From NCBI RefSeq assembly GCF_001039475.1, contig NZ_LELK01000015.1, positions 124,001 through 188,000 of the forward strand: a DNA stretch of 64,000 nt. Direction: 5' to 3'. This DNA is from Guptibacillus hwajinpoensis. GTDB taxonomy: Bacteria > Bacillota > Bacilli > Bacillales > Guptibacillaceae. How positions within the stretch are numbered: the first letter of the stretch is position 1; each line of letters begins with the position of its first letter. Position numbers and translations under genes: made by a program. This document shows positions 1 through 64,000 of this stretch, piece by piece. Below the pieces are notes generated by a model. That model did not search any database, had not been told where the DNA came from, and was given only the letters and a program-made list of their open reading frames with translations.

Positions 1-619
1 TAACGATCGCATTAGAAAGTGCTTTACTGATTGCAAACATATGCTTATGACCTGCACGGAATGTTGTGTATGCTTGCTCGTAATTGCCTTCTGTATATTC
101 ATCAAATGTTGTTAGAACCTGATCTTCATGTAATTCTAAAGCTTCTTCCGCTGCTTCTTTAGGAAGGTTACCTTCAGTTGCAGTATCAAGGAACGTGGAG
201 AATTCATCGACGAATTCTTCTACTTCCATTTCAGCTTCTTTACGAAGCTCATCGTTATCTTCTTTTGCAGCCTGTACGAAATCTGAAGAGTAGTCATTAT
301 GACCTCTGAAAATATCCTCGAATTGCTGTGCTGCTTCTTCTCCGTAAACTGAAGCGATAGCTGGCGTCATGTCAGCGGCATTTTGATCAAGTGCTTCCGT
401 TACTTCTTCTGCATCTTCAGCTCCATCGTATGATTTTGTCATAGAGGTAACTGCTAGGACAAAGTGCTCTGATAAAAGCTGATCAAGTGTGGCTCGTAAA
501 TCTGCAGCTGGTGTATTTACTGTTGGTTCTGCATCTGCAGCTCCTGCTACGGATGGGAATAAAAGAGTAAGACCTAATGCTGGAACCATTAATTTTTTAA
601 ATACTTTTTTTAATTTCAT
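1..619 (-). CDS. Secreted helical protein, C-terminus outside the window
   Basis: The reverse strand reads open from an ATG at 619 to the window edge (206 codons). Residues 1-24 form a signal peptide: a KLKKVFKK basic start, a hydrophobic stretch and an Ala-rich cleavage region. The mature part is acidic and mostly helical, with two His-bearing motifs, FRGHNDY and FRAGHKHM, suggesting a repeated helical unit. The sequence AAGGAG precedes the ATG by about 13 nt; an in-frame GTG at 631 sits too close to it. From memory it resembles Bacillus secreted proteins sometimes labelled copper amine oxidase N-terminal-domain proteins, but that domain would lie beyond the edge. Function is unknown. The short plus-strand frame at 489-689 is an antisense shadow. 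Confidence 0.7.
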   Translation of the reverse strand, partial: MKLKKVFKKLMVPALGLTLLFPSVAGAADAEPTVNTPAADLRATLDQLLSEHFVLAVTSMTKSYDGAEDAEEVTEALDQNAADMTPAIASVYGEEAAQQFEDIFRGHNDYSSDFVQAAKEDNDELRKEAEMEVEEFVDEFSTFLDTATEGNLPKEAAEEALELHEDQVLTTFDEYTEGNYEQAYTTFRAGHKHMFAISKALSNAIV

Positions 620-726
620 GTTCCTGTTCACGCTCCTTATTTTAGTAACCGTCATTTTTGAGTACAATCAGCTAACGATCGGGACGTAGAGTTGGATCAT
701 TTTTAGTAGGAACTTTTTTTGAAAGG

Positions 727-834
727 CTATTTTCTTAGGGGTTGTTATTATTAGAGTAGTGGTCAATTTCCGCTCCAGGTGCTAAATGTGGTTTTATACA
801 AAAGTCTTATTAAAGCAAAAAATATTTACGAAAT
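727..834. repeat. Degenerate, internally deleted copy of the MITE-like element
   Basis: This stretch contains the core word caatttccgctccaggtgct. It is flanked by a decayed left end (ggctattttcttagg..gttgtt) and a decayed right end (aaagcaaaaaatatttacg), in the order seen in the complete copy at 22408-22633. The GC-rich centre is missing. It occupies most of the gap between the divergent secreted protein gene and helD; nothing else is visible in that 320-bp gap. Confidence 0.55.
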
Positions 835-941
835 TATTGTTTGAAGTTTCTAAAAACTTTTTGGAGATTAACTGCATTCTATGGTAGGATTAATAGTCCG
901 TCTCACTATTAGAGGCGAATCTCATAAGGAGGTAACTGATC

Positions 942-3059
942 TTGGACCATAAGACTCAAAGTGCCTATCGGAAAGAGAAGCAGCAACTCGAGAAAATCGC
1001 TGCAGAGATTACCAAACAGCAAAAGAATCTAGCAAACTATCCACGTTATTCAGGCAACAATGTAACTGAACAAGTCTTGGAAAGCATTCGGGAAGAAAAC
1101 CGAACGTCGCTCGCAATTGCAGCGAAAGAACCTTATTTCGCAAGAATGGACTTTCAAGAAGTTGATAAAGAATCACGCTCCTATTACATAGGTAAGGTAG
1201 GGGTTGCGCATGAGGATTCACAGGATTCATTGGTAGTGGATTGGCGCGCGCCTGTTGCAAGCATGTTCTATGCGTTTACCGGAGGGGAAGAGGATGTATA
1301 TTATATTTCACCTGACGGATTAATTGATGGAAATATCGAATTGAAACGGAATATTGTTATTCGAAATCAGGAGCTTCAGCGAGTAGTAGACACGTATGTT
1401 GAAGGTAGCGAAGACTTAAGCGGATCAGATGAGTTCCTTCTATATCGTCTAAGTGAAAACAAAGATAATCGACTCCGTGATATCGTTTCAACGATACAAG
1501 CGAAGCAAAATGATATTATCCGAGCAGAACGTACCAAGCCCCTCATTATACAGGGAGCTGCAGGAAGTGGTAAAACAACAGTTGCCCTTCACAGACTTGC
1601 GTATCTTCTATATGAATATCGGGATACAATCCAAGCTGGTCGAATGGTTATTTTTGCACCAAATCGCATGTTCCTGGATTATATTTCAGGCGTCTTACCT
1701 GAACTTGGTGTAGGTGGGATTCAACAATCTACTTTTACAGACTGGACGTTAAGTATGATTGAAGAGAAAGTAGAGCTTAATGCTTCCGGTGATGATTTAC
1801 AAAAATGGTTTGGTAAGAAGCGACCAGAAATCGAAAAAGCTGAAGGCAGAATAAAAGGGTCATTAGCTTTTAAAAAGTGGATAGACAGCTCGCTTGAGGC
1901 GTACAATGCAGCTGTTGGTCCCAAAGGCTCGTTCACACCATTTGAAGATCGTACGTTGTCTGAAGAGAAGGTTCAGCAGTGGTTATCAGATCTGGCCGCT
2001 TATCCGGTGGGGCTAAAGCGTGAAATGATGGTGAACCGATTTAGAGTGTGGATAAAGGAAGAGATTAAGTATATGAAGACTGTCTATGGAAGTCATGTTC
2101 AGAAGGAATATCGAAAGTTAGCGAATGAGAAGCTAAAAGAATATTTTAAAACGTGGCCAAAACAAACAGCTCTTTCTTTCTACAAATCATTATTTCAAAC
2201 CAATACACCTTCTTATATTTCTGCTACAGAAAGAGATCAAGTTTTGAATGGATGGCTAATAAAGGAAACAGCAGGTCGACTCAAGAAAAAACAGCTAACG
2301 CCTGATGACCTAGCCCCGCTTCTTTATATCCAGTTTAAATTGAATGGTATTAATAAAGACGATGTGTTTCAGCATATCGTAATTGATGAAGCGCAAGACT
2401 TTTCACCGTTTCAGATTGCATTATTAATAGAAGTGAATCGAAGTCGTTCATTCACCATTTTAGGGGACCTTGCTCAGGGGATTCACTCCTACAAAGGGAT
2501 TCACAGCTGGGAAGAGTTTCGACAGCTCTTCAATGGAAAGGATCTCTACATTGAGCTTGAACAAAGCTATCGTTCGACGCTAGAGATTATTGAATACGCT
2601 AACGAAGTGATTTCTCATGCTAATATTCCTGTACAACCTGCAGTACCCGTTTTCAGAAGTGGTGAGCGTGTTATACAGCAGAATGTAAAGAAAGACGGTC
2701 AGGTAACTAAATTGTTATCAACCGCAAATGAAATGAGTAAACGTGGCATGAATACCATTGCAATTGTTGGCCGGAGTGAAGAGGAGTGTCATGCATTATT
2801 CGAAGAAGTGAGCAAGCAAGATAAAGAAGCAAATCTCATTACAGCTCAGGATCGTTCTTACGCAGGAGGGTTATCGATTGTTCCAATCTATCTAACAAAA
2901 GGATTGGAATTCGATGGTGTTATCATTGCAGATGCTTGCAAGGAGAATTACCGCAAGGATGCAGAGGATGCTAAGTTGTTATATGTTGGTTGTACTAGAG
3001 CACTGCATGAGTTGAAAATCTTTTATGTAGGAGAGCCTTCACAGTTACTACCAAATTAA
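942..3059 (+). CDS. helD: HelD-type RNA polymerase recycling ATPase (UvrD-like helicase family)
   Basis: This 705-residue protein has the layout of bacterial HelD. It starts with an N-terminal basic coiled coil (about residues 1-70, expected to enter the RNA polymerase secondary channel). A superfamily-1 motor follows, with Walker A GAAGSGKTT (about 205-213), a DEAQD box (about 482-486), GDLAQ and a C-terminal YVGCTRA motif. HelD removes stalled core polymerase from nucleic acid using ATP. The start is a TTG at 942 with AAGGAGG nine bases upstream. It is somewhat shorter than B. subtilis HelD (about 774 residues) and may be a paralogue. It stands alone, divergent from the upstream secreted protein gene. 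Confidence 0.85.
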   Translation: MDHKTQSAYRKEKQQLEKIAAEITKQQKNLANYPRYSGNNVTEQVLESIREENRTSLAIAAKEPYFARMDFQEVDKESRSYYIGKVGVAHEDSQDSLVVDWRAPVASMFYAFTGGEEDVYYISPDGLIDGNIELKRNIVIRNQELQRVVDTYVEGSEDLSGSDEFLLYRLSENKDNRLRDIVSTIQAKQNDIIRAERTKPLIIQGAAGSGKTTVALHRLAYLLYEYRDTIQAGRMVIFAPNRMFLDYISGVLPELGVGGIQQSTFTDWTLSMIEEKVELNASGDDLQKWFGKKRPEIEKAEGRIKGSLAFKKWIDSSLEAYNAAVGPKGSFTPFEDRTLSEEKVQQWLSDLAAYPVGLKREMMVNRFRVWIKEEIKYMKTVYGSHVQKEYRKLANEKLKEYFKTWPKQTALSFYKSLFQTNTPSYISATERDQVLNGWLIKETAGRLKKKQLTPDDLAPLLYIQFKLNGINKDDVFQHIVIDEAQDFSPFQIALLIEVNRSRSFTILGDLAQGIHSYKGIHSWEEFRQLFNGKDLYIELEQSYRSTLEIIEYANEVISHANIPVQPAVPVFRSGERVIQQNVKKDGQVTKLLSTANEMSKRGMNTIAIVGRSEEECHALFEEVSKQDKEANLITAQDRSYAGGLSIVPIYLTKGLEFDGVIIADACKENYRKDAEDAKLLYVGCTRALHELKIFYVGEPSQLLPN

Positions 3060-3111
3060 ATAAACGTTTGTTTAAATATTTTTGAAGTAAAAAGGTGATA
3101 GGACTATTTAA

Positions 3112-3140
3112 GGGGGTCTGACCCCAGTTTGACCCCGTCC
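3112..3140. repeat. Short inverted repeat downstream of helD
   Basis: The sequence ggggtctgacccc is self-complementary and is followed by a second gacccc. There is no T-tract, so it is not a typical intrinsic terminator for helD. It may simply be a REP-like intergenic palindrome. Confidence 0.4.
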
Positions 3141-3195
3141 TTTCCACTCAACATCCAATCTACTAAAGCCGATAATATAGGTATTACAATAAAAC

Positions 3196-3287
3196 TGAAA
3201 AGGCAAACCTGTTGAAAAGCAGGGACGCAAAGTTATGGGCCTGTCCGCACGAATGCGAATGGCTGCCAGACTGCCAGGCTACCTTTT
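3196..3287 (+). promoter_or_regulatory. Cyclic di-GMP-I (GEMM-I) riboswitch
   Basis: The leader carries the hallmark GEMM-I words in order: GGCAAACC (3202-3209), a P2 hairpin, GGGACGCAAAG (3222-3232), GGCCT, then a P3 region ending GCCAGGCTACC (3273-3283). P1 can form between AAAAGG (3198-3203) and CCTTTT (3282-3287). The same CCTTTT could pair with AAAAGG (3305-3310) in the Shine-Dalgarno of the next gene. Ligand-stabilised P1 would therefore free the ribosome site, which suggests a translational ON switch. The aptamer identity is well supported by conserved words; the direction of control is inference. Confidence 0.88.
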
Positions 3288-3320
3288 GAGCGCTGGGTTC
3301 AGAAAAAAGGAGAGCTACAT

Positions 3321-4223
3321 GTGAAGAAGTTAACTGTTGCTGTTGGGATTCTCTTTTTTGTACTGACGTTCTTTATGGGGGCGATTGATTTGTCTGAAGG
3401 GAAGGCTGAGGCAATGGAAGCAAATAGAAGTCTCGCCACGTGGCTTTGGGATACAAAACAGATTGAGACAAAGCCTAATGAAATTATTCAATTCCTAGAG
3501 GAAAAACAGGCGACGGATGTTTACTTGCAAATTAATCGTTCAATCGCTAATTCGTCCTATCATACATTCATTGAGAATGCTTGGTCGAAAGGGATCAATG
3601 TACATGCGTTAGACGGTGCGCCAAACTGGGCAACAAGTAAAGGTGAAATCTATCAAGATCGATTATTTACTTGGCTTGAAGAGTATCAAATGGATGCTAA
3701 AGTGGCTCAACAGTTTAGAGGAGTTCACCTCGATATAGAGCCATACCTTCACTCAGGTTGGACGAACAATTACCAGCGGACAATAGCTTTTTACCAGGAT
3801 CGACTTTCTGACGGAAAAGAGCGAACTAATCTTCTAGGACTCACGTTTGGCGTTGATACCCCTTTCTGGTTTGATGAACAATCATATAATAACAAGTACG
3901 GAATAGGAAAGCTTTCTGAATGGGTTATTCAAAAAGCGGACCACACAACTCTCATGGCTTATCGTGATCATGCAGATGGTGAAAATGGCATTATTAAGCT
4001 AGTAGAAAACGAAATAATGTTTGCTGAGCAAAACGGCAAAAAAGTATCGATAGCTGTGGAAACAGGTCAAACTTCAGAAGCGACTTATCTGTCCTTTTAC
4101 GAAGAAGGCTCGGCTATTATGGATCAAGAGCTTCTTAAAGTAAGTGCAGCATATGGAACTTCACCAGCAATGAGTGGTTACGGTATTCATTACGTTGATA
4201 GTTGGATGGAATTAAAACCTTAA
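3321..4223 (+). CDS. Secreted TIM-barrel-like protein under c-di-GMP riboswitch control
   Basis: This 300-residue protein has an N-terminal signal or anchor segment (about residues 1-31, ending near KAEA). Next comes a single domain with alternating strand/helix character and glycosidase-like motifs: GVHLDIEPY (about 134-142) with a D-x-E pair, and LMAYRDHADG further on. Similar signatures occur in TIM-barrel glycoside hydrolases, so an extracellular polysaccharide substrate is plausible, but no family can be named with certainty. The start is a GTG at 3321, preceded by AAAAAAGGAG. It is monocistronic between the riboswitch and a strong terminator. The riboswitch links it to c-di-GMP-controlled surface or biofilm behaviour. 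Confidence 0.75.
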   Translation: MKKLTVAVGILFFVLTFFMGAIDLSEGKAEAMEANRSLATWLWDTKQIETKPNEIIQFLEEKQATDVYLQINRSIANSSYHTFIENAWSKGINVHALDGAPNWATSKGEIYQDRLFTWLEEYQMDAKVAQQFRGVHLDIEPYLHSGWTNNYQRTIAFYQDRLSDGKERTNLLGLTFGVDTPFWFDEQSYNNKYGIGKLSEWVIQKADHTTLMAYRDHADGENGIIKLVENEIMFAEQNGKKVSIAVETGQTSEATYLSFYEEGSAIMDQELLKVSAAYGTSPAMSGYGIHYVDSWMELKP

Positions 4224-4230
4224 CTAATTA

Positions 4231-4264
4231 AAATCCCGCATGGCTCTAGAGCCATGCGGGATTT
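4231..4264. terminator. Bidirectional intrinsic terminator
   Basis: A near-perfect palindrome with stem CCCGCATGGCTC/GAGCCATGCGGG is flanked by A-rich and T-rich ends. It lies between the convergent secreted protein gene and ywbE, and can serve both strands. Confidence 0.85.
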
Positions 4265-4281
4265 ATGTGTAAGATAAGGCA

Positions 4282-4473
4282 TTATAAAATCGTTTTAACA
4301 CGACCAACCTGTCCATCTTCTAGGCGTACTTTAATGCCATGGGGATGTGTGGGAGATTTTGTTAATACGTCTTTGACAATCCCTTTAGTTGTTTTTCCTG
4401 TACGCTGATCTTGTTTCAAGACAATTTCAACGGTCTTACCTGGCGTAATATTACTTCGATTCTGTCCGTTCAT
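4282..4473 (-). CDS. ywbE: YwbE family protein (DUF2196)
   Basis: This small basic protein of 63 residues has the YwbE/DUF2196 pattern: an N-terminal NITPG segment, KQDQRTGK in the middle, then THPHGIKVRLEDGQVGRV toward the C-terminus. The fold is probably a small beta barrel (KOW/SH3-like). The molecular role is not established. Its ATG lies inside the end of the upstream ytzI-like gene (23-bp overlap), so the two are translationally linked. Transcription ends at the palindrome just downstream. Confidence 0.85.
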   Translation of the reverse strand: MNGQNRSNITPGKTVEIVLKQDQRTGKTTKGIVKDVLTKSPTHPHGIKVRLEDGQVGRVKTIL

Positions 4474-4630
4474 TCGTTCCCTCTTCCTCTGCCCATTCGT
4501 TTTGATCCTGTCCTGGCAACGGATCGACAGTGTGTTTTACACTATATCCTTTTGATACAGCAAGTCCAAAAGCAGCGGCAATGACAATCGTCATAATGAC
4601 TACGACAATGACCATAATTGTAATAACCAT
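4451..4630 (-). CDS. ytzI: YtzI-like small single-pass membrane protein
   Basis: This 59-residue frame starts at the ATG at 4630. It begins with a transmembrane helix (residues 1-25, almost all V, I, M, A), followed by SKGYSVKHTVDPLPG and an acidic tail ending in ESK. The KGY..KHTxDPLP block is what I recall for Bacillus YtzI proteins. GGAGAGG precedes the start. It overlaps the ywbE start downstream, forming a two-gene unit. Function is unknown. Confidence 0.7.
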   Translation of the reverse strand: MVITIMVIVVVIMTIVIAAAFGLAVSKGYSVKHTVDPLPGQDQNEWAEEEGTNERTESK

Positions 4631-4842
4631 TCCCGGGGCCCCTCTCCGTGATGTCTAACTTCACTTTACCATGATTGAGAACGTTAAGATAGCCGATGCT
4701 TTAGTCATGCTAGTTTAACACTTCTAAATAAATTGATACCTGTCTTTTATAAGCCTCTAGTCGTATACAAAAATATAGCTCTAGTTCATTATGCATTGCT
4801 CCAGAAGTAGCTAGAATGAAGGTAAGAAAGGAGGCGATCACG

Positions 4843-5184
4843 TTGAAAAAGATTGGATTGGTGATGATCGGAATAATTGCTGCCGTCATTCTACTCTCGA
4901 ATTTAGGTTCATTATTAGGCATGATCCTAAGCGTGGGTGTGCTATACCTAGCAATTAAGAAATTTATTAAAGCAGATGCAACAACAGGGAAAGTGATTTG
5001 GGGATTGATTGGTTTTATTGGTTTAAGTACCGCAGTAGCCAACATGCCAGCGATTCTTGGTATTCTCGCCATCTATATTTTGTATGTCGTGTATAGAAAG
5101 TGGAATGAATTAGGTGAAAAAAAGGATGACAATGATCCTTTCCCACATTTTGAGAAACAATGGGATGAATTAAAAAAGAGCTAA
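4843..5184 (+). CDS. liaI: LiaI-like small membrane protein of the Lia stress operon
   Basis: This is the first gene of a five-gene lia operon. The 113-residue product has three to four hydrophobic helices (residues 1-80) and a charged tail ending FEKQWDELKKS, which parallels LiaI. In B. subtilis LiaI anchors LiaH to the membrane. I chose the TTG at 4843 because AAGGAGG lies eight bases upstream (4828-4834 region); an in-frame ATG at 4816 has no ribosome site. Expression is expected to be driven by LiaR under cell-wall antibiotic stress, though I could not confirm a LiaR box. Confidence 0.8.
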   Translation: MKKIGLVMIGIIAAVILLSNLGSLLGMILSVGVLYLAIKKFIKADATTGKVIWGLIGFIGLSTAVANMPAILGILAIYILYVVYRKWNELGEKKDDNDPFPHFEKQWDELKKS

Positions 5185-5204
5185 TCAATTCTAAAGGAGT
5201 GTGT

Positions 5205-5852
5205 ATGATGACTAGTTTAATCAATCGGATTAAAACGTCAATTGAAGCAGATTTCCACAGTATTCTTGACCAAAAAGAAGAGAAAAATCCGATCGCGCAT
5301 CTAAATCATTATGTGCGGCAATGTGAACAAGAAGTAGAGAAAGCAGGCAAACTTATTGAGCGACAGTCAATGCTTAAAAGAGAGTTTGAGCGTGAGCTTC
5401 ATAAAGCAAGAATGAATGTAGAGAAGCGGGCGAGACAAGCGGATCTAGCGAAAGTAGCAGGTGAAGAGGAATTGTATGAATATGCTAAGCAAGATCAATT
5501 ACAGTATGAGGAGAGAGCTGATTGGTTATCTCAATCCATGGATGAGGCAAGTAAAGAGCTTACAAGACTTGAGCAAAAATATGAGAAAATGAAACATAAG
5601 CTGAAAGACCTTACCATCAAGCGAATGGAACTAATGGGCAAGGAAAATAGTCTCAGGGCGCATCATAAAATGGATGTTGTCCTTAATCAAAGTCAACTAG
5701 ATGAGTCGTTTAATCGTTTTGACGAGACACAAAATTATATTGAGAAACTCGAGAATAAAATGAATCGTCAGTTTCATATGTCGACTAATGATGCTAAGTT
5801 ATTATCACTTGAAAAAAATGCAAAACGACATGAAAGCGACTCAAATTCTTAA
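5205..5852 (+). CDS. liaH: LiaH, PspA/IM30 family phage-shock protein
   Basis: This 215-residue protein is almost wholly heptad-rich coiled coil. It carries the PspA/IM30 architecture: an N-terminal amphipathic helix, the AHLNHYVRQCEQEVEKA segment near residues 29-45, and long charged helices to about 200. PspA-type proteins oligomerise on the inner face of the membrane and protect it during envelope stress. The ATG at 5205 or 5208 is the start (AAAGGAG at 5193-5199). It follows liaI by 20 bp. LiaH is normally the most strongly induced Lia product. Confidence 0.85.
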   Translation: MMTSLINRIKTSIEADFHSILDQKEEKNPIAHLNHYVRQCEQEVEKAGKLIERQSMLKREFERELHKARMNVEKRARQADLAKVAGEEELYEYAKQDQLQYEERADWLSQSMDEASKELTRLEQKYEKMKHKLKDLTIKRMELMGKENSLRAHHKMDVVLNQSQLDESFNRFDETQNYIEKLENKMNRQFHMSTNDAKLLSLEKNAKRHESDSNS

Positions 5853-5953
5853 CGATTTAATGGTATTCTAAAAGAGAGTGCGATTCCTTTTATATCCATT
5901 AAATGATAAAGCTAAGCATTCAAGATTATAAACACAAGGACGGAGGGACTTCT

Positions 5954-6679
5954 ATGTGGAAAGGGAGAAATATTGACACCGTGAATGGACTTCTCTTAAT
6001 CGGAGTCATTCTTGTATTACTAGAAGTATCCTTAAATGGAGGCCTTCTGTTCTTATTAATTATGTCAGCCGCCTTTGTTTATTTTGGGCGTAAACGTCTA
6101 CCAAGAACAACAGGAAAAGTATTTATTGGGATAGGATTGTTCTTTTCTATAACAACAATTATGAATATGGTTGTTGTAAAGTTTTTTCTACTCGTGCTTC
6201 TCGTGTACCTGGGCTTTCAATTCTATCAATCTAAACAAAAGCCGAAGAAAATTAGACCTGTTATTGAAAAGCCTCAGCACGCGAATGAAAATCTCTTCAA
6301 GCAACAACCAATTCTACAAAACAAGTGGATAGGACGTCAAAAAACCCATGATCATGTTTACGAATGGAATGATGTGAACATCCAGGCGGGTTTTGGCGAA
6401 ACAATTATCGATTTAAGTTATACGGTTCTCCCAAAAGGAGAGTCGTTAATCATGATTAGAAGCTTCGTAGGTAAGGTGCAGGTTCTCATTCCTTATGAGC
6501 TTGAGGTGAGTATCCAACATTCTGTAATGATCGGTTCAGCTTCTTTATTTGACCATGATGAGGAAAGTGCTCTAAACCAGGTCCTATCTTACAAAACGAA
6601 TGGATATGATGAAGCGTCAGAGAAAGTAAAGCTTGTAACGTCAATTTTTGCAGGTGATTTAGAGGTGAAGCGCGTATGA
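5954..6679 (+). CDS. liaF: LiaF, negative regulator of the LiaSR two-component system
   Basis: The product is 241 residues, the same length as B. subtilis LiaF as I recall it. It has four predicted membrane helices (residues 10-100), a linker, and a C-terminal cytoplasmic DUF2154-type beta domain (about 125-241) with VLPKGESLIMIRSFVGKVQV. LiaF holds the kinase LiaS in the off state in unstressed cells. I chose the ATG at 5954, preceded by GGAGGG; the frame extends to an ATG at 5903 that lacks a ribosome site. The stop overlaps the liaS start (ATGA). There is no liaG between liaH and liaF, unlike B. subtilis. Confidence 0.88.
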   Translation: MWKGRNIDTVNGLLLIGVILVLLEVSLNGGLLFLLIMSAAFVYFGRKRLPRTTGKVFIGIGLFFSITTIMNMVVVKFFLLVLLVYLGFQFYQSKQKPKKIRPVIEKPQHANENLFKQQPILQNKWIGRQKTHDHVYEWNDVNIQAGFGETIIDLSYTVLPKGESLIMIRSFVGKVQVLIPYELEVSIQHSVMIGSASLFDHDEESALNQVLSYKTNGYDEASEKVKLVTSIFAGDLEVKRV

Positions 6680-7707
6680 GTTTAATACAACGTCATATTG
6701 TATTTGGTGCATCCCTCTCACTTTTTCTCCTTCTTTTTTTTACAGTTGCCTATTTATCCGTTTTTCCGCCTGCTTCCTTATCGTTGTTAATGGAAAAAAA
6801 GTTAATGGATTTGCCTTTTGCATTAATTCTGCCAATTCTATCGTTGATGATTGGAGTAGCTGCAGGGGGATTCTCAGGGGTTTATTCTAGTAAAGAGCTT
6901 CAGCAAATTGCAGATACGCTTGAAGAATTAGATAAAGGCAGAACGATACATATGAGTGAGAGTAAAAGCGTAGTTGGTGTTTTCGATCAAATTAGGAAAC
7001 TACAGAATCGAATGAACGAACAGACAAGATTAGCGCAAAAACTGGCGAATGAGAAAGCCGAAGATCATGAAAAACGTGTGCAGAAAGTAGTTTCTGAAGA
7101 GCGTAATCGATTGGCGCGGGAGTTACACGATTCAGTTAGTCAGCAGCTGTTTGCGGCTTCTATGTTAATGAGTACTATAACGGAAACACTTGATGAGGCA
7201 GATAAAAATGAAACAAAACATCTCAGAATGGTCGAAGAGACAATTCACCAATCTCAGCTAGAAATGCGTGCGCTTCTTCTACACCTTAGACCAGCCGCGC
7301 TAAAAGGTAAGCCTTTAGAAGAAGGGATGAAAGACCTTCTAAACGAATTATCTCAGAAGGTGCCGATTGAAGTGCAATGGAAGATAGAATCCATTGCGCT
7401 GGATAAAGGTGTTGAAGACCACTTATTTCGCATTCTCCAGGAATCAGTTTCAAATACATTAAGGCATGCGAAAGCAACTAAACTTGATGTTCTACTTATT
7501 TATAGAGAGGGACGAATCATTCTCCGTATTGTTGATAATGGTGTTGGTTTTAAAATGGCAGACCATAAAGTAGCATCTTATGGGCTACAGAATATGAATG
7601 AACGAGCAATTGAAATTGGAGGTACCCTTAAACTAATAAGTCTTCCGCAAAAAGGAACAAGATTAGAAGTGAGTGTACCACTTGTTGGGGGTGAACGGCA
7701 TGATTGA
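6676..7707 (+). CDS. liaS: LiaS sensor histidine kinase
   Basis: This 343-residue kinase has two membrane helices (about 8-30 and 46-68) separated by a very short extracellular loop, typical of intramembrane-sensing kinases. A HAMP-like and coiled-coil region (70-140) follows. The HisKA_3 dimerisation domain has EERNRLARELHDS with His151 as the phosphoacceptor. A HATPase domain carries the N-box ESVSNTLRHA and the G-box DNGVGF. It phosphorylates LiaR in response to wall damage, restrained by LiaF. It overlaps liaF by 4 bp and liaR by 8 bp, so translation is coupled. Confidence 0.92.
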   Translation: MSLIQRHIVFGASLSLFLLLFFTVAYLSVFPPASLSLLMEKKLMDLPFALILPILSLMIGVAAGGFSGVYSSKELQQIADTLEELDKGRTIHMSESKSVVGVFDQIRKLQNRMNEQTRLAQKLANEKAEDHEKRVQKVVSEERNRLARELHDSVSQQLFAASMLMSTITETLDEADKNETKHLRMVEETIHQSQLEMRALLLHLRPAALKGKPLEEGMKDLLNELSQKVPIEVQWKIESIALDKGVEDHLFRILQESVSNTLRHAKATKLDVLLIYREGRIILRIVDNGVGFKMADHKVASYGLQNMNERAIEIGGTLKLISLPQKGTRLEVSVPLVGGERHD

Positions 7708-8332
7708 AGTATTGTTTGTCGATGATCATGAAATGGTAAGGATCGGAGTTTCCTCGTATTTATCGGCTCAGCCTGATATTAACGTTGTAGCAGAAGCGGA
7801 TAATGGTAGTGAAGGTGCAGAACTTGCCCTATCCCTTCGTCCGGATATCATCTTAATGGACCTCGTGATGGGAGAGATGGATGGAGTCGAAGCGACGAAG
7901 GTGATTATTGAACAATGGCCAGAAGCAAAAATAATTATTGTAACTAGTTTTCTTGATGATGAGAAAGTGTATCCGGCACTTGAAGCGGGCGCGACAAGTT
8001 ATATGCTAAAAACATCAAAAGCAGTTGAAATCGCGAATGCGATTCGCAAAACGTTTCATGGTGAGTCCGTTCTTGAGCCAGAAGTAACTGGCAAAATGAT
8101 GACACGCATGCGCCATCGCTCAAAGACATTACCACATGAAGAACTAACTGATCGAGAAACCGAGATCCTCATGCTGATGGCTCAGGGTAAAACGAACCAG
8201 ACTATTGCTGATGAGTTGTTTATTGCTCTTAAAACAGTGAAAGTTCATGTAAGTAATATTCTTGGGAAGCTTGAAGTCCACGATCGCACCCAGGCAGTTA
8301 TCTATGCGTTTAAAAATAATCTCATAAAATAA
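7700..8332 (+). CDS. liaR: LiaR response regulator (NarL/LuxR family)
   Basis: The 210-residue regulator has a receiver domain (residues 1-120) with acidic pocket DD at 8-9, phosphoacceptor Asp54 and the conserved Lys near 103. A C-terminal LuxR-type helix-turn-helix follows (LTDRETEILMLMAQGKTN...). It should activate the lia operon. The real start is the ATG at 7700, inside the last codons of liaS; the in-frame TTG at 7673 would add nine residues not seen in the family. It is the last gene of the operon and is followed by a terminator. Confidence 0.92.
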   Translation: MIEVLFVDDHEMVRIGVSSYLSAQPDINVVAEADNGSEGAELALSLRPDIILMDLVMGEMDGVEATKVIIEQWPEAKIIIVTSFLDDEKVYPALEAGATSYMLKTSKAVEIANAIRKTFHGESVLEPEVTGKMMTRMRHRSKTLPHEELTDRETEILMLMAQGKTNQTIADELFIALKTVKVHVSNILGKLEVHDRTQAVIYAFKNNLIK

Positions 8333-8347
8333 ACAGGATAGAAAAGA

Positions 8348-8380
8348 AGCAAAACAGTAGCTGTTATTGCTTTTTTTTTT
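8348..8380 (+). terminator. Intrinsic terminator of the lia operon
   Basis: A stem AGCAAaACAG / CTGTtaTTGCT is followed by a run of ten T residues. The remaining 230 bp to the next gene hold only AT-rich DNA with a possible promoter for yitT; no further feature is evident. Confidence 0.85.
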
Positions 8381-8617
8381 GCCCTAATTTCTTATGTCAG
8401 TTTTTTCTTAAGATATGGGTATAGTAAGCGAAAATTCCGAAAATTCTTGTATATCCTTGTCGAAATAGGACGAAAGTATAGGTATTATATACTATTTCCG
8501 ACTTGTAACCGCTTCATAATAAAATCTTATGTTTAGACTGTTTACAAAGCTTCAAATCCCTATTATAATCCCGATTGTGCTAATGAAACGAAAACAAAAC
8601 AACGGGAGGGATAATAG

Positions 8618-9466
8618 ATGCTTCATCACATCAAAACTTATCTGCTAATTACTTTGGGGGCGCTCGGTGTTGCTACCCATGTTCATTTTTTCTTATCTCC
8701 TAATAGCCTTGCGACGGGGGGAGTCAGTGGTTTGTCGATCTTGATGAACCATCTAGTCCCAGATTTTTCCGTCGGTATGTTTATGATTATTTTGAACGCA
8801 GTGCTTTTGTTAGTTGGAATTCTGTTTCTCGGTCCTAAATTCGGTGTTAAAACCATATATGCAAGTTTTGCTCTATCACTTGCTGTTTGGGCGTTTGAAC
8901 GATTTATCCCTGTAACTGAACCATTTAGTCAGGATATTCTAATTCAACTGATTATCGGACAGTGTATTGCTGCTGCTGGTATGGGGCTTGTCTTTCATCA
9001 GAAAGCTTCAACAGGAGGTACTGATATTATTGCGATGATTTTAAATAAATACTTCTCAATGGAAGTTGGGAAAGCTGTTCTTATTTCGGATATTTCAATT
9101 GCGTTATTCTCTGTTGCTCTATTCGGACCAGAAATCGGTATGTATGCGATCTTCGGCGTTATTCTTAATGGGTTAGTGATTGATTATACTCTTCAGACTT
9201 TCGAGGCGAAGAAAGAAATCGTCATTATTAGTAAAGAAAGCGAAATGATTCGTGCATTTATCGTAGAGGAAATTGGCAAAGGTGCAACGATTCATACCGC
9301 ACGTGGTGCCTTTACTTCAGATGAAAAAGAAGTGATTACAACAATCCTTGGTAGAAAAGATCTTCTCAAATTGAAAAAGCATGTTGGTGCGGTTGACCAA
9401 AAAGCCTTTATTACTGTTCACAGTATGAAAGAAATTCTTGGACAGGATTTTAAGTCACTCGCATAA
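8618..9466 (+). CDS. YitT family membrane protein (DUF161 + DUF2179)
   Basis: This 282-residue protein has five to six membrane helices (about residues 5-195) carrying the YitT signatures NSLATGGVSGLS and STGGTDIIA. A soluble C-terminal DUF2179 domain follows (about 205-275) with KGATIHTARGAFT. Members are widespread in Firmicutes; their transport substrate or role is not established. GGGAGGG precedes the ATG. It is monocistronic, ending in a strong terminator shared with the convergent TspO-like gene. Several B. subtilis paralogues exist (YitT, YpjC, YqfU, YvjA), so I do not assign one. Confidence 0.88.
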   Translation: MLHHIKTYLLITLGALGVATHVHFFLSPNSLATGGVSGLSILMNHLVPDFSVGMFMIILNAVLLLVGILFLGPKFGVKTIYASFALSLAVWAFERFIPVTEPFSQDILIQLIIGQCIAAAGMGLVFHQKASTGGTDIIAMILNKYFSMEVGKAVLISDISIALFSVALFGPEIGMYAIFGVILNGLVIDYTLQTFEAKKEIVIISKESEMIRAFIVEEIGKGATIHTARGAFTSDEKEVITTILGRKDLLKLKKHVGAVDQKAFITVHSMKEILGQDFKSLA

Positions 9467-9473
9467 CTAGAAA

Positions 9474-9506
9474 TAAGCCCCTTTACAATTCGTAAAGGGG
9501 CTTTTC
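9474..9506. terminator. Bidirectional intrinsic terminator
   Basis: Stem AAGCCCCTTTAC / GTAAAGGGGCTT followed by TT. It lies between convergent genes and its minus-strand side abuts the stop of the TspO-like gene. Confidence 0.85.
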
Positions 9507-10238
9507 TTATGACTTTCTTGACTTAAAAGTGTAGACAATCGTAATGATGAAAATAAAGGCTGCAAGTGTGAAAGAGGAGTAAACGACGAGTGGCACATCT
9601 GCATTTTGGTTTTTGATTCCTATACCAACGAAAGCCCACACAAATACTAGTGGATACACCCAATCATTCTCATTCTTTAGAAAGACAAGTGCTAGGATTG
9701 TTGCGACAAGTAACAGAAGAACTGTCCAGATTGAATCTGAAATGCCGAACCCATCCCAATTTACATAGGTAAGGTAGTAGCTAATATTTGCGATAGTAGC
9801 TACACTAATCCAGCCGAGGTAAACAGAGAAGGGAAGAAGATCAAGAAATGATGCACCTGCTGTTTTTACGCTAACATAAAGACGGATCAGTGTAATGAGT
9901 AATAAAAGCATTACAATGACTGATAGGCCAAAGAATTCATAATGCCACATGAAAATCCAGAGCGTATTTAATAGTGAGCTTAATACAAATAGTCCACTCG
10001 TTTCTTGGTAGATCGGTAATTTTCGACGACTGGCTGGGAATTGGCGAATGACCCATATTCCAAGAAGGATATAAATAAGTCCCCAAATACTAAAAACGTA
10101 ACCGGCAGGTGTGAAGAGAACGTTAAGCTTATTTGAAATCTCACCGGTCGTTTGGCCGTTTAAAGGTAAGCTGTTGGCAAGACCGTTTACTGTTACAACA
10201 AGTAGATATGCTGCAAGATTAATAAGAAATTTGCCCAT
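9507..10238 (-). CDS. TspO/MBR-related tryptophan-rich membrane protein
   Basis: This 243-residue integral membrane protein is rich in Trp. It has seven or so hydrophobic segments and the TspO-like block FTPAGYVFSIWGLIY near residues 43-57, plus a later TIANISYYLTYVNWDG segment. It is longer than classic five-helix TspO (about 160), matching the extended TspO/MBR-related proteins of Gram-positives. Ligand or function is unknown; porphyrin or stress roles are known only for canonical TspO. I chose the ATG at 10238 (GAGGAGG six bases upstream); the TTG at 10256 overlaps that ribosome site. Confidence 0.75.
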   Translation of the reverse strand: MGKFLINLAAYLLVVTVNGLANSLPLNGQTTGEISNKLNVLFTPAGYVFSIWGLIYILLGIWVIRQFPASRRKLPIYQETSGLFVLSSLLNTLWIFMWHYEFFGLSVIVMLLLLITLIRLYVSVKTAGASFLDLLPFSVYLGWISVATIANISYYLTYVNWDGFGISDSIWTVLLLLVATILALVFLKNENDWVYPLVFVWAFVGIGIKNQNADVPLVVYSSFTLAAFIFIITIVYTFKSRKS

Positions 10239-10286
10239 TCGAATCCTCCTCTTCAAAAAATGATTCTTTGTAGATGGTACTATAAA

Positions 10287-10354
10287 GCTTCAGCATCCTG
10301 AAGCGGAAATCAAACGCTATACAGGAAAAGTAAGAATGTCTATGAAAAGAGCTT
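10287..10354. repeat. Partial copy of the MITE-like element (right end)
   Basis: The segment cttcagcatcctgaagcggaaatcaaacg, then aatgtctatgaaaagagctttt, matches the internally deleted copy at 48223-48348 over its right half. It sits upstream of the TspO-like gene. Confidence 0.55.
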
Positions 10355-10437
10355 TTAGAAATTTGCTACAGTACATACTATTCCTTCTTTAAGAGTGGCA
10401 TAACCTCTTATTTATATGCGTTAACACATAGTCATAA

Positions 10438-10470
10438 AAAATACCCACTCCATAATGGAGCGGGTATTTA
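10438..10470. terminator. Intrinsic terminator of yfmJ
   Basis: Stem AAATACCC.CTCCAT / ATGGAG.GGGTATTT immediately follows the yfmJ stop on the minus strand. Confidence 0.8.
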
Positions 10471-10473
10471 CTA

Positions 10474-11505
10474 TTAACGATTTGGAAGCGTTGCGTATTC
10501 TGGATCTGCTACTTTAACAAGCTGTTTCCCAACATTAGTCCCCTCGAAAAGGCCAAGGAATGCATCAGGAACATTTTCGAATCCTTCTACAATCGTTTCT
10601 TCGTATTTCAATTTACCTTCTTGCAGCCATTTACCTAGTTGCTCAGCGCCTTCATTGAAACGATCGGAGTAATCATTTACAACGAAGCCTTTCATAAGTG
10701 CGCTAGATTGAATCAGTTTCGTTTGAACGCGAGGGCCAAGGTCAGCTTCTTTGTTATTATATGAAGATATAGCACCACAAACAGGAATACGTGCAAATTT
10801 ATTTAGTAAGCTAATGGCTGCATCACCAATTTCTCCACCAACGTTTTCATAATACACGTCAATACCATTTGGGCAAGCATCTTTTAGAGCTTTGTAGACA
10901 TCCTGTGTTTTGTAATTAATTCCTTCGTCAAACCCAAGCTCATTTTTAATATAGTCGATTTTGTCATCTGAACCAGCTATTCCTACTACACGGCAACCTT
11001 TGATCTTAGCAATCTGACCGACTACCGAACCGACAGCACCAGCAGCACCTGAAACAACTACTGTTTCTCCTTCTTTCGGCTGACCAATATCGAGTAGTCC
11101 GAAGTATGCAGTCTGTCCAGGCATTCCAAGAATACCAAGATGTGTAGTAATAGGTGCTACGTTTGGATCGATCTTACGAAGGTGTTTCTCATTAGCTACA
11201 GTATACTCTTCCCAGCTAAGATGACCGATTACAATATCACCCTGGTTAAATTGTGACGATTTTGATTCAGTTACTTCTGCTACAACTCCACCGTTAAGTG
11301 GCTCGTTAATTTGAAAAGGTGCTACATATGACTTGGCATCTCTCATACGTCCTCTCATGTACGGATCAACAGTAAGGTATAACGTCTTGAGAAGCACCTC
11401 ACCGTCTTTGGGGGTTGGCATATCCGCTTCAACGAAGTTAAAGTTCTCCATTGATGGCATACCTTCTGGTCGTTTTGCTAGATGAATCTGTCTTTGCTTA
11501 GTCAT
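10474..11505 (-). CDS. yfmJ: NADP-dependent oxidoreductase, YfmJ/CurA-type
   Basis: This 343-residue medium-chain dehydrogenase/reductase lacks the zinc ligands and belongs to the leukotriene B4 dehydrogenase/CurA-like group that includes YfmJ. Diagnostic features are DPYMRGRMRD (about 47-56), the glycine-rich nucleotide motif GAAGAVGS (153-160), and YYENVGGEIGD. These enzymes reduce alpha,beta-unsaturated carbonyl compounds with NADPH, giving a likely detoxification role. GGAGGGAT lies upstream of the ATG at 11505. It stands alone, with its own terminator. Confidence 0.88.
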   Translation of the reverse strand: MTKQRQIHLAKRPEGMPSMENFNFVEADMPTPKDGEVLLKTLYLTVDPYMRGRMRDAKSYVAPFQINEPLNGGVVAEVTESKSSQFNQGDIVIGHLSWEEYTVANEKHLRKIDPNVAPITTHLGILGMPGQTAYFGLLDIGQPKEGETVVVSGAAGAVGSVVGQIAKIKGCRVVGIAGSDDKIDYIKNELGFDEGINYKTQDVYKALKDACPNGIDVYYENVGGEIGDAAISLLNKFARIPVCGAISSYNNKEADLGPRVQTKLIQSSALMKGFVVNDYSDRFNEGAEQLGKWLQEGKLKYEETIVEGFENVPDAFLGLFEGTNVGKQLVKVADPEYATLPNR

Positions 11506-11744
11506 TCCTTATCCCTCCAATTATGATTGAATGTTCATTCACTTCATATCTAAGATGATTTCTCTATTAAACGGTACCATAATTTAATAAAGGTGATCAA
11601 AGTTTTAGCCTTTTTGATTTTTGATTTAGATTAGGTGATAGATAAAGGTAAGAGAAGGTAGTCATCACACATTTGTTAAGTCTTTACCATTGAACAGAAT
11701 GTATGTGTTTGGATATGCTAACGATAGAAATGGAGGGATCCAAT

Positions 11745-12452
11745 ATGGAAAGCAGTAAAGGGAAGGGCTGGATAATGAAGCAAACGTGGGATGATCTTTT
11801 GTTCCTTCATTGGCCTGTTGATGCTGCGTGGCTACAATCACTTCTTCCTTCTGAGCTTGAAGTAGATACGTTTGATGGGCTTGCCTGGATTGGTATTGTT
11901 CCATTTGAGATGAACCGAATTAGATTTAGAGGGTTTCCGGCTGTGCCATTTGCTTCTCGTTTGTTAGAACTTAATGTTCGTACGTACGTCAGATATGGTG
12001 ATAAGCAGGGTGTATACTTTTTTAGTCTTGATGCAAGTTATATGCCAGGAGTGTTTATCGCAAGGAAGGCTTTCCACCTTCCATATTTTAAAGCAGATAT
12101 GGTTAAAAGAAAGAAAAGCCAACAGGTGGACTTTAGCTCGTCTCGAACTCATAAGGGTGTTAGGGAAGCAACGTACCATATTAAGTATCAACCTACTTCT
12201 GAACCATATGAAGCGAAGAAGGGAGATCTTGATTTCTGGTTAACTGAACGAGATCGATTGTTTATCGTTCGAAACGGAAGCGTACTTCAAGGTAAAATTC
12301 ACCATGATAAATGGCCCCTTCAACATGCCAAAACTGATGTTCTTCTTGATACGTTATCGGATCATTATGGCTATAAAGAGGATCAGGTCATCACTCACTT
12401 TTCAGAATCTGTTACTACTTATTTGTGGCCCTTTGAAAAAGTGACTAAATAG
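11745..12452 (+). CDS. YqjF family protein (DUF2071)
   Basis: This 235-residue cytosolic protein has the DUF2071/YqjF pattern: WDDLLFLHWPVD near the N-terminus, LLPSELEVDTFDGLAWIGIVPF, and LNVRTYVRYGDKQGVYFFSLDA. Related folds belong to the acetoacetate decarboxylase-like superfamily, but no activity is established. The start is the ATG at 11745, with GGAGG eight bases upstream; frames opening earlier (11703) have no ribosome site. It is monocistronic and shares its terminator with the convergent rarD. Confidence 0.85.
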   Translation: MESSKGKGWIMKQTWDDLLFLHWPVDAAWLQSLLPSELEVDTFDGLAWIGIVPFEMNRIRFRGFPAVPFASRLLELNVRTYVRYGDKQGVYFFSLDASYMPGVFIARKAFHLPYFKADMVKRKKSQQVDFSSSRTHKGVREATYHIKYQPTSEPYEAKKGDLDFWLTERDRLFIVRNGSVLQGKIHHDKWPLQHAKTDVLLDTLSDHYGYKEDQVITHFSESVTTYLWPFEKVTK

Positions 12453-12482
12453 AAAAACCCACATCAGAATGTGGGTTTTTCT
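12453..12482. terminator. Bidirectional intrinsic terminator
   Basis: Stem AAAAACCCACAT / ATGTGGGTTTTT between the convergent yqjF-like and rarD genes. Confidence 0.85.
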
Positions 12483-12485
12483 TCA

Positions 12486-13427
12486 TTAAGATAACGAATG
12501 CTTTTCTTGAAAAACTCGAGGCTCCATGCGGCGGAATAATCTTGTGCGAGAAAGGGTGAAGATTAGTAGAGCTGCCCAGATTAACACAAAGCTAATAAAG
12601 TGAGCTGAGGTAAATGTCTCCTCATACAAAAACACTCCCTGAATCAACATAAGTGTTGGGGCAATGTATTGTAGAAAACCAATCATAGAAAGAGAGATTC
12701 GGTTAGCCCCAGTCGCAAAAAGCAATAACGGTACGGCTGTTACAATACCAGCACCAAGTAGAAGGGCAAGAATCATAGTGTTTTCAACGTAGAGTGCATC
12801 ACCTATGTTATGACGGACGCTCATAAGGTAAATTAATGCAAAAGGAGTAATGAACAATGTTTCAATGGTAAGCCCAGTTAGTGCACCAAGTTTGGCCTTC
12901 TTTTTCAACAAACCATAAATACCAAAGCTTAGGGCGAGAACTAATGATACCCATGGTATTTCACCGAAGCGAAAGACCAGATTTAGCACACCTACTGCCG
13001 CAAGTCCGAATGAGATCATTTGCCAGAAGGACAGACGTTCTTTCAAGAATAGAATTCCAAGTAGAACGCTAATTAGCGGGTTAATATAATAACCGAGGCT
13101 CGTTTGTATAACATGATCATGATTGACTGCCCATATAAAAGCGTACCAATTGATTGTAATAAACAGTGATGCGAATATAATTGCTGTGAGCTTCTTTGGT
13201 TTTCGTAGTATTAAAATGAGTTCTTTTTGAAAAGATGATAGTTTTCCTAGCACGAGAAGAATAACAATCATAAAAACGAAAGACCAGATAATTCGATGAG
13301 CGAGCACTTCTTCAGATGGTACAGTGGCAACTAGTTTCCAATAAAGAGGGAGAATTCCCCACAGAAAGTAAGCACCCGCTCCTGCTACAATCCCGATTGT
13401 GTGATCTTGATCAATTCCCGCCTTCAT
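12486..13427 (-). CDS. rarD: RarD-type EamA (DMT) transporter
   Basis: This protein has 313 residues and ten predicted transmembrane helices in two EamA repeats. The N-terminal AGAGAYFLWGILPLYWKL and the central NWYAFIWAVNHDHV and TSLGYYINPL blocks are diagnostic for RarD. Substrates are uncertain; related DMT proteins export metabolites, and RarD was linked to chloramphenicol sensitivity elsewhere. I chose the ATG at 13427 (GAGGG seven bases upstream) over the TTG at 13433. No operon partner is visible. Confidence 0.88.
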   Translation of the reverse strand: MKAGIDQDHTIGIVAGAGAYFLWGILPLYWKLVATVPSEEVLAHRIIWSFVFMIVILLVLGKLSSFQKELILILRKPKKLTAIIFASLFITINWYAFIWAVNHDHVIQTSLGYYINPLISVLLGILFLKERLSFWQMISFGLAAVGVLNLVFRFGEIPWVSLVLALSFGIYGLLKKKAKLGALTGLTIETLFITPFALIYLMSVRHNIGDALYVENTMILALLLGAGIVTAVPLLLFATGANRISLSMIGFLQYIAPTLMLIQGVFLYEETFTSAHFISFVLIWAALLIFTLSRTRLFRRMEPRVFQEKHSLS

Positions 13428-13550
13428 AGGCAATCCCTCGTTTCAGTAAGTTTCACTTTTATTAGTTTAGCTTCCTTTCCATTTCATTACAACGATAATG
13501 GGCTGAGGTTTAAGACATAGACTAGTAATGAGATAGTGAGGAGGATGCAG

Positions 13551-14252
13551 ATGAATCGAAACGATCGAATCATATTGGATCAAAAAGTAGGCGATGTGAC
13601 GGGTAATGGTGTTCCTGATATCGTTGTTCTGACCGGTACAAAGCCATATGGGAGTGATACACCGTTCGTGGATCAGGTCGTGTTAATGATAAAAAATGGT
13701 GCTACTGGAGTAGAATCATCTTTTGCTTTGCCAGGAAGTAGTGGATACAATCCCACACTATATCTAGGGGATTTTACTGGGAATAAAGTGAACGAAATCC
13801 TTGTGCGTTCTGACTCTGGTGGTAGTGGTGGAATTACGTATGACTTCTTATACTCTTACTTTAATCAATCGCTTACATTATTATTTGATCAGGAAAGTTT
13901 CTATAATGCCTTTTCGTACGGTGTTAAGTATCTAAATGATTATCAAGCTAAAGTAGAAAATAAAACCTTACAGAAAACTTATATTGTGAGTCTTCTATAT
14001 AAAGGTGAGGAGTATCTTTCGGAAGTTTACAATGAAGATGGCACATTAAAAGTACCAGTTCAGGGTGATGTGTTACCACCAGGAGGGGTGTATCCAATTG
14101 ATTTGCAAAGAGATGGAGTTAATGAATTACTGATTTATCAGAGGGTGATCGGGAGATACAATGCGGATGGGCTGGGCTTTCTTTCAACACCTATCCAGTG
14201 GAAAGAAAACCGTTTTGTCCCTATGTATCAAACGCTTTGTATTTTCGGATAG
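13551..14252 (+). CDS. VCBS/FG-GAP-like repeat protein of unknown function
   Basis: The 233-residue product contains several short Asp/Gly-rich calcium-loop-like motifs: DVTGNGVPDIVVL (about 14-26), DFTGNKVNEILVR (about 75-87) and DLQRDGVNELLIY near 185. These are typical of FG-GAP/VCBS beta-propeller blades. There is no clear signal peptide at the chosen start (ATG at 13551, GAGGAGG six bases upstream). Upstream GTG and ATG codons overlap the ribosome site. Such proteins occur in Bacillaceae as uncharacterised proteins. No partner gene is adjacent. Confidence 0.7.
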   Translation: MNRNDRIILDQKVGDVTGNGVPDIVVLTGTKPYGSDTPFVDQVVLMIKNGATGVESSFALPGSSGYNPTLYLGDFTGNKVNEILVRSDSGGSGGITYDFLYSYFNQSLTLLFDQESFYNAFSYGVKYLNDYQAKVENKTLQKTYIVSLLYKGEEYLSEVYNEDGTLKVPVQGDVLPPGGVYPIDLQRDGVNELLIYQRVIGRYNADGLGFLSTPIQWKENRFVPMYQTLCIFG

Positions 14253-14291
14253 TAACTATGTATAAGGGGGATCGCTCCCCCTGGAATTCTT

Positions 14292-14417
14292 TTATTGCTT
14301 TTCAAGAAGAGCTGCAAGTACGTGTTTCTTAAACTTCTCAGTCTTGCGTCCTTCAATATAACGTACATCGTGTTTCTTAAGCTGTTCAACGTACCAGCCT
14401 TTGCTTGCGTAATGCAT
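14292..14417 (-). CDS. DUF2639-type small protein (YflJ-like)
   Basis: This 41-residue frame reads from the ATG at 14417. It contains ASKGWYVEQLKK, YIEGRKTEKFKKHVL and the end LLEKQ, the pattern I recall for the DUF2639/YflJ family of tiny Bacillus proteins. AAAGGATGG lies just upstream of the start. The longer reverse frame at 14228-14425 is a different, shadow frame. Function is unknown. It is convergent with the VCBS-like gene; a hairpin GGGGGATCGCTCCCCC at about 14264-14280 lies between them. Confidence 0.72.
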   Translation of the reverse strand: MHYASKGWYVEQLKKHDVRYIEGRKTEKFKKHVLAALLEKQ

Positions 14418-14554
14418 CGAACCATCCTTTCTCTAATGAAAATTCTATAAGGAGTATTCTATAACCTTAACCGTGAACCATGTTAACATCTATCCCATAG
14501 TTGTGAAAAGGGGAAAAGGGAAATTCAATAGTAAGAATTTTCGTTTGTAAAATA

Positions 14555-14592
14555 TGAGCCAAAATCAAGAAATCAACAATATGAGCTAACAT
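14555..14592. repeat. Dispersed 38-bp intergenic repeat, copy 1
   Basis: The sequence atgagccaaaatcaagaaat, continuing caacaatatgagctaacat, recurs with two changes at 43397-43434. It lies in a 390-bp gap between the DUF2639 gene and the ABC exporter that otherwise holds only an orphan hairpin. Confidence 0.6.
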
Positions 14593-14670
14593 AGCCTATA
14601 AGAAAGAAAATTGAATTTCGTACCAGAATATCGGGATAAAATAGAGAGCAAAATAAAAGATTCGAAACTT

Positions 14671-14706
14671 AAACCCTTTATCAGTTGATAAGGGGTTTCT
14701 TTTTAT
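14671..14706 (+). terminator. Orphan intrinsic-terminator-like hairpin
   Basis: AAACCCTTTATCA and TGATAAGGGGTTT form a stem followed by CTTTTTAT. No coding gene on the plus strand lies between 14252 and here, so it may end an unannotated transcript or mark a decayed gene. Confidence 0.5.
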
Positions 14707-14813
14707 ACAACTGGCACACCCTGTTAAAGGATAAACTGAAATGAAAGAGAATGTAAGTAACGTGTGGGTGTAATGTACCATCGTCACGCAATACTTCCAA
14801 TGGAGGTTAGAAA

Positions 14814-15764
14814 ATGGATGGATCGATTTTAGTTCATGACCTTGTGAAAACATATAAAGGCGATGTAAAAGCTGTACAGGGAGTGAGTTTTGAGGTGGGT
14901 GAAGGGGAGTTCTTCGCTTTTCTTGGTCCAAATGGTGCTGGTAAATCGACAACAGTACAAATTCTAACGACTCTAGTAAAGCCAACGTCCGGAACAATTC
15001 AAATCGGCGGAGTAAATGTAAGTGAGCAACCTGAAAATGTTAGATGGAATATTGGAGTTGCATTGCAAGAGACCGGCATCGATCCTGTTTTAAAAGGAAG
15101 AGAATTAATTGAAATGCAGGCAAGGCTATTTGGTTTCACCAAGAAAGAGGCAAAAGAGAGAGCTGCTGAGTTACTAACATTAGTGGATTTAAACGATGCA
15201 GCCGATCGACCGTGTGGTAAATATTCTGGTGGGATGAGGCGTCGTCTTGATCTCGCTTTAACATTAGTTCATAAGCCGAAAATTCTTTTTCTCGATGAAC
15301 CTACTACTGGACTAGATCCTTCTAATCGAAAAGCAATTTGGAAAGAAATTAAGCGGTTAAATAAAGAAGAAGGAACGACTATTTTTCTCACGACGCAATA
15401 CCTTGAAGAAGCCGATCAACTGGCGGATCGAATAAGCATTATTAACGAGGGCAAAATTGTTGCTTCTGGAAGTGCAGAAGAACTGAAAAGGACGCTCGGG
15501 TTTGATGCAATCCAGCTTGTCTTTCATGAGCCAGAAGAGGCAGAACGAGCAAGTGAGGTATTGCGTGATATAGGCGAGAACATGGAACGATCGAGAGAAG
15601 AAGTGACAGTCTATACTGAAAATGGAACTCAGATTCTTTCTGAACTTGTTCGGATGCTCGATGAACATCATCTTATACCGAAAACGTTAAACGTAATGCC
15701 CCCTTCGCTTGATGACGTATTTATTAATGTTACGAATGAACAAAAGGAAAAGGAGAGGGCGTGA
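14814..15764 (+). CDS. ABC exporter ATP-binding protein (DrrA-like)
   Basis: This 316-residue ATPase is of the ABC-2 exporter class. Walker A is GPNGAGKST (38-46), the signature YSGGMRRRLDLA begins at about 137, and Walker B is ILFLDEPTTGLDP (157-169). A C-terminal extension of about 90 residues is typical of daunorubicin-resistance-type DrrA ATPases. With the next gene it should form a two-component efflux system; the substrate is unknown. ATG at 14814 is preceded by ggaggtt. Its stop lies five bases before the permease start. Confidence 0.88.
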   Translation: MDGSILVHDLVKTYKGDVKAVQGVSFEVGEGEFFAFLGPNGAGKSTTVQILTTLVKPTSGTIQIGGVNVSEQPENVRWNIGVALQETGIDPVLKGRELIEMQARLFGFTKKEAKERAAELLTLVDLNDAADRPCGKYSGGMRRRLDLALTLVHKPKILFLDEPTTGLDPSNRKAIWKEIKRLNKEEGTTIFLTTQYLEEADQLADRISIINEGKIVASGSAEELKRTLGFDAIQLVFHEPEEAERASEVLRDIGENMERSREEVTVYTENGTQILSELVRMLDEHHLIPKTLNVMPPSLDDVFINVTNEQKEKERA

Positions 15765-15768
15765 GCGT

Positions 15769-16560
15769 ATGAATGAACAGAAAAAAGGATCATTCTTTGT
15801 TGATACTATGGTTTATACAAAGAGAAGCATCGTTACCATTATTCGAAACCCGCTCATCTTTATTCCCAATTTAATCATTAGTCTTTTCTTTTTATTCGTC
15901 TATGAGGGCGGATTAAGCGGAATATCGCAACTACCAGCATTTGAAGGCGCTAATTATCTTGCTTTTATCCTTCCTGTATCGATTGTTTCAGCTGCAATTG
16001 GAGGAGCTGGTGGGGCTGGACAAGCGCTCGTAAAGGATCTAGAAAATGGGTATTTCTCAAGGCTTTTGTTAACCCCGTCCTCAAGGCTTGCGATCGTTCT
16101 AGGTCCAATTATTGCTGGAATGCTTCAACTTCTTATTCAAACGATATTAATTCTAGTCATTGCCTATTTTCTTGGTCTTGAGGTAGCTGCTGGATTCGGT
16201 GGAGTGATTGTCGTACTCTTATTAACGTTAGGATGGGGACTTGCATTTGCGGGGTATTCGGTTGGGGTAGCACTGCGGACAAAAAATGCACAGTCTGCAC
16301 AGGCGGGCACATTTGTTTTCTTCCCGCTTATCTTTTTAAGTACCACATTTGTTCCGTACGAATTGATTGAAGCAGGGTGGCTTAAAATAGCGGCAACAAT
16401 TAATCCAACAACCTATTTATTTGAGGCAATGCGTTCTGTTTTTATTGATGGATGGGATGCATGGCCACTTGTAAGAGGGTTTCTAGTCATTGCCTTGTTA
16501 TGCGCTATAACAATTACTTTCTCAGCTGAAAGTGCTCAGAAAGCAGTAAGCTCTGATTAA
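15769..16560 (+). CDS. ABC-2 type exporter permease (DrrB-like)
   Basis: This 263-residue permease has six membrane helices and the ABC-2 family block FVFFPLIFLSTTFVPYE near residues 180-196, followed by INPTTYLFEAMR. It pairs with the ATPase immediately upstream. I chose the ATG at 15769, with GGAGAGGG about nine bases upstream. The frame extends further upstream, but that part overlaps the ATPase coding region. The likely role is drug or lipid export; the substrate cannot be read from sequence. Confidence 0.87.
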   Translation: MNEQKKGSFFVDTMVYTKRSIVTIIRNPLIFIPNLIISLFFLFVYEGGLSGISQLPAFEGANYLAFILPVSIVSAAIGGAGGAGQALVKDLENGYFSRLLLTPSSRLAIVLGPIIAGMLQLLIQTILILVIAYFLGLEVAAGFGGVIVVLLLTLGWGLAFAGYSVGVALRTKNAQSAQAGTFVFFPLIFLSTTFVPYELIEAGWLKIAATINPTTYLFEAMRSVFIDGWDAWPLVRGFLVIALLCAITITFSAESAQKAVSSD

Positions 16561-16690
16561 GTATCTTAAATGTGCGATATGGCTTTAAAAGTACCAGCTT
16601 TAGGGTAAACCAAGATATGCAGTAGTGCTAGTTGAATTTAATGACGCTATTTAATAGAGCATGGAATGGAGAACGAAGGACGTGAACACT

Positions 16691-17992
16691 TTGAAATATG
16701 ATAAACTATATGATCTTGTTGGAATTGGTATAGGACCATTTAATTTGGGGATGGCAGCACTTGCAGACCAAACAGAGGTTGATGCCATCTATTTCGATCA
16801 AAAGGAAGAGTTTAGTTGGCACCCAGGCATGTTAATTGATGGAGCAGATCTGCAGGTGCCATTCTTAGCAGACCTTGTAACAATTGCAGACCCTAAAAGT
16901 CCATATACTTTTCTTAATTATTTGCATGAACATAATCGACTGTATCAGTTTTATTTTTTCAATAAATTAGATATACCTAGAAAAGAATACAATGCTTACA
17001 CACGATGGGTCGCTTCTAAACTTTCTAATTGTCACTTCGGTAAGAAGGTAATCGATGTGATCTATCAAGATGAAGGAAGTTATTACGAGGTATCCATAGA
17101 AGATATGCAATCATCTGAAACACAAGTGATTAAATCGAAGCATGTAGTGCTCGGAACGGGAAGCGTACCAAACATTCCGGAAGGGTTCGAAGGTTATCCT
17201 AATGAAGACGTTCTTCATACGAATCATTATCTCTATCGTGAGAAAGAGCTAAAGAAAGCTGCTTCTGTAACAGTGGTTGGATCAGGTCAGAGTGCTGCTG
17301 AGGTATTTTATGACTTTCTAAACGATCAAGATCGTTACGGTTATAGCTTGCAATGGCTAACGCGATCTACAGGTTTCTTCCAGCTTGAACAAGCTAAGCT
17401 GGGGCAAGAAGTTTTCTCACCTGATTATGTCAGCTATTTTAATAACCTTCCTTATGAAGAGAGAATGAATGCACTAGAAACTCTGGGTACGCTTCGAAAA
17501 GGAGTAGATCCTTCAACTCTGAAAAATATCTATCATTTGCTTTACCATCGTTCTACTGAAGAACAGCCTGATGTCACAATTCAACCTTTGACAGAAGTGA
17601 ATGGGATTGAAAAAAAGGGAAAGAGCTATGTATTGGATTGTAGACAATGGCAAGAGGATCATGCGTTTACAGTAGACACAGATAAGGTTGTGCTTGCGAC
17701 CGGTTATAAGCCACATTTTCCGGAATGGTTCAACCGAATCGGCGATGAGATTGAATGGGAAGATGAGAAGCATTTTAAAGTAGAAATGGATCAACAGCTT
17801 GTCTTCAAAGATGGACGCGATAATCATGTGTTTACCCTTACTAATCTTGACCACTCACACGGTACAGGTGCAACAAACCTTGCGCTGTCAGTTGAGAGAA
17901 ACAAACGTGTGTTAAACCGAGTGGCGGGGAAAGAGTTATTCTCCATTAATACAAATACAGTCTTTCAACAGTTTTCTAGTAAAGGAATGTAG
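16691..17992 (+). CDS. Lysine N6-/ornithine N5-monooxygenase family protein
   Basis: This flavoprotein of about 433 residues belongs to the IucD/PvdA/SidA family. It has FAD motif GIGIGPFNLGMAAL (about 11-24), the substrate-side FSWHPGM, NADPH motif VVGSGQSAAE, and the C-terminal VLATGY. These enzymes hydroxylate the side-chain amine of lysine or ornithine for hydroxamate siderophores. No siderophore synthetase (iucA/iucC or NRPS) is next to it. The start is uncertain: TTG 16691 and GTG 16682 each have a purine-rich site about ten bases upstream; the ATG at 16661 has none. A strong terminator follows. Confidence 0.85.
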   Translation: MKYDKLYDLVGIGIGPFNLGMAALADQTEVDAIYFDQKEEFSWHPGMLIDGADLQVPFLADLVTIADPKSPYTFLNYLHEHNRLYQFYFFNKLDIPRKEYNAYTRWVASKLSNCHFGKKVIDVIYQDEGSYYEVSIEDMQSSETQVIKSKHVVLGTGSVPNIPEGFEGYPNEDVLHTNHYLYREKELKKAASVTVVGSGQSAAEVFYDFLNDQDRYGYSLQWLTRSTGFFQLEQAKLGQEVFSPDYVSYFNNLPYEERMNALETLGTLRKGVDPSTLKNIYHLLYHRSTEEQPDVTIQPLTEVNGIEKKGKSYVLDCRQWQEDHAFTVDTDKVVLATGYKPHFPEWFNRIGDEIEWEDEKHFKVEMDQQLVFKDGRDNHVFTLTNLDHSHGTGATNLALSVERNKRVLNRVAGKELFSINTNTVFQQFSSKGM

Positions 17993-18012
17993 TGTTCGTT
18001 GTTCCAATAAGA

Positions 18013-18052
18013 CAGAAAAAGAGCTGACACAAATGTGTCAGCTCTTTTTCTA
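18013..18052. terminator. Bidirectional intrinsic terminator
   Basis: Stem AAAAAGAGCTGACACA / TGTGTCAGCTCTTTTT between the convergent monooxygenase and PAS-STAS genes. Confidence 0.88.
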
Positions 18053-18838
18053 TTCATCTACTTTAACAAGAGAGTATCCCTCGAGATTTACCACGTGATT
18101 TATGCCCTGACGAAATGTAGCAAAGGTTGGAATAGTTGGGTCAAGGTTAATATGAATAAACCACTGAACAATTCGCTTTGTAATGCCTACGTAGACAACA
18201 GTTACACCCATTAAACGTAGTGATTTAGTCATTGTTTCACACAGTTTATGTGCGGAACTTTGCCCCATTTCCGTTAATCCAGAGAAATCCATTAGTACGT
18301 AATCAGTGCTATTTGCAGCACAGTAATTTAAGACACTTTCGATAAGCTTTTCAGAGCGATCATCGTTCATTGTACCAATAAGGGGAATAAGAATAGCATT
18401 ATCAATTACAGTCGGAATAATCGCAGTTGATAATTCGTTGACAAGCTTCTTATTTTCTTCGAATTCTTTCTGCTCTTCAGTTACATCGCGCCAGACAAGC
18501 AAGTAGCCTATTTTATTTCCACTTTCACCGTAGTACTCCGAAATAACGATGTTTGCTACAAATCGATCAAATAAAGTAATGGTGCTTTCATGAGGTAACC
18601 TGTGTTGTAAAAGATTTCTTTGATGAGAAGGATCCGTATGGAAATTGTCTATGCTTCTTCCGATAAGTTCAGACGGCTCTCCCATATCGAGGTAAGTCAT
18701 CATTGATTGAAGTAAAGCTTCAGCTGGTTCATTGAACCATACGATATTATAGCTTAGGTCACACACAAAAATATTATCGCCAAGACTATTCAGAACTCTA
18801 GTCGTCTCAGCATGCGAGAAGAATGTTGTTTCTGTCAA
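18050..18838 (-). CDS. PAS-STAS protein, RsbR-like stressosome component
   Basis: The protein has about 262 residues. An N-terminal PAS domain (about 15-125, ending LVWRDVTEEQ) is joined by a linker helix to a C-terminal STAS domain (about 150-255) with the RsbR-like LSTAIIP entry. The positions equivalent to the two RsbR phosphorylation sites keep hydroxyl residues (Thr in IPLIGTMNDD; Ser in MGQSSAHK), so RsbT-type control is possible. The TTG at 18838 has GGAGG seven bases upstream; the ATG at 18865 has none. The PAS lacks the LOV cysteine motif. It is probably an input to the general stress (SigB) pathway. Confidence 0.75.
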   Translation of the reverse strand: MTETTFFSHAETTRVLNSLGDNIFVCDLSYNIVWFNEPAEALLQSMMTYLDMGEPSELIGRSIDNFHTDPSHQRNLLQHRLPHESTITLFDRFVANIVISEYYGESGNKIGYLLVWRDVTEEQKEFEENKKLVNELSTAIIPTVIDNAILIPLIGTMNDDRSEKLIESVLNYCAANSTDYVLMDFSGLTEMGQSSAHKLCETMTKSLRLMGVTVVYVGITKRIVQWFIHINLDPTIPTFATFRQGINHVVNLEGYSLVKVDE

Positions 18839-18902
18839 ATTACTACCTCCGAGCTTTATATCCATATCCTTGTATTATAGACTATATACTCGGCAAATTC
18901 TA

Positions 18903-19175
18903 TTAATAACGTATAGAAAAAGAACGCTCATTATCTTGGACTTCTTTTGCTTGTGTATTGATTTCTTCAACTGATGAATAAGGACTTCCTTCCTGTATCT
19001 TAGAAATAAACCTTTTCAATGTAGACTCTTCTCCTTGAGCTTCAATTTCAACAGATCCATCCATATGATTCATAACATAACCACTCAGTTCAAATTGAGC
19101 TGCTTTCTGCTGGGTAAATGCTCTAAATCCTACCCCTTGAACTTTACCTTTTACAATTAACTGATAGCGTTTCAT
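18903..19175 (-). CDS. acyP: Acylphosphatase
   Basis: This 90-residue enzyme has the acylphosphatase signature GKVQGVGFRAFTQQKA (about 12-27), containing the catalytic Arg. It also has GYVMNHMDGSVEIEAQG, with the catalytic Asn, about 20 residues further on. It hydrolyses acyl phosphates such as carbamoyl phosphate and 1,3-bisphosphoglycerate. The ATG at 19175 follows GAAAGGATGG; the ATG at 19184 lies inside that site. It lies between two membrane and sensory genes on the same strand, with no obvious functional link. Confidence 0.93.
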   Translation of the reverse strand: MKRYQLIVKGKVQGVGFRAFTQQKAAQFELSGYVMNHMDGSVEIEAQGEESTLKRFISKIQEGSPYSSVEEINTQAKEVQDNERSFSIRY

Positions 19176-19222
19176 TATACCCATCCTTTCAGTCAGTGAT
19201 AGTTATGTCATATCCTAATTGT

Positions 19223-19978
19223 TTAGCTGTTAAACTGTGTTGTACCAGAGTGATCGTTAGAAGTATTAGTCCATTTCGTAAATATGAATGGTAAATAGAG
19301 TAGATGAAATGCAAGAATGGCGATCCCTTCAAGAGAGAGTAAATAGATGGGCCATGGACCAAGGTAGGTTAACAATGTGTTGCTAAGCGGCTTAGCCATT
19401 AAATACATGTAATTTGCATCAAGGAACAGATTTAACATGAAAATGAGAATGACGAAAAGGTTTAAACTAAGAAAGGTTTTCCAAATTGATAGATAGGTAG
19501 GCTTATATTTTTCGACCATAATCATATAAAATGCTGCTACTATAATGCCTCCATGAGCTATAAAGAAGTGAAAGAATCGAAAATGAGGATAACCGTACAC
19601 ACCTAAATCAGGTGTGATCATAGCAAGGAGTGCACTTGCAGATCCAACGAAGTACGTTATTTCAAAAAGAAAGAACCGTCTTGTTAGTAGCAGGAATACC
19701 GCGAGAAAAAGGGAAATGCTGCTAAGTTGAAGTGGTAGTGTTGTTGTAACATCCCATTTCTGGTGATAAATAAACCAAAGATGAAAGCTATATTCAGTTA
19801 GTACCAACACTAGTGCAATACATATTCGCACAACAAAGCTAGTCACAGGGTGCCTTAATCGATTTTTAAAGATGCCCATTGTAATCAACACGAGCATTAG
19901 TATACAGAGAGTAAAAAGATGTGGTGTGGAGAATAGTTTGAAAGCATGACTGGTGGACGAAGAGAAGATATACATCAT
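19223..19978 (-). CDS. ywaF: YwaF/TIGR02206 family integral membrane protein
   Basis: The 251-residue protein has six or seven membrane helices. It carries the YwaF-type blocks LTEYSFHLWFIYHQKW and TTLPLQLSSIS, plus a conserved HFFIAHGGIIVAAFYMI around the middle. No function has been assigned to this family, as far as I know. GAGG lies eight bases before the ATG at 19978. The intergenic hairpin at 20049-20080 separates it from the LOV gene upstream on the same strand. Confidence 0.82.
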   Translation of the reverse strand: MMYIFSSSTSHAFKLFSTPHLFTLCILMLVLITMGIFKNRLRHPVTSFVVRICIALVLVLTEYSFHLWFIYHQKWDVTTTLPLQLSSISLFLAVFLLLTRRFFLFEITYFVGSASALLAMITPDLGVYGYPHFRFFHFFIAHGGIIVAAFYMIMVEKYKPTYLSIWKTFLSLNLFVILIFMLNLFLDANYMYLMAKPLSNTLLTYLGPWPIYLLSLEGIAILAFHLLYLPFIFTKWTNTSNDHSGTTQFNS

Positions 19979-20048
19979 TGGCACGACCTCTATTCAGAGC
20001 AAAGTAGTAGTATTTTAAATGACTAAAAGTTAAAAGTGGAAGATTTAA

Positions 20049-20080
20049 AGAAGCTTTCGAACAACAATCGAAAGCTTCTT
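20049..20080 (-). terminator. Hairpin downstream of the LOV-STAS gene
   Basis: Perfect stem AAGAAGCTTTCGA / TCGAAAGCTTCTT with a seven-base loop. On the minus strand it is followed by TTTAAATC, so termination is probable but the T-tract is short. Confidence 0.65.
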
Positions 20081-20096
20081 AGAAGAATAGAGTAAT

Positions 20097-20885
20097 TTAG
20101 TTTATGTCCTTCAGTGCATGTTTAACGGAAGGAAAACTTTTCACTGATGAGAGTGTTAAATCATCTTTCATTCCTTCTAGAACAAATTCTGGTCGGACTC
20201 CCGTAATCATAAGCCTAGCACCCATTAACTTGATGAGTTGATTTAACTGATCAATACCTTGATGGAGTTGTCTTGTGAAATGACTAACGCCAGACAAATC
20301 AAGAATCAAATGTTCATCGCCACTTTTCTGGATATGTGTACTAACATTATTCAGGAGTAATTCAACGCGCTCATCATCAATATCACCGACGAGTGGAACA
20401 ATGGATACGTTGCGATCGATTGGGACGATTGGGGTCGATAAACTCTTAACCTGATCGAGATAAAGGTCGGATCGTTCCTCTGCTTCCTTCCTTTTCGTAA
20501 CATCCTGTTGCACCCCTACAAAGTAGGTTTGATGTTCGCTTTCGATATAAATTGGATAAACTTGCAGTTCGTTCCAAAATGCTTGACCGTTTTTACGGTA
20601 GTTTTTGATTTCCACTTTAACTTTTTCTTTGTTCTTGATGGCTATACGTAGCTTTTTTAATTCTTGAGGATCTGTGTCATCCCCCTGTAGAAAACGACAA
20701 TTATAACCTAGGATTTCTTCAGAAGAATATCCACTTAGATCTTCAAAACCACGATTTGTATAAACGATAGGATTGTCTGGAAGTTCTGGGTCTGTAATAA
20801 CTACACCCGTTTCGACAAATTCTATAGCTGTTCTTACAAATTCATTTTTTTTCATACGTTTGAGTTGATCCTTATTTACCTTCAT
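20097..20885 (-). CDS. ytvA: Blue-light photoreceptor, LOV-STAS (YtvA/PfyP type)
   Basis: Its 262 residues match the 261-residue B. subtilis YtvA layout. The LOV domain (about 20-130) holds GYNCRFLQG, with the FMN-adduct cysteine at Cys63, and YRKNGQAFWNEL. A linker helix follows, then a STAS domain (about 150-255). Light-driven cysteinyl-flavin bond formation feeds the stressosome and SigB in B. subtilis. The position matching RsbR Thr171 is Asp here (PLVGDIDDE), possibly phosphomimetic. ATG 20885 has GGAG eight bases upstream. Confidence 0.92.
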   Translation of the reverse strand: MKVNKDQLKRMKKNEFVRTAIEFVETGVVITDPELPDNPIVYTNRGFEDLSGYSSEEILGYNCRFLQGDDTDPQELKKLRIAIKNKEKVKVEIKNYRKNGQAFWNELQVYPIYIESEHQTYFVGVQQDVTKRKEAEERSDLYLDQVKSLSTPIVPIDRNVSIVPLVGDIDDERVELLLNNVSTHIQKSGDEHLILDLSGVSHFTRQLHQGIDQLNQLIKLMGARLMITGVRPEFVLEGMKDDLTLSSVKSFPSVKHALKDIN

Positions 20886-21076
20886 AGTGACATCTCCATG
20901 ACTTAATCGTTCTCATACTATCATCACCTTTTACATTCGATATTACTACTAGTATAAAACGGTTAGATGTAAATTCCAACGAAAACCCATTTATTTAGTC
21001 CATTTTAAATAATCTCTCTCATTCCAGTGTGTTAAATAAGAGGGTGATGAGGAACGGGTGTTTATGAGGTTCATGG

Positions 21077-21082
21077 TATAAT
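21077..21082 (+). promoter_or_regulatory. Extended -10 promoter of the EAL gene
   Basis: TGgTATAAT lies 37 bases before the ATG at 21119. No good -35 is visible, as is common for extended -10 promoters. Confidence 0.4.
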
Positions 21083-21118
21083 AATGTTATTTACTTTTAT
21101 TCGGGGGAGGGGTTATTG

Positions 21119-22333
21119 ATGGACGCACTTGATGTAATGGGAAAAAAAGAAGATATCTTTCCATACTTCCAGCCGATTGTTAGTGCTGACAAGCAAGAGA
21201 TTATTGGATACGAAGTTCTAGGACGAATTCATACAGATGAAGGGATAAAGAGTCTAGGCTTCTTCTTCCAGGACCACTCAATTCCAGAGGAATACGTAAT
21301 GGAAATAGATACTCATTTACGAAAGCTTGCAATTCTTTACTTTCAAAAGCAAGAAAGCGATCAATGCTTATTCTTTAATTGTAGTGCAAGACATCTTCTA
21401 TTCGATCATGGTGAAACGATTACGAATTCACTTGAGGAATATGGAGCAAATGGCATTTCATACGATAAATTTGTGATTGAAGTATCAGACTATGACATTG
21501 ATGATGATCAACTTCAGAAACTCCAGCATATTCTCACCTACTATAAAAGCTTAGGCGTCCAGATTGCGATAAGTCATGCAGGAAATAGGATGAGCAATAT
21601 TGAAAAAATTGCTATTCTGAATCCGAATATTATAAAGGTTGGTTTAACGAACTTGAAAGATAAAGGAATGCCACCTGAGTATAGAGAAGTCCTGTATGCG
21701 CTCTCTATGTTAGGACGTAAAATTGGCGCTACATTGTTGTTTGAAGGGATCGAAGGGGTAGGACAATTGAAATATGCCTGGGAGAACGGTGGACGTTATT
21801 ACCAGGGTTATTACTTTGGTAAACCTGGACCAGAATTTCTTTCGAAAAATGAATTCAAGCTACTTCTTACAAAAGAATTCCATCATTTTATCGTTCATGA
21901 AAGAGAGCGTTTGCTTTCTTTATATGAGCTGTCGCAAGATTTTAATTCTCATCTACAACAGCAAATTAAGCGGACTAGGCAGAACAATTGGAATGAAATA
22001 GTATCTGTGGCAACACGGTCTTTAGGAGACGCTTGCTTCAGAGGCTATATATGTGATGAAGATGGGAATCAAGTATCTTCTAACTATTATCGTAACGGGG
22101 AAGGTGTTTGGGAATTTCAGCCTGAGTATGAAGGGGATAACTGGAGTTGGCGTCCATATTTTCTCGAAAATATCGTGCGAATGAGGCATGAACAAGTAGG
22201 TATTCTTTCTGATTTGTATAGTGATATTGAAACGAATGAACTTATTCGTACTTACTCCTATCCAATTAATGACTCCCATTACTTGTTTCTTGATATCCCA
22301 TATCTCTACCTTTATGAACGTGATGATTATTAA
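21119..22333 (+). CDS. ykuI: YkuI-type EAL-domain protein, probably non-catalytic c-di-GMP binder
   Basis: This 404-residue protein has an EAL domain (about 10-250) plus a PAS/sensor-like C-terminal domain (about 265-400), the YkuI architecture. The EAL triad reads EVLGR (Glu32). The metal-binding DDFG region is replaced by ISHAGNRMSN, and the usual KID is KVG, so phosphodiesterase activity is unlikely. The Asn in NCSARHLL, the Lys, and Glu in LLFEGIE remain. This fits a c-di-GMP-binding but inactive role. GGGGGAGGGG precedes the ATG at 21119. It is monocistronic, and c-di-GMP signalling is independently supported by the riboswitch at 3.2 kb. Confidence 0.85.
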   Translation: MDALDVMGKKEDIFPYFQPIVSADKQEIIGYEVLGRIHTDEGIKSLGFFFQDHSIPEEYVMEIDTHLRKLAILYFQKQESDQCLFFNCSARHLLFDHGETITNSLEEYGANGISYDKFVIEVSDYDIDDDQLQKLQHILTYYKSLGVQIAISHAGNRMSNIEKIAILNPNIIKVGLTNLKDKGMPPEYREVLYALSMLGRKIGATLLFEGIEGVGQLKYAWENGGRYYQGYYFGKPGPEFLSKNEFKLLLTKEFHHFIVHERERLLSLYELSQDFNSHLQQQIKRTRQNNWNEIVSVATRSLGDACFRGYICDEDGNQVSSNYYRNGEGVWEFQPEYEGDNWSWRPYFLENIVRMRHEQVGILSDLYSDIETNELIRTYSYPINDSHYLFLDIPYLYLYERDDY

Positions 22334-22336
22334 AAA

Positions 22337-22395
22337 TTGGGTTAACTTCCGCTCCAATTAGAAAAGTGTGTTTTTAATTTGTTTCAATAGCACAA
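22337..22395. repeat. Internally deleted remnant of the MITE-like element
   Basis: ggttaacttccgctccaattag joins the left word directly to the right word. It is followed by a decayed right end and lies immediately before the complete copy, as a tandem pair. Confidence 0.5.
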
Positions 22396-22407
22396 CCTTT
22401 TAAAAAC

Positions 22408-22633
22408 GCTCTTTTCGTAGACATTGTTGTTTGGATTGGTTAATTTCCGCTCCAGGATGCTCGCTTTCCGAGGGGAAGGCCGTGACCCTCCTCGGCGCAA
22501 AAAAACATTGCGCCTGCGGGGTCTCACCTGTCCCGCTAGTCCCGCAGGAGTCGAGCATCCTTCCGCTCCAATTAGCGAAGTCAGGTTCTTTTACAAAAAT
22601 CGTTTCAAAAGCAACAATGTTTACGAAAAGAGC
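22408..22633. repeat. Complete MITE-like element with terminal inverted repeats
   Basis: About 226 bp. The left end GCTCTTTTCGTAGACATTG and right end CAATGTTTACGAAAAGAGC are near-perfect inverted repeats. Inside are TTCCGCTCC near the left and GGAGCGGAA-type complements near the right. The GC-rich centre contains GGTGAG-type and CCCGCTAGTCCCGC words. There is no coding capacity for a transposase. It fills the gap between ykuI and the yjbQ-type gene. Confidence 0.8.
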
Positions 22634-22781
22634 CTTTAAAATAGAGCCATTAAAGTAAATATCTTCTCGAGACTAGTGGCATTATGACTTCTTATCAATT
22701 TGTGAGGTGGAAAACCTAACGTTCCCTAGTATGAAAGGAAGAAAAGAAGGGTAGTACAACTATAGAACGAGGAGGGATAAG

Positions 22782-23183
22782 ATGCTTAAAAAAATATCTG
22801 TGAAAACAGATCAACGTGATCAAATGTTGGATATTACTTCTGAAGTAAGACGTGCAATTGGGGAAGAGCGATTTAAGAGTGGTATTGTGATTGTGTATTC
22901 TGCCCATACAACAGCGGGAATTACAATAAACGAGAATGCTGATCCTGATGTTAAGCACGATATGCTTATGAGACTTGATGAAGTTTATCCGTGGGAACAC
23001 TCGAACTATCGGCATGCTGAAGGAAATTCCGCTTCTCATTTGAAAACGAGTACTGTAGGAGCTTCTCAAACCATCATAGTCGAAAATGAAGAACTTATTC
23101 TAGGAACATGGCAGGGGATCTACTTTTGTGAATTTGATGGACCTCGTAACCGTACGGTTTATATTAAAACGATGGAGGGATAA
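22782..23183 (+). CDS. YjbQ/UPF0047 family protein
   Basis: This compact 133-residue protein has the UPF0047 signature [18 protein letters not shown] (about 41-58), [11 protein letters not shown] and the closing [17 protein letters not shown]. Members form trimers; some show weak thiamine-phosphate synthase activity, and the physiological role is unsettled. GAGGAGGG precedes the ATG. It is the first gene of a tightly packed unit with yfkJ (2-bp gap) and the fructosamine kinase gene. Confidence 0.9.
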
Positions 23184-23185
23184 CG

Positions 23186-23656
23186 ATGATTCGAGTACTA
23201 TTCGTTTGTCTTGGTAACATTTGTCGTTCTCCAATGGCAGAAGCTATCTTTCGTTCTAAAGTAGAGCTTGCTGGACTTTCTGACAAGGTAGAAGTAGATT
23301 CTGCCGGAACAGGAGACTGGCATGTTGGTGAGCCACCGCATGAAGGCACAACAGAGATACTTAGTAAGGAAAATATTTCTACGAGTGGAATGAAAGCAAG
23401 ACAGGTTAAGAAATTGGACCTTGATCAATTTGAATATGTTGTAGCAATGGATGCGGCCAATTTAGGAGAACTTCATGAAATGGCAGGCATGCAACCATTG
23501 GCTTCCGTTTCACGATTAATGGATTATGTAACAGACAGTGAGTTTGATGATGTTCCTGATCCTTATTTCGAAGGGAATTTTGAACAAGTTTATGAAATGG
23601 TAACAGTTGGATGCGAGAAGTTGCTCGAGCATATTAGAGAAGATAAAGGCATATGA
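23186..23656 (+). CDS. yfkJ: Low-molecular-weight protein-tyrosine-phosphatase YfkJ
   Basis: The 156-residue enzyme has the active-site P-loop VCLGNICRSP (nucleophile Cys8, Arg14) at the N-terminus and the general-acid loop DVPDPYFEG near residue 120, which define LMW-PTPs. YfkJ dephosphorylates phosphotyrosine (and in some reports phosphoarginine) proteins and affects stress tolerance in B. subtilis. The stop overlaps the next start (ATGA, 23653-23656). It is linked to the fructosamine kinase gene, an arrangement of interest because some protein-repair phosphatases work beside such kinases. Confidence 0.93.
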   Translation: MIRVLFVCLGNICRSPMAEAIFRSKVELAGLSDKVEVDSAGTGDWHVGEPPHEGTTEILSKENISTSGMKARQVKKLDLDQFEYVVAMDAANLGELHEMAGMQPLASVSRLMDYVTDSEFDDVPDPYFEGNFEQVYEMVTVGCEKLLEHIREDKGI

Positions 23657-24522
23657 AAAGCGCAATAGAAGAAGCAGTAAAAGCAACAGGGGATGTAACA
23701 CCAATTGATAAATGTGAGGCTGTTTCAGGGGGCTCGATTAACGATACTTTCTATATCAAAACAGGTAGTCAGGAATATTTTGCAAAGTTAAATCGTTCCG
23801 CTCCAGAGGATTTTTTTGATGCAGAAGAGAAAGGTCTTCGTCTTCTTGAGCAAAATGGTATTCGCGTTCCAAAACCCTTAATCATTCTTCCACGTCGTGA
23901 ACAAACTGAGATGGTATTTCTTATGGAGTGGATACCATCCGTGCCATCGAGCGGAAAGGTTGATCGAGCGCTTGGTAGCCTCGTAGCAGAAATGCATCAG
24001 AAGAAAGCAAGCTCAGTTGGATTAGCTGAATCTAATTACATTGGAGAACTACATCAATCCAATCACGAAGAAAGAGATTGGGTATCTTTCTTTCGAGATC
24101 ACCGACTTGGTGCTATTCAAAAGATAGCGGTTGAGAAAGGTATTCTCTCTCAAGAACGAAACAATCAATTAGATAAATTGAAAGATAATCTCAGCTCGTT
24201 GCTTGGACATAATCCGGATATATCGCTTCTACATGGTGATTTGTGGGGTGGAAATTGGCTTGAGAGTGAGAATGGTAAGCCTTATCTAATTGATCCGGCA
24301 GTTTATTATGGTGACAGAGAAGTTGATATCGCATTTACATACTTGTTCGGAGGGTATTCAACGGATTTCTACGCACAGTATAAAGCTGATTATCCGCTTC
24401 GAAATGGATGGAAAGAGCGAATGCCGATCTATCAGCTTTATTATCTTCTTGTTCATCTTGTCCTATTTGGGGAAAGCTATGGAAGTGCAGTGGATCGTAT
24501 TCTTAAAAGATATACGACTTAA
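23653..24522 (+). CDS. Fructosamine kinase family protein
   Basis: This 289-residue aminoglycoside-phosphotransferase-fold kinase has the fructosamine kinase pattern: VSGGSINDTFYI, catalytic loop LLHGDLWGGNW (about 194-204) and metal-binding IDPAVYYGDREVDIAF. These kinases phosphorylate sugars on glycated amines and so start deglycation. It shares a 4-bp overlap with yfkJ, indicating coupled translation; a joint role in removing protein adducts is inference. The substrate (fructosamine or ribulosamine) is unknown. Confidence 0.9.
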   Translation: MKSAIEEAVKATGDVTPIDKCEAVSGGSINDTFYIKTGSQEYFAKLNRSAPEDFFDAEEKGLRLLEQNGIRVPKPLIILPRREQTEMVFLMEWIPSVPSSGKVDRALGSLVAEMHQKKASSVGLAESNYIGELHQSNHEERDWVSFFRDHRLGAIQKIAVEKGILSQERNNQLDKLKDNLSSLLGHNPDISLLHGDLWGGNWLESENGKPYLIDPAVYYGDREVDIAFTYLFGGYSTDFYAQYKADYPLRNGWKERMPIYQLYYLLVHLVLFGESYGSAVDRILKRYTT

Positions 24523-24597
24523 AATGATATAAATGCGTTTCATTGCCTATGATAAGGGGAAAATAGTCTCATCTTTATAAGTCGAGGAGGAAATTAA

Positions 24598-24999
24598 ATG
24601 AGTCAGTCATATCAAGGTGGTAACCAAAATAAACTGTTTAAAGCAGTTCTGATTGGTGGACTTGCAGGTGCTCTTATCTCACTACTTGATCGAGGTACAA
24701 GAGAGTCGATCAAAACGAGTTCTAAACGTGCAGGTAGTGTGTTACGTGATGTGAAGAACAACCCATCGTACTATACGGATAAATGGAAACAAACAGTAGA
24801 TGAAACGAGCGTACTTATGAAAGAAGTACAAGATGACATCTCCACCTTGTCTGAGAAGTTTAACGGCCTTAAGGAAAGTTCAGTTGAAGCGTTTAATCTG
24901 GTGAAAGAAACGCAACATGATCTGAAAGAAATTGGATCAAAAGTTGTTGAAGCAGGAGACGAGTTATCTGGAAAAGATGAAGATACAATGACGCATTAA
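24598..24999 (+). CDS. yfkI: YtxH-like protein, YfkI position
   Basis: The 133-residue protein has one hydrophobic segment (about residues 14-27, AVLIGGLAGALISLL) followed by a Lys/Glu-rich amphipathic helical tail, as in YtxH/gas-vesicle-like proteins. Its place between yfkJ and yfkH matches B. subtilis yfkI. It is probably membrane-attached with a coiled-coil periplasmic or cytosolic tail. AGGAGG precedes the ATG. Its role is unknown, and it is likely co-transcribed with yfkH (22-bp gap). Confidence 0.75.
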   Translation: MSQSYQGGNQNKLFKAVLIGGLAGALISLLDRGTRESIKTSSKRAGSVLRDVKNNPSYYTDKWKQTVDETSVLMKEVQDDISTLSEKFNGLKESSVEAFNLVKETQHDLKEIGSKVVEAGDELSGKDEDTMTH

Positions 25000-25021
25000 A
25001 CAAACATCAGGAGGGTAAATA

Positions 25022-25846
25022 GTGGATGCAACGTTTGGTCAATTTTCAAAACAGCTTTTCTCAAGAATGAAAGAGCACTATGTAACGGATTTATCGGCAC
25101 AGCTTGCGTATTATTTCTTGCTATCGCTCTTTCCTTTTTTAATATTCGCTATTACCCTCTTGACTCAATTTGATTTTTCTCAGGATCAAATTCTAGATTT
25201 AATTTCACAATACGCTCCTTCGGAATCATTGGTAACAATACAGGAAAATTTAATTCTAGAAGATGGCACACGTAAAAGCCTTCTCTCATTTGGGATTATT
25301 GCGACCATTTGGTCAGCATCAAATGCCATTAATGCCATTATTAAGTCATTGAATAGAGCTTACAACGTACAGGAAAGCCGCCATTTCCTGGTCGCAAGGG
25401 GGCTGTCAATCCTCTTGTCATTTGCTATGATTTTTGTCATTGTGGTAGCGCTTATTTTACCCGTATTTGGCGAGACGCTTTGGCGTTTCTTCGTCACTTT
25501 CTTCGGTATTCCAGAGTCGTTTAGCTTCATGTTTGGGATAATTCGATGGTTTTTGAGTCTATCTATTATGATCGTAGTGTTTATGTTTATATATTATTAC
25601 GCTCCGAATAAGCGATTAAATTACAAAGATGTACTACTGGGGTCGGTATTTGCTTCGGTATTGTGGCAACTTGTTTCACTTGTTTTCTCATACTACATTA
25701 ATCATTTCGGTGATTACTCTGCAACATATGGAAGTTTAGGTGGAGTGATTGCGCTTATGCTCTGGTTCTATTTAACTGGACTGGTGATTATTGTAGGTGG
25801 GGAAGTGAATGCCACTTCAAACTATTTTCGTAGAAAAAGCCAATAG
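25022..25846 (+). CDS. yfkH: YihY/virulence factor BrkB family membrane protein (YfkH)
   Basis: This 274-residue protein has six membrane helices and YihY-family motifs: LAYYFLLSLFPFLIF (about 27-41), TIWSASNAINAI, YYYAPN, and the closing GLVIIVGGEVNA. The family was once thought to be ribonuclease BN; that is not supported, and the function is open. GTG start at 25022 with AGGAGGG. It follows yfkI, as in B. subtilis, and ends in a strong terminator shared with zosA. Confidence 0.88.
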   Translation: MDATFGQFSKQLFSRMKEHYVTDLSAQLAYYFLLSLFPFLIFAITLLTQFDFSQDQILDLISQYAPSESLVTIQENLILEDGTRKSLLSFGIIATIWSASNAINAIIKSLNRAYNVQESRHFLVARGLSILLSFAMIFVIVVALILPVFGETLWRFFVTFFGIPESFSFMFGIIRWFLSLSIMIVVFMFIYYYAPNKRLNYKDVLLGSVFASVLWQLVSLVFSYYINHFGDYSATYGSLGGVIALMLWFYLTGLVIIVGGEVNATSNYFRRKSQ

Positions 25847-25874
25847 AAAAAGCAGCCATAGGCTGCTTTTTTTG
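25847..25874. terminator. Bidirectional intrinsic terminator
   Basis: AAAAAGCAGCCTA-type stem with TTTTTTT between the convergent yfkH and zosA genes. Confidence 0.88.
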
Positions 25875-25879
25875 TTGCA

Positions 25880-27787
25880 TCATTTCAATAGACGTAGGCC
25901 ATTTAATATAACTAGAATCGTACTCCCCTCATGTCCGATTACACCAAGAGGAAGAGTTAGAAATTGAAAGAAATTCGAAGCAATAAGGATGAGAATAATT
26001 GAAATCGAGAAAACAACATTTTGTTTAACAATAAGATTCAATCGGTTCGATATACTTACCGCTCTGGTGAGTTTCCCAAGATCGTTTTTCATTAGTACAA
26101 CATCTGCAGATTCAAGTGCTACATCGGTACCTTGCCCCATCGCAATCCCAACATCTGAGACTGCTAGGGCAGGGGCATCGTTTATGCCATCTCCAATCAT
26201 TCCAACTGTACCGTATTGCATTTTAAGTTCTTTTATTCTCTTCACTTTGTCTTCGGGAAGACAATTAGCGTAATAGGTTTTGATCCCGACTTCCTCTGCA
26301 ATTGCTTTAGCCGTTTGTTCACTATCGCCAGTTAACATAACAGGCTCAATTCCCCGCTTTTGAAGGGCTTTAACCATAGCATTAGATTCAACTCTCACTT
26401 TATCTTTAAGTGCAATCATTCCAGCAATTCCGTTATTATCAGATGCAAGGACAATCGTTTTTCCGCTTCTTTGCAACAATTCATATTGCTCTTTGAATGT
26501 ATTGAATCCATTCACGTCTCTGAAGAATTCTAATTTACCTACTCTCCATGTCGTTTCCGCTAGTTTGGCTTCAACACCCCATCCTGAATAATCCATCATT
26601 TGATCAGGCTCATACCAGTCAAGATTACCAGCGTAATTGACAATCGCTTTACCGAGAGGATGTGTTGATTGACGTTCTATTGAAGCTATGGATTTAATGA
26701 AAAAATCTTTCTTAATATCATCCCGTGTAAAAACGTCTGTTACGACGGGGGAACCTTCAGTAAGCGTACCGGTTTTATCCAAAGCGATCGCTTTCATTGT
26801 GCCAAGTTGCTCAAGGTGAACGCCCCCTTTGAAAAGAATACCCGTTCTTGCACCTGCAGATATAGCAGAAAGTGTCGCAGGCATAATAGAGGCAACTAAA
26901 GCACAAGGAGAAGCCACAACGAGAAAGACCATTGCGCGATATATTGTTTCATCCCATGTCCAACCTAGCGCATAATGAGGAAGTACCATAAGAAGTGCTG
27001 CGATTAATAGTACGCTTTTGACATACCATCCTTCTAGTTTCTCAATAAATAATTGAGAGGGAGCTTTCTGATCCTGGGCTTCTTGTACAAGTGCGATGAT
27101 TTTTTGGAAGACAGTATCTTCACTACGTTTTGTCATTTTTACTGTTAGATGCCCTGATATATTAAGAGTCCCAGCATAAACTTCTTCATCAATTTGCTTC
27201 GTAACAGGTAGCGATTCTCCTGTAATAGCTGATTGATCAACAGAAGTTTGGCCTTTTATAATAATTCCATCCGCCGGAACACGCTCCCCTGGACGAATTA
27301 GAAGGAGATCCCCAATTGAAAGTGTACTGGCTGAAACGGTACGTTCACTACCGTTTTCGAGTATAGTTGCCGTTTCAGGTTGAATCTCCATTAGAGACTC
27401 TAGCTCACGTTCGCTTTTATTCAATGTATAGGTTTCGAGTGCACCACTTAACGCGAAGATGAAAATCAGAATGGCACCCTCAGTCCAGTATCCAATGCTA
27501 CCAGCTCCAACAGCGGCAATAATCATGAGGAGCTCAACATTCACATCCTTATCAGCAATTGAATCCACTATGCCTTCTTTTGCTTTAGCAAAGCCCCCAA
27601 CAATAAACGCAATAATATAAAGAGTCGATGCGGTAGAAGACGTGAATGATCCTTCCATAAACCATGTAAAAGCAATTAATATTCCACTTATTAATGCAGC
27701 TATCAGTTCTCCATGTCGTTTTAGTGTATTCCACCAAAAGGAAGTATGGGTGGTGTATGTGGTGGATTGAATATTTACTTGTTCCAT
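25880..27787 (-). CDS. zosA: ZosA-type zinc/heavy-metal P1B-ATPase
   Basis: It has 635 residues, close to B. subtilis ZosA (637), and lacks an N-terminal metal-binding domain. The domains are membrane helices to about 120, an actuator with TGES (189-192), the transport motif SPC (293-295), phosphorylation motif DKTGT (337-341), and GDGINDAPAL in the P-domain. ZosA imports zinc under oxidative stress in B. subtilis and is PerR-controlled; a PerR-like box lies upstream here. ATG 27787 has AAGGAGG seven bases upstream; the ATG at 27793 is too close. Cadmium or cobalt specificity cannot be excluded. Confidence 0.85.
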   Translation of the reverse strand: MEQVNIQSTTYTTHTSFWWNTLKRHGELIAALISGILIAFTWFMEGSFTSSTASTLYIIAFIVGGFAKAKEGIVDSIADKDVNVELLMIIAAVGAGSIGYWTEGAILIFIFALSGALETYTLNKSERELESLMEIQPETATILENGSERTVSASTLSIGDLLLIRPGERVPADGIIIKGQTSVDQSAITGESLPVTKQIDEEVYAGTLNISGHLTVKMTKRSEDTVFQKIIALVQEAQDQKAPSQLFIEKLEGWYVKSVLLIAALLMVLPHYALGWTWDETIYRAMVFLVVASPCALVASIMPATLSAISAGARTGILFKGGVHLEQLGTMKAIALDKTGTLTEGSPVVTDVFTRDDIKKDFFIKSIASIERQSTHPLGKAIVNYAGNLDWYEPDQMMDYSGWGVEAKLAETTWRVGKLEFFRDVNGFNTFKEQYELLQRSGKTIVLASDNNGIAGMIALKDKVRVESNAMVKALQKRGIEPVMLTGDSEQTAKAIAEEVGIKTYYANCLPEDKVKRIKELKMQYGTVGMIGDGINDAPALAVSDVGIAMGQGTDVALESADVVLMKNDLGKLTRAVSISNRLNLIVKQNVVFSISIILILIASNFFQFLTLPLGVIGHEGSTILVILNGLRLLK

Positions 27788-27852
27788 TATCATTCCTCCT
27801 TTTCTAATTGAGAAAGAGAGTCATCCTCAATTATCCTTTTGAAAGTTATATA

Positions 27853-27878
27853 GCTGTGATTCAAAATAGAATCACAGC
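27853..27878. promoter_or_regulatory. Perfect inverted repeat in the zosA leader
   Basis: GCTGTGATTC and GAATCACAGC flank a six-base spacer, 66 bases upstream of the zosA start. There is no T-tract on either side, so it may be an operator or an mRNA hairpin. Confidence 0.45.
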
Positions 27879-27936
27879 ATAGAAAGTCCTACATAAAGTG
27901 ATTAAATACGAGTAGATGAGAACGCTTTTCACTAAA

Positions 27937-27951
27937 TTAGAATAATTATTA
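27937..27951 (-). promoter_or_regulatory. PerR-like box upstream of zosA
   Basis: TTAGAATAATTATTA matches the PerR consensus TTATAATNATTATAA at 12 of 14 positions. It overlaps the area just downstream of a minus-strand TATAAT (27950-27955). zosA is a known PerR target in B. subtilis, which supports the call; AT-richness is a caveat. Confidence 0.5.
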
Positions 27952-28092
27952 TATTTTAATGATTTCATTCTATCACATAATATTCACAGTGACTATACAA
28001 AAGAAAACAAATGTGTGTGTAGATTTGATGTTTAATAATAGGAAAAATGCGGGAATGAAATTAATAACAAAGTAATTATGAGGAGGGCAACA

Positions 28093-28890
28093 ATGCTATT
28101 AAAAGAAAAGCTAGAGCAGTTCAAACATGTACATGTTCAAAAACCAGATAAAGTTTTTACCCTATACTTAAATACTGACCGTCGTGATGCTGATCGACAA
28201 AATGGTGAGTGGAAAATTCAGTTGAAGAACGGATTCCGTAATTTTGAAGACTATATAAAACAGAGTGGGAACAAGCAAGAACTTGCAAATTTCGAGAAAG
28301 TAAAAGAGAAGGTACAGGATGAATTAGATCGAATCGAAAATGATTTAAATCGTGGTTTAGTCATTATTGCTTCTTCAGACGATCAAATTTGGTTTGTAGA
28401 ACGGACACAGGTGCCGGTGGAAACCAATCTATACTGGGAAGAAGAGGCTCAACTTGATCAACTAAATGAACTAGAAGAAAAGTATCCTAATACAGGGATT
28501 ATCCTTGTTCATTATGATTATGTACGTATTCTTGAAACGGAGCTAGGTTTCCTTACAAAAAGTGAAGAATATGCATGGGATCCTGACGAAGATAACTGGA
28601 GGAAATACGAAGGAACGACTGGAAACGAAAACATTTCCGGTAACGGTAGTACTGCTCAGCGTGAACTTTACGAAGATCGCATTAAAGCAAATCGAGAAAG
28701 ATGGTATAAGTCCATGGCTGCTAAACTCGATAAGAAAGCTAAGACTCGTCAGTGGGAAAAAATTTACGTAGCTGGTGAAAAAGAAGAAGCTAGTGAATTG
28801 AATGAACTAATGAATAAAGAAGGAATCGTTGTCGGCAAGAACTATGCTGATAAACGTGATGATGAAGTTATTACATCACTTGTATCCTAA
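28093..28890 (+). CDS. VLRF1-type (Vms1-like) release-factor family protein
   Basis: This 265-residue, charged cytosolic protein looks like a bacterial VLRF1/aeRF1-type release factor. It has an N-terminal alpha/beta domain with FTLYLNTDRRDADR (about 22-35) and a central VLRF1-like core (about 90-160). A glycine-rich loop ends in GSTAQ (185-189), matching the GSxxQ catalytic motif of Vms1. A long basic helix, YEDRIKANRERWYKSM, follows. Vms1-type enzymes cleave peptidyl-tRNA on stalled large subunits. ATG 28093 has AGGAGGG five bases upstream; the ATG at 28078 is inside the leader. It is monocistronic. Confidence 0.78.
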   Translation: MLLKEKLEQFKHVHVQKPDKVFTLYLNTDRRDADRQNGEWKIQLKNGFRNFEDYIKQSGNKQELANFEKVKEKVQDELDRIENDLNRGLVIIASSDDQIWFVERTQVPVETNLYWEEEAQLDQLNELEEKYPNTGIILVHYDYVRILETELGFLTKSEEYAWDPDEDNWRKYEGTTGNENISGNGSTAQRELYEDRIKANRERWYKSMAAKLDKKAKTRQWEKIYVAGEKEEASELNELMNKEGIVVGKNYADKRDDEVITSLVS

Positions 28891-28892
28891 TG

Positions 28893-28920
28893 AAAAAGCA
28901 CCCAATTGGGTGCTTTTCTT
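28893..28920. terminator. Bidirectional intrinsic terminator
   Basis: AAAAAGCACCCAATTGGGTG-type palindrome ending in CTTTTCTT, between the convergent VLRF1 and methyltransferase genes. Confidence 0.85.
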
Positions 28921-28929
28921 ATGAATGTC

Positions 28930-30096
28930 CTATTGCTTAACGGCTTGAATTGTAAATATTTTAGGAATGCCTCGATCATGGAGTTTACTATTTGGTTCCT
29001 CCACTACTTGTTTAATCATCAAATTTTCATTCGCTATGCCTGTTATAACCTCACCAAGCGTCCATTTTCTTTGAAGAACATTATTCTCTTCTGTATGATT
29101 CTCAAGATGCTTCTCATAAGCAACTCCTCTTTGAAGAATAGAAGGATCAAAGTAGTTCCCATCCACTTTATGTTTCTTTCCTTTAGAAGTAATAAGCTTC
29201 GTTGATATCGGATGGAAGTCTTGTACAATAAACGCACCACCTGGTGTTAATAGACGTTGAACAACTTCAAAAAGTGGTTGAAGATCTAAAAAATAGTGCA
29301 GAATTCCAAGTTCCATCACAACAATGTCGTAGGATTCATCGTGTTTTTCATCGAGTTTAAGAATATCAGATACATAGTAAGACAAATCGACGTTGCATTG
29401 TTCGGCTATTTCTTTAGCATAACGTTCATTCTCAAATGAGAAATCAATTACAGTAGCTTTAGCTCCAAGCAAACTCATAGCAGTTGCTTTCATGCCGTGT
29501 GACCCCATTAAATTAGCTACCTTTATCCCTTCTAATTGAGGAAGAAAAGGCATGAGTGATTTAAGGCGTGCCAAAGGATTCGTTTTTAATTTAGTTGCTG
29601 CCTCTTTAGGGGTACCAAATCGGTTAAGGAGCGCTTCATATGTATGTTGATTCCACGATTTCTCGTTTTGTTCTGTCACTTTATTCTGCATCTTACTAAG
29701 GTGACTAGTTACGAGGGATACCCACTCCGGGAGCTTCTGATAATAGTAAAGGGAAAGACAAGGAACAGTATGATCTTGAAATGGAACTTCAACTAAATAA
29801 GGATTCGTACGAATAACTGTATTGTAGGTGCATTCTACTATTACCTGCTGCTTATTTATTTCATAGGAAGCAACAGATTTGTCGACTGAATGCTCAGGTA
29901 TTGCTTGACCAAACATCTTGTTGAATTCATCAATAACATACTCAAACCCATCCCATTGAATAGAAATCGATATCGTATCGGGAGTAGGGCTCACACCTTG
30001 AAGCCAGAGAGCTGTTTCATTTATGAAGAAATAAGGAATGTTATAGTTGTTAAGGGATGTTGTTACTTTTAATAAGACGTTTTGCTGATCTGGCAT
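28930..30096 (-). CDS. Two-domain protein: degenerate nucleotidyltransferase-like + SAM methyltransferase
   Basis: The protein has 388 residues. The C-terminal half (about 190-385) is a class I methyltransferase: motif I region VANLMGSHGMKA (193-204), acidic VIDFS at strand 2, MELGILHYFLD, and GGAFIVQDFHP. The N-terminal part (about 5-125) has a nucleotidyltransferase-like ALWLQGVSPTPDTISI pattern, but the catalytic G-S and D-x-D residues are missing. A small DUF-like linker joins them. The substrate is unknown. The ATG at 30096 is convergent with the VLRF1 gene; no operon partner is seen. Confidence 0.7.
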   Translation of the reverse strand: MPDQQNVLLKVTTSLNNYNIPYFFINETALWLQGVSPTPDTISISIQWDGFEYVIDEFNKMFGQAIPEHSVDKSVASYEINKQQVIVECTYNTVIRTNPYLVEVPFQDHTVPCLSLYYYQKLPEWVSLVTSHLSKMQNKVTEQNEKSWNQHTYEALLNRFGTPKEAATKLKTNPLARLKSLMPFLPQLEGIKVANLMGSHGMKATAMSLLGAKATVIDFSFENERYAKEIAEQCNVDLSYYVSDILKLDEKHDESYDIVVMELGILHYFLDLQPLFEVVQRLLTPGGAFIVQDFHPISTKLITSKGKKHKVDGNYFDPSILQRGVAYEKHLENHTEENNVLQRKWTLGEVITGIANENLMIKQVVEEPNSKLHDRGIPKIFTIQAVKQ

Positions 30097-30198
30097 TTTT
30101 CCACCTCAAATTTATTACATGAACATATTTTGTATAGAATACTATAGCATATAGACAGGCCATAAAGCATCCGAATGATAGGGAGAGAGACATGTACT

Positions 30199-30660
30199 AT
30201 GCAGACTCAAAATGAAAGTGGTCCAACACAGAAGTTGATAAAAAAGGGTGGTACATTAGTTTTATGTATCTACTTACTGGCTCTTTTTTATGCTACTTTG
30301 TTTATTTATAATTACTATCCGTATGGTAAATCCGTGAACCTTGTCCTGTTTGATAGTATTAAACTGATGTGGGAGAGCGGTAGTTACTGGTTAATATTAA
30401 AGAACATTATCGGTAACATTCTATTGTTTATGCCTCTTGGTTTTCTTATACCGCTCGTTAGTAAGAAAGGAAATTCTGGATTACTTATTGCTATAATCGG
30501 TTTTGCAACAAGTACTGTGATTGAGTTGCTACAATACTTCGTTGCTCAAAGGATCTTTGATATTGATGACATTCTGTTGAATGCTATAGGGGCTGTAGTA
30601 GGGTATGTGGTATTCAGACTGTTTCGTAGTCTATACAGAAAAATAAAAAAGGCCAAATAA
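30199..30660 (+). CDS. VanZ family membrane protein
   Basis: The product of about 153 residues has four membrane helices and the VanZ family order: a first helix after a basic start, NIIGNILLFMPLGFLIP in the second, STVIELLQYFVAQRIFDIDDILLNAIGAVVGY in the last two. VanZ-like proteins influence teicoplanin or detergent sensitivity in some bacteria; the function is otherwise unknown. GGGAGAG lies 11 bases before the ATG at 30199; the ATG at 30175 precedes that site. It ends in a terminator shared with ykuV. Confidence 0.85.
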   Translation: MQTQNESGPTQKLIKKGGTLVLCIYLLALFYATLFIYNYYPYGKSVNLVLFDSIKLMWESGSYWLILKNIIGNILLFMPLGFLIPLVSKKGNSGLLIAIIGFATSTVIELLQYFVAQRIFDIDDILLNAIGAVVGYVVFRLFRSLYRKIKKAK

Positions 30661-30688
30661 AGAGGCAGCCAAATGCTGCCTCTTTTGA
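30658..30688. terminator. Bidirectional intrinsic terminator
   Basis: AAAGAGGCAGCcaaatGCTGCCTCTTTT between convergent vanZ-like and ykuV genes. Confidence 0.87.
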
Positions 30689-31147
30689 TTAGTCTTCCTT
30701 TTTTGCTTTATCAAGAAGCTTTGTAATGCGTTTTGTAAGCATCTTACGTCCTTCTCCACCTGCTTGGAAGTGGCGAAGCTTACCTTCTGAATCAAATACA
30801 TAGTATGCTGGTACATATTGATTGTCGAATGCGTCAGTAAGCTTGTGATCGCTGTCTACGAAGATTGGTTGGCTGATATCGTGTTGATCGGCTACTTCTT
30901 TAATTTCATCTAAATCAAGATCTTTTTCAGAACGTGGCATATGAACGGCTATAACGTTCATGTCTTCGCTATACTCATCACGAAATTCATTTATCATTGG
31001 CATAGCTTCTTTACATAGACCACAGCTAATAGACCAAAAGTGAACGAGTGTAAGTGGTTTATTTCCAACTAAATCGCTTTTTGATACTTCTCCGTTAAAC
31101 CAGGCTTTTGCGCCTTCGAATTCAGGCATTTCTTCACGTAGTTTCAT
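30689..31147 (-). CDS. ykuV: Thiol-disulfide oxidoreductase YkuV
   Basis: This 152-residue TlpA/thioredoxin-fold protein lacks a signal peptide. The redox motif is SCGLCKEAMP (Cys42, Cys45). NVIAVHMPRSEKDL, ISQPIFVDSDHKLTDAF and VPAYYVFDSEGKLRHFQAGG follow, closely paralleling B. subtilis YkuV as I recall it. It should reduce disulfides in the cytosol or at the membrane face. AAAGGAG lies ten bases before the ATG. A strong sigma-A promoter and a Fur/PerR-like box lie upstream, implying metal- or peroxide-dependent control. Confidence 0.9.
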   Translation of the reverse strand: MKLREEMPEFEGAKAWFNGEVSKSDLVGNKPLTLVHFWSISCGLCKEAMPMINEFRDEYSEDMNVIAVHMPRSEKDLDLDEIKEVADQHDISQPIFVDSDHKLTDAFDNQYVPAYYVFDSEGKLRHFQAGGEGRKMLTKRITKLLDKAKKED

Positions 31148-31176
31148 CCTGTATCGACTCCTTTATTGTGGGCTAT

Positions 31177-31191
31177 TTATAATCATTATCA
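31177..31191 (-). promoter_or_regulatory. Fur/PerR-family operator upstream of ykuV
   Basis: On the plus strand it reads TTATAATCATTATCA. It differs from the PerR consensus at one position and from the Fur 7-1-7 consensus at one other. It lies about 10-25 bases downstream of the predicted ykuV transcription start, well placed to block transcription. Confidence 0.65.
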
Positions 31192-31207
31192 ATTAATCAC
31201 AATTATT

Positions 31208-31235
31208 ATTATAGTACATTTCATTCATAAGTCAA
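31208..31235 (-). promoter_or_regulatory. Sigma-A promoter of ykuV
   Basis: On the minus strand TTGACT, 16 bp, TATAAT. This is one mismatch from a perfect -35 and a perfect -10, about 60 bases upstream of the ykuV start. Confidence 0.75.
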
Positions 31236-31288
31236 TGAAAAGGGTTTTCTAATTATAGTATTAAAATGGCTAATAAAATGTTTCTTAC

Positions 31289-32461
31289 TCATGATGAAGT
31301 GGAATAGTTTGGAGATTCTTCAGGACTACGGTGAATAGCAGTTGCGACAAACAATAACAGCAACATGCCACTAATCGCAAAGAAAATGCTGCCCTCAGTA
31401 AACCAATCAATGAACAAACCACCTAGATACGGTCCGAGTATACTACCAATTCCAAAGAAAATGCCAGCGAGAATGTTTCCTGTTGGTAATAAACTGTTCG
31501 GGAGAAGATCAGCTAAATAGGTAATACTCAACGAAAATAAAGAACCAACCATCATGCCTGCCAAAAAGAATAGGATAAATAGTGTTGTTACGGAAGTCGT
31601 AAAAATCGCTCCAGAAAAACACACCCATCCAATTAACATACTAATAAGCAGAACATTTTTACGGCCAAATTTATCGCTCCATATTCCGAGAGGCATTTGG
31701 AAAAGGAGACTTCCGACTACAAATGCGGGTAAAAGTATGGAGACGGCTTTTACATCAAGTCCAGCTCTAAGAGCGTATACTGGAAAATTGCCATGAAGGG
31801 AAGCCTCAAGGAAGCCATAACCAAAGGAAGGGAGAAGGGCTACCCAACCGATTTTCAATACGTGCGAGTATTTTGAGAGTACGCGATCAGAACCTGATGT
31901 AAGTGGATCAGGAAATTCATTCGAAATCTTAATAAGCATGAACCAGGTGATTAAGGCAATACCTGATGCAATGACAAAAGGCAGGTATAACGAAATTTGA
32001 ACTAGGATCGTTGAAAGTGGGCCAGCGGCAAATCCTAGACCAAATGCTGATCCGTATATCGCGATGTTACGTCCGCGCTTTTCTTTAGAAGTAGTGGTTG
32101 TTATCCAAAGTTGTGTCGCAAAATGAAGTAGGTTATCTCCAATTCCCACAATAACCCTTAGAATAAACCAGAACCAAAACGCTTGCCATATTGGAATAAG
32201 GATAACGGATATAGCGACAAGAAGGAGTCCAACGCTAATGGCGGGTTTGTATCCAAATTTACGAACTGGCTTTTCAATAAACGGAGAAGCAAATAGAATT
32301 CCGATATACAAGGCGGATGCGTTTAATCCGTTCATGCTTGATGATACACCAGCCTCTTCAAGTAGAATGGAGAGTAAAGGTAAGAGCATACCTTGCGAAT
32401 AGCCAGAAATGAAAACAATTGAAATTAGAATGAAGAAACGATAACGATTTGATCCAGACAT
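31289..32461 (-). CDS. MFS transporter
   Basis: This 390-residue protein has twelve membrane helices and MFS motif A variants: GIWSDKFGRKNVLL in the second half and EKPVRKFGYKPA after helix 2. It resembles drug/metabolite efflux members; the substrate is unknown. I prefer the ATG at 32461 (MSGSNRYRF), where the family-like N-terminus begins. The TTG at 32500 has no ribosome site and lies next to a TATAAT that looks like the promoter. The ribosome site at the chosen start is weak (GGATGTG). Confidence 0.8.
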   Translation of the reverse strand: MSGSNRYRFFILISIVFISGYSQGMLLPLLSILLEEAGVSSSMNGLNASALYIGILFASPFIEKPVRKFGYKPAISVGLLLVAISVILIPIWQAFWFWFILRVIVGIGDNLLHFATQLWITTTTSKEKRGRNIAIYGSAFGLGFAAGPLSTILVQISLYLPFVIASGIALITWFMLIKISNEFPDPLTSGSDRVLSKYSHVLKIGWVALLPSFGYGFLEASLHGNFPVYALRAGLDVKAVSILLPAFVVGSLLFQMPLGIWSDKFGRKNVLLISMLIGWVCFSGAIFTTSVTTLFILFFLAGMMVGSLFSLSITYLADLLPNSLLPTGNILAGIFFGIGSILGPYLGGLFIDWFTEGSIFFAISGMLLLLFVATAIHRSPEESPNYSTSS

Positions 32462-32592
32462 TTGTTCACATCCAAAAAAAGAAGTTGCAATCAGTGCCAA
32501 TTATAATGGAAGGGCACAAAAAGAGCCACCGTTCGCATTTTTTTTAATCCTGTTCTAAAATAAATACAGCGCTATTAAAAGGAGTGAATCTA

Positions 32593-32982
32593 TTGGAATT
32601 TAACATGAAAAAAGAAGAAGTAGGATTTACAGCTGATTTTGGTTATGGAACGTTGCATATATCTGGTGATGATCAGTATGGTTATCGTCCATACCAGCTT
32701 CTTGTCTCATCAATAGCTGTCTGCAGTGGAGGTGTGCTTCGCCAGATTCTTGATAAAAAGCGAATGAAGTACGAAGATATTAAAATAAATGCTGATGTAA
32801 CTCGCAATGAAGAAGAAGCAAATCGTGTTGAGAAAATCCATCTTCATTTCACGTTAATTGGCGATTTGGACGAACAAAAGGTTGAAAGAGCACTAGAATT
32901 AACGAAAAAACATTGTTCGATGGCACAATCTGTCATAGGAAGTATTGAGCTTAAAGAAACGTTTGATATTGTAGCTAAATAG
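32593..32982 (+). CDS. OsmC family protein
   Basis: This 129-residue OsmC-fold protein has the two conserved redox cysteines: SSIAVCSGG (Cys44) and KKHCSMAQSV (Cys108). OsmC/Ohr proteins reduce organic hydroperoxides, but the subgroup here (with TADFGYGTLH and PYQLLVSS) is not clearly Ohr or OsmC. The TTG at 32593 lies eight bases after GGAG; the GTG at 32584 overlaps that site. It is monocistronic and ends in a perfect 42-base palindrome shared with the next, convergent gene. Confidence 0.85.
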   Translation: MEFNMKKEEVGFTADFGYGTLHISGDDQYGYRPYQLLVSSIAVCSGGVLRQILDKKRMKYEDIKINADVTRNEEEANRVEKIHLHFTLIGDLDEQKVERALELTKKHCSMAQSVIGSIELKETFDIVAK

Positions 32983-32983
32983 T

Positions 32984-33025
32984 GAAATAGAACAGGGACA
33001 CCACGTGGTGTCCCTGTTCTATTTC
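32984..33025. terminator. Perfect 42-bp palindromic bidirectional terminator
   Basis: GAAATAGAACAGGGACACC is followed exactly by its reverse complement with a CGTG turn. It separates the convergent OsmC and GSP26-like genes. Confidence 0.88.
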
Positions 33026-33453
33026 TATAGCTCAAGCGTTTCTGGTGTATTCTCTCCTTCATTCATCAAGCGAATTGTATCAGGAGTAATCCTGAGTACA
33101 ATGAAGTTTGGATCATCTGGAGAATCGAACCATCGCTTCATTTGGTCTCCCCATAATTTCTCTTTCGTTTCTTTGGAGTCATCGATTGTCACATGACCTT
33201 GAACTTCAACATAGCGGTCATGCCATCCTTCACCATCATAACCAAGAAGAACATGTACATTGTGATTTTGCTCAATATCTTCTACTTTATGTGTCTTCCT
33301 ACTTGTAGGAGTCATTAACGTTAGCTCATCGTGAAAGAACGTCATAAATCTTGAGTGCGGTTTATTGTCTTTAATCGTGCTTAACGTTCCAACATAATGT
33401 GAATCGAAGATATTTAGTACTTTATTTTTGATTTCAGTTTGGGACATTGCCAT
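33025..33453 (-). CDS. Pyridoxamine 5'-phosphate oxidase-fold general stress protein (GSP26-like)
   Basis: This 142-residue flavin-reductase-like split-barrel protein has VGTLSTIKDNKPHSRFMTF (about 21-39), HKVEDIEQN and VEVQGHVTIDD, typical of the general stress protein 26/YdaG group. Members bind FMN or related cofactors; the physiological role is poorly known and often SigB-linked. GGAG lies nine bases before the ATG at 33453. It is convergent with osmC-like and shares its terminator. No SigB promoter could be confirmed. Confidence 0.85.
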   Translation of the reverse strand: MAMSQTEIKNKVLNIFDSHYVGTLSTIKDNKPHSRFMTFFHDELTLMTPTSRKTHKVEDIEQNHNVHVLLGYDGEGWHDRYVEVQGHVTIDDSKETKEKLWGDQMKRWFDSPDDPNFIVLRITPDTIRLMNEGENTPETLEL

Positions 33454-33632
33454 TGATAATTGCTCCTTTCGAATTTAACTCTAATCTTAATCTTCCTTTA
33501 TTTTCGAATTCTAAAACCAGATAATATGCCATTATTTACTATGAGCGATTAAAGCACATTCGTCTGTTTTTTGATTCAAAGCATTGGGTATACATAATAG
33601 TGACTCTAATTCGGATTAAAGAAGGTTTTCAG

Positions 33633-35015
33633 ATGGATAAAAGCTATGATTTTACTCAAGGAAACATTGCAAAACAAATGATTTATTTTTCATTACCTAT
33701 TTTTTTAACGAATTTACTTCAAACGTCTTACCAATTTATAGATAGTATCTGGGTAGGGAATTTGCTCGGAGCTAATGCTCTAGGTGCTATTTCGATCGCT
33801 GCGCCAGTTATTTTTACAGTTCTCTCATTCATTATTGGCGTCAATAGTGCAACACTAACGGTTTTGTCTCAAAGAAAGGGAGCTGGAGATGATCGAGGAT
33901 TGATTGAATCGTTAAATGCATTTGTTGTTGCTTTAACTATTTTATCAATTGCTTTTGGAATCATCGGCTATATTTTCACAGATCCGATCCTTCGATTTCT
34001 CGGAACTCCTGAAGAAATTTTTGACAGTACGAAGGCCTATCTTCGCATTAATTTCTTAGGAATACTTTTTTTATTTGGATACAACTTCATTGGGACTGTG
34101 CTACGTGCACTTGGAGATAGCAAAACGCCAATTCGGTTTGTTCTTTTTGCGGTCTTATTGAATACAGTAATTGATCCGCTTTTCATTAGTTATTTCGATT
34201 GGGGTATTGAAGGTGCGGCATATGCAACGCTTCTTTCTCAAGGAGCAGCCTTTTTGTATGGTGTTATTTATTCTGTATGGAAGTCGAAGGTTCCGTTTAC
34301 TATTCCTCATAAACCAGATATGAAAGAGCTTAAGCGGATTTCTAAGCTTGGAATCCCAGCTGGGTTACAGATGATGACTGTATCTGCTGGTGTTACAGCG
34401 ATAATGGGTATCGTCGCAAGTTTTGGGACTCAAGTTGTTGCGGGATTTGGAGCTGCTCAGCGACTTGATCGTATTATTATGTTACCTGCATTCACATTAG
34501 GGGCTGCAGTTAACAGTATGGCTGGGCAAAATATTGGATCAAGAAAATGGGGACGAGTGTCCGATATATCAAAAAACGGAATTATTCTTATTTTGACAGT
34601 ATCCTTTACAATAAGTGCCATTATTTTTCTAAGTGCTGAATCCATGATTCGATTATTTATAGACGATCCGGAAACAATAGCTTTTGGAGAAAGCTACTTA
34701 AAAACCGTAGCTTTCTTCTATCCGTTTCTTGGCATTAACTTTGTTTTGAATGGGGTAGTAAAGGCAGCTGGTGCTATGGTTCAGGTGCTTATACTTAATA
34801 TTATTTCTTTCTGGGTTCTTCGTGTCCCACTCACTTATTTCTTCTCTAGGTGGCTTGGAGCTGAAGGGATTGCTTACGGTATAGGAGTTAGCTTTATCAT
34901 CTCAAGTATTTTTGCCATTGCTTATTATCGCTTCGGGAAATGGCGTGACATTGAAATCTTTGATGAAATAGATGAAGAGGTTGAAGAGGGAGTTCTTGAA
35001 GGAAAAAAAGCATAA
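33633..35015 (+). CDS. MATE family efflux transporter
   Basis: This 460-residue protein has twelve helices and MATE hallmarks: FSLPIFLTNLLQTSYQFIDS (about 18-37), GTVLRALGDSKTP, and the second repeat GIPAGLQMM with NSMAGQNIGS. It is an Na+- or H+-driven multidrug or metabolite exporter. The ATG at 33633 follows AGAAGG by about seven bases; the GTG at 33600 has no ribosome site. It is followed within 85 bp by the yczE-like gene on the same strand, possibly co-transcribed as no clear terminator separates them. Confidence 0.9.
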   Translation: MDKSYDFTQGNIAKQMIYFSLPIFLTNLLQTSYQFIDSIWVGNLLGANALGAISIAAPVIFTVLSFIIGVNSATLTVLSQRKGAGDDRGLIESLNAFVVALTILSIAFGIIGYIFTDPILRFLGTPEEIFDSTKAYLRINFLGILFLFGYNFIGTVLRALGDSKTPIRFVLFAVLLNTVIDPLFISYFDWGIEGAAYATLLSQGAAFLYGVIYSVWKSKVPFTIPHKPDMKELKRISKLGIPAGLQMMTVSAGVTAIMGIVASFGTQVVAGFGAAQRLDRIIMLPAFTLGAAVNSMAGQNIGSRKWGRVSDISKNGIILILTVSFTISAIIFLSAESMIRLFIDDPETIAFGESYLKTVAFFYPFLGINFVLNGVVKAAGAMVQVLILNIISFWVLRVPLTYFFSRWLGAEGIAYGIGVSFIISSIFAIAYYRFGKWRDIEIFDEIDEEVEEGVLEGKKA

Positions 35016-35098
35016 AAAAACCTCGTCTCATAGCGCATCGCTAAGTTACAATAAGTAATGGATATTAGCTAGCTATCGAGAGGATGCGTTAAGTAAAT

Positions 35099-35686
35099 AT
35101 GAAACGATTTTTATTCTATGTGATAGGACTTTTTATATTAACAGCAGGCGTAACATTAACGATAAAATCAGACATTGGTGCAGGAGCATGGGATGCTCTC
35201 AATGTTGGTTTGTCTAATACATTTGGATTGACGGTAGGAAGCTGGGTAATAATTGTCGGGATCATCTTGATAATTATAAATGCTTTCCTTATGAAGGCAT
35301 GGCCAGACTTCCTTGCTCTTATTACTATTGTTGTGACAGGGGCGTTCATCGACTTCTGGCTCATCACTGTTTTTGAGAATTGGCAAATTCAAGATGTATT
35401 TGTGGCTTATGCCGTTTTTGTAGCTGGAGTGATTTTAATTGCTCTAGGAATTTCCATCTATCTTCAAGCCAAATTTGCAGTTATTCCAATTGATGGCTTA
35501 ATGCTTGCTATTCATAGTAAAACGGGATTGAGCATTCGTACCTCTAAGACGGTTGGTGAACTCCTTGCCCTTCTGGCAGCAGTGCTATTTAGTGGTCCTA
35601 TTGGAGTAGGGACGATTATTATTACATTCGGAATCGGTCCATTAGTGCAATTTTTCTATCCAACTTTTGAAAAAATGAACGCTTAG
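35099..35686 (+). CDS. YczE/YyaS/YitT-group membrane protein
   Basis: The 195-residue protein has five membrane helices and the YczE-family motif KSDIGAGAWDALNVGLS (about 23-39) plus IPIDGLMLAIHSKTGLS (about 138-154). In B. subtilis YczE affects surfactin and bacillaene pathway function; transport activity is suspected but not proven. ATG at 35099, with only a weak GAGAGG upstream. It lies behind the MATE gene and ends in a short terminator that overlaps its stop. Confidence 0.83.
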   Translation: MKRFLFYVIGLFILTAGVTLTIKSDIGAGAWDALNVGLSNTFGLTVGSWVIIVGIILIIINAFLMKAWPDFLALITIVVTGAFIDFWLITVFENWQIQDVFVAYAVFVAGVILIALGISIYLQAKFAVIPIDGLMLAIHSKTGLSIRTSKTVGELLALLAAVLFSGPIGVGTIIITFGIGPLVQFFYPTFEKMNA

Positions 35687-35701
35687 GCGTTTATTTTTTT
35701 T
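35678..35701 (+). terminator. Compact terminator overlapping the yczE-like stop
   Basis: AACGC-ttag-GCGTT is followed by TATTTTTTTT. The stem includes the last codons and the stop codon. Confidence 0.7.
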
Positions 35702-35842
35702 GGACAAAAATAAAGGATTGCTTTTTCCTACCTGCGATTTAACGTTAAATAATTTCTTGGATAAAAGAAAGGATTCTAGAAAAAAATACTGGTAAGAGTC
35801 AGATGTATGCTGTTGAACAGATGCATTGAAAGGAGAATTTAA

Positions 35843-36637
35843 ATGAAGAAAATCGCTTTTATGATTATCCTTCTCACGCTTCTCTTGCCAGTCCAAACGA
35901 TGGCGGAAGGAGGAAAGAAGGAAGGTAAACAACAGTCTCTGCAAGTCCCAAATTCAACTGTAAATATTTCTAAAGAGAACACATACCCAAATCCAGCACA
36001 GGATCAGCCTACATTACAACCAAGTGAATTAACAAGAGAACTAACAGGATCTGCAAAAATTCAAATCGATAATCCAGAGCTAATTCAGATTTTAAATGAC
36101 TCTTCTATATCCCCGTCTAAAGTTGCAATTGGCTACCGTGCTAGTATTTATTTAGGAAAATGGGCTTTAAATTATGAGTCCCAAGAAACAAATGTGAATT
36201 GGCAATATAAGCAAGCAAACGTTAATAAAGTGGACAATAGAGGAGGAACTGCTCCTGTTCAGATGACATATCGTCAGGAAGCAGAAAAGAAAGTAACGGG
36301 TGGATTGACTGCATCCATCCCCGATAGTGAAGATGTTAAGAAAATGATGATGATGAAGGCTTCTGAGAAAACAAAACTTTCGCTTTCTTTCCAGACAATG
36401 ATTGGGAAAGATACAAAGAAAGGTAACGTTTATAATGTAGGAGCTAAAAATTACGGAGTGTTAACAAGTTATGTACCAGCTGTTAACGAAAAAGGAAAGG
36501 TAACATATGGAGAAGTATACCTTGTCTTGAAAGGTAGTAAGAAAAAAATTGAAGTGCGTAACGTAACTCAACAGGGGATTGGCGCTTGGATTCCAGTTCA
36601 AGATTACTTAAGCTTTGAGTTTAATACGCGCCAATAA
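35843..36637 (+). CDS. yfkD: YfkD family secreted protein
   Basis: The 264-residue protein has a signal peptide (about 1-21, ending QTMA) and a soluble mature domain with NPELIQILNDSSISPSKVAIGYRA-type sequence near residues 77-100, WALNYESQETNVNW, and a closing YLSFEFNTRQ. This matches the YfkD-like family in length and layout. The family is restricted to Bacillaceae and has no known activity. AGGAG precedes the ATG. Its position just upstream of pdaA agrees with the yfk/yfj synteny. Confidence 0.83.
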   Translation: MKKIAFMIILLTLLLPVQTMAEGGKKEGKQQSLQVPNSTVNISKENTYPNPAQDQPTLQPSELTRELTGSAKIQIDNPELIQILNDSSISPSKVAIGYRASIYLGKWALNYESQETNVNWQYKQANVNKVDNRGGTAPVQMTYRQEAEKKVTGGLTASIPDSEDVKKMMMMKASEKTKLSLSFQTMIGKDTKKGNVYNVGAKNYGVLTSYVPAVNEKGKVTYGEVYLVLKGSKKKIEVRNVTQQGIGAWIPVQDYLSFEFNTRQ

Positions 36638-36767
36638 CCAGCAGAAATGCTGGTTTTTTTATAAGTGAGATAGAACAACTAAGTATTGATAAATTTTTAA
36701 TTCTTAAGAAATAGTACCTGCAGGAACAATCGCACACTAAAGAATACTAAATGAAGGAGGTCTGAAA

Positions 36768-37556
36768 ATGAGAGTGATTGCAGTTGTTTTAGCACTAGTA
36801 GTGGGTTTCACTCCAATTACAGCGGCGGCTGTAAGCAATGAAGCCCATGATTGGTACTTCAAACGAAGTAAAAACCATGCCCCAGCTACTACCGAACCAG
36901 AGTTTGAACAATTACTTAAACCTTATAACGGTTACTTTATTGGAAACACAGACCAAAAAGAACTGTATGTTACTTTTGATAATGGCTATGAGAACGGATA
37001 TACTGCAGGAATTTTAGACGTTCTAAAAAAAGAGAAGGTACCGGCAGCATTTTTTGTTACAGGTTATTATTTAACAGACCAAGCAGATCTTGTGAAAAGA
37101 ATGGTGAAGGAAGGCCATATTGTAGGGAATCATTCCTGGCATCATCCAGACATGACCACTATTTCTGATGACAGGATCAGAGAAGAATTAAGTAAGGTGA
37201 AAGAGGAGTATACTCGCATAACTGGAGATAAAACGATGCAGTATTTAAGGCCACCAAGAGGTGTTTTTAGCGAAAGATCCCTTGCGATCTCGCATGAAGA
37301 AGGCTATCGAAATATTTTCTGGTCACTTGCCTATAAGGATTGGGAGAGAGACAAGCAAAGGGGAAGTCAATATGCGTATGATTCAATTATGAAACAGGTA
37401 CATCCAGGTGCGATTATGCTTCTCCATACTGTTTCTAAAGACAATGCTGAAGCACTTGAACGAGTTATACAGGACTTAAAGAAGGAAGGATATACTTTCA
37501 AAAGTCTTGATGATCTAGTCCTGAAACGGACTCTCCCTGAACCTCTAGCTCCATAA
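36768..37556 (+). CDS. pdaA: PdaA, delta-lactam-forming peptidoglycan N-acetylmuramate deacetylase
   Basis: The 262-residue protein has a signal peptide (1-20) and a NodB polysaccharide-deacetylase domain: TFDNG (69-73), metal-binding HSWHH (122-126), LRPPRG and MLLHT near the end. PdaA deacetylates muramic acid so that muramic-delta-lactam can form in spore cortex, which is needed for germination. AGGAGG precedes the ATG at 36768. It is expected to be SigG-controlled in the forespore, although the promoter was not resolved. A strong terminator follows directly. Confidence 0.93.
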   Translation: MRVIAVVLALVVGFTPITAAAVSNEAHDWYFKRSKNHAPATTEPEFEQLLKPYNGYFIGNTDQKELYVTFDNGYENGYTAGILDVLKKEKVPAAFFVTGYYLTDQADLVKRMVKEGHIVGNHSWHHPDMTTISDDRIREELSKVKEEYTRITGDKTMQYLRPPRGVFSERSLAISHEEGYRNIFWSLAYKDWERDKQRGSQYAYDSIMKQVHPGAIMLLHTVSKDNAEALERVIQDLKKEGYTFKSLDDLVLKRTLPEPLAP

Positions 37557-37590
37557 GAAAAGGACTGCCAGATCTGGCAGTCCTTTTCTT
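37557..37590 (+). terminator. Intrinsic terminator of pdaA
   Basis: AAAAGGACTGCCAGATCTGGCAGTCCTTTT-type palindrome right after the stop. Confidence 0.9.
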
Positions 37591-37605
37591 GTGTATTGAA
37601 TTATT

Positions 37606-38015
37606 CTGGTTACTTCCAGTGCCTGGCGGGTCTAAACGTCCACTTCCGCTTTTCGTGATCCAGCTACGACTCGCAGAAACTGCGATATTTCACTCTTTCA
37701 CTTGAACACAAAGATCGTGTTCCAGTTCAAGAGTTCCAATATCTCCGTTTCTGAACGCTCGTCTCCGCTTTTCGTGATCCAGCTGCAGTGGCCAGGTCCT
37801 CGAGTCGCTTCACCTTTCAACCCGAACACAAAGAACGTGTTCGATTTGAAAGGCTCCAGCGCTTTTCGGACCTAAACGGCCACTTCCGCTTTTCTGTCTA
37901 GCTGCAGCCTCCAGACACTCGGTCACTTCACCCTATAACTCGAACACAAAGAACGTGTTCAATTTGGTTGCTTCCAGTGCCTGTCGGGTCTAAGCGGCCA
38001 CTTCCGCTTTTCTTG
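37606..38015. repeat. Tandem array of three ~120-bp GC-richer repeat units
   Basis: The word ttccgctttt recurs at 37644, 37763, 37884 and 38003 (periods 119, 121, 119). Each unit carries GATCCAGCTGCAG-like sequence, a CGCTTCAC word and a hairpin GAACACAAAGAACGTGTTC. Units are imperfect. The array fills the 500-bp gap between pdaA and yfjP. From memory, similar repeats are common in Bacillaceae intergenic DNA. Confidence 0.8.
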
Positions 38016-38056
38016 ATTATTTGCGATAATAAGGACTAAATGATGGGGGCGGTATT

Positions 38057-38926
38057 GTGTGGTCTGAAATGATATATCCAGAGGCGCCTTATGATGTTGA
38101 GAGGTTATTCGGACGGGTAAGTATGGATCCGCTTCAATATATAGAATTTGAGAATAGGTTATTGAAAGTGCCTTTGGTGTTAAATCAAGGTGAAGCTGTT
38201 GTGTCCGTTCAATCGCAAGGAACGAAGGAACGTCCGGCTTTCGAGGTTAGAGGAGAGGAAATTAGCACAAAAGATGAGGTTATTAGTCGAATACGTGCTA
38301 TGTATGATTTCGATATGAAGCCAAGAGACATTTTAGGAACGTTAGATTCCACTACTATCGGGGAGCTTGTTGAACAATATGCTGGGATGCCAATAATCTG
38401 TGAACCAAGCACTTATTGTACGTTATTAAAGAATATTGTCCATCAGCAGTTAAATATGAAATTCGCTTATACACTCACGTATCGATTTGTGACTCGTTAT
38501 GGAAGAGAGAAGGACGGTGTTTGGTTCTATCCAGATGCTGAAGTAGTTAGTAATCTAACTGTGGAAGAATTAAGGGAACTGCAATTTAGTAATCGAAAAG
38601 CAGAGTACGTTATTGGCGTTGCTCGAAGAATGGTTAATGGTGAATTGAATATGGACGAGCTGACTGAGCTTTCAAATGAAGATGCGTATAAGAAGCTCCT
38701 TCCAATTAGAGGAGTCGGTCCCTGGACTGTTGAGTGCGTTCTTCTGTTTGGACTAGGAAGAAAAGATATACTACCCGCAGGGGATGTGGGAATTCAGAAT
38801 GCCATTAAAAAATGGTTTAACCTTACCTCCAAGCCGACTAAAGAAGAACTTTACGCTTATCATGAGAAGTGGTCACCGTATTCAAGCTATGTCTCCATGT
38901 ATTTGTGGGAGAGTTTAAGCGAGTAG
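38057..38926 (+). CDS. yfjP: DNA-3-methyladenine glycosylase, AlkA-type (YfjP)
   Basis: This 289-residue HhH-GPD glycosylase has an N-terminal AlkA-like beta domain (about 1-90). The helix-hairpin-helix is LLPIRGVGPWTVECVLLFGL (about 214-233), followed by LPAGDVG with catalytic Asp243. It excises alkylated bases. GTG start at 38057 after a GGGGG-rich site. Position between pdaA and rlmCD matches B. subtilis yfjP. It has no Fe-S cysteines, as expected for AlkA. It is followed by rlmCD after 18 bp, so they are likely one unit. Confidence 0.9.
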   Translation: MWSEMIYPEAPYDVERLFGRVSMDPLQYIEFENRLLKVPLVLNQGEAVVSVQSQGTKERPAFEVRGEEISTKDEVISRIRAMYDFDMKPRDILGTLDSTTIGELVEQYAGMPIICEPSTYCTLLKNIVHQQLNMKFAYTLTYRFVTRYGREKDGVWFYPDAEVVSNLTVEELRELQFSNRKAEYVIGVARRMVNGELNMDELTELSNEDAYKKLLPIRGVGPWTVECVLLFGLGRKDILPAGDVGIQNAIKKWFNLTSKPTKEELYAYHEKWSPYSSYVSMYLWESLSE

Positions 38927-38944
38927 TTAGAAGGAGAGATAATA

Positions 38945-40345
38945 TTGAATAAAAAAGAAGTGAAAGGATCGGGGTTAGTTATGGGCCAAACGATCCCTCT
39001 TACAATAAAAAGACTAGGAATAAATGGTGAAGGTGTTGGTTTCTTTAAGCGTACGGTTGTCTTTGTTCCTGGTGCTCTACCAGGTGAAGAAGTTACTGCA
39101 GAAGTTACAACGGTCTTTCCAAATCGAGCTGAAGCGAAAGTCAAACGATTGCGAAAAAAATCTACTGATCGAATTACACCACCATGCCCTGTCTATGAAG
39201 AGTGTGGGGGCTGTCAGTTGCAGCATCTAAGTTATAATGGCCAGCTAAGAGAAAAACGGGACATTGTGGTTCAGTCATTTGAGCGACATGCCAAGTTGGG
39301 TGAGAAAGATATAGCAATAAAGCCTGTCATTGGAATGGAAGACCCATGGAATTATCGAAACAAAAGTCAACTTCAGGTTAGGAAACAAAAAGGAAAAGTA
39401 ATTGCTGGTTTGTACGGCACAGGTTCACATGAATTAGTTGAACTAACCAATTGCCTTGTTCAACATCCAGAAACAAATCGCGTAACTCGCCAGGTTGTAA
39501 ACATATTAGAAGACTTGAATATTTCAATTTATAACGAAAAGAAACATAAGGGACTTATTCGGACAATTGTAACGAGAGTTGGTTTTGAAACAGGTCAAAT
39601 TCAACTTGTTCTTGTTACCTCAGAACAAAATATCCCACGTAAAGAATTGCTTATTAAGGAAATTAAAAAGCGCCTTCCGGAAGTGAAATCAGTGATTCAA
39701 AATGTGAATGGTAAACGTACGTCAATCATTTTCGGTGAGAAAACACTAGTCATGAATGGGGAAGAAGTGATTCAAGAGTCACTAGGCGATTTGCATTTTG
39801 AATTATCGGCTCGTGCCTTTTTCCAATTGAACCCTATTCAAACAGTTAAATTGTATGATGAAGTTAAAAAGGCTGCTGAGCTTACTGGTAAGGAAAACAT
39901 CATCGACGCTTACTGTGGAGTAGGAACAATTGGACTATGGCTTGCTAATCAGGCTAAAGAAGTCAGGGGTATGGATGTTATAAAAGAATCAATTGCTGAT
40001 GCTAGAAAAAATGCAAAAAAGCATGGTTACCATTCTTCAATGAAATATGAAGTGGGTAAAGCAGAAGATTTGGTTCCTAGCTGGGTTAAAGAAGGCTTTA
40101 AACCAGATGTTATCGTCGTTGATCCTCCTCGAACAGGATGTGATGATAAATTGTTATCCACAATGGTCAAAGCAAAACCAGATCGTATTGTTTATGTATC
40201 ATGTAATCCATCCACACTTGCAAAAGATGCGGCATTCCTAATGAAAAAAGGATTTGAAATAAAAGAATTACAGCCTGTTGATATGTTTCCACAAACAGCT
40301 CATATTGAAGTCGTTGCAGTATTCAAAAAAAGAAAGAATGGATAG
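38945..40345 (+). CDS. rlmCD: 23S rRNA m5U methyltransferase RlmCD
   Basis: The 466-residue enzyme comprises a TRAM domain (about 12-72), Fe-S cluster cysteines in [10 protein letters not shown] (81, 87, 90) with a fourth further on, and a SAM-methyltransferase domain with [19 protein letters not shown] and the catalytic [10 protein letters not shown]. In B. subtilis RlmCD (YfjO/YefA type) methylates U747 and U1939. TTG start at 38945 with AAGGAGA. It lies directly behind yfjP, as in B. subtilis, and ends just before the DnaA-box cluster. Confidence 0.92.
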
Positions 40346-40416
40346 TAGAACTAAATTTGCAGAAAAGTAACATTAATCCTAACGTTTTGACTGTTTACTC
40401 TGTAGAGTCATTAACA

Positions 40417-40603
40417 CTTTCCACATAGTTATACACAGTACAAAAGCATATATCGTGCCTTATACACAGAATTATCAACAGTATCCACAGATTGAGCGCT
40501 TTTTTATCCACAATATTCGTTAGTTGTTGCAAATAGCGTTATTAAAGGGTTAGTTATAAGTTATCCACATTGTTAACAATGTGAGAATAATAAATTTCCA
40601 CAA
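40417..40603 (+). promoter_or_regulatory. Cluster of about eight DnaA boxes
   Basis: Four perfect TTATNCACA boxes lie at 40429, 40460, 40504 and 40561. One-mismatch boxes lie at 40472 (TTATCAACA) and 40481 (GTATCCACA). Weaker ones lie at 40417 (CTTTCCACA) and 40594 (ATTTCCACA). All are on the plus strand within 187 bp. The gap between rlmCD and the convergent small gene holds no other gene. It resembles the DnaA-box clusters that titrate DnaA in B. subtilis. Confidence 0.8.
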
Positions 40604-40634
40604 TGGACTAACTAAGACAAATTGATAAGCATAA

Positions 40635-40664
40635 GAAAAAGGGACCTCAAGAGGTCCCTTTTAT
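40635..40664. terminator. Bidirectional intrinsic terminator
   Basis: AAAAAGGGACCTCAAGAGGTCCCTTTT-type stem just downstream of the small gene at 40668-40838. Confidence 0.85.
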
Positions 40665-40667
40665 TAG

Positions 40668-40838
40668 TTATCTTTGCTTTTTTGCTCTTTCGTTAGCGGC
40701 TTTTGCTCTTTCTGCTGCTTTTGCATCAGCGGCATCAAATTCACTTGCAAATTCTACATCTTCATTTTGCGCTGCAGGGATCGGATTCTGTGCTTGTCGC
40801 TTTTGTTTTCCTTCTGAATTGTTTGGACGTTTTGCCAT
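40668..40838 (-). CDS. YfhD-like/SASP-like small spore-type protein
   Basis: This 56-residue, highly charged frame reads MAKRPNNSEGKQ at the start and DVEFASEFDAADAKAAERA in the middle, ending RAKKQR. The EFASE pentapeptide resembles the GPR protease site of gamma-type SASPs. The DVEF...A..RA.AA..RA layout recalls the YfhD family, whose gene neighbours yfhE and yfhF in B. subtilis. AGGAG lies nine bases before the ATG. It probably lies in one unit with the yfhE-like gene 87 bp upstream. The spore role is inference. Confidence 0.68.
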   Translation of the reverse strand: MAKRPNNSEGKQKRQAQNPIPAAQNEDVEFASEFDAADAKAAERAKAANERAKKQR

Positions 40839-40925
40839 CTGAATCAGCTCCTGTAAGTGAGTTTGGAGAGCATCTCTCCACTAATTAGAATGGCTAATGT
40901 TGATCCTAATATTCGTGAAGGGTGA

Positions 40926-41039
40926 TTATTTTTGGCCAGCTCGATCAGCTCGTTTAAATTCACGTCCGAATAGAACATCCTGTGTTTTGGTTAACGTCAT
41001 CTTTGATTCCTTGTTATCTCTTCCTTTGCGTTTATTCAC
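40926..41039 (-). CDS. yfhE: YfhE-like small protein
   Basis: A 37-residue frame from a GTG at 41039 (AGAGGG six bases upstream). It is rich in Lys/Arg and contains LTKTQDVLFGREFKRADRAG, which matches the YfhE pattern of a T/S-AQEV..EFKRAD block as I recall it. Neighbouring yfhD-like and, further upstream, yfhF support the assignment. The longer reverse frame reaching 41261 runs through the repeat element and is not coding. Function is unknown. Confidence 0.65.
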   Translation of the reverse strand: MNKRKGRDNKESKMTLTKTQDVLFGREFKRADRAGQK

Positions 41040-41129
41040 GATAATCCCTCTCTTCTTTAAGATGGTACTAGCATTGCCATCAAGAAGAGATCTATGCAGG
41101 AATGTTGAAACCAATGCCTTAGTTCTAGG

Positions 41130-41262
41130 AGTTGATTTGCGCTCCAGGTGCTCGCTTTCCGCGGGGCGGGCGGTGAGCCTCCTCGGCGCACAAAAACATT
41201 GCGCATGTGGGGTCTCCCCTGTCCCGCTAGTCCCGCAGGAGTCGAGCACCTTCCGCTCCAAG
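41130..41262. repeat. MITE-like element, GC-rich core copy
   Basis: The core runs from gcgctccaggtgctcgctttcc through CCCGCTAGTCCCGCAGGAG to ttccgctccaag. The centre forms GGCGCacaaaaacattGCGC. Terminal inverted repeats are badly decayed here. Confidence 0.75.
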
Positions 41263-41330
41263 AACCATGAAATGTGGCGTTTTACATAACCCCATTTTTA
41301 AGAAAGAACATTCTTTAACAATCAAAAGAA

Positions 41331-41353
41331 AAAAGTCCCTGCAAAGGGACTTA
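41331..41353 (-). terminator. Terminator of the GNAT gene
   Basis: On the minus strand AAGTCCCTTTGCAGGGACTT followed by TTTTCTT; it overlaps the stop codon of the GNAT gene. Confidence 0.8.
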
Positions 41354-41905
41354 AGCTTCTAGCTGAACTTCAATTGTTTCTGGACGTTCACGCATAGTGT
41401 GAAGAAGATAATTATCACGTTCGATTTCATATAAATGATAAGATTTTTCTCCTGTATTAATCTTCTGGAAGATTTCAGGCCATTTTTCATTGGCCTTTTC
41501 TACAAAAGGAATTTTCTCAGCAGCTTTTTGGGAACGAATGTTACCTTGATTAATGCGCATGAAAATCGTTTGAATTTGTTTTTCGAAAAACATTTCATTG
41601 AAAAATGCATCTTTTGCAAGCTGATTATAGCCTTTTCCGTGGTAAGGAGTTCCAATCCACGTACCGAGAAATCCTGTTTGTTGATCAAGGTCATATAGGT
41701 TAATCGTTCCAATAGGGTTACCCCATTCATCTAGAATAGTGCGAGATATTAACTCACCTTGTTGTTCAGCTTCAATGATTTGCTTCGTTAGAAACAAATA
41801 TTCTTCGTATGAGTTTGCTTTATGACGTACAAATGGGAAGACAGCTGGGTCAACCATCAAGTCAAATAGCACATGACATTCCGACAGGTCACGATGTTTA
41901 ATCAT
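41351..41905 (-). CDS. GNAT family N-acetyltransferase (RimL-like)
   Basis: The 184-residue acetyltransferase has an acyl-CoA-binding region LGTWIGTPYHGKGYNQLA (about 104-121; G-x-x-x-G-K-G form of motif A) and the INQGNIRSQKAAEKI segment typical of RimJ/RimL-like enzymes. It should acetylate a protein N-terminus or small amine; the substrate is unknown. ATG 41905 has AGGAGGG six bases upstream. The leader is extraordinary: a tRNA-shaped sequence followed by competing hairpins that can hide the ribosome site (see the entry at 41906-42040). A terminator overlaps the stop. Confidence 0.85.
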   Translation of the reverse strand: MIKHRDLSECHVLFDLMVDPAVFPFVRHKANSYEEYLFLTKQIIEAEQQGELISRTILDEWGNPIGTINLYDLDQQTGFLGTWIGTPYHGKGYNQLAKDAFFNEMFFEKQIQTIFMRINQGNIRSQKAAEKIPFVEKANEKWPEIFQKINTGEKSYHLYEIERDNYLLHTMRERPETIEVQLEA

Positions 41906-42040
41906 GAGTTTCCCTCCTGTCGAGGGCAGACTTAACCCCACCCTCGAATAATAGTATGTTGAATTATTATTCGGGGTGGGAATCGAACCCACTAGGACCA
42001 GTCATTGCTGGTGGCGCACCAATTGCCTTCCCATATTCAT
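41906..42040 (-). promoter_or_regulatory. Structured leader of the GNAT gene with tRNA-like element
   Basis: Three alternative helices follow the tRNA-like part on the minus strand. First, a 16-bp hairpin (41937-41980, one bulge, 11-nt loop) captures the 3' T-stem strand and 3' acceptor strand. Second, CGAGGG (41946-41941) can pair with CCCTCG (41926-41921). Third, CCCTC can pair with GAGGG of the Shine-Dalgarno (41926-41912). They are mutually exclusive, as in riboswitch-like control. Structures were read by eye. Confidence 0.6.
41968..42036 (-). ncRNA. tRNA-like (pseudo-tRNA) domain
   Basis: It has a perfect T-arm GTGGG-TTCGATT-CCCAC (41992-41976). An anticodon-type stem ACCAG/CTGGT has a six-base loop. 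A D-arm GGC/GCC has loop AATTGGTGC. The acceptor pairing ATATGGG/CCCGAAT has one mismatch and one G-U. It is about 69 nt, lacks U33 and a normal seven-base anticodon loop, so it is not a working elongator tRNA. Confidence 0.6.
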
Positions 42041-42063
42041 TTATAAAGTTGTTAGTTCATTTT

Positions 42064-42091
42064 ATTTTAATTACAAAAATATCATACTCAA
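42064..42091 (-). promoter_or_regulatory. Promoter for the tRNA-like leader and GNAT gene
   Basis: On the minus strand TTGAGT, 16 bp, TAAAAT, placed about 30 bases before the acceptor start of the tRNA-like element. Confidence 0.5.
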
Positions 42092-42121
42092 ATTTAATTA
42101 AAAAAGATACTGGTTTTTTGC

Positions 42122-43243
42122 TTATTTTTTATGAATAATTTTACCATCTATCATCGTTAATAATGGTCTAGCTTCGAAATGAAAAGGGTGATGAGACCAT
42201 AGTACTAAATCAGCGTCTTTTCCAACTTCAATGCTACCAATTCGGTGGTCAACACCAAGACTTCTGGCAGGATTAAGAGTAATGCCTTCAAGTGCTTTCT
42301 CTTCACTTAAGCCTTCTCTGACAGCAAGGGCTGCACATACGTTTAGATATTGAATAGGAACGTACGGATGATCGGTTGTGATGGAAACTTCAATGCCGTG
42401 GTTATTAAGAATGCCATAGGTTGCCCACGTTTTGTTCTTAAGTTCAATTTTAGAACGCCTTGTCATAGTAGGTCCTACGGATACTTTAAGGTTCTGTCCA
42501 CTAAGGTCATCAGCGATTAAATGTCCTTCGGTACAGTGCTCAATTCTAAGATCAAGATCAAATTCTCTTGCAAAGCGTACAGCAGTTAAGATGTCATCAG
42601 CCCGGTGGGCGTGTATCCTTACTGGAATTTCACGATTAAGCGCAGCGATAATTGGAGCAATGCGCGGATGTTCTTTACGATCAGATCGACTTGCGTGATA
42701 GAATGCTTCCCGTAGCAGTCCCATAATTCCCATACGTGTAATGGAGTCATTGTTTGAATGGCTATGCACTCGCTTGGGATTCTCTCCTAAGGCTATTTTA
42801 AGTCCAGCTGTTTCTCTAACGATCATTTTCTCTACATTTTTGCCGTGTGTTTTCAAAACAGTCGTAGTTCCACCAATAATGTTTGCGCTTCCAGGCATAA
42901 CCTGAACAGACGTAACACCAAACGCAATAGCATCCTTAAACCCAACGTCGAGTGGGTTAACACCATCTAGTGCACGTACGTGAGGGGTAAGAGCTTCTAC
43001 AGTTTCGTTTGCATCATTTCCAGCCCATCCTGTACCTTCATCATAAAGACCGACATGAGTGTGTGCATCAATTAAGCCAGGGAGAAGATGACATCCTGTC
43101 CCGTCTATAACAGTCATCTCAGGCTGCTCTGGAATGGAAGGGGCAACTTCGTGAATAAGTCCATCTTTAACTAGAACATCAGCGGAAGGAAGGATGGTTG
43201 AAGATATTGGGTAAACTCTTGCTTGTTTAATTAATATTGTCAC
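42122..43243 (-). CDS. Amidohydrolase (imidazolonepropionase-like)
   Basis: The 373-residue metal-dependent hydrolase has the amidohydrolase barrel signature: GLIDAHTHVGL (metal-binding H-x-H, about 58-68), a later RIHAHRADD and IEHCTEG with metal His residues, and TTDHPYVP with the catalytic Asp. C-terminal GKDADLVLWSHHPF is typical of the family's beta domain. Substrate unknown; the group includes imidazolonepropionase-related and prolidase-like enzymes. GTG 43243 is placed after AGGTGAG; GTG 43252 lies inside that site. No clear terminator lies between it and the tRNA-like leader. Confidence 0.85.
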   Translation of the reverse strand: MTILIKQARVYPISSTILPSADVLVKDGLIHEVAPSIPEQPEMTVIDGTGCHLLPGLIDAHTHVGLYDEGTGWAGNDANETVEALTPHVRALDGVNPLDVGFKDAIAFGVTSVQVMPGSANIIGGTTTVLKTHGKNVEKMIVRETAGLKIALGENPKRVHSHSNNDSITRMGIMGLLREAFYHASRSDRKEHPRIAPIIAALNREIPVRIHAHRADDILTAVRFAREFDLDLRIEHCTEGHLIADDLSGQNLKVSVGPTMTRRSKIELKNKTWATYGILNNHGIEVSITTDHPYVPIQYLNVCAALAVREGLSEEKALEGITLNPARSLGVDHRIGSIEVGKDADLVLWSHHPFHFEARPLLTMIDGKIIHKK

Positions 43244-43396
43244 ATTACTCACCTATCATCTGTTAGTTTTGGTTAGGGATCCTGTCACCATTTTGTTAAT
43301 TTATTATAGCCATTTATTATCATAGATGCTAGCTCGCTGACGGTAGAAACTTTGAAGTATTATTGGATAGGCGAGTGAAACTGAAATTTCACTCGA

Positions 43397-43434
43397 ATGA
43401 GCCAAAGTCGAGAAATCAACAATATGAGCTAACA
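43397..43434. repeat. Dispersed 38-bp intergenic repeat, copy 2
   Basis: atgagccaaagtcgagaaat, then caacaatatgagctaacat, nearly identical to 14555-14592. It lies between the amidohydrolase and yfhF genes. Confidence 0.6.
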
Positions 43435-43448
43435 TCCATTGGATAAAG

Positions 43449-43475
43449 AAAACCTGCTGTTAAACCAGCAGGTTC
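43449..43475 (-). terminator. Terminator overlapping the yfhF stop
   Basis: AACCTGCTGGTTTAACAGCAGGTT on the minus strand followed by TTCTTT; the loop holds the stop codon. Confidence 0.8.
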
Positions 43476-44362
43476 TCTAGTGCATCTTTTAATTTAATAT
43501 AGCGGAAAGGATAGCCAAGTTCTTTTGCTTTTTGTGGAAGGACACACTGTCCTTTTAGAACAATGCCGCTCTTCTCACCAAGTGCAGCCTGCATAGGGGC
43601 TTCCGGAACTGGTATCCAATGTGGTCGATTAAGCACTTCAGCAACGGTTTTTCCAAAATCATTCATCCGCTTAGGTTCAGGTGCTGTGACATTTAACGGT
43701 CCTTGTACAGATTCATGATCAACTGCAAATCGAATCATACCAATAACATCTTGAATGTGAACCCAAGAATACCACTGACGTCCATCGCCCAGTTTGCCAC
43801 CGATAAATAACTTATAAGGTAACACCATTAACGGCAACGCGCCTTCTTCACCGAGCACGATTCCAAACCGTGTTAAGACCGTTCGGACTCCGTGGTTTTG
43901 TGCATTCATTGCTTCATCTTCCCATTTCTTTGAAACATCAGCTAGAAAATCGTTTCCAGCTTCTGTGTTGTTCTCGGTGAAGGATTGATCCAATGATGAG
44001 CCATAATAGCCAATGGCAGAAGCATTAACCAGAACACGTGGCTTTTTATCTCGCTGTTGAATGATCGAAATTATTTCTCTTGTTGAAGAAATTCGACTAT
44101 CAAGAATTCGCTGTTTTCTTTCTTCTGTCCAACGACCACTGTTTATTGATTCGCCAGCTAGGTTAACAATGGCATGAATATTAGGTAGCTCTTTAGCAGG
44201 CTCCGCATCGTCTTTTAGCCATTTTACATAAGTAACCCCTTTTTTAACAGGCTTATTGTCTGGGTTACGTGTCAGAATATAAACGGAGTGTCCGTCGTTT
44301 ACAAAAGATTCTGTAAGAGCACTACCGACAAAGCCAGTTCCTCCCGTAATCGCAATGTTCAT
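43460..44362 (-). CDS. yfhF: TIGR01777 family epimerase YfhF
   Basis: The 300-residue extended SDR has Rossmann motif GGTGFVGSALTESF (about 7-20), NLAGESIN and ASAIGYYG with the tyrosine region. The C-terminal DUF1731-like tail has MNDFGKTVAEVL and AALGEKSGIVLKGQ, defining the YfhF/TIGR01777 group. It is likely NAD(P)-dependent with unknown substrate. AGGAGG lies upstream of the ATG at 44362. It is divergent from recX, as in B. subtilis. Confidence 0.9.
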   Translation of the reverse strand: MNIAITGGTGFVGSALTESFVNDGHSVYILTRNPDNKPVKKGVTYVKWLKDDAEPAKELPNIHAIVNLAGESINSGRWTEERKQRILDSRISSTREIISIIQQRDKKPRVLVNASAIGYYGSSLDQSFTENNTEAGNDFLADVSKKWEDEAMNAQNHGVRTVLTRFGIVLGEEGALPLMVLPYKLFIGGKLGDGRQWYSWVHIQDVIGMIRFAVDHESVQGPLNVTAPEPKRMNDFGKTVAEVLNRPHWIPVPEAPMQAALGEKSGIVLKGQCVLPQKAKELGYPFRYIKLKDALENLLV

Positions 44363-44497
44363 TTGATCTTCCTCCTAAGCTTACGCGATGTCCTTTTATT
44401 ACTACTTCTTTACCCATAAAAGGAATCCTTTAATCAGTAGGTTAAATTTTCGTGTCTTCAATCTCAAAATGCTACAATATGACTTGAGGTGAGTGCA

Positions 44498-45307
44498 TTG
44501 GTCAAGATTACGCGTATAACGACACAAAAGAACAATAATGAGCGTTTTTCTATTTTTATTGATAAAGGTTCTGGTGAAGAATTTGGATTCGGTGTTGATT
44601 TAGACGTACTTATTAGCTTTGGTCTTCGAAAAGGCGTGGAGCTAGATGACGACATGCTTGAGAATATCCACTTTGAAGACCAGGTGAAAAAAGGTATGAA
44701 CTACGCTCTTAATTACTTATCTTACCGCATGCGCTCTCAAAAAGAAGTAAGGGACTATCTTCTAAAAAAAGAAATACCCGAAGGAGCGTTTCCCTCTATT
44801 TTCGAGAAGCTAGAGCGCTATGGCTATGTAGATGACCTTGAATTTGCTAAAGCTTTCGTTCGAACTAAAATAAATGCTGGCGGCAAGGGTCCATTTGTAA
44901 TTGGACAGGAGCTCAAGCAAAAGGGAGTAAACAAAGCTATGACAGAAAAAGCACTTGAAGAATACTCATATGAAAAACAAGTAGAGCTTGCTCAAAGTGT
45001 AGCAGAAAAAAAGGCCAATAAGCTTAAAAAAGCTTCTTCTACTGAGCTCAAGCAAAAGGTTAATCAAGAGTTAAGAGCAAAAGGATTTGATCGCGATATT
45101 ATTCAAGAAGTTATGGATAATATCGAACTAGAAAAGGGTGACGATGAAGAATGGGAGGCACTTGTGCTTCAAGCGCAAAAAGCTGAGCGCCGTTATAGTA
45201 ATTTAGATCGTAGAGAGTTTGATCATAAAATGAAGCAATTTCTCTACCGTAAAGGCTTCCCCTTCCCACTGATTAATCGTTACTTAGAAGAATTTAACGA
45301 TCAATAA
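44498..45307 (+). CDS. recX: RecX, regulator of RecA
   Basis: The 269-residue protein has the three tandem three-helix RecX repeats: LNYLSYRMRSQKEVRDYLLKK (first), YGYVDDLEFAKAFVRTK (second) and QFLYRKGFPFPLINRYLEEF (last). It modulates RecA filaments. The start is probably the TTG at 44498 (MVKITRITTQ), spaced six bases from GAGGTG; the GTG at 44489 sits within that site. A TACAAT -10 lies just upstream. It is convergent with the next SDR gene and overlaps its stop by 14 bp. Confidence 0.9.
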   Translation: MVKITRITTQKNNNERFSIFIDKGSGEEFGFGVDLDVLISFGLRKGVELDDDMLENIHFEDQVKKGMNYALNYLSYRMRSQKEVRDYLLKKEIPEGAFPSIFEKLERYGYVDDLEFAKAFVRTKINAGGKGPFVIGQELKQKGVNKAMTEKALEEYSYEKQVELAQSVAEKKANKLKKASSTELKQKVNQELRAKGFDRDIIQEVMDNIELEKGDDEEWEALVLQAQKAERRYSNLDRREFDHKMKQFLYRKGFPFPLINRYLEEFNDQ

Positions 45308-45959
45308 AAATTTCTTTCTGTCCTTCATCAAGATGAATAATTTGTTTCGCTTTCTCTGAAGGTGATTTTAATCTGGACGAATCTTTCACATGATCTGTAT
45401 CTGACCAGAAGGGGGTATCCATTCCTCCCATATAAACAGCTGTTGCACTTGCATTCGTGTCTTCTAACTCTTTCCAAAGGCTTTCTGTAAAGCCACGTAC
45501 CGCGTATTTAGAAGCAACATAAACCGATTCATGATTTTTCCCCTTCAATCCTGCTGTGGAGATGATATTCATTACTCTTCCTCCACCTTTTTTCAGGGTT
45601 TTAAGTAGAGCTTGAGTTAGAAAAATCGTTCCCTTAACATTTGTATCAAGAACTTGATGAATATCTTCAATCGGAATTTCTTCTAAAGCCCCAAACGCAC
45701 CTACACCAGCGTTATTTACAAGTAAATCAACAACTGTTTCATTCTTTTCCAATGCTTCCATAAGTTCAGCAACTTGCTTTGAATCAGAAATATCACACGT
45801 ATATATGGAGCTCGAACCGTTCTTAATAGAACGTTGAACCCCTTCTAGCTTTTGCTTTGTTCTACCAACTAACACGATATGATTACCTTCATTTGCCCAC
45901 TGTTTTGCTAATTCAGCACCAAGTCCTGAACCAGCACCAGTGATTAGTATTGTTTTCAT
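45294..45959 (-). CDS. Short-chain dehydrogenase/reductase
   Basis: This 221-residue classical SDR has nucleotide motif TGAGSGLGAELAKQ (about 7-20), NNAGVGAFG (about 86-94), catalytic Ser in NIISTAG and the YVASK active site (Tyr, Lys). The substrate is unknown. AGGAGGAGG precedes the ATG at 45959. The 3' end overlaps recX by 14 bp in convergent orientation, with no terminator between them, so transcriptional interference is possible. Confidence 0.87.
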   Translation of the reverse strand: MKTILITGAGSGLGAELAKQWANEGNHIVLVGRTKQKLEGVQRSIKNGSSSIYTCDISDSKQVAELMEALEKNETVVDLLVNNAGVGAFGALEEIPIEDIHQVLDTNVKGTIFLTQALLKTLKKGGGRVMNIISTAGLKGKNHESVYVASKYAVRGFTESLWKELEDTNASATAVYMGGMDTPFWSDTDHVKDSSRLKSPSEKAKQIIHLDEGQKEIFIDR

Positions 45960-46061
45960 AATGAATTCCTCCTCCTATGTAAGCGTAGCATATTTTTGTC
46001 ATGTGCTAGAAAATGAACTATACTTGTGGGAATAGTGCATCATGAGTATTGGAGGCAAGAA

Positions 46062-46382
46062 ATGGAGAAACGGTTTAGTGAAATGAGTGAACAAGAGTTA
46101 CGAAGTGAAATTGCGTTACTGAGTGAAAAGGCACGCAGAGCTGAACAAATGGGAATGGTGAATGAATTCTCCGTTCATGAGCGTAGAATTGCGCTTGCTA
46201 AGTCTTATTTATTAGATCCTGAAGATTTTACTTCTGGTGAACAATATGAAATTGATGGTGATCCCGGTTCAACGTTCACAATTGATTATATGAATGGTAC
46301 ATTTGCTTGGGGTTATCGCACGGGGAATAGTGAAATTGAGGCATTCCCTATTGCAATGCTTATTAAGAAAGAGCAGCAGTAA
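46062..46382 (+). CDS. yfhH: YfhH family protein (DUF1811)
   Basis: The 106-residue protein has an N-terminal helical hairpin (MEKRFSEMSEQELRSEIALL) and a small beta domain with FTIDYMNGTFAWGYR near residue 75. This matches YfhH/DUF1811. The start at 46062 has GGAGG six bases upstream; the in-frame codon at 46026 has none. It sits downstream of recX and upstream of sspK, as in B. subtilis. Function is unknown. Confidence 0.85.
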   Translation: MEKRFSEMSEQELRSEIALLSEKARRAEQMGMVNEFSVHERRIALAKSYLLDPEDFTSGEQYEIDGDPGSTFTIDYMNGTFAWGYRTGNSEIEAFPIAMLIKKEQQ

Positions 46383-46406
46383 GCTGCTCTCTAATTAGTT
46401 CATTGG

Positions 46407-46571
46407 TTACGACCGTTTTCTGGTTTGTACTTGAAGAACGATATCGTTATATGCCTGTTGGGTTTCCCCGTTCACTTGATGATGAGCGTGTTTTGGATTT
46501 GCACGAGGAGATTGAAATGGATCCTCATAATTCGAATGAATCCGATTTCGATTTCGATTTCTTTTACCCAT
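46407..46571 (-). CDS. YpzG-like small protein
   Basis: A 54-residue frame from the ATG at 46571 with AGGAGG upstream. It is basic and contains GKRNRNRNRIHSNYEDPFQ and PRANPKHAHHQVNGETQQAY, a NPKHA..QVNGET block that I associate with the YpzG-like family of tiny Bacillus proteins. Its stop lies just beyond the convergent yfhH. Function is unknown; spore-associated expression is a guess from its neighbour sspK. Confidence 0.62.
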   Translation of the reverse strand: MGKRNRNRNRIHSNYEDPFQSPRANPKHAHHQVNGETQQAYNDIVLQVQTRKRS

Positions 46572-46594
46572 AGATAGCGCCTCCTATTTGAGAG

Positions 46595-46750
46595 TTATCC
46601 CTGTCGATTACCGGTACGGTTTGAAGCATTCATTCGTTCTTGTGGATGAGTGTTCGTTGTTCCGTCTGCACGTTTTGATGCAAATTCTTCTTTAGCACGT
46701 GGTTCACCTGAGAATTTAGCGTCTGGAAATCCGGTTTTTTTATTTCTCAT
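46595..46750 (-). CDS. sspK: Small acid-soluble spore protein K
   Basis: A 51-residue frame from the ATG at 46750 (another ATG three bases upstream). It has [40 protein letters not shown] and an end rich in Asn/Arg/Gly, which is the SspK pattern. It is a minor SASP made in the forespore under SigG. AAAGGGG precedes the start. It is followed by the YpzG-like gene on the same strand. Position beside yfhH and yfhJ matches B. subtilis. Confidence 0.87.
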
Positions 46751-46888
46751 CATGATGCGCCCCTTTCGATAATCTTCACCTTAACAGGCACAGATTTAGT
46801 ATGCGTAGCGTTAAGGAAGTTATGTGATAGAGGCGTGTCTTTTCTCTACGGAAAGCAATGGAAGAACAACATGAAAGGAGAATGCCTG

Positions 46889-47158
46889 ATGGAAGATTTA
46901 TTTCAAAGGCTTACTCATAACCTTCTTGAAAGAAATAATCACCTCTCATATGGTCAAGCTAGAACAATGGTTGAACTATTATGGGAAGATTTTGAATCGT
47001 CCAGAGCAAAAGCTGGAAGAGAATACAAAGGTAGCGATGTAACAGAGAAAATTGTAAAGCAATGGATTGATTACTATGGTCCAGTCTTACATGACTTTAT
47101 GATGAATAATCCAAAATACAAGGGCTATTTTGGCGATGACCGTAGTATCAAACATTAA
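46889..47158 (+). CDS. yfhJ: YfhJ family (WVELL) protein
   Basis: The 89-residue protein carries ARTMVELLWEDFESSRAKAG (WVELL-like motif with MVELL here) and GPVLHDFMMNNPKYK. It matches YfhJ in size and place between sspK and yfhP. AAGGAG lies eight bases before the ATG at 46889; the upstream in-frame GTG has no ribosome site. Role unknown. The csbB and yfhO genes found after yfhJ in B. subtilis are absent here. Confidence 0.85.
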   Translation: MEDLFQRLTHNLLERNNHLSYGQARTMVELLWEDFESSRAKAGREYKGSDVTEKIVKQWIDYYGPVLHDFMMNNPKYKGYFGDDRSIKH

Positions 47159-47162
47159 TCAA

Positions 47163-47200
47163 GAAACCGGCTGGACAATTTGTCCAGCCGGTTTCTTTTT
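47163..47200. terminator. Bidirectional intrinsic terminator
   Basis: GAAACCGGCTGGACAA / TTGTCCAGCCGGTTTC with TTTTT between convergent yfhJ and yfhP. Confidence 0.9.
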
Positions 47201-48179
47201 AGTCGAGAGCTATATCGAGTTTCTTTCTAAGTGTGTCTTCACTATAAACCCAACCAGTATAAGAACTAGTGATCTCAAGTTGGTCCTCCATTTGAACGAC
47301 AGCAACGAATGGATAGTGACCTTTGTTACGATAGCGAAGGTCGATAAAGCGAACTTCATATCCAACTTCCTTCTCTTCAATTTCCCAACGATATACTGGA
47401 GAAAATGAAAGGAAAGCACTTAAGTTTGGATCTTCTTTAGCTGATTCAAGAACAGGTGTTTTCGGAACGGGAACGCGTTCAAACTCATCTTGAACGGTAA
47501 TCGTTGTTCCGTCAGCACGAGCTACATAGAAGTTTGATTCTGATTTAACAGCAATATGCCATCTGCTCCAATTAATAGTTGGCGATACGATAATTTCTAC
47601 CGCAGCCGGAATTCGGTTTTTTACGGCTTTTATGACTTTTCTCTGTTCGTAAATCCTCCAGAAATAATAGAGGATGATTACCCCATATATGGTGAGGAAG
47701 GTATATCCAGGATTTGTACCGGTGTACCAAAGAATGAGACCACCAATATGAAGAAGAAAGATAAATGGGTCAAAAATATTAATTACTCCTAGCGCCACCC
47801 ACCTATTTGAGAAAGGTCTAATGGCTTGCGTACCATAAGCATTGAAAATATCGACAAACACATGAATAAATACAGCGAGAAATGTCCACAACCATAAATG
47901 AAGCCAATTTGTTTCTGGATAGAAAAGCATAATGCCACTGCTAATGATGATCGGCCATAAAAGGACCGCGGGAATAGAATGTGTAATCCCTCTATGATGA
48001 CGAATATAAACAGCGTTGTTTTTAAGTTTAAGAACAGTATCAAAGTCCGGGGCCTGCGATCCAATCAGCGCACCAATTAGAACGCTTTGAGCGGTAATTG
48101 GGTCCTGAGCGATAGCTGGATCCAACGTTGCTAGAGCTCCAATCCCCAGTCCCATGACCACATGAGTCCCAGTATCCAT
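47199..48179 (-). CDS. yfhP: YfhP membrane-bound metal-dependent hydrolase (DUF457)
   Basis: The 326-residue protein has about six membrane helices and the LexA-unrelated YdjM/DUF457 metal motifs: MDTGTHVVMGLGIG at the N-terminus, SQAPDFDTV, HHRGITHSI (about 68-76) and HVFVDIFNAYGTQ. A soluble C-terminal domain follows (about 210-326). ATG 48179 has AAGGAGG 11 bases upstream. The frame opens 37 codons earlier, but that stretch is the repeat element. B. subtilis YfhP is of equal length; it has been linked to regulation of yfhQ/spore-region genes only weakly. Confidence 0.85.
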   Translation of the reverse strand: MDTGTHVVMGLGIGALATLDPAIAQDPITAQSVLIGALIGSQAPDFDTVLKLKNNAVYIRHHRGITHSIPAVLLWPIIISSGIMLFYPETNWLHLWLWTFLAVFIHVFVDIFNAYGTQAIRPFSNRWVALGVINIFDPFIFLLHIGGLILWYTGTNPGYTFLTIYGVIILYYFWRIYEQRKVIKAVKNRIPAAVEIIVSPTINWSRWHIAVKSESNFYVARADGTTITVQDEFERVPVPKTPVLESAKEDPNLSAFLSFSPVYRWEIEEKEVGYEVRFIDLRYRNKGHYPFVAVVQMEDQLEITSSYTGWVYSEDTLRKKLDIALD

Positions 48180-48222
48180 AGGGTAAGAATCCTCCTTATG
48201 AAACGTATAAATCAATTTGTAG

Positions 48223-48348
48223 AGCTCTTTTCTAAGACTCTTTTTTAAAAGATTGTTGCTTTTGAAACAATTATTGAAAAATCTAAACACTTCGCTGAAG
48301 CGGAAATCAAACGATATAAAGTAAAAGCAACAATGTCTACGAAAAGCT
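48223..48348. repeat. Internally deleted MITE-like element with both ends
   Basis: The left end GCTCTTTTCTAAGAC and right end GTCTACGAAAAGCTC flank only about 90 bp. The middle CTTCGCTGAAGCGGAAAT joins the two inner arms directly, so the GC-rich centre is gone. Confidence 0.65.
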
Positions 48349-48379
48349 CTTTTCTAGAAGTTTGTTTTGTATAAATAAC

Positions 48380-48416
48380 TACGCTTAGCTAAATGGAGCG
48401 GACATTAACCCGCTCT
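48380..48416. repeat. Remnant of the MITE-like element
   Basis: On the minus strand gggttaatgtccgctccatttagctaagcg, the same collapsed-arm form as at 22337. It is adjacent to the copy at 48223. The remaining 170 bp to mutY hold no visible feature. Confidence 0.45.
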
Positions 48417-48589
48417 TATAATAGCTACTCTATTTAGTTATACCCAAATAATCGCGATGTGAAAAGTTAAAAGGTGATTGTATGAGATTGATACGTTATT
48501 ATATGTGTTAGATGAAAGTTGAGGAAGGTTATTAGAAGATTTAATTTATTGTTTACAAACCTTACTATATCATATCGGAGAGTTGATTA

Positions 48590-49684
48590 ATGAATGAGAA
48601 AGTGACAGAGCTTCTACATTTATTCGATGAGAAGCAGTTTCAATACGATTTAATTTCGTGGTACAAAAACGAACAAAGGAACCTTCCTTGGCGTGAGAAT
48701 CAGGATCCTTATCGGATATGGGTATCGGAAATAATGCTTCAACAAACAAGGGTTGATACTGTTATTCCATACTTTGAACGATTTATCTCGAAATTTCCCA
48801 CGATCGAAGCATTAGCTAATGCTGAAGAATCAGATGTACTAAAGGCGTGGGAAGGATTAGGGTATTATTCAAGGGCAAGAAATCTGCAAAGCGCGGTTAG
48901 AGAGGTAGCCGATACCTACAATAGTGTCGTACCAAATAATCCAAAAGAAATCGCGAAATTAAAAGGTGTCGGTCCTTATACAGCCGGAGCTATTTTGAGT
49001 ATTGCGTATAATATTCCTGAGCCAGCAGTCGATGGGAACGTGATGAGAGTTCTTTCAAGAATTCTTGGGATATGGGAAGACATTGCCAAGCCTTCAAGCA
49101 GAAAAACGTTTGAAGAAGTTACAAGGCATATCATTTCGGAAGAAGACCCATCCTCATTCAATCAGGGTATGATGGAGCTTGGTGCAATCATTTGCACCCC
49201 AAAATCTCCTTCATGTCTTTTATGTCCAGTTCAAAACCATTGCCGCGCATTTAAGGAAGGTTCGCAAGAAGAGCTGCCTATTAAGTCTAAGAAAAAAGCT
49301 CCAAGACCTGTACCGATTGCGGTAGTCGTCCTGAAAGATTTGAGGGGAAAGTATCTTATTCGAAAGCGACCAGATAAGGGACTTTTAGCAAGTTTGTGGG
49401 AATTTCCGAATGTTGAATTAACAGAAGGTGGCTTAAAAGAAGACCAGCTCAGAAAACATATTAAAGAGGAATATGACTGTGATGTTGCCATTGAGAATGA
49501 AATTGCAGCTTTTGACCATGTTTTTAGCCACCTTAAATGGCAATTAACGGTTTATATAGGAACCATACAAGGAACAGTTAAGAGTGAAGAAAATGTTCGG
49601 TTAGTAAATAAAGACGAACTAGAGGAATTTGCTTTTCCAGTAGCTCATCAAAAAATTGTTGCAACTATTGAGGTGAATGAATAG
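48590..49684 (+). CDS. mutY: MutY A/G-specific adenine DNA glycosylase
   Basis: The 364-residue enzyme has catalytic Glu47 in [18 protein letters not shown], a helix-hairpin-helix [16 protein letters not shown] (about 124-139) with Asp148, and the 4Fe-4S cysteines 202, 209, 212 and 218. A C-terminal Nudix-like 8-oxoG recognition domain follows (about 240-360). It removes adenine opposite 8-oxoguanine. ATG at 48590 after GGAGAG. It lies next to yfhP, as in B. subtilis, and is followed two bases later by the SDR gene, so the two are probably co-transcribed. Confidence 0.94.
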
Positions 49685-49686
49685 AA

Positions 49687-50448
49687 ATGAATTTGAATCT
49701 AGAAAATCGCAAAGTACTAGTAACAGGTGGTTCTAAGGGAATAGGTAAAGCAATTGCACAAGCTTTCTACGAAGAAGGAGCTCAGGTCGGTATTTGTGCA
49801 AGGAACCGAGAAGACCTTGAACAAGCAAAGCAAGAAATAGGAGAAGATATAGCCATTTTTGAAGCAGATATTACAGATGAGCGGAAACGTGCTGAACTCT
49901 TTGAATCGTTTATAATGGCGTTCGGATCAATTGACATCCTTGTTAATAATGCAGGTGGCAGTAATGGGACAACGATAATGGAAACAGATGTCTCTCAATT
50001 CCACAAAGCCATGGATCTTAACTTCTACTCTGCGGTACATCTTAGCCAAATTGCAGCTGCTGAGATGAAAAAGCAAAACAGCGGGGCTATAGTAAATATC
50101 TCTTCCATTTTCGGAAGAGAGTCTGGTGGTAAGCCTACTTACAATAGTGCAAAGGCTGCTATGATTAGTTTCACAAAAGCAATGGCTGATGAACTGATTG
50201 GATCTGGTGTTAGAGTAAATGGAGTTGCGCCTGGTGCTATACTGCATCCGTCAGGGAATTGGCAGAAACGGTTGGATGAAAACCCGGAGAAAATCAAGCA
50301 ATTTGTCGAGAATGAAATTCCTGGTGGAAGGTTCGGTACACCAGAGGAAGTAGCCAATACTGTTGTCTTTCTTGCTTCTGAAAAAGCATCTTGGATTGCT
50401 GGAGCAACAATAAATGTTGATGGCGGACAGTCAAAATCAAATTTTTAG
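49687..50448 (+). CDS. Classical SDR oxidoreductase in the fabL position
   Basis: The 253-residue protein has TGGSKGIGKAIAQAF (about 13-27), NNAGGSNG, catalytic Ser in ISSIFGRES, YNSAK (Tyr-x-x-x-Lys) and a C-terminal NVDGGQS, as in FabG-type SDRs. FabL-type enoyl-ACP reductases use Tyr-x6-Lys, so this is not FabL although it occupies the corresponding locus after mutY. The substrate is unknown; 3-oxoacyl reduction is one option. It starts two bases after the mutY stop. Confidence 0.85.
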   Translation: MNLNLENRKVLVTGGSKGIGKAIAQAFYEEGAQVGICARNREDLEQAKQEIGEDIAIFEADITDERKRAELFESFIMAFGSIDILVNNAGGSNGTTIMETDVSQFHKAMDLNFYSAVHLSQIAAAEMKKQNSGAIVNISSIFGRESGGKPTYNSAKAAMISFTKAMADELIGSGVRVNGVAPGAILHPSGNWQKRLDENPEKIKQFVENEIPGGRFGTPEEVANTVVFLASEKASWIAGATINVDGGQSKSNF

Positions 50449-50452
50449 AACA

Positions 50453-50490
50453 CAAAAAGCACCCTGAGATGAAACTCAGGGTGTTTTTTT
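50453..50490 (+). terminator. Intrinsic terminator of the mutY-SDR unit
   Basis: AAAAAGCACCCTGAG / CTCAGGGTGTTTTTTT right after the SDR stop. Confidence 0.88.
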
Positions 50491-50513
50491 ACATCCTATA
50501 CGATTTCTCTAGG

Positions 50514-50708
50514 CTAATCTGGCATGAATGCAGAAAGTCCACCACGCTGCTCAATTTCTTTTATTATTTCGCGATGTATAGCAACGCCTTCACTGTTTAG
50601 GTATGGAGCGATCTGCTGCATGCTATGGTGAAAAAATGAAAGTTCTTCATCAGCCCAATTTTCTTTAGACGTCATCGACAGCTCAGTCATGTCACGATGA
50701 TCTTCCAT
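50514..50708 (-). CDS. Small conserved-looking protein, function unknown
   Basis: This 64-residue acidic frame starts at the ATG at 50708 (GAAGGAGGGG six bases upstream, an excellent site). It contains MTSKENWADEELSFFHHSMQ, YLNSEGVAIHREIIKEI and the end AFMPD. It sits near the B. subtilis yfhS/sspE region, but I do not recognise the family with confidence. The upstream in-frame extension to 50819 has no ribosome site. It is convergent with the SDR gene and divergent from sspE. Confidence 0.65.
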   Translation of the reverse strand: MEDHRDMTELSMTSKENWADEELSFFHHSMQQIAPYLNSEGVAIHREIIKEIEQRGGLSAFMPD

Positions 50709-50867
50709 AATGATCCCCTCCTTCATTATCTTAGTGTGTAGCAGGAGTGCTAACTGTATGAAAGAAGAGGAGTGGAAGCATGGGGAATGTTTTCTAATTC
50801 TTTTTCTGAAATTGTACATAACAAATCAAGAACTGGATATTCTATTGTTTGTGGGAGGTGATAAGCC

Positions 50868-51170
50868 ATGGCAAAGAAACCAGGACAAACACAATCTGGT
50901 ACAAGTATTCAACACGTGAAACAGCAGAATCAACAAGCTTCTGCTGGTCAAGCAGGTCAGCAGCAATACGGTGCTGAATTTGCAAGTGAAACGGATGCTC
51001 AACAAGTGAAAGCTCGCAATGCGAAGTCTGCACAAAACAAGCAGCAAGCTTCTGCTGGTCAAGCAGCTCAGCAACAGCAACAATACGGTGCTGAATTTGC
51101 AAGTGAAACAGATGCACAGCAAGTAAAAGCTCGCAACGCGAAGTCTGCACAAAACAAGCAGCAACAATAA
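50868..51170 (+). CDS. sspE: Gamma-type small acid-soluble spore protein SspE
   Basis: The 100-residue, Gln/Ala-rich protein has two nearly identical tandem repeats (codons about 23-59 and 60-98), each with a GPR protease cleavage site in EFASETDAQQVK. Gamma SASP is an amino-acid reserve degraded at germination; it does not bind DNA. GGGAGGTG precedes the ATG. It should be a SigG target. Position before ygaB-ygaC matches B. subtilis. Confidence 0.95.
   Translation: MAKKPGQTQSGTSIQHVKQQNQQASAGQAGQQQYGAEFASETDAQQVKARNAKSAQNKQQASAGQAAQQQQQYGAEFASETDAQQVKARNAKSAQNKQQQ
50934..51162 (+). repeat. Tandem duplication within sspE
   Basis: Two units of about 112 and 117 bp begin caagcttctgctggtcaagc and end tctgcacaaaacaagcag. 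They differ mainly by synonymous changes and one short CAG/CAA expansion. Confidence 0.9.
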
Positions 51171-51182
51171 TGAACTTCCCAG

Positions 51183-51211
51183 ACAGGGCTGACATAGTCA
51201 GCCCTGTTTTC
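51183..51211 (+). terminator. Intrinsic terminator of sspE
   Basis: ACAGGGCTGACATAGTCAGCCCTGTTTTC just after sspE. Confidence 0.85.
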
Positions 51212-51298
51212 AATTAATTACAATGAAGAAATCTTAGGAAAGAAATAGGTATTTATTGAATTGTAGCGAACAAGTTATGTAAAGAAGGAGGGGTCTTG

Positions 51299-51973
51299 AT
51301 GTGCGGACGTTTCTCATTAACAACGGAACTTGATCAATTAATAGAACGATTTCAAATTGAACAGATGAGTATAGATGACTATGTACCACGGTATAATATT
51401 GCTCCTTCTCAACAAATTCCCGCTGTTATAAAAGCAGATGGTGGAAATCGATTAGGCACATTAAGGTGGGGATTAATTCCTTTCTGGGCAAAGGATGCTT
51501 CGATCTCCAATAAACTCATTAATGCAAGAAGTGAAACGGCTCATGAGAAAGCAAGCTTTAAACATGCATTAAAAAGAAGGCGGTGTTTATTATTATCAGA
51601 TGGATTCTATGAATGGAAACGTGAGGATAATCGGAAAGTTCCTATGTACATTCAAGTGAAGAGAGGGGAGCCTTTTGCGATGGCTGGGCTTTGGGAGAAA
51701 TGGAAGTCAGGTGATGAAACAGTCTATACGTGCACAATCCTAACAACTGGCGCAAATGAATTAATGGAAAATATACATACTCGCATGCCCGTTATCTTGA
51801 AAAAGGAAATGGAAGATCTGTGGCTAGATTCTGACGTAGATGACGTGACCATCCTTGAAAACGTTATGCAACCATTCCCATCGGAAGAAATGAATGCATA
51901 TGAAGTTTCTACACTCGTCAACTCTCCCACAAATGATGAACCTGAGTGTAGTGTTCCAATTGAAGAAATATGA
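51299..51973 (+). CDS. SOS-response-associated peptidase (SRAP, YedK/HMCES type)
   Basis: The 224-residue protein begins MCGRFSLTT, exposing catalytic Cys2 after Met removal. Other active-site elements are RYNIAPSQ, NARSETAHEK, DGFYEWKR with the catalytic Glu, and IHTRMPVIL with the catalytic His. HMCES/YedK crosslinks to abasic sites in single-stranded DNA and shields them. I chose the ATG at 51299 so that Cys is at position 2; the TTG three bases earlier would disrupt this. AGGAGGGG precedes it. B. subtilis has YoqW and YoaM homologues. Confidence 0.93.
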   Translation: MCGRFSLTTELDQLIERFQIEQMSIDDYVPRYNIAPSQQIPAVIKADGGNRLGTLRWGLIPFWAKDASISNKLINARSETAHEKASFKHALKRRRCLLLSDGFYEWKREDNRKVPMYIQVKRGEPFAMAGLWEKWKSGDETVYTCTILTTGANELMENIHTRMPVILKKEMEDLWLDSDVDDVTILENVMQPFPSEEMNAYEVSTLVNSPTNDEPECSVPIEEI

Positions 51974-52148
51974 CAAAACTCCCTACTTCTCTACAGAAGT
52001 AGCTAAAGGATATCGAGGTCAATTATTGAATTTCTTCTCAGAAGTACAACTTGGAAATTCAGTGTATCGATTATTTCTAGTTAAGTTTCATTCTATCTCT
52101 ATGTTCTTTGTAGAGACTGTAATGAAGCTGAGTGAAGGGAGAGGTAGG

Positions 52149-52367
52149 ATGCAACGCTTCGATGTACTCATCCAGCAGCAACTGAAACTTGCAGATCAAA
52201 TGATTCGACAAAGAGAAGAGATTCAAGCCTTGGAACGAGAGAAGAACTATACAGAACAGGAGAGTTCTACAATTGCTGAACGTAAAGAAGATCTAACAAA
52301 GTTAGAAAATGAATTTGAACGTCTTATATCTGAAGTTATTTTGAGCTTTGAGAAGACACCTATATAG
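52149..52367 (+). CDS. ygaB: YgaB-like coiled-coil protein
   Basis: A 72-residue, strongly helical and charged product (LIQQQLKLADQMIRQREEIQ, then a coiled-coil stretch to the end). It lies between sspE and ntdN, the place of B. subtilis ygaB. GGAG lies seven bases before the ATG at 52149; the frame is open from 51894, but that part overlaps the SRAP gene and lacks a ribosome site. Function unknown. Confidence 0.72.
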   Translation: MQRFDVLIQQQLKLADQMIRQREEIQALEREKNYTEQESSTIAERKEDLTKLENEFERLISEVILSFEKTPI

Positions 52368-52566
52368 GTAAGCTACCAAAGTGCCACTCTTCGGAGGGCG
52401 CTTTTATTTTTATTTTATTTTGATAAGCGTTATAATAGAGAAGAATATAGATGAGATGTAAAATAATAGTCATGTATTGAACGGTAAGAAAGAAAGGATA
52501 CTGTGAGTCTGCCTATATGCAAAGGCATTCATCGTTTTCCGGAATTTCTTAGGAAAGGAGAAGAAG

Positions 52567-53094
52567 ATGAGTTTCCCAACGACCGGGACGAGAATTCAAA
52601 TTCAAAGCTATAAACATCGCGGTACACTTCATCGAACATGGGAAGAAAGCATCGTGCTTAAAGGTACCTCTAAAGAAATTATCGGGGGAAACGATCGTAT
52701 TCTTGTTACAGAAGCGGACGGAAGACAATGGAGAACGCGCGAACCAGCTATTTGTTATTTTAGTGCCAACCATTGGTTCAATGTGATAGGTATGATCCGA
52801 ACGGATGGGTTATACTATTATTGTAATCTTGGTACACCATTCACGTACGATGAAGAAGCATTAAAGTACATCGATTACGATCTAGATATCAAAATATATC
52901 CGGATATGACATTTAAGCTTTTGGATGAAGATGAGTACGAAGCGCATCGTGAAGAAATGAATTATCCCGAAGCGATTGATCGCATTATACAACAAAATGT
53001 TAAAGAACTAATGAACTGGATCCACCAAAGAAAAGGACCATTTGCTCCAGGTTTCGTAGACCAATGGTATGAACAATTTCTTCAATATAGGTAA
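52567..53094 (+). CDS. ntdN: Nucleoside tri-/diphosphate phosphatase NtdN (YgaC, DUF402)
   Basis: The 175-residue protein has the DUF402 barrel: [20 protein letters not shown] at the N-terminus, [18 protein letters not shown] (about 77-94), and [13 protein letters not shown] with the metal-coordinating Asp residues. The family hydrolyses nucleoside tri- and diphosphates. AGGAG precedes the ATG. Same neighbours and size as B. subtilis YgaC. It ends in a small hairpin AACCTGTTGAA/TTCAACAGGTT (53098-53127). Confidence 0.92.
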
Positions 53095-53097
53095 CAA

Positions 53098-53127
53098 AAC
53101 CTGTTGAATGTTTTTCAACAGGTTTTT
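53098..53127 (+). terminator. Terminator of ntdN
   Basis: AAACCTGTTGAAtgtttTTCAACAGGTTTTT just after the stop. Confidence 0.8.
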
Positions 53128-53140
53128 ACATGAAAAGAAG

Positions 53141-53350
53141 GCTCTTTTCGTAAGCATTATTGCTTGAGTTGGTTAATTTCCGCTCCAGGATGCTCGCTTT
53201 CCGCGGGGCGGGAGGTGAGCCCCCTCGTCGCTGACGCTCCTGCGGGGTCTCACCTGTCCCGCTAGTCCCGCAGGAGTCGAGCATCCTTCCGCTTCAATTA
53301 GCGAAGTGTGGTGTTTCGAAAATTTTTTTAAACAACGATCTTTTAGAATG
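53141..53350. repeat. MITE-like element, near-complete copy
   Basis: Left end GCTCTTTTCGTAAGCATTAT, then ggttaatttccgctccagga, a GC-rich core with CCTCGTCGCTGACGCTCCTG and CCCGCTAGTCCCGCAGGAG, then ccttccgcttcaattagcga. The right end is decayed. It is directly adjacent to another copy. Confidence 0.75.
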
Positions 53351-53506
53351 GCTCTATTCGTAAACATTATTGCTTGAGTTGGTTAATTTCCGCTCCAGGA
53401 TGCTCGTTTTCCGCGGGGCGGGCGGTGAGCATCCTTCCGCTTCAATTAGCGAAGCGCGGTGGTTAATATTAAAATCTTTAAAAAGGAACAATTATTTAAA
53501 AAAGAG
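53351..53506. repeat. MITE-like element with a central deletion
   Basis: It has the same left arm as the preceding copy, but gcgggcggtgagcatccttc shows the core removed exactly between two GAGC words. Together with its neighbour it fills the 500-bp gap before ygaD. Confidence 0.75.
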
Positions 53507-53592
53507 ACTTTAGGTAAAAGTGACATGTTCAAAATATATTAAAAATAATCTGTTTTCGAGACGGGAATGGTTTAGTTAAAGGATGATGTCAT

Positions 53593-55332
53593 CTGGGAAA
53601 CATAAAAAGGTATATGGCCTTTGTAACGCCGTATCGTAAGCAAATCATCATAACAATTGGTATTGGCATTCTGAAATTTGGAATACCTCTACTATTACCA
53701 CTGATTTTAAAGTATGTCATTGATGATGTTATTAATGCAGAAATGCCGGTTGGTGACAAATACGAACAGCTACTTTGGTTAATGGGTGGTGCGTTCTTCC
53801 TGTTCGTTGTGGTTAGACCGCCAGTGGAATATTTCAGGCAATATTACGCACAGTGGATTGGTAGTAAGATCCTTTACGATATTCGTGATAAGTTATTCTC
53901 ACATATTCAACAGCTTAGTTTAAAATTTTACTCGAATAATAAAGCAGGAGAAATCATTTCAAGAGTCATCAATGATGTAGAACAAACGAAAACATTTGTT
54001 ATTACAGGAATGATGAATGTTTGGCTTGATCTCATTACGATTATCATTATTATTGTTATTCTATCGTTTATGAATATCTGGTTAACGATAGCGGCAATTA
54101 TTCTCCTTCCATTATACGGACTATCCGTTAAGTTTTTCTATAAACGTCTACGCGATTTAACGAAAGATCGATCTCAAGCTCTTGCCGAAGTACAGGGTCA
54201 TCTACATGAACGTGTTCAAGGGATGTCTGTTATTCGAAGCTTTGCACTTGAAGATTATGAGCAAGAGCAATTCAATAAACGTAACACGAACTTCTTGGAC
54301 CGAGCACTTGATCATACACGTTGGAATGCGAAAACATTCGCAGTCGTCAATACCATTACGGATGTAGCACCGTTAATTGTTATTGCGTTCTCTTCTTACC
54401 TTGTTATCTCAGGTAGCTTACAAATTGGTGAGATGGTGGCGTTTGTCACATACATGGATCGACTATATAGTCCATTAAGACGTCTAGTGAACTCTTCCAC
54501 TACGCTTACTCAATCAATTGCATCTATGGATCGAGTATTTGAATTTGTAGATGAGAAATACGATATTGTCGATCGAGATGATGCAAAGATCTTAAAGGAT
54601 GTAAGAGGTCATATTAGTTTTCAGGATGTTTCATTCAAGTACAACGAGAATGATCTTCCAGTGCTTAAGAGGATTGATCTTGACATTCGTGCTGGCGAAA
54701 CGATTGCACTTGTTGGAATGAGTGGAGGAGGAAAATCATCACTGGTAAGTCTAATTCCTCGCTTCTATGATGTTACAGGCGGAAGTATTTTAATTGATGG
54801 AACCGATATTCGTGATTACCAGGCGCGTAGCCTACGTGATAATATCGGAATGGTTCTTCAAGATAATATCCTATTTAGTGAATCCGTTCGGATGAACATT
54901 ATGATGGGGAATCCTAATGCTTCAGAAGAAGCTGTTATTAAAGCTGCTAAAGCAGCTAATGCACATGAATTTATCTCAAGTCTCCCAGAAGGATACGATA
55001 CTCCAGTAGGCGAGCGCGGTGTTAAGCTTTCTGGCGGACAGAAACAGCGTATTGCTATTGCAAGAGTATTCCTCAAAAATCCACCTATTCTTATTCTAGA
55101 TGAGGCAACATCTGCATTAGATCTAGAAAGTGAGCACTTAATACAAGAGGCGCTTGAGGAGCTTGCAAAAGACAGAACGACATTTATTGTTGCTCACCGT
55201 CTTGCAACGGTTACTCATGCCGATCGCATCGTAGTAGTCGAGAATGGTGAGATATCAGAAAGTGGTAACCATAAAGAACTAATGGAAAGAAAAGGGTCAT
55301 ACCATAGTTTGTTTCAAGTACAAAATTTATAA
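53593..55332 (+). CDS. ygaD: ABC exporter half-transporter YgaD, probable CTG start
   Basis: The protein is 579 residues if translation starts at CTG 53593, against 580 for B. subtilis YgaD. Six membrane helices (about 15-300) are followed by an ATPase with Walker [10 protein letters not shown], signature [15 protein letters not shown] and Walker [13 protein letters not shown]. The seven residues GNIKRYM before the first ATG (53614) match the family N-terminus, while the ATG itself has only AAGG three bases upstream. AAAGG lies ten bases before the CTG. No in-frame ATG/GTG/TTG precedes a TGA at 53584. The substrate is unknown. Confidence 0.85.
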
Positions 55333-55340
55333 ATTACCAT

Positions 55341-55370
55341 CAAAAAAGCATCCAGGCAGGGTGCTTTTTT
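55341..55370 (+). terminator. Intrinsic terminator of ygaD
   Basis: AAAAAAGCATCC / GGGTGCTTTTTT after ygaD, with one mismatch. Confidence 0.85.
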
Positions 55371-55434
55371 GTGTTTTTATGCACATTAATGCGTAAAATC
55401 GTCAAATAAAGACAGAAAATTTCCTCAATAGACA

Positions 55435-55462
55435 TTGCCAAGAGACCGATTTAATGTAATAA
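55435..55462 (+). promoter_or_regulatory. Candidate promoter of the app operon
   Basis: TTGCCA, 16 bp, TAATAA (or AATAAT with 17), about 60 bases before the first gene's start. Confidence 0.35.
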
Positions 55463-55488
55463 TGATAAACAGATTTTAGTTAAATTGA

Positions 55489-55503
55489 AAAATTCTGAAA
55501 TTG
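55489..55503 (+). promoter_or_regulatory. CodY-box-like sequence in the app leader
   Basis: AAAATTCTGAAATTG matches the CodY consensus AATTTTCWGAAAATT at 11 of 15 positions and lies just before the first gene. Peptide permease operons are known CodY targets in B. subtilis; this match alone is modest. Confidence 0.35.
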
Positions 55504-55520
55504 GCGAAAGGGGTGAGAGA

Positions 55521-56525
55521 GTGGAACAGCCAGTCTTGAACGTCAGTAAGTTAGAAACTCACTTTTTTACCGATGATGGTGAAATTCCGGCAGTCGACTC
55601 TGTAGATTTTCATATCAACAAAGGAGAGGTACTAGGAATTGTAGGTGAATCCGGTTCTGGGAAGAGCGTAACATCACTATCCATCATGCAACTGATTCAG
55701 GCTCCAGGGAAAGTTGTTGGAGGAGAAATTACATACAAAGGAGAGAATCTCCTTACTAAATCGGAGAAAGAAATGAGGAAGATCAGAGGAAATGAAATTG
55801 GCATGATTTTTCAGGAGCCGATGACATCCCTTAATCCTGTTTTTCGAATTGGTAATCAGCTAATTGAAGGCATTCGTATACATAAAAAATGGAGTAAAAA
55901 GAAATCTTGGGAGCACGCTATTTCGATTTTAAAACTAGTGGGTCTTCCGCGAGCAGAAGAGTTAATGAATGAGTATCCCCATCAGTTGTCAGGGGGGATG
56001 CGTCAGCGTGTCATGATTGCGATGGCCATGGCATGTGATCCAGAGGTGCTTATTGCAGACGAACCTACAACAGCACTTGATGTAACGATTCAAGCTCAGA
56101 TTCTTGAGCTAATGAAGAAGTTAAATCGAGAAACCAATACATCGATTATTCTCATTACACATGACCTTGGTGTCGTAGCAGAAATCTGTGATCGAATCGT
56201 AGTTATGTATTCAGGAAAAATTGTAGAGCAAGGAAAGACAAGCGATATCTTCCAGCAACCGAAACACCCATATACGATTGGGTTAATTGAATCTGTCCCT
56301 GATGTCCGTGTTCGAAAAGACAGACTGTATTCGATACCGGGGAATGTGCCAAAACCAGGTTCAATTCAAAAAGGATGTCACTTTGCTCCGCGTTGTAGCT
56401 TTGCCTTTGACAAATGTTTTGAAGAAGATCCTGTTTTACTTGAGACTGGATCAAATCAACAAGCTAGGTGCTGGCTTCACGAAGATGAGAAGAAAGCAGC
56501 TGTACTAGAGAGAGTAAATAGCTAA
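55521..56525 (+). CDS. appD: Oligopeptide ABC transporter ATPase, AppD-like
   Basis: The 334-residue ATPase of the Opp/Dpp/App family has Walker A GESGSGKS (42-49), signature LSGGMRQRV and Walker [10 protein letters not shown]. The C-terminal oligo-HPY extension has CHFAPRC...C cysteines that bind an Fe-S cluster in related proteins. It is the first gene of a D-F-A-B-C operon, the order of B. subtilis app. GTG 55521 follows GAAAGGGG by seven bases; the TTG at 55485 overlaps the leader. Confidence 0.85.
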
Positions 56526-56539
56526 AGGGGGCACCTATT

Positions 56540-57520
56540 TTGCAAGAAGCATTGCTCGAAGTTAAACAGCTTAAAAAGCATTTCCCAATCGAGGGAGGGG
56601 TGCTTAAACAGCAGGTAGGGACAGTAAAAGCGGTGGATGGGGTTACCTTCACGTTACATAAAGGAGAAACTTTCGGGCTTGTTGGAGAAAGTGGATGCGG
56701 AAAGTCTACAACAGGTCGTATGTTAATGCGGCTTCTTGAACCAAGTGAGGGCGAAGTTCTGTTTAATGGAAGAGAGATGACATCGCTTAGTAAGAACGAG
56801 ATGCGACATCTGAGGAAAGATATTCAGATGGTGTTTCAAGATCCTTTCGCTTCGCTTAATCCAAGACACACTGTAGAAAAAATCATTGAAGAACCTCTCA
56901 TCGTTCATAATCTAGGCAACAAAGCAGAGCGTAAAAAGCGAGTTAAAGAACTCCTAGAAATAGTAGGTCTTAGTTCATATCATGCAAAAAGATATCCGCA
57001 TCAGTTCAGTGGTGGACAGCGGCAAAGAATTGGAATTGCACGAGCACTTGCTGTTAATCCGAAGCTGATTATCGCAGATGAACCTGTTTCCGCACTTGAC
57101 GTTTCAATTCAAGCTCAAGTATTAAACCTTCTTGAGGATCTACAAAAAGAGCTTGGATTAACATATTTGTTCATTGCACATGATCTTGGTGTTGTTCGAC
57201 ACATTAGTGATCGAGTTGGTGTTATGTATCTTGGTCGCATTGTTGAAATGGCAGATAGTGAAAAGCTTTACCTAGATTCAAAACATCCGTATACACAGGC
57301 TCTTCTTTCTGCAGTGCCAGTTCCAGACCCTGAATATGGGAAAGACAGAATTATACTTACAGGAGATGTGCCTAGCCCATCGAATCCGCCATCAGGATGC
57401 CCGTTTCATACAAGGTGCCCGAAGGCGATGGACGTGTGCAGCTCAGTTGTTCCTGAATTCAGGGAAGTAGAACCGGGACACTATACAGCGTGTCATCTGT
57501 ATGAAGAAGACCATGTATAA
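56540..57520 (+). CDS. appF: Oligopeptide ABC transporter ATPase, AppF-like
   Basis: The 326-residue partner ATPase has Walker [10 protein letters not shown], signature [15 protein letters not shown] and Walker [13 protein letters not shown], plus the C-terminal oligo-HPY region [15 protein letters not shown]. It forms the heterodimer with the upstream ATPase. TTG start at 56540 after AAAGGGGG. The 14-bp gap to appD and 28-bp gap to the binding protein indicate one operon. Confidence 0.85.
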
Positions 57521-57548
57521 ATAAAAACATATCTTGAGGGGGAAGAAG

Positions 57549-59153
57549 ATGAAGAAGACTATTTTTTCGTTAGTATTTGTATTGCTTCTTTCAATTGGAC
57601 TAGCTGGTTGCGGCGGTTCAAACGAAACGGACGGCAATGGCGGGGATGACTCCGGTGAAGCTACCGGTGGCACATTAATTTTCGGCCGTGGTGGAGATTC
57701 AGTATCTTTGGACCCGGCATCTGTAACAGATGGGGAATCATTTAAAGTGACAAAGAACATTTTTGATACACTGCTTGACTACGGCGATGACAATACAGAT
57801 GTAGAAGCAGCACTTGCAGAAGACTGGGAAGTTTCTGAAGATGGTGAAACGTATACTTTTATGCTTCGTGAAGGTGTGAAGTTCCACGATGGCACAGACT
57901 TTAATGCCGATGCTGTTGTATTTAACTTCGAACGCTGGATGAATGGAACTGAAGAAGCATTCTATTACTACAAATCAATGTTTGGCGGATTTAAAGGCGA
58001 TGAAGGTCATGTTATTGAAAGTGTAACAGCTGTAGATGATTACACTGTTGAATTCAAACTTAAGCGACCACAGGCGCCATTCCTTAAGAACATTGCAATG
58101 TCACCATTTGCGATTGCGAGTCCTGATGCACTTGAAAAGCAGGGAGACAAGTTTGGTGAGAACCCTGTAGGTACAGGTCCTTTCGTATTTGATCAGTGGA
58201 ACCGAAACGACAAAATTGTACTAAACAAAAATGATGACTACTGGATGGAAGGTTATCCAAAACTAGACAGCGTTATTTTCAGAGCCATTCCTGATAACTC
58301 TGCTCGTTTAAATGCGCTTATGGCTGGTGAGATTGATTTGATGGATGGACTTAACCCTTCTGATGTAGAACAAGTTGAAGATGATTCAAATCTTCAAACA
58401 TTCTTCCGTCCTTCTATGAACGTAGGATACCTTGGTTTGACGTCGAATCGCGAACCGTTAAACAACAAACTTGTTCGTCAGGCATTAAATCATGCTGTTG
58501 ATAAGCAGGCGCTTATTGATTCGTTCTATGCGGGACAAGCTGAACCGGCAAAGAATCCAATGCCTCCTGTAATTGGCGGTTATAATGACGAAATCGAACC
58601 TTATGAATATGATCTTGACAAAGCTAAAGAACTTCTAAAAGAAGCAGGTTACGAAGATGGTTTTGAAATGGAACTTTGGGCAATGCCAGTACCACGTCCA
58701 TATATGCCAGACGGTCAAAAAGTAGCTGAAGTTCTTCAGAAGAGCTTTGCTGAAATTGGCGTAACAGCAGAAATTAAGTCTTATGAGTGGGCAACATATC
58801 TTGAAAAAGCTCGTAATGGTGAAGCGGATAGCTTCCTACTTGGCTGGACTGGAGATAACGGTGATGCAGATAACTTCTTATATGTTCTTCTAGATCAGGA
58901 CAATATCGGAAGCAATAACTACACGTACTACGAGAATCAAGAGTTACACGATCTTTTAATCAAAGCACAATCAACACCAGATGAAGAAGAGCGTAATAAG
59001 CTTTATGCTGAGGCGCAAGAAATTATCCATGAAGATGCACCGTGGATTCCACTTGTACACTCAAAACCAGCATTGGGCGGTAAAGCTTCAATTGAAGGAT
59101 TTACTCCACATCCAACTGGTTCTGATAAGTTAACAAAAGTGACAATGCAGTAA
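57549..59153 (+). CDS. appA: Oligopeptide-binding lipoprotein, AppA-like
   Basis: The 534-residue class C solute-binding protein has a lipoprotein signal with lipobox LAGC (Cys21), an Asn/Asp/Gly linker, and the SBP_bac_5 core: WEVSEDGETYTFMLREGVKFHDG (split here as motif near 95-117), GTGPFVFDQW and RQALNHAVDK. It captures peptides outside the membrane for the App-type permease. GGGGG precedes the ATG at 57549; an upstream in-frame TTG is not needed. A stable hairpin follows the gene and may keep its level above that of the permeases. Confidence 0.88.
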   Translation: MKKTIFSLVFVLLLSIGLAGCGGSNETDGNGGDDSGEATGGTLIFGRGGDSVSLDPASVTDGESFKVTKNIFDTLLDYGDDNTDVEAALAEDWEVSEDGETYTFMLREGVKFHDGTDFNADAVVFNFERWMNGTEEAFYYYKSMFGGFKGDEGHVIESVTAVDDYTVEFKLKRPQAPFLKNIAMSPFAIASPDALEKQGDKFGENPVGTGPFVFDQWNRNDKIVLNKNDDYWMEGYPKLDSVIFRAIPDNSARLNALMAGEIDLMDGLNPSDVEQVEDDSNLQTFFRPSMNVGYLGLTSNREPLNNKLVRQALNHAVDKQALIDSFYAGQAEPAKNPMPPVIGGYNDEIEPYEYDLDKAKELLKEAGYEDGFEMELWAMPVPRPYMPDGQKVAEVLQKSFAEIGVTAEIKSYEWATYLEKARNGEADSFLLGWTGDNGDADNFLYVLLDQDNIGSNNYTYYENQELHDLLIKAQSTPDEEERNKLYAEAQEIIHEDAPWIPLVHSKPALGGKASIEGFTPHPTGSDKLTKVTMQ

Positions 59154-59160
59154 AAATGGA

Positions 59161-59181
59161 AGGGGAGTGCTATACTCCCCT
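59161..59181 (+). promoter_or_regulatory. Hairpin between appA and appB
   Basis: AGGGGAGTgctatACTCCCCT followed by TTATTTAAA. It may act as a partial terminator or 3'-end stabiliser, typical after binding-protein genes. Confidence 0.6.
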
Positions 59182-59264
59182 TTATTTAAAGTAGATTATT
59201 AAAGAAATACATAATAAGTGTTATATCAATCATGAATGTACATAAGGAAGAAGAGGTGAGTTAC

Positions 59265-60269
59265 ATGCTTGCTTATACAGTTAGACGGCTGTTAATGCTT
59301 ATCCCAGTTTTATTTGGAATGACGCTGATCGTTTTTTTCATGATTCGAGCGATTCCTGGAGATCCCGCTCAGGTTATTCTTGGACAGCAAGCAACGGAGG
59401 AAGCGATTAAGAGTTTAACGAAACAGCTCGGACTCGACCAGCCGTGGTACCTTCAATACGTTGACTATATTAAGAATTTGTTTACCGGTGACCTAGGTAC
59501 ATCGCTAAGGACAAGTTCTGATATTAGTGGAGAAATATGGCCGTATCTTGCTGCCACTCTCGAGCTTTCACTTGTAGCAATGATCATCGCAATTTTTATC
59601 GGTGTGAATGCAGGTATCATAAGTGCTTGGTTTCAAAATTCATGGTTTGACTATACAGCTATGGTTCTAGCATTAATTGGGGTATCTATGCCTGTTTTCT
59701 GGCTTGGTTTGATGGAACAGTGGGCTTTTTCTCTTGAGCTAGGTTGGTTGCCATCGACAGGTCGTGAAAATGTAAGAAATCCAGTTGAGGCCATTACACA
59801 TCTGTATCTAATTGACACACTCATTCAAGGTCGCATGGATCAATTTGTTGAAGTAATCAAGCATTTGATTCTACCGGGTATTGCATTAGGTACAATTCCT
59901 ATGGCTATCATTGCTAGAATGACACGTTCTAGTATGCTGGAAGTAATGCGATCTGACTTTGTTCGTACGGCTCGTGCGAAAGGTACGAAAATGTTATGGG
60001 TTGTTTATAAGCATTCTCTCAAAAATGCTTTCATCCCTGTTTTGACAGTTATCGGTCTTCAAATGGGTCTATTGCTTGGTGGTGCTATTCTTACTGAGAC
60101 GATATTCGGATGGCCAGGTATTGGTCGTTATATCTATGATGCAATTAATTTTAGAGATTACCCTGTTATTCAATCAGGTATTCTGATTGTAGCGGTTATC
60201 TTTGTATTCATTAATTTAATTGTCGATCTACTATATGCAGCAATTGATCCTCGAATCAAATACAACTAA
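59265..60269 (+). CDS. appB: Oligopeptide ABC permease, AppB/DppB-like
   Basis: The 334-residue inner membrane protein has six helices and the BPD_transp_1 fold. The N-terminal RRLLMLIPVLFGMTLIVFF is typical of DppB/OppB, and the EAA loop reads DFVRTARAKGTKMLWVVYKH (about 222-241). It pairs with the downstream permease. ATG 59265 has GAGGTGA five to six bases upstream; an ATG at 59232 has no site. It overlaps nothing and is followed 12 bp later by appC. Confidence 0.87.
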   Translation: MLAYTVRRLLMLIPVLFGMTLIVFFMIRAIPGDPAQVILGQQATEEAIKSLTKQLGLDQPWYLQYVDYIKNLFTGDLGTSLRTSSDISGEIWPYLAATLELSLVAMIIAIFIGVNAGIISAWFQNSWFDYTAMVLALIGVSMPVFWLGLMEQWAFSLELGWLPSTGRENVRNPVEAITHLYLIDTLIQGRMDQFVEVIKHLILPGIALGTIPMAIIARMTRSSMLEVMRSDFVRTARAKGTKMLWVVYKHSLKNAFIPVLTVIGLQMGLLLGGAILTETIFGWPGIGRYIYDAINFRDYPVIQSGILIVAVIFVFINLIVDLLYAAIDPRIKYN

Positions 60270-60281
60270 GGGGGCTTCGAA

Positions 60282-61181
60282 ATGGCTGAAATTGCTCCAC
60301 AAAAACAAGTAAATGTGTCTAAACAACCAGACGAAGAAGTAATATCACCATGGCGTGAAGCCTGGAAGGGATTCAGGAGAAATAAGCTGGCAATGGTCGG
60401 CATGGGTATTGTTCTCTTTTTCATTCTTCTTGCTATTTTCGCTGGTGTCATTGCACCAGAAGGAATAAATGAGCAGAAATTGTCCGAACGTCTCCAATCC
60501 CCTTCTGCAAGCCACTGGTTTGGGACTGATGATTTTGGACGAGATGTTTTATCACGAATTATTTATGGAGCACGCATTTCATTGTGGGTTGGGTTCTTTG
60601 CTGTGCTTGGCTCAGCAGCTGTAGGTAGTTTACTTGGGTTAGTAGCGGGGTATTACGGACGACTTGTTGATACAATTATTTCTCGAATCTTTGATATTAT
60701 GCTAGCGTTCCCTAGTATCCTTCTAGCAATCGCTGTTGTAGCTGTACTTGGACCATCACTAAGAAATGCCTTAATTGCGATTGCTATTATTAATATACCT
60801 AATTTTGGTCGACTTGTTCGATCGCGTGTATTAAGTGTGAAACAGGAAGAGTATGTGATGGCAGCGAGAGCCGTTGGTATGAAGGATTCTCGAATTATCT
60901 TTCATCACGTGCTTCCTAATTCATTAGCACCGATTATTGTACAGGGTACTCTTGCAATTGCAACGGCTATCCTAGAGGCGGCAGCACTAAGTTTTCTAGG
61001 ACTAGGCGCACAAGCACCTCAGCCAGAGTGGGGGAAAATGCTTGCAGATTCGCGATCATATATAATCCAGGCCCCTTGGACAGTATTCTTTCCGGGCCTC
61101 GCCATTATGCTAACCGTTCTAGGGTTTAACCTGCTAGGCGATGGCCTCAGAGATGCTCTTGATCCAAAAATGAAGAAATAG
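60282..61181 (+). CDS. appC: Oligopeptide ABC permease, AppC/DppC-like
   Basis: The 299-residue permease has an OppC N-terminal helix (SPWREAWKGFRRNKLAMVGM), the LFGTDDFGRDVLSRIIYGAR-like block (WFGTDDFGRDVLSRIIYGAR here, about 79-98) and the EAA loop EYVMAARAVGMKDSRII. It completes the peptide permease. GGGGG-type site precedes the ATG at 60282. A terminator follows directly, ending the operon. Confidence 0.88.
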   Translation: MAEIAPQKQVNVSKQPDEEVISPWREAWKGFRRNKLAMVGMGIVLFFILLAIFAGVIAPEGINEQKLSERLQSPSASHWFGTDDFGRDVLSRIIYGARISLWVGFFAVLGSAAVGSLLGLVAGYYGRLVDTIISRIFDIMLAFPSILLAIAVVAVLGPSLRNALIAIAIINIPNFGRLVRSRVLSVKQEEYVMAARAVGMKDSRIIFHHVLPNSLAPIIVQGTLAIATAILEAAALSFLGLGAQAPQPEWGKMLADSRSYIIQAPWTVFFPGLAIMLTVLGFNLLGDGLRDALDPKMKK

Positions 61182-61182
61182 A

Positions 61183-61214
61183 AAAAAATCAGCCGAAATC
61201 GGCTGATTTTTCTA
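61183..61214. terminator. Bidirectional intrinsic terminator
   Basis: AAAAATCAGCCGATTTCGG-type palindrome (AATCAGCCGA/TCGGCTGATT) with TTTT between convergent appC and ygaE. Confidence 0.88.
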
Positions 61215-62294
61215 TTTAGCGTGAAGTTCTTGGATATCAACTTCATTCTCTTCTTGATGATAGGAGTGAAAACTATCGACTAGTAAATCCAGATGTTCGA
61301 GATGGTCATGATAATCAATAATCATCCCAATTAGAGGGAAAATAGTCATCCAGAGTTCGCGATTGCATTCACCACTCTCATATAGCTCTACATATCGCTC
61401 AGTTAATGTCGATTCACCAGTGCCAACATTATTAAGCATTTCCTCTGGTGATTGATGTCTTACTTTTCCAATGTATTTCAGATGGATGCGCTCATGGTAG
61501 TTGGTGAGCTGATCGAGGTGTGTTTGAATGAGCTTTCTCACCTCATCAGGCATGATTAATATTTTGACGTCAAGCTGATCAAGAATTTTTAATATCGCTA
61601 AAGATTTTTCGGTTGTAGCAATCATCTGCCTAAATAGCACTAGCTTACGAGCTTTAACAAGATTCTTCCTTTTAAAATAGGTTCTCTCTTCTTTGTAAAG
61701 CAGAAAGTACTGATCGCTTTTAACTGTGTTTTCTTTTAACTGAATTAAATTTTCTTTTAATACTTTGTGTTCAGCGTCGTTTCGTGTAGCTAGTCTAATC
61801 CACTGCGAAATGTATTCTGTATTGCTTACAATTTTATGGAATAGCTTCGTTTCGTATTTTGGAGGTAGAAAGATCAAGTTCACGAAAGATGAACTGATGA
61901 CCCCGACCATAATGACAAGAAATCGGTTTGTAGCAAATGAGATAAACTCTTCTTGTGGTGCATTCATAATAAGGATGACGGTTACGACCGCTAGTGGAAT
62001 CGTACTCTCGATTTTTAATTTAATATTAATTGCGATGATTATAATTGCCCCAAGACCAATGACAATAGGCTGATTACCAAAGACGATCACAAGAGCGACG
62101 GCAAGCAAGGCTCCGATTATATTGGATTGAAACTGATCAATAATGGTTTGGTAAGATCTATAGATTGATGGTTGAATAGCGAATAATGCAGCTATTCCAG
62201 CAAAAGACGGAGGGTCTAAACCAAGCCACGTTGCAATGTAAAGTGCGAGTGTAATCGCAAGCCCTGTTTTAAAAATACGGGCACCAAACTTCAT
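61212..62294 (-). CDS. ygaE: Aromatic acid exporter family membrane protein YgaE
   Basis: The 360-residue protein has an N-terminal domain of six closely spaced membrane helices (about 5-150) with the ArAE/FUSC-like GIAALFAIQPSIYRSYQ and NRFLVIMVGVISSSFVNLIF. A long, charged, mainly helical cytoplasmic domain follows (150-360). YgaE and relatives are predicted to export aromatic or other organic acids; unproven. ATG 62294 is convergent with the app operon, whereas in B. subtilis it lies directly beside ygaD. Confidence 0.83.
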   Translation of the reverse strand: MKFGARIFKTGLAITLALYIATWLGLDPPSFAGIAALFAIQPSIYRSYQTIIDQFQSNIIGALLAVALVIVFGNQPIVIGLGAIIIIAINIKLKIESTIPLAVVTVILIMNAPQEEFISFATNRFLVIMVGVISSSFVNLIFLPPKYETKLFHKIVSNTEYISQWIRLATRNDAEHKVLKENLIQLKENTVKSDQYFLLYKEERTYFKRKNLVKARKLVLFRQMIATTEKSLAILKILDQLDVKILIMPDEVRKLIQTHLDQLTNYHERIHLKYIGKVRHQSPEEMLNNVGTGESTLTERYVELYESGECNRELWMTIFPLIGMIIDYHDHLEHLDLLVDSFHSYHQEENEVDIQELHAK

Positions 62295-62438
62295 TCTAAT
62301 ATTAGTCCTTTCGTTGAGTACTTATAGTATAGAGAGTATCCTCTATCGACTCATTTAAACATAAGAGAACGTTCTAGTTATACATCGGAATGCAATTTAT
62401 AGCAAGCCTTTTTTATAATAATGAAAAGAATAGTAGAA

Positions 62439-62472
62439 AAGACAGAATGAAGTAGATTCATTCTGTCTTTTG
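62439..62472 (-). terminator. Terminator of gsaB
   Basis: AAAGACAGAATGAA / TTCATTCTGTCTTT just downstream of the gsaB stop on the minus strand. Confidence 0.8.
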
Positions 62473-62484
62473 TTATAAGTCACC

Positions 62485-63777
62485 TTACTCGGCCATTCGA
62501 TGGAACGTGCGTTTAACTGCTTGAAGCGTATCATCAATATCTTTATCCGTATGCTCAGTTGTTAGGAACCATGCTTCATATTTTGACGGAGCAAGATTGA
62601 TTCCTTCATTTAACATGAGCTTAAAGAACCTCGAGAATTTTTCACCATCGGAGTTCTCCGCTTGTTCGTAATTTATAACTTTTTCATTGTTAAAGTATAC
62701 CGTTAATGCACCTTTTAACCGATTGATTGTAATTGGAACGCCTGCTTCCTCTGCATGTTTATGAATGCCACTCTCAAGGCGTTCTCCTAGATGAACAAGG
62801 TGATCATATACACCCTCTTCTTGAAGAACTTCAAGGCAGGCAATTCCTGCTGAAATTGAAGCTGGGTTTCCTGCCATTGTACCAGCTTGGTAAGCTGGGC
62901 CGAGTGGAGCTACATGCTCCATGATTTCTCGTTTGCCACCGTAGGCACCAATCGGTAATCCACCACCGATAATTTTACCAAGAGCTGTCATATCTGGCTC
63001 CACGCCTAATAGATTTTGAGCTCCGCCGTACATAAAACGGAATGCAGTAATAACTTCATCATAGATGACAAGTGCCCCATATTGATGTGTAATTTCATTC
63101 ACCTGCTGAAGGAAACCTTCTTCTGGTTCCACAATTCCGAAGTTACCGACGATTGGCTCTACAAGAACGCCTGCAACTTGATCGCCCCATTTATTCATGG
63201 CTTCTTTATAGGCTTTAATATCGTTAAATGGAACAGTGATAACTTCTTTCGCAATACTTTCGGGAACACCGGCAGAGTCTGGATTGCCAAGCGTTGCTGG
63301 TCCTGAACCTGCAGCCACTAGGACAAGGTCAGAATGTCCATGGTAGCATCCAGCAAATTTAATGATTTTATCTCGTCCAGTGTAGGCTCTTGCGACGCGA
63401 ATGGTTGTCATAACCGCTTCAGTACCAGAATTCACAAAACGAACTCTTTCAAGAGAAGGGATGGCTTCTTGGAGCATAGAGCCGAAACGGTTTTCTAAAA
63501 CCGTAGGTGTACCATATAATACCCCGTTTTCTGCCGCCTTTGTGATCGCTTGTGTAATATGAGGGTGAGCATGGCCAGTTATAATCGGACCATATGCAGC
63601 AAGATAGTCTATGTACTTATTGCCATCAACATCCCAGAAATAAGGACCTTTAGCTTTTTCCATAAATACTGGCGTACCGCCACCGACTCCCTTATAAGAA
63701 CGGGATGGGCTATTTACACCACCTAGCATAATATCGAGTGATTCTTTATGATGTTGTTCTGATTTAGTGAAATTCAT
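62485..63777 (-). CDS. gsaB: Glutamate-1-semialdehyde 2,1-aminomutase GsaB
   Basis: The 430-residue class-III PLP aminotransferase has [16 protein letters not shown] (about 116-131), [22 protein letters not shown] and the PLP lysine at Lys268 in [10 protein letters not shown], all as in HemL. It makes 5-aminolevulinate for haem and corrin synthesis. In B. subtilis gsaB is the second paralogue beside hemL, and the neighbour ygaE supports the assignment to gsaB. ATG 63777 has GGAGG five bases upstream; earlier in-frame ATGs have none. Confidence 0.92.
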
Positions 63778-63932
63778 AGTTACCTCCTTGTATTGCTCAT
63801 TTATCATCTTATATTGTAGCATGCGTGTTGAGAAACGAAACCCTTATACAGCTAAAGACATAAGCTCATCCATTGTTTATTAGGGGAAGCTCTTGTAAAC
63901 TAAATTGGTGTGTGTTTAAAGGAGGAAGACGG

Positions 63933-64000
63933 ATGGATAAGGTTATTGATGTGCAATCTTTGCGCAAAGATTTTAAATCTCACTCGAGTCGTTCTGGTCT
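63933..64000 (+). CDS. ABC transporter ATPase, N-terminus only
   Basis: ATG at 63933 with GGAGG seven bases upstream. The 22 visible residues read MDKVIDVQSLRKDFKSHSSR, the usual first strand of an ABC ATPase before Walker A. The rest lies beyond the window. It is divergent from gsaB. Confidence 0.6.
   Translation, partial: MDKVIDVQSLRKDFKSHSSRSG

Follow-up and report, generated by a model that had tools for sequence, protein, structure and literature searches.

We identified a conserved leader upstream of a GNAT acetyltransferase gene in Guptibacillus hwajinpoensis that is probably a cis-acting, riboswitch-type ON switch with a tRNA-like four-arm fold as its sensor. It has the general hallmarks of riboswitches, namely a conserved structured 5′ leader, an aptamer-like domain, and an expression platform of mutually exclusive helices. 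At the level of sequence, comparison of homologous leaders demonstrates the helices, their mutual exclusivity, their conservation, and their association with the GNAT gene. We found no description of the leader in the open-licence PMC literature, and no GNAT motif turned up in the main text of ncRNA-discovery papers; as far as these searches reach, the leader appears to be an RNA switch that has yet to be described. If this interpretation is correct, the leader would be a second tRNA fold serving as an mRNA gene-control sensor beside yjdF, to which it has no match in sequence. It would also be a widespread switch, found under at least 35 genus names, and a compact one in which formation of a tRNA elbow is read out as exposure of the Shine-Dalgarno (SD) sequence or as antitermination. 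The GNAT family would gain an inducible control logic and, with it, a route to its substrate.

The Leader and Its Parts

The window, by which we mean the whole stretch of DNA analyzed, comprises 64,000 nt of G. hwajinpoensis (assembly GCF_001039475.1, contig NZ_LELK01000015.1, positions 124,001–188,000). A sequence-only reading had proposed a tRNA-shaped leader whose hairpins control a GNAT gene. Rereading the sequence, we found the tRNA-like leader, the 16-bp competing hairpin, and the SD-sequestering hairpin at the coordinates it had claimed (table 1), together with the T-arm and the 6-nt P3 loop lacking U33 that it had described. The CGAGGG:CCCTCG helix of that reading is also present, and its extent had been drawn too short: the predicted alternative helix has 9 pairs, 3 of them G-U, formed by GAGGGTGGG (41945–41937) and TCTGCCCTC (41930–41922). 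The observation is confirmed as real and is larger than first reported.

Table 1. Positions of the leader elements and neighboring features in the window (all on the minus strand)
Feature	Position	Strand	Details
tRNA-like domain, candidate sensor (P1, D-arm, anticodon-type arm, T-arm)	41973..42032	-	Comparative pairing
P1 (acceptor)	42032-42030 : 41975-41973	-	GGG : CCC; only 3 bp
D-arm (P2)	42013..42027	-	Stem GGC 42027-42025 : GCC 42015-42013, loop AATTGGTGC
Anticodon-type arm (P3)	41997..42012	-	ACCAG 42012-42008 : CTGGT 42001-41997
T-arm (P4)	41976..41992	-	GTGGG-TTCGATT-CCCAC
Competing hairpin H	41937..41980	-	41980-41965 with 41953-41937, 16 bp, A41944 bulged
H strand	41937..41945	-	GAGGGTGGG; predicted partner in H (OFF) or anti-SD strand (ON)
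Anti-SD strand	41922..41930	-	TCTGCCCTC; predicted partner H strand (ON); CCCTC portion pairs with SD (OFF)
SD-sequestering hairpin	41912..41926	-	CCCTC 41926-41922 : GAGGG 41916-41912
Shine-Dalgarno	41912..41917	-	GGAGGG; from sequence
GNAT acetyltransferase gene	41351..41905	-	184 aa, Pfam Acetyltransf_3; start codon 41905-41903
Terminator-like hairpin 3′ of GNAT gene	41333..41352	-	1 found, 0.4 expected
Putative -10 of leader's own promoter	42081..42086	-	TATGAT, context GAGTATGAT; weak -35 ~17 nt upstream
Amidohydrolase gene directly upstream of leader	42122-43252	-	

In the predicted fold, hairpin H takes up the 3′ strands of both the T-stem and P1. The minimum free energy fold of the 140-nt leader (−48.8 kcal/mol, z = −2.79 relative to shuffles) includes both the SD hairpin and H. 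Folded in isolation, the 70-nt domain adopts a cloverleaf whose stability does not exceed that of its shuffles (z = −0.12); single-sequence folding is therefore insufficient for the tRNA shape, and the case beyond chance is a comparative one.

Covariation in the tRNA-Like Domain

We aligned 142 distinct tRNA-like domains, of which 141 were collected by a looser regular expression and one (L223), which that expression missed, was added by hand; 28 low-scoring genomes had been chosen from a search of the order with our covariance model R1, and their loci were fetched and read. Across the 142 sequences, 98.3% of the 2,411 cells of the cloverleaf are paired and 7 of its 17 pairs show two-sided changes. 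None of 500 shuffles, which like the rank tests and shuffled linkers below take no account of kinship, reached any of five covariation measures, and sliding the partners by 1–3 columns lowered pairing to 30–52%. Compensatory changes occur in the D-, anticodon-, and T-stems, exemplified by GAC:GTC in the D-stem of L023 and, in the T-stem, by GTAGG:CCTAC (L198, L199, and L230) and ATGGG:CCCAT (L219 and L224–L226); among the loci read, the former T-stem variant is confined to family f49 and the latter to genus g89 (family f40). In 37 of the 142 sequences the innermost pair of the anticodon-type stem is open, and because P1 hardly varies, the evidence for it is its conservation. The sequence-only reading had made its case depend on homologous loci keeping the tRNA-like helices with compensatory changes and had pointed to the T-arm and the 16-bp hairpin as the place to look for covariation in related genomes. 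The outcome favors it: both of these elements covary, as do the D- and anticodon-stems.

The D-loop TGG, which resembles G18 G19 of tRNA, and the T-loop TTCGATT are invariant in all 142 sequences; the regular expression behind most of this collection required both motifs, and the 28 low-scoring covariance-model loci also keep both. The junctions and the D-loop are more invariant in sequence than pairing would require, J1/2 being AA (AAA in L027, L233, and L234). The anticodon-type loop is free in length and sequence between species, and the segment between ACCA and TGGT, which holds the loop and the inner stem pairs, has 107 variants in 170 leaders.

That the domain is a decayed tRNA gene or a functionless chance cloverleaf can practically be dismissed: its T-arm resembles tRNA T-arms and the isolated domain is as stable as its shuffles, but conservation, compensatory changes, and the gene association contradict this reading. 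As to what stabilizes the fold, we prefer a small molecule, most likely one that the GNAT would help deal with. The main rival, which we consider unlikely, is a protein or complex that recognizes the tRNA elbow (RNase P, TruB, a T-loop methylase, or the ribosome), in which case the leader would report the load on the tRNA machinery. The invariant D-loop and T-loop motifs are the elbow letters of real tRNAs, and the lack of constraint on the anticodon-type loop and on acceptor length would be expected if the elbow alone were read; yet tRNA hallmarks are missing (the acceptor has 3 bp, U8 is absent, and by our position mapping there is a G at A21), and invariance extends to junction letters for which elbow binders have no known need. 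Less likely again is that the leader is a built-in decoy tRNA held by free elbow-binding machinery, so that a shortage of or damage to tRNA would be measured in cis and the GNAT would act on tRNA-linked or translation-poisoning compounds; to our knowledge, a leader that monitors tRNA status by itself being a tRNA, and not by binding one, would be without precedent among mRNAs.

Competing Helices and Exposure of the Shine-Dalgarno Sequence

We analyzed the region between sensor and gene in 181 distinct leaders, leaving out L235, for which our script returned no start codon. Except in L232, the best local duplex for H comprises at least 11 pairs. Its A/U part is swapped between lineages with pairing kept (one position is A-U in 120 leaders, U-A in 57, and C-G in 1), and a strand's own partner has a mean rank of 0.214 when ranked against other leaders' strands (n = 180; without compensation the expectation is 0.5; kinship ignored). 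A similar fit exists between the H strand and its anti-SD counterpart: the own partner has a mean rank of 0.260 among 66 distinct strands (n = 178; kinship ignored), and the duplex has −14.2 kcal/mol versus −9.4 for shuffled linkers (shuffles that ignore kinship). Individual compensations between these two strands are TGGGGCAG:CTGCCCCA in L098 and L109 and GGGTGGCG:CGCTACCC in L233. The covariation of H and the compensation between the H and anti-SD strands support the earlier proposal that an ordered chain of mutually exclusive helices sets GNAT translation.

We then enforced either fold in 176 leaders, 5 of the 181 being dropped (4 without a recognized SD and L232, which has no H). The SD is predicted to be unpaired with a mean probability of 0.572 when the tRNA fold is enforced versus 0.252 when H is enforced. 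The tRNA fold exposes the SD more than H does in 165 of the 176; changes greater than 0.2 are toward exposure in 103 leaders and go the opposite way in none. With shuffled linkers the corresponding values are 0.399 and 0.391, and shifts greater than 0.2 number 48 in each direction among 352. The window's own leader (L001) shows little predicted shift, from 0.33 with H to 0.43 with the tRNA fold. An earlier comparison against the free fold had given 0.57 versus 0.26 and greater exposure in 162 of 177 leaders, with one leader clearly opposite. The H state lies below the tRNA state in 165 of the 176 leaders, by 6.6 kcal/mol on average, in fold energies that omit tertiary contacts and kinetics; OFF is thus the expected resting state, and a stabilizer would be needed for ON.

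From these comparisons we infer the following direction of switching. The tRNA-like domain would be transcribed first. When held by its ligand, it would make the 3′ strands of the T-stem and of the 3-bp P1 unavailable, H would form its A/U part alone, the H strand would pair with the anti-SD strand, and the freed SD would turn GNAT ON. Without stabilization, H would invade the T-stem and P1, and the released anti-SD strand would pair with the SD, leaving GNAT OFF.

A run of at least four U, starting no more than two bases from the SD arm, gives 44 of the 181 leaders the look of an intrinsic terminator, and judging from this arrangement the last hairpin may also terminate transcription, a mode of control in some lineages that was absent from the earlier proposal. 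In these leaders the anti-SD strand would, when the sensor is not stabilized, form a terminator-like hairpin instead and so keep GNAT OFF. Their SD is predicted to be unpaired at only 0.38 with the tRNA fold versus 0.13 with H (n = 41), and in L119 the last hairpin is closed in both states, so that any control in the U-run leaders would have to be co-transcriptional.

These features also bear on whether the leader is a ligand-free translational enhancer, in which the tRNA-like fold would recruit the ribosome and the hairpins would merely tune the outcome. We regard this as very improbable: in a study of the yjdF riboswitch (PMC9142559), grafting tRNAs into the leaders of mRNAs increased their translation 2- to 6.3-fold in vitro, but the chain of covarying competing hairpins and the U-runs indicate switching and not constant enhancement.

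The expression platform is not universal, because L232 keeps the tRNA-like domain without H, L198 shows poor pairing between the H strand and the linker (−2.7), and leaderless GNAT copies exist. Both L232 and L235 have the tRNA-like domain followed by a different stretch before the start codon, which may be another expression platform.

Distribution and Association with the GNAT Gene

A DNA search yielded a match at an E value of 2.4e-10 or better in 82 of 101 relatives, and in each of 30 loci fetched from this search the leader is followed by the same GNAT gene. A pattern scan of named genomes, with a pattern that required the conserved letters, added at least 119 further stretches. Among the matches listed, the GNAT gene lies ~64–119 nt downstream of the leader in all 149 loci (30 plus at least 119), which include some genomes twice and represent 133 distinct leader sequences. 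By record titles the named loci cover at least 35 genus names, one record being labeled Paenibacillus sp.

Because the pattern demanded conserved letters, we built the covariance model R1 for whole-genome searches. Matches at E ≤ 0.01 were obtained in 245 of 299 sampled genomes of the order Bacillales, 225 of them strong (E of 3.7e-11 or better) and 20 weak (E of 4.6e-4 to 0.008). A class sample of 299 genomes gave 22 strong matches, 18 in the same order and 4 in a single other family (G303, G344, G395, and G554), as well as one borderline match (G565, E of 9e-5); a phylum sample of 199 genomes returned three already-known carriers and one genome with weak matches (E of 4.3e-5). There were no exact matches to a 23-base core pattern in viral contigs, and the one plasmid record found, from Cytobacillus spongiae, again has the leader followed by GNAT.

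In a second sample of 199 genomes of the order, a protein search (E ≤ 1e-35) found the GNAT in 161. The leader is present in 158 of these, the exceptions, established by reading the upstream stretches, being G042, G084, and G161. In the opposite direction, of 32 genomes lacking a strong leader, 30 have no GNAT at E ≤ 1e-10. The GNAT lies downstream of all 229 leader copies fetched, which comprise the 181 distinct leaders and include repeat fetches of the same genomes and a few loci fetched via the GNAT itself; no other gene was seen under the leader among them. GNAT homologs without a leader are L206 (G084), L207 (G042), L245 (G161), and L246 (G193); the last is a second copy, and G193's other GNAT copy is preceded by a leader. 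By these counts the leader is an accompaniment of one GNAT family, near one-to-one, which makes the question of the ligand directly testable.

Such pairing with a single gene family would also fit an operator for the gene's own product. Autoregulation by binding of the GNAT protein to its tRNA-like leader is nevertheless improbable, since the geometry makes binding activating and would produce positive feedback, which is unusual, and GNAT copies without the leader exist.

The GNAT Protein

The AlphaFold model of the GNAT is confident (pLDDT of 91.1) and, among its best five matches, resembles SpeG polyamine and FdhC sugar acetyltransferases at 12–14% identity; a sequence search returned three generic acetyltransferase chains at E values of 0.002–0.006. 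These matches are too weak to indicate a substrate, and a link to polyamines is only an idea. The NCBIfam IleRS-GNAT exception model scored 25.5 bits, far below its cut-off of 1999, and PADLOC gave no match. A longer GNAT frame of 213 aa that starts at GTG 41992 and runs through the leader was rejected because the leader-to-start spacing varies (~64–119 nt) and the stretch is conserved as RNA.

Comparison with Known RNA Classes

A canonical tRNA gene was rejected, since the acceptor has 3 bp and the loop has 6 nt here and varies elsewhere, versus 7 bp and 7 nt with U33. ARAGORN found no tRNA in the window and accepts 3 of 36 homologous loci, the window's own being among the misses. With Rfam, the window has no tRNA at the gathering score, and the leader matches no Rfam 15 family; at E values up to 10 there are chance-level matches and a tmRNA T-arm (E of 0.0024, 17 bases). 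Eight divergent homologous loci gave the same 17-base match in two cases and no further Rfam match at E ≤ 0.1; in L198, two sRNA matches below threshold lie several hundred bases from the leader. No T-box was found in the window at the gathering score, nor in 41850–42150 at E ≤ 10. No tRNA parent is claimed, the alignment being good only in the T-arm: one homolog's domain compared with 11 tRNAs from the fetched stretches gave z values of −1.0 to 4.0 (Gly 4.0, Trp 3.7, and His 3.6). In genome G000 the best other R1 matches are four tRNA-Gly(TCC) genes (20.8 to 25.2 bits), and those sub-threshold matches that were checked are tRNA genes. In L187, L193, and L018, ARAGORN calls the tRNA-like domain tRNA-Lys or tRNA-Cys, and genomes of this kind may carry false tRNA annotations. 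The Rfam scan of the window also detected a c-di-GMP-I riboswitch at 3192–3278 on the plus strand (77.4 bits).

A processing site, at which a cut by RNase P or RNase Z would release the partner strand of the anti-SD and so activate or stabilize the mRNA, is highly improbable. The T-arm and D-loop are tRNA-like and a cut 3′ of P1 would also free GAGGGTGGG, but acceptor and T-stem together have 8 bp versus the usual 12, and the ARAGORN results above, with few loci accepted, weigh against it.

T-box leaders and thrS-type operators are likewise mRNA leaders that use tRNA or tRNA mimicry for downstream control. T-box leaders bind tRNA instead of resembling it; the thrS operator mimics the anticodon arm for its synthetase, unlike the present leader, whose anticodon-type loop is not conserved.

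By analogy, the closest system in its working is the yjdF riboswitch, without a sequence match. As reported (JBC 2022, PMC9142559), the yjdF/azaaromatic riboswitch (RF01764) has a tRNA-like aptamer in which ligand promotes the contact between D- and T-loops and turns translation ON, and in its OFF state P4 nucleotides pair to the RBS. It shares with our leader a tRNA-like four-helix junction, a D-loop/T-loop elbow, and a variable third arm and, with our model of the leader, a ligand that holds the tRNA-like fold for ON and an equivalent of the T-arm that pairs elsewhere when OFF (PMC9142559). The leader differs in having AA as J1/2 with no extended purine-rich pocket, a canonical TTCGATT T-loop, a P1 of 3 bp, and a separate hairpin H and anti-anti-SD helix that would relay the signal, and its gene is a GNAT. 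Membership in the yjdF class was rejected: RF01764 matches neither the window, the eight homologous loci, nor G000, R1 finds nothing in nine yjdF loci, and the purine-rich pocket is absent. Because neither model finds the other's sequences and several genomes carry both elements (e.g., G053, G071, G073, and G092), the leader is not a yjdF member.

Orphan riboswitches upstream of GNAT genes have precedent; the guanidine-IV variant Gd4v is such an orphan candidate, but it is a variant of the guanidine-IV motif, and the available part of its source describes no tRNA-like fold (PMC9788692). The B. cereus pseudo-tRNA tRNAOther also places a tRNA-like element inside a longer regulatory RNA; it differs in its T-arm, judging by primer sequences, and in the available part of the source its larger transcripts have so far been found in the B. 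cereus group and are predicted to target mRNAs in trans, and the word "acetyltransferase" is absent (PMC3399842).

Promoter and Genomic Neighborhood

A promoter previously proposed for the leader, TTGAGT-16-TAAAAT (42091–42064), is a chance-type match (1 found versus 2.6 expected), and the call is probably wrong. Of 179 regions upstream of leaders, 99 contain a GTAT[GAT]AT box (2 of the 181 leaders were dropped for too little upstream sequence), versus a mean of 16.3 in shuffled upstream regions. It sits 26–125 nt upstream of the domain, often behind a T-rich stretch; the window's copy, GTATGAT at 42087–42081, is a TATGAT-type box that overlaps and precedes the promoter of the earlier proposal. 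Transcription from such a promoter would place the leader on one transcript with the gene.

In 85 of the 152 leaders with enough sequence, the 1,400 nt upstream include an amidohydrolase gene in the same orientation; clustering of ORFs gave at least 53 of 104 loci, a minimum, since many loci end a short way upstream. Since this neighbor is absent in 67 of the 152, the leader goes with the GNAT independently of the amidohydrolase, and we claim no role for an operon with it. In another locus from the window's genus (L013, G008:C1:1776744-1776835), an insertion of ~92 bp separates the tRNA-like domain from the promoter-like region; the flank is not broken there, its upstream part lying that much further away. 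Downstream of the GNAT in the window, a GC-rich stretch at ~41130–41270 looks like a dispersed repeat at the sequence level, because a near copy lies beside the GNAT of L206, which belongs to another family.
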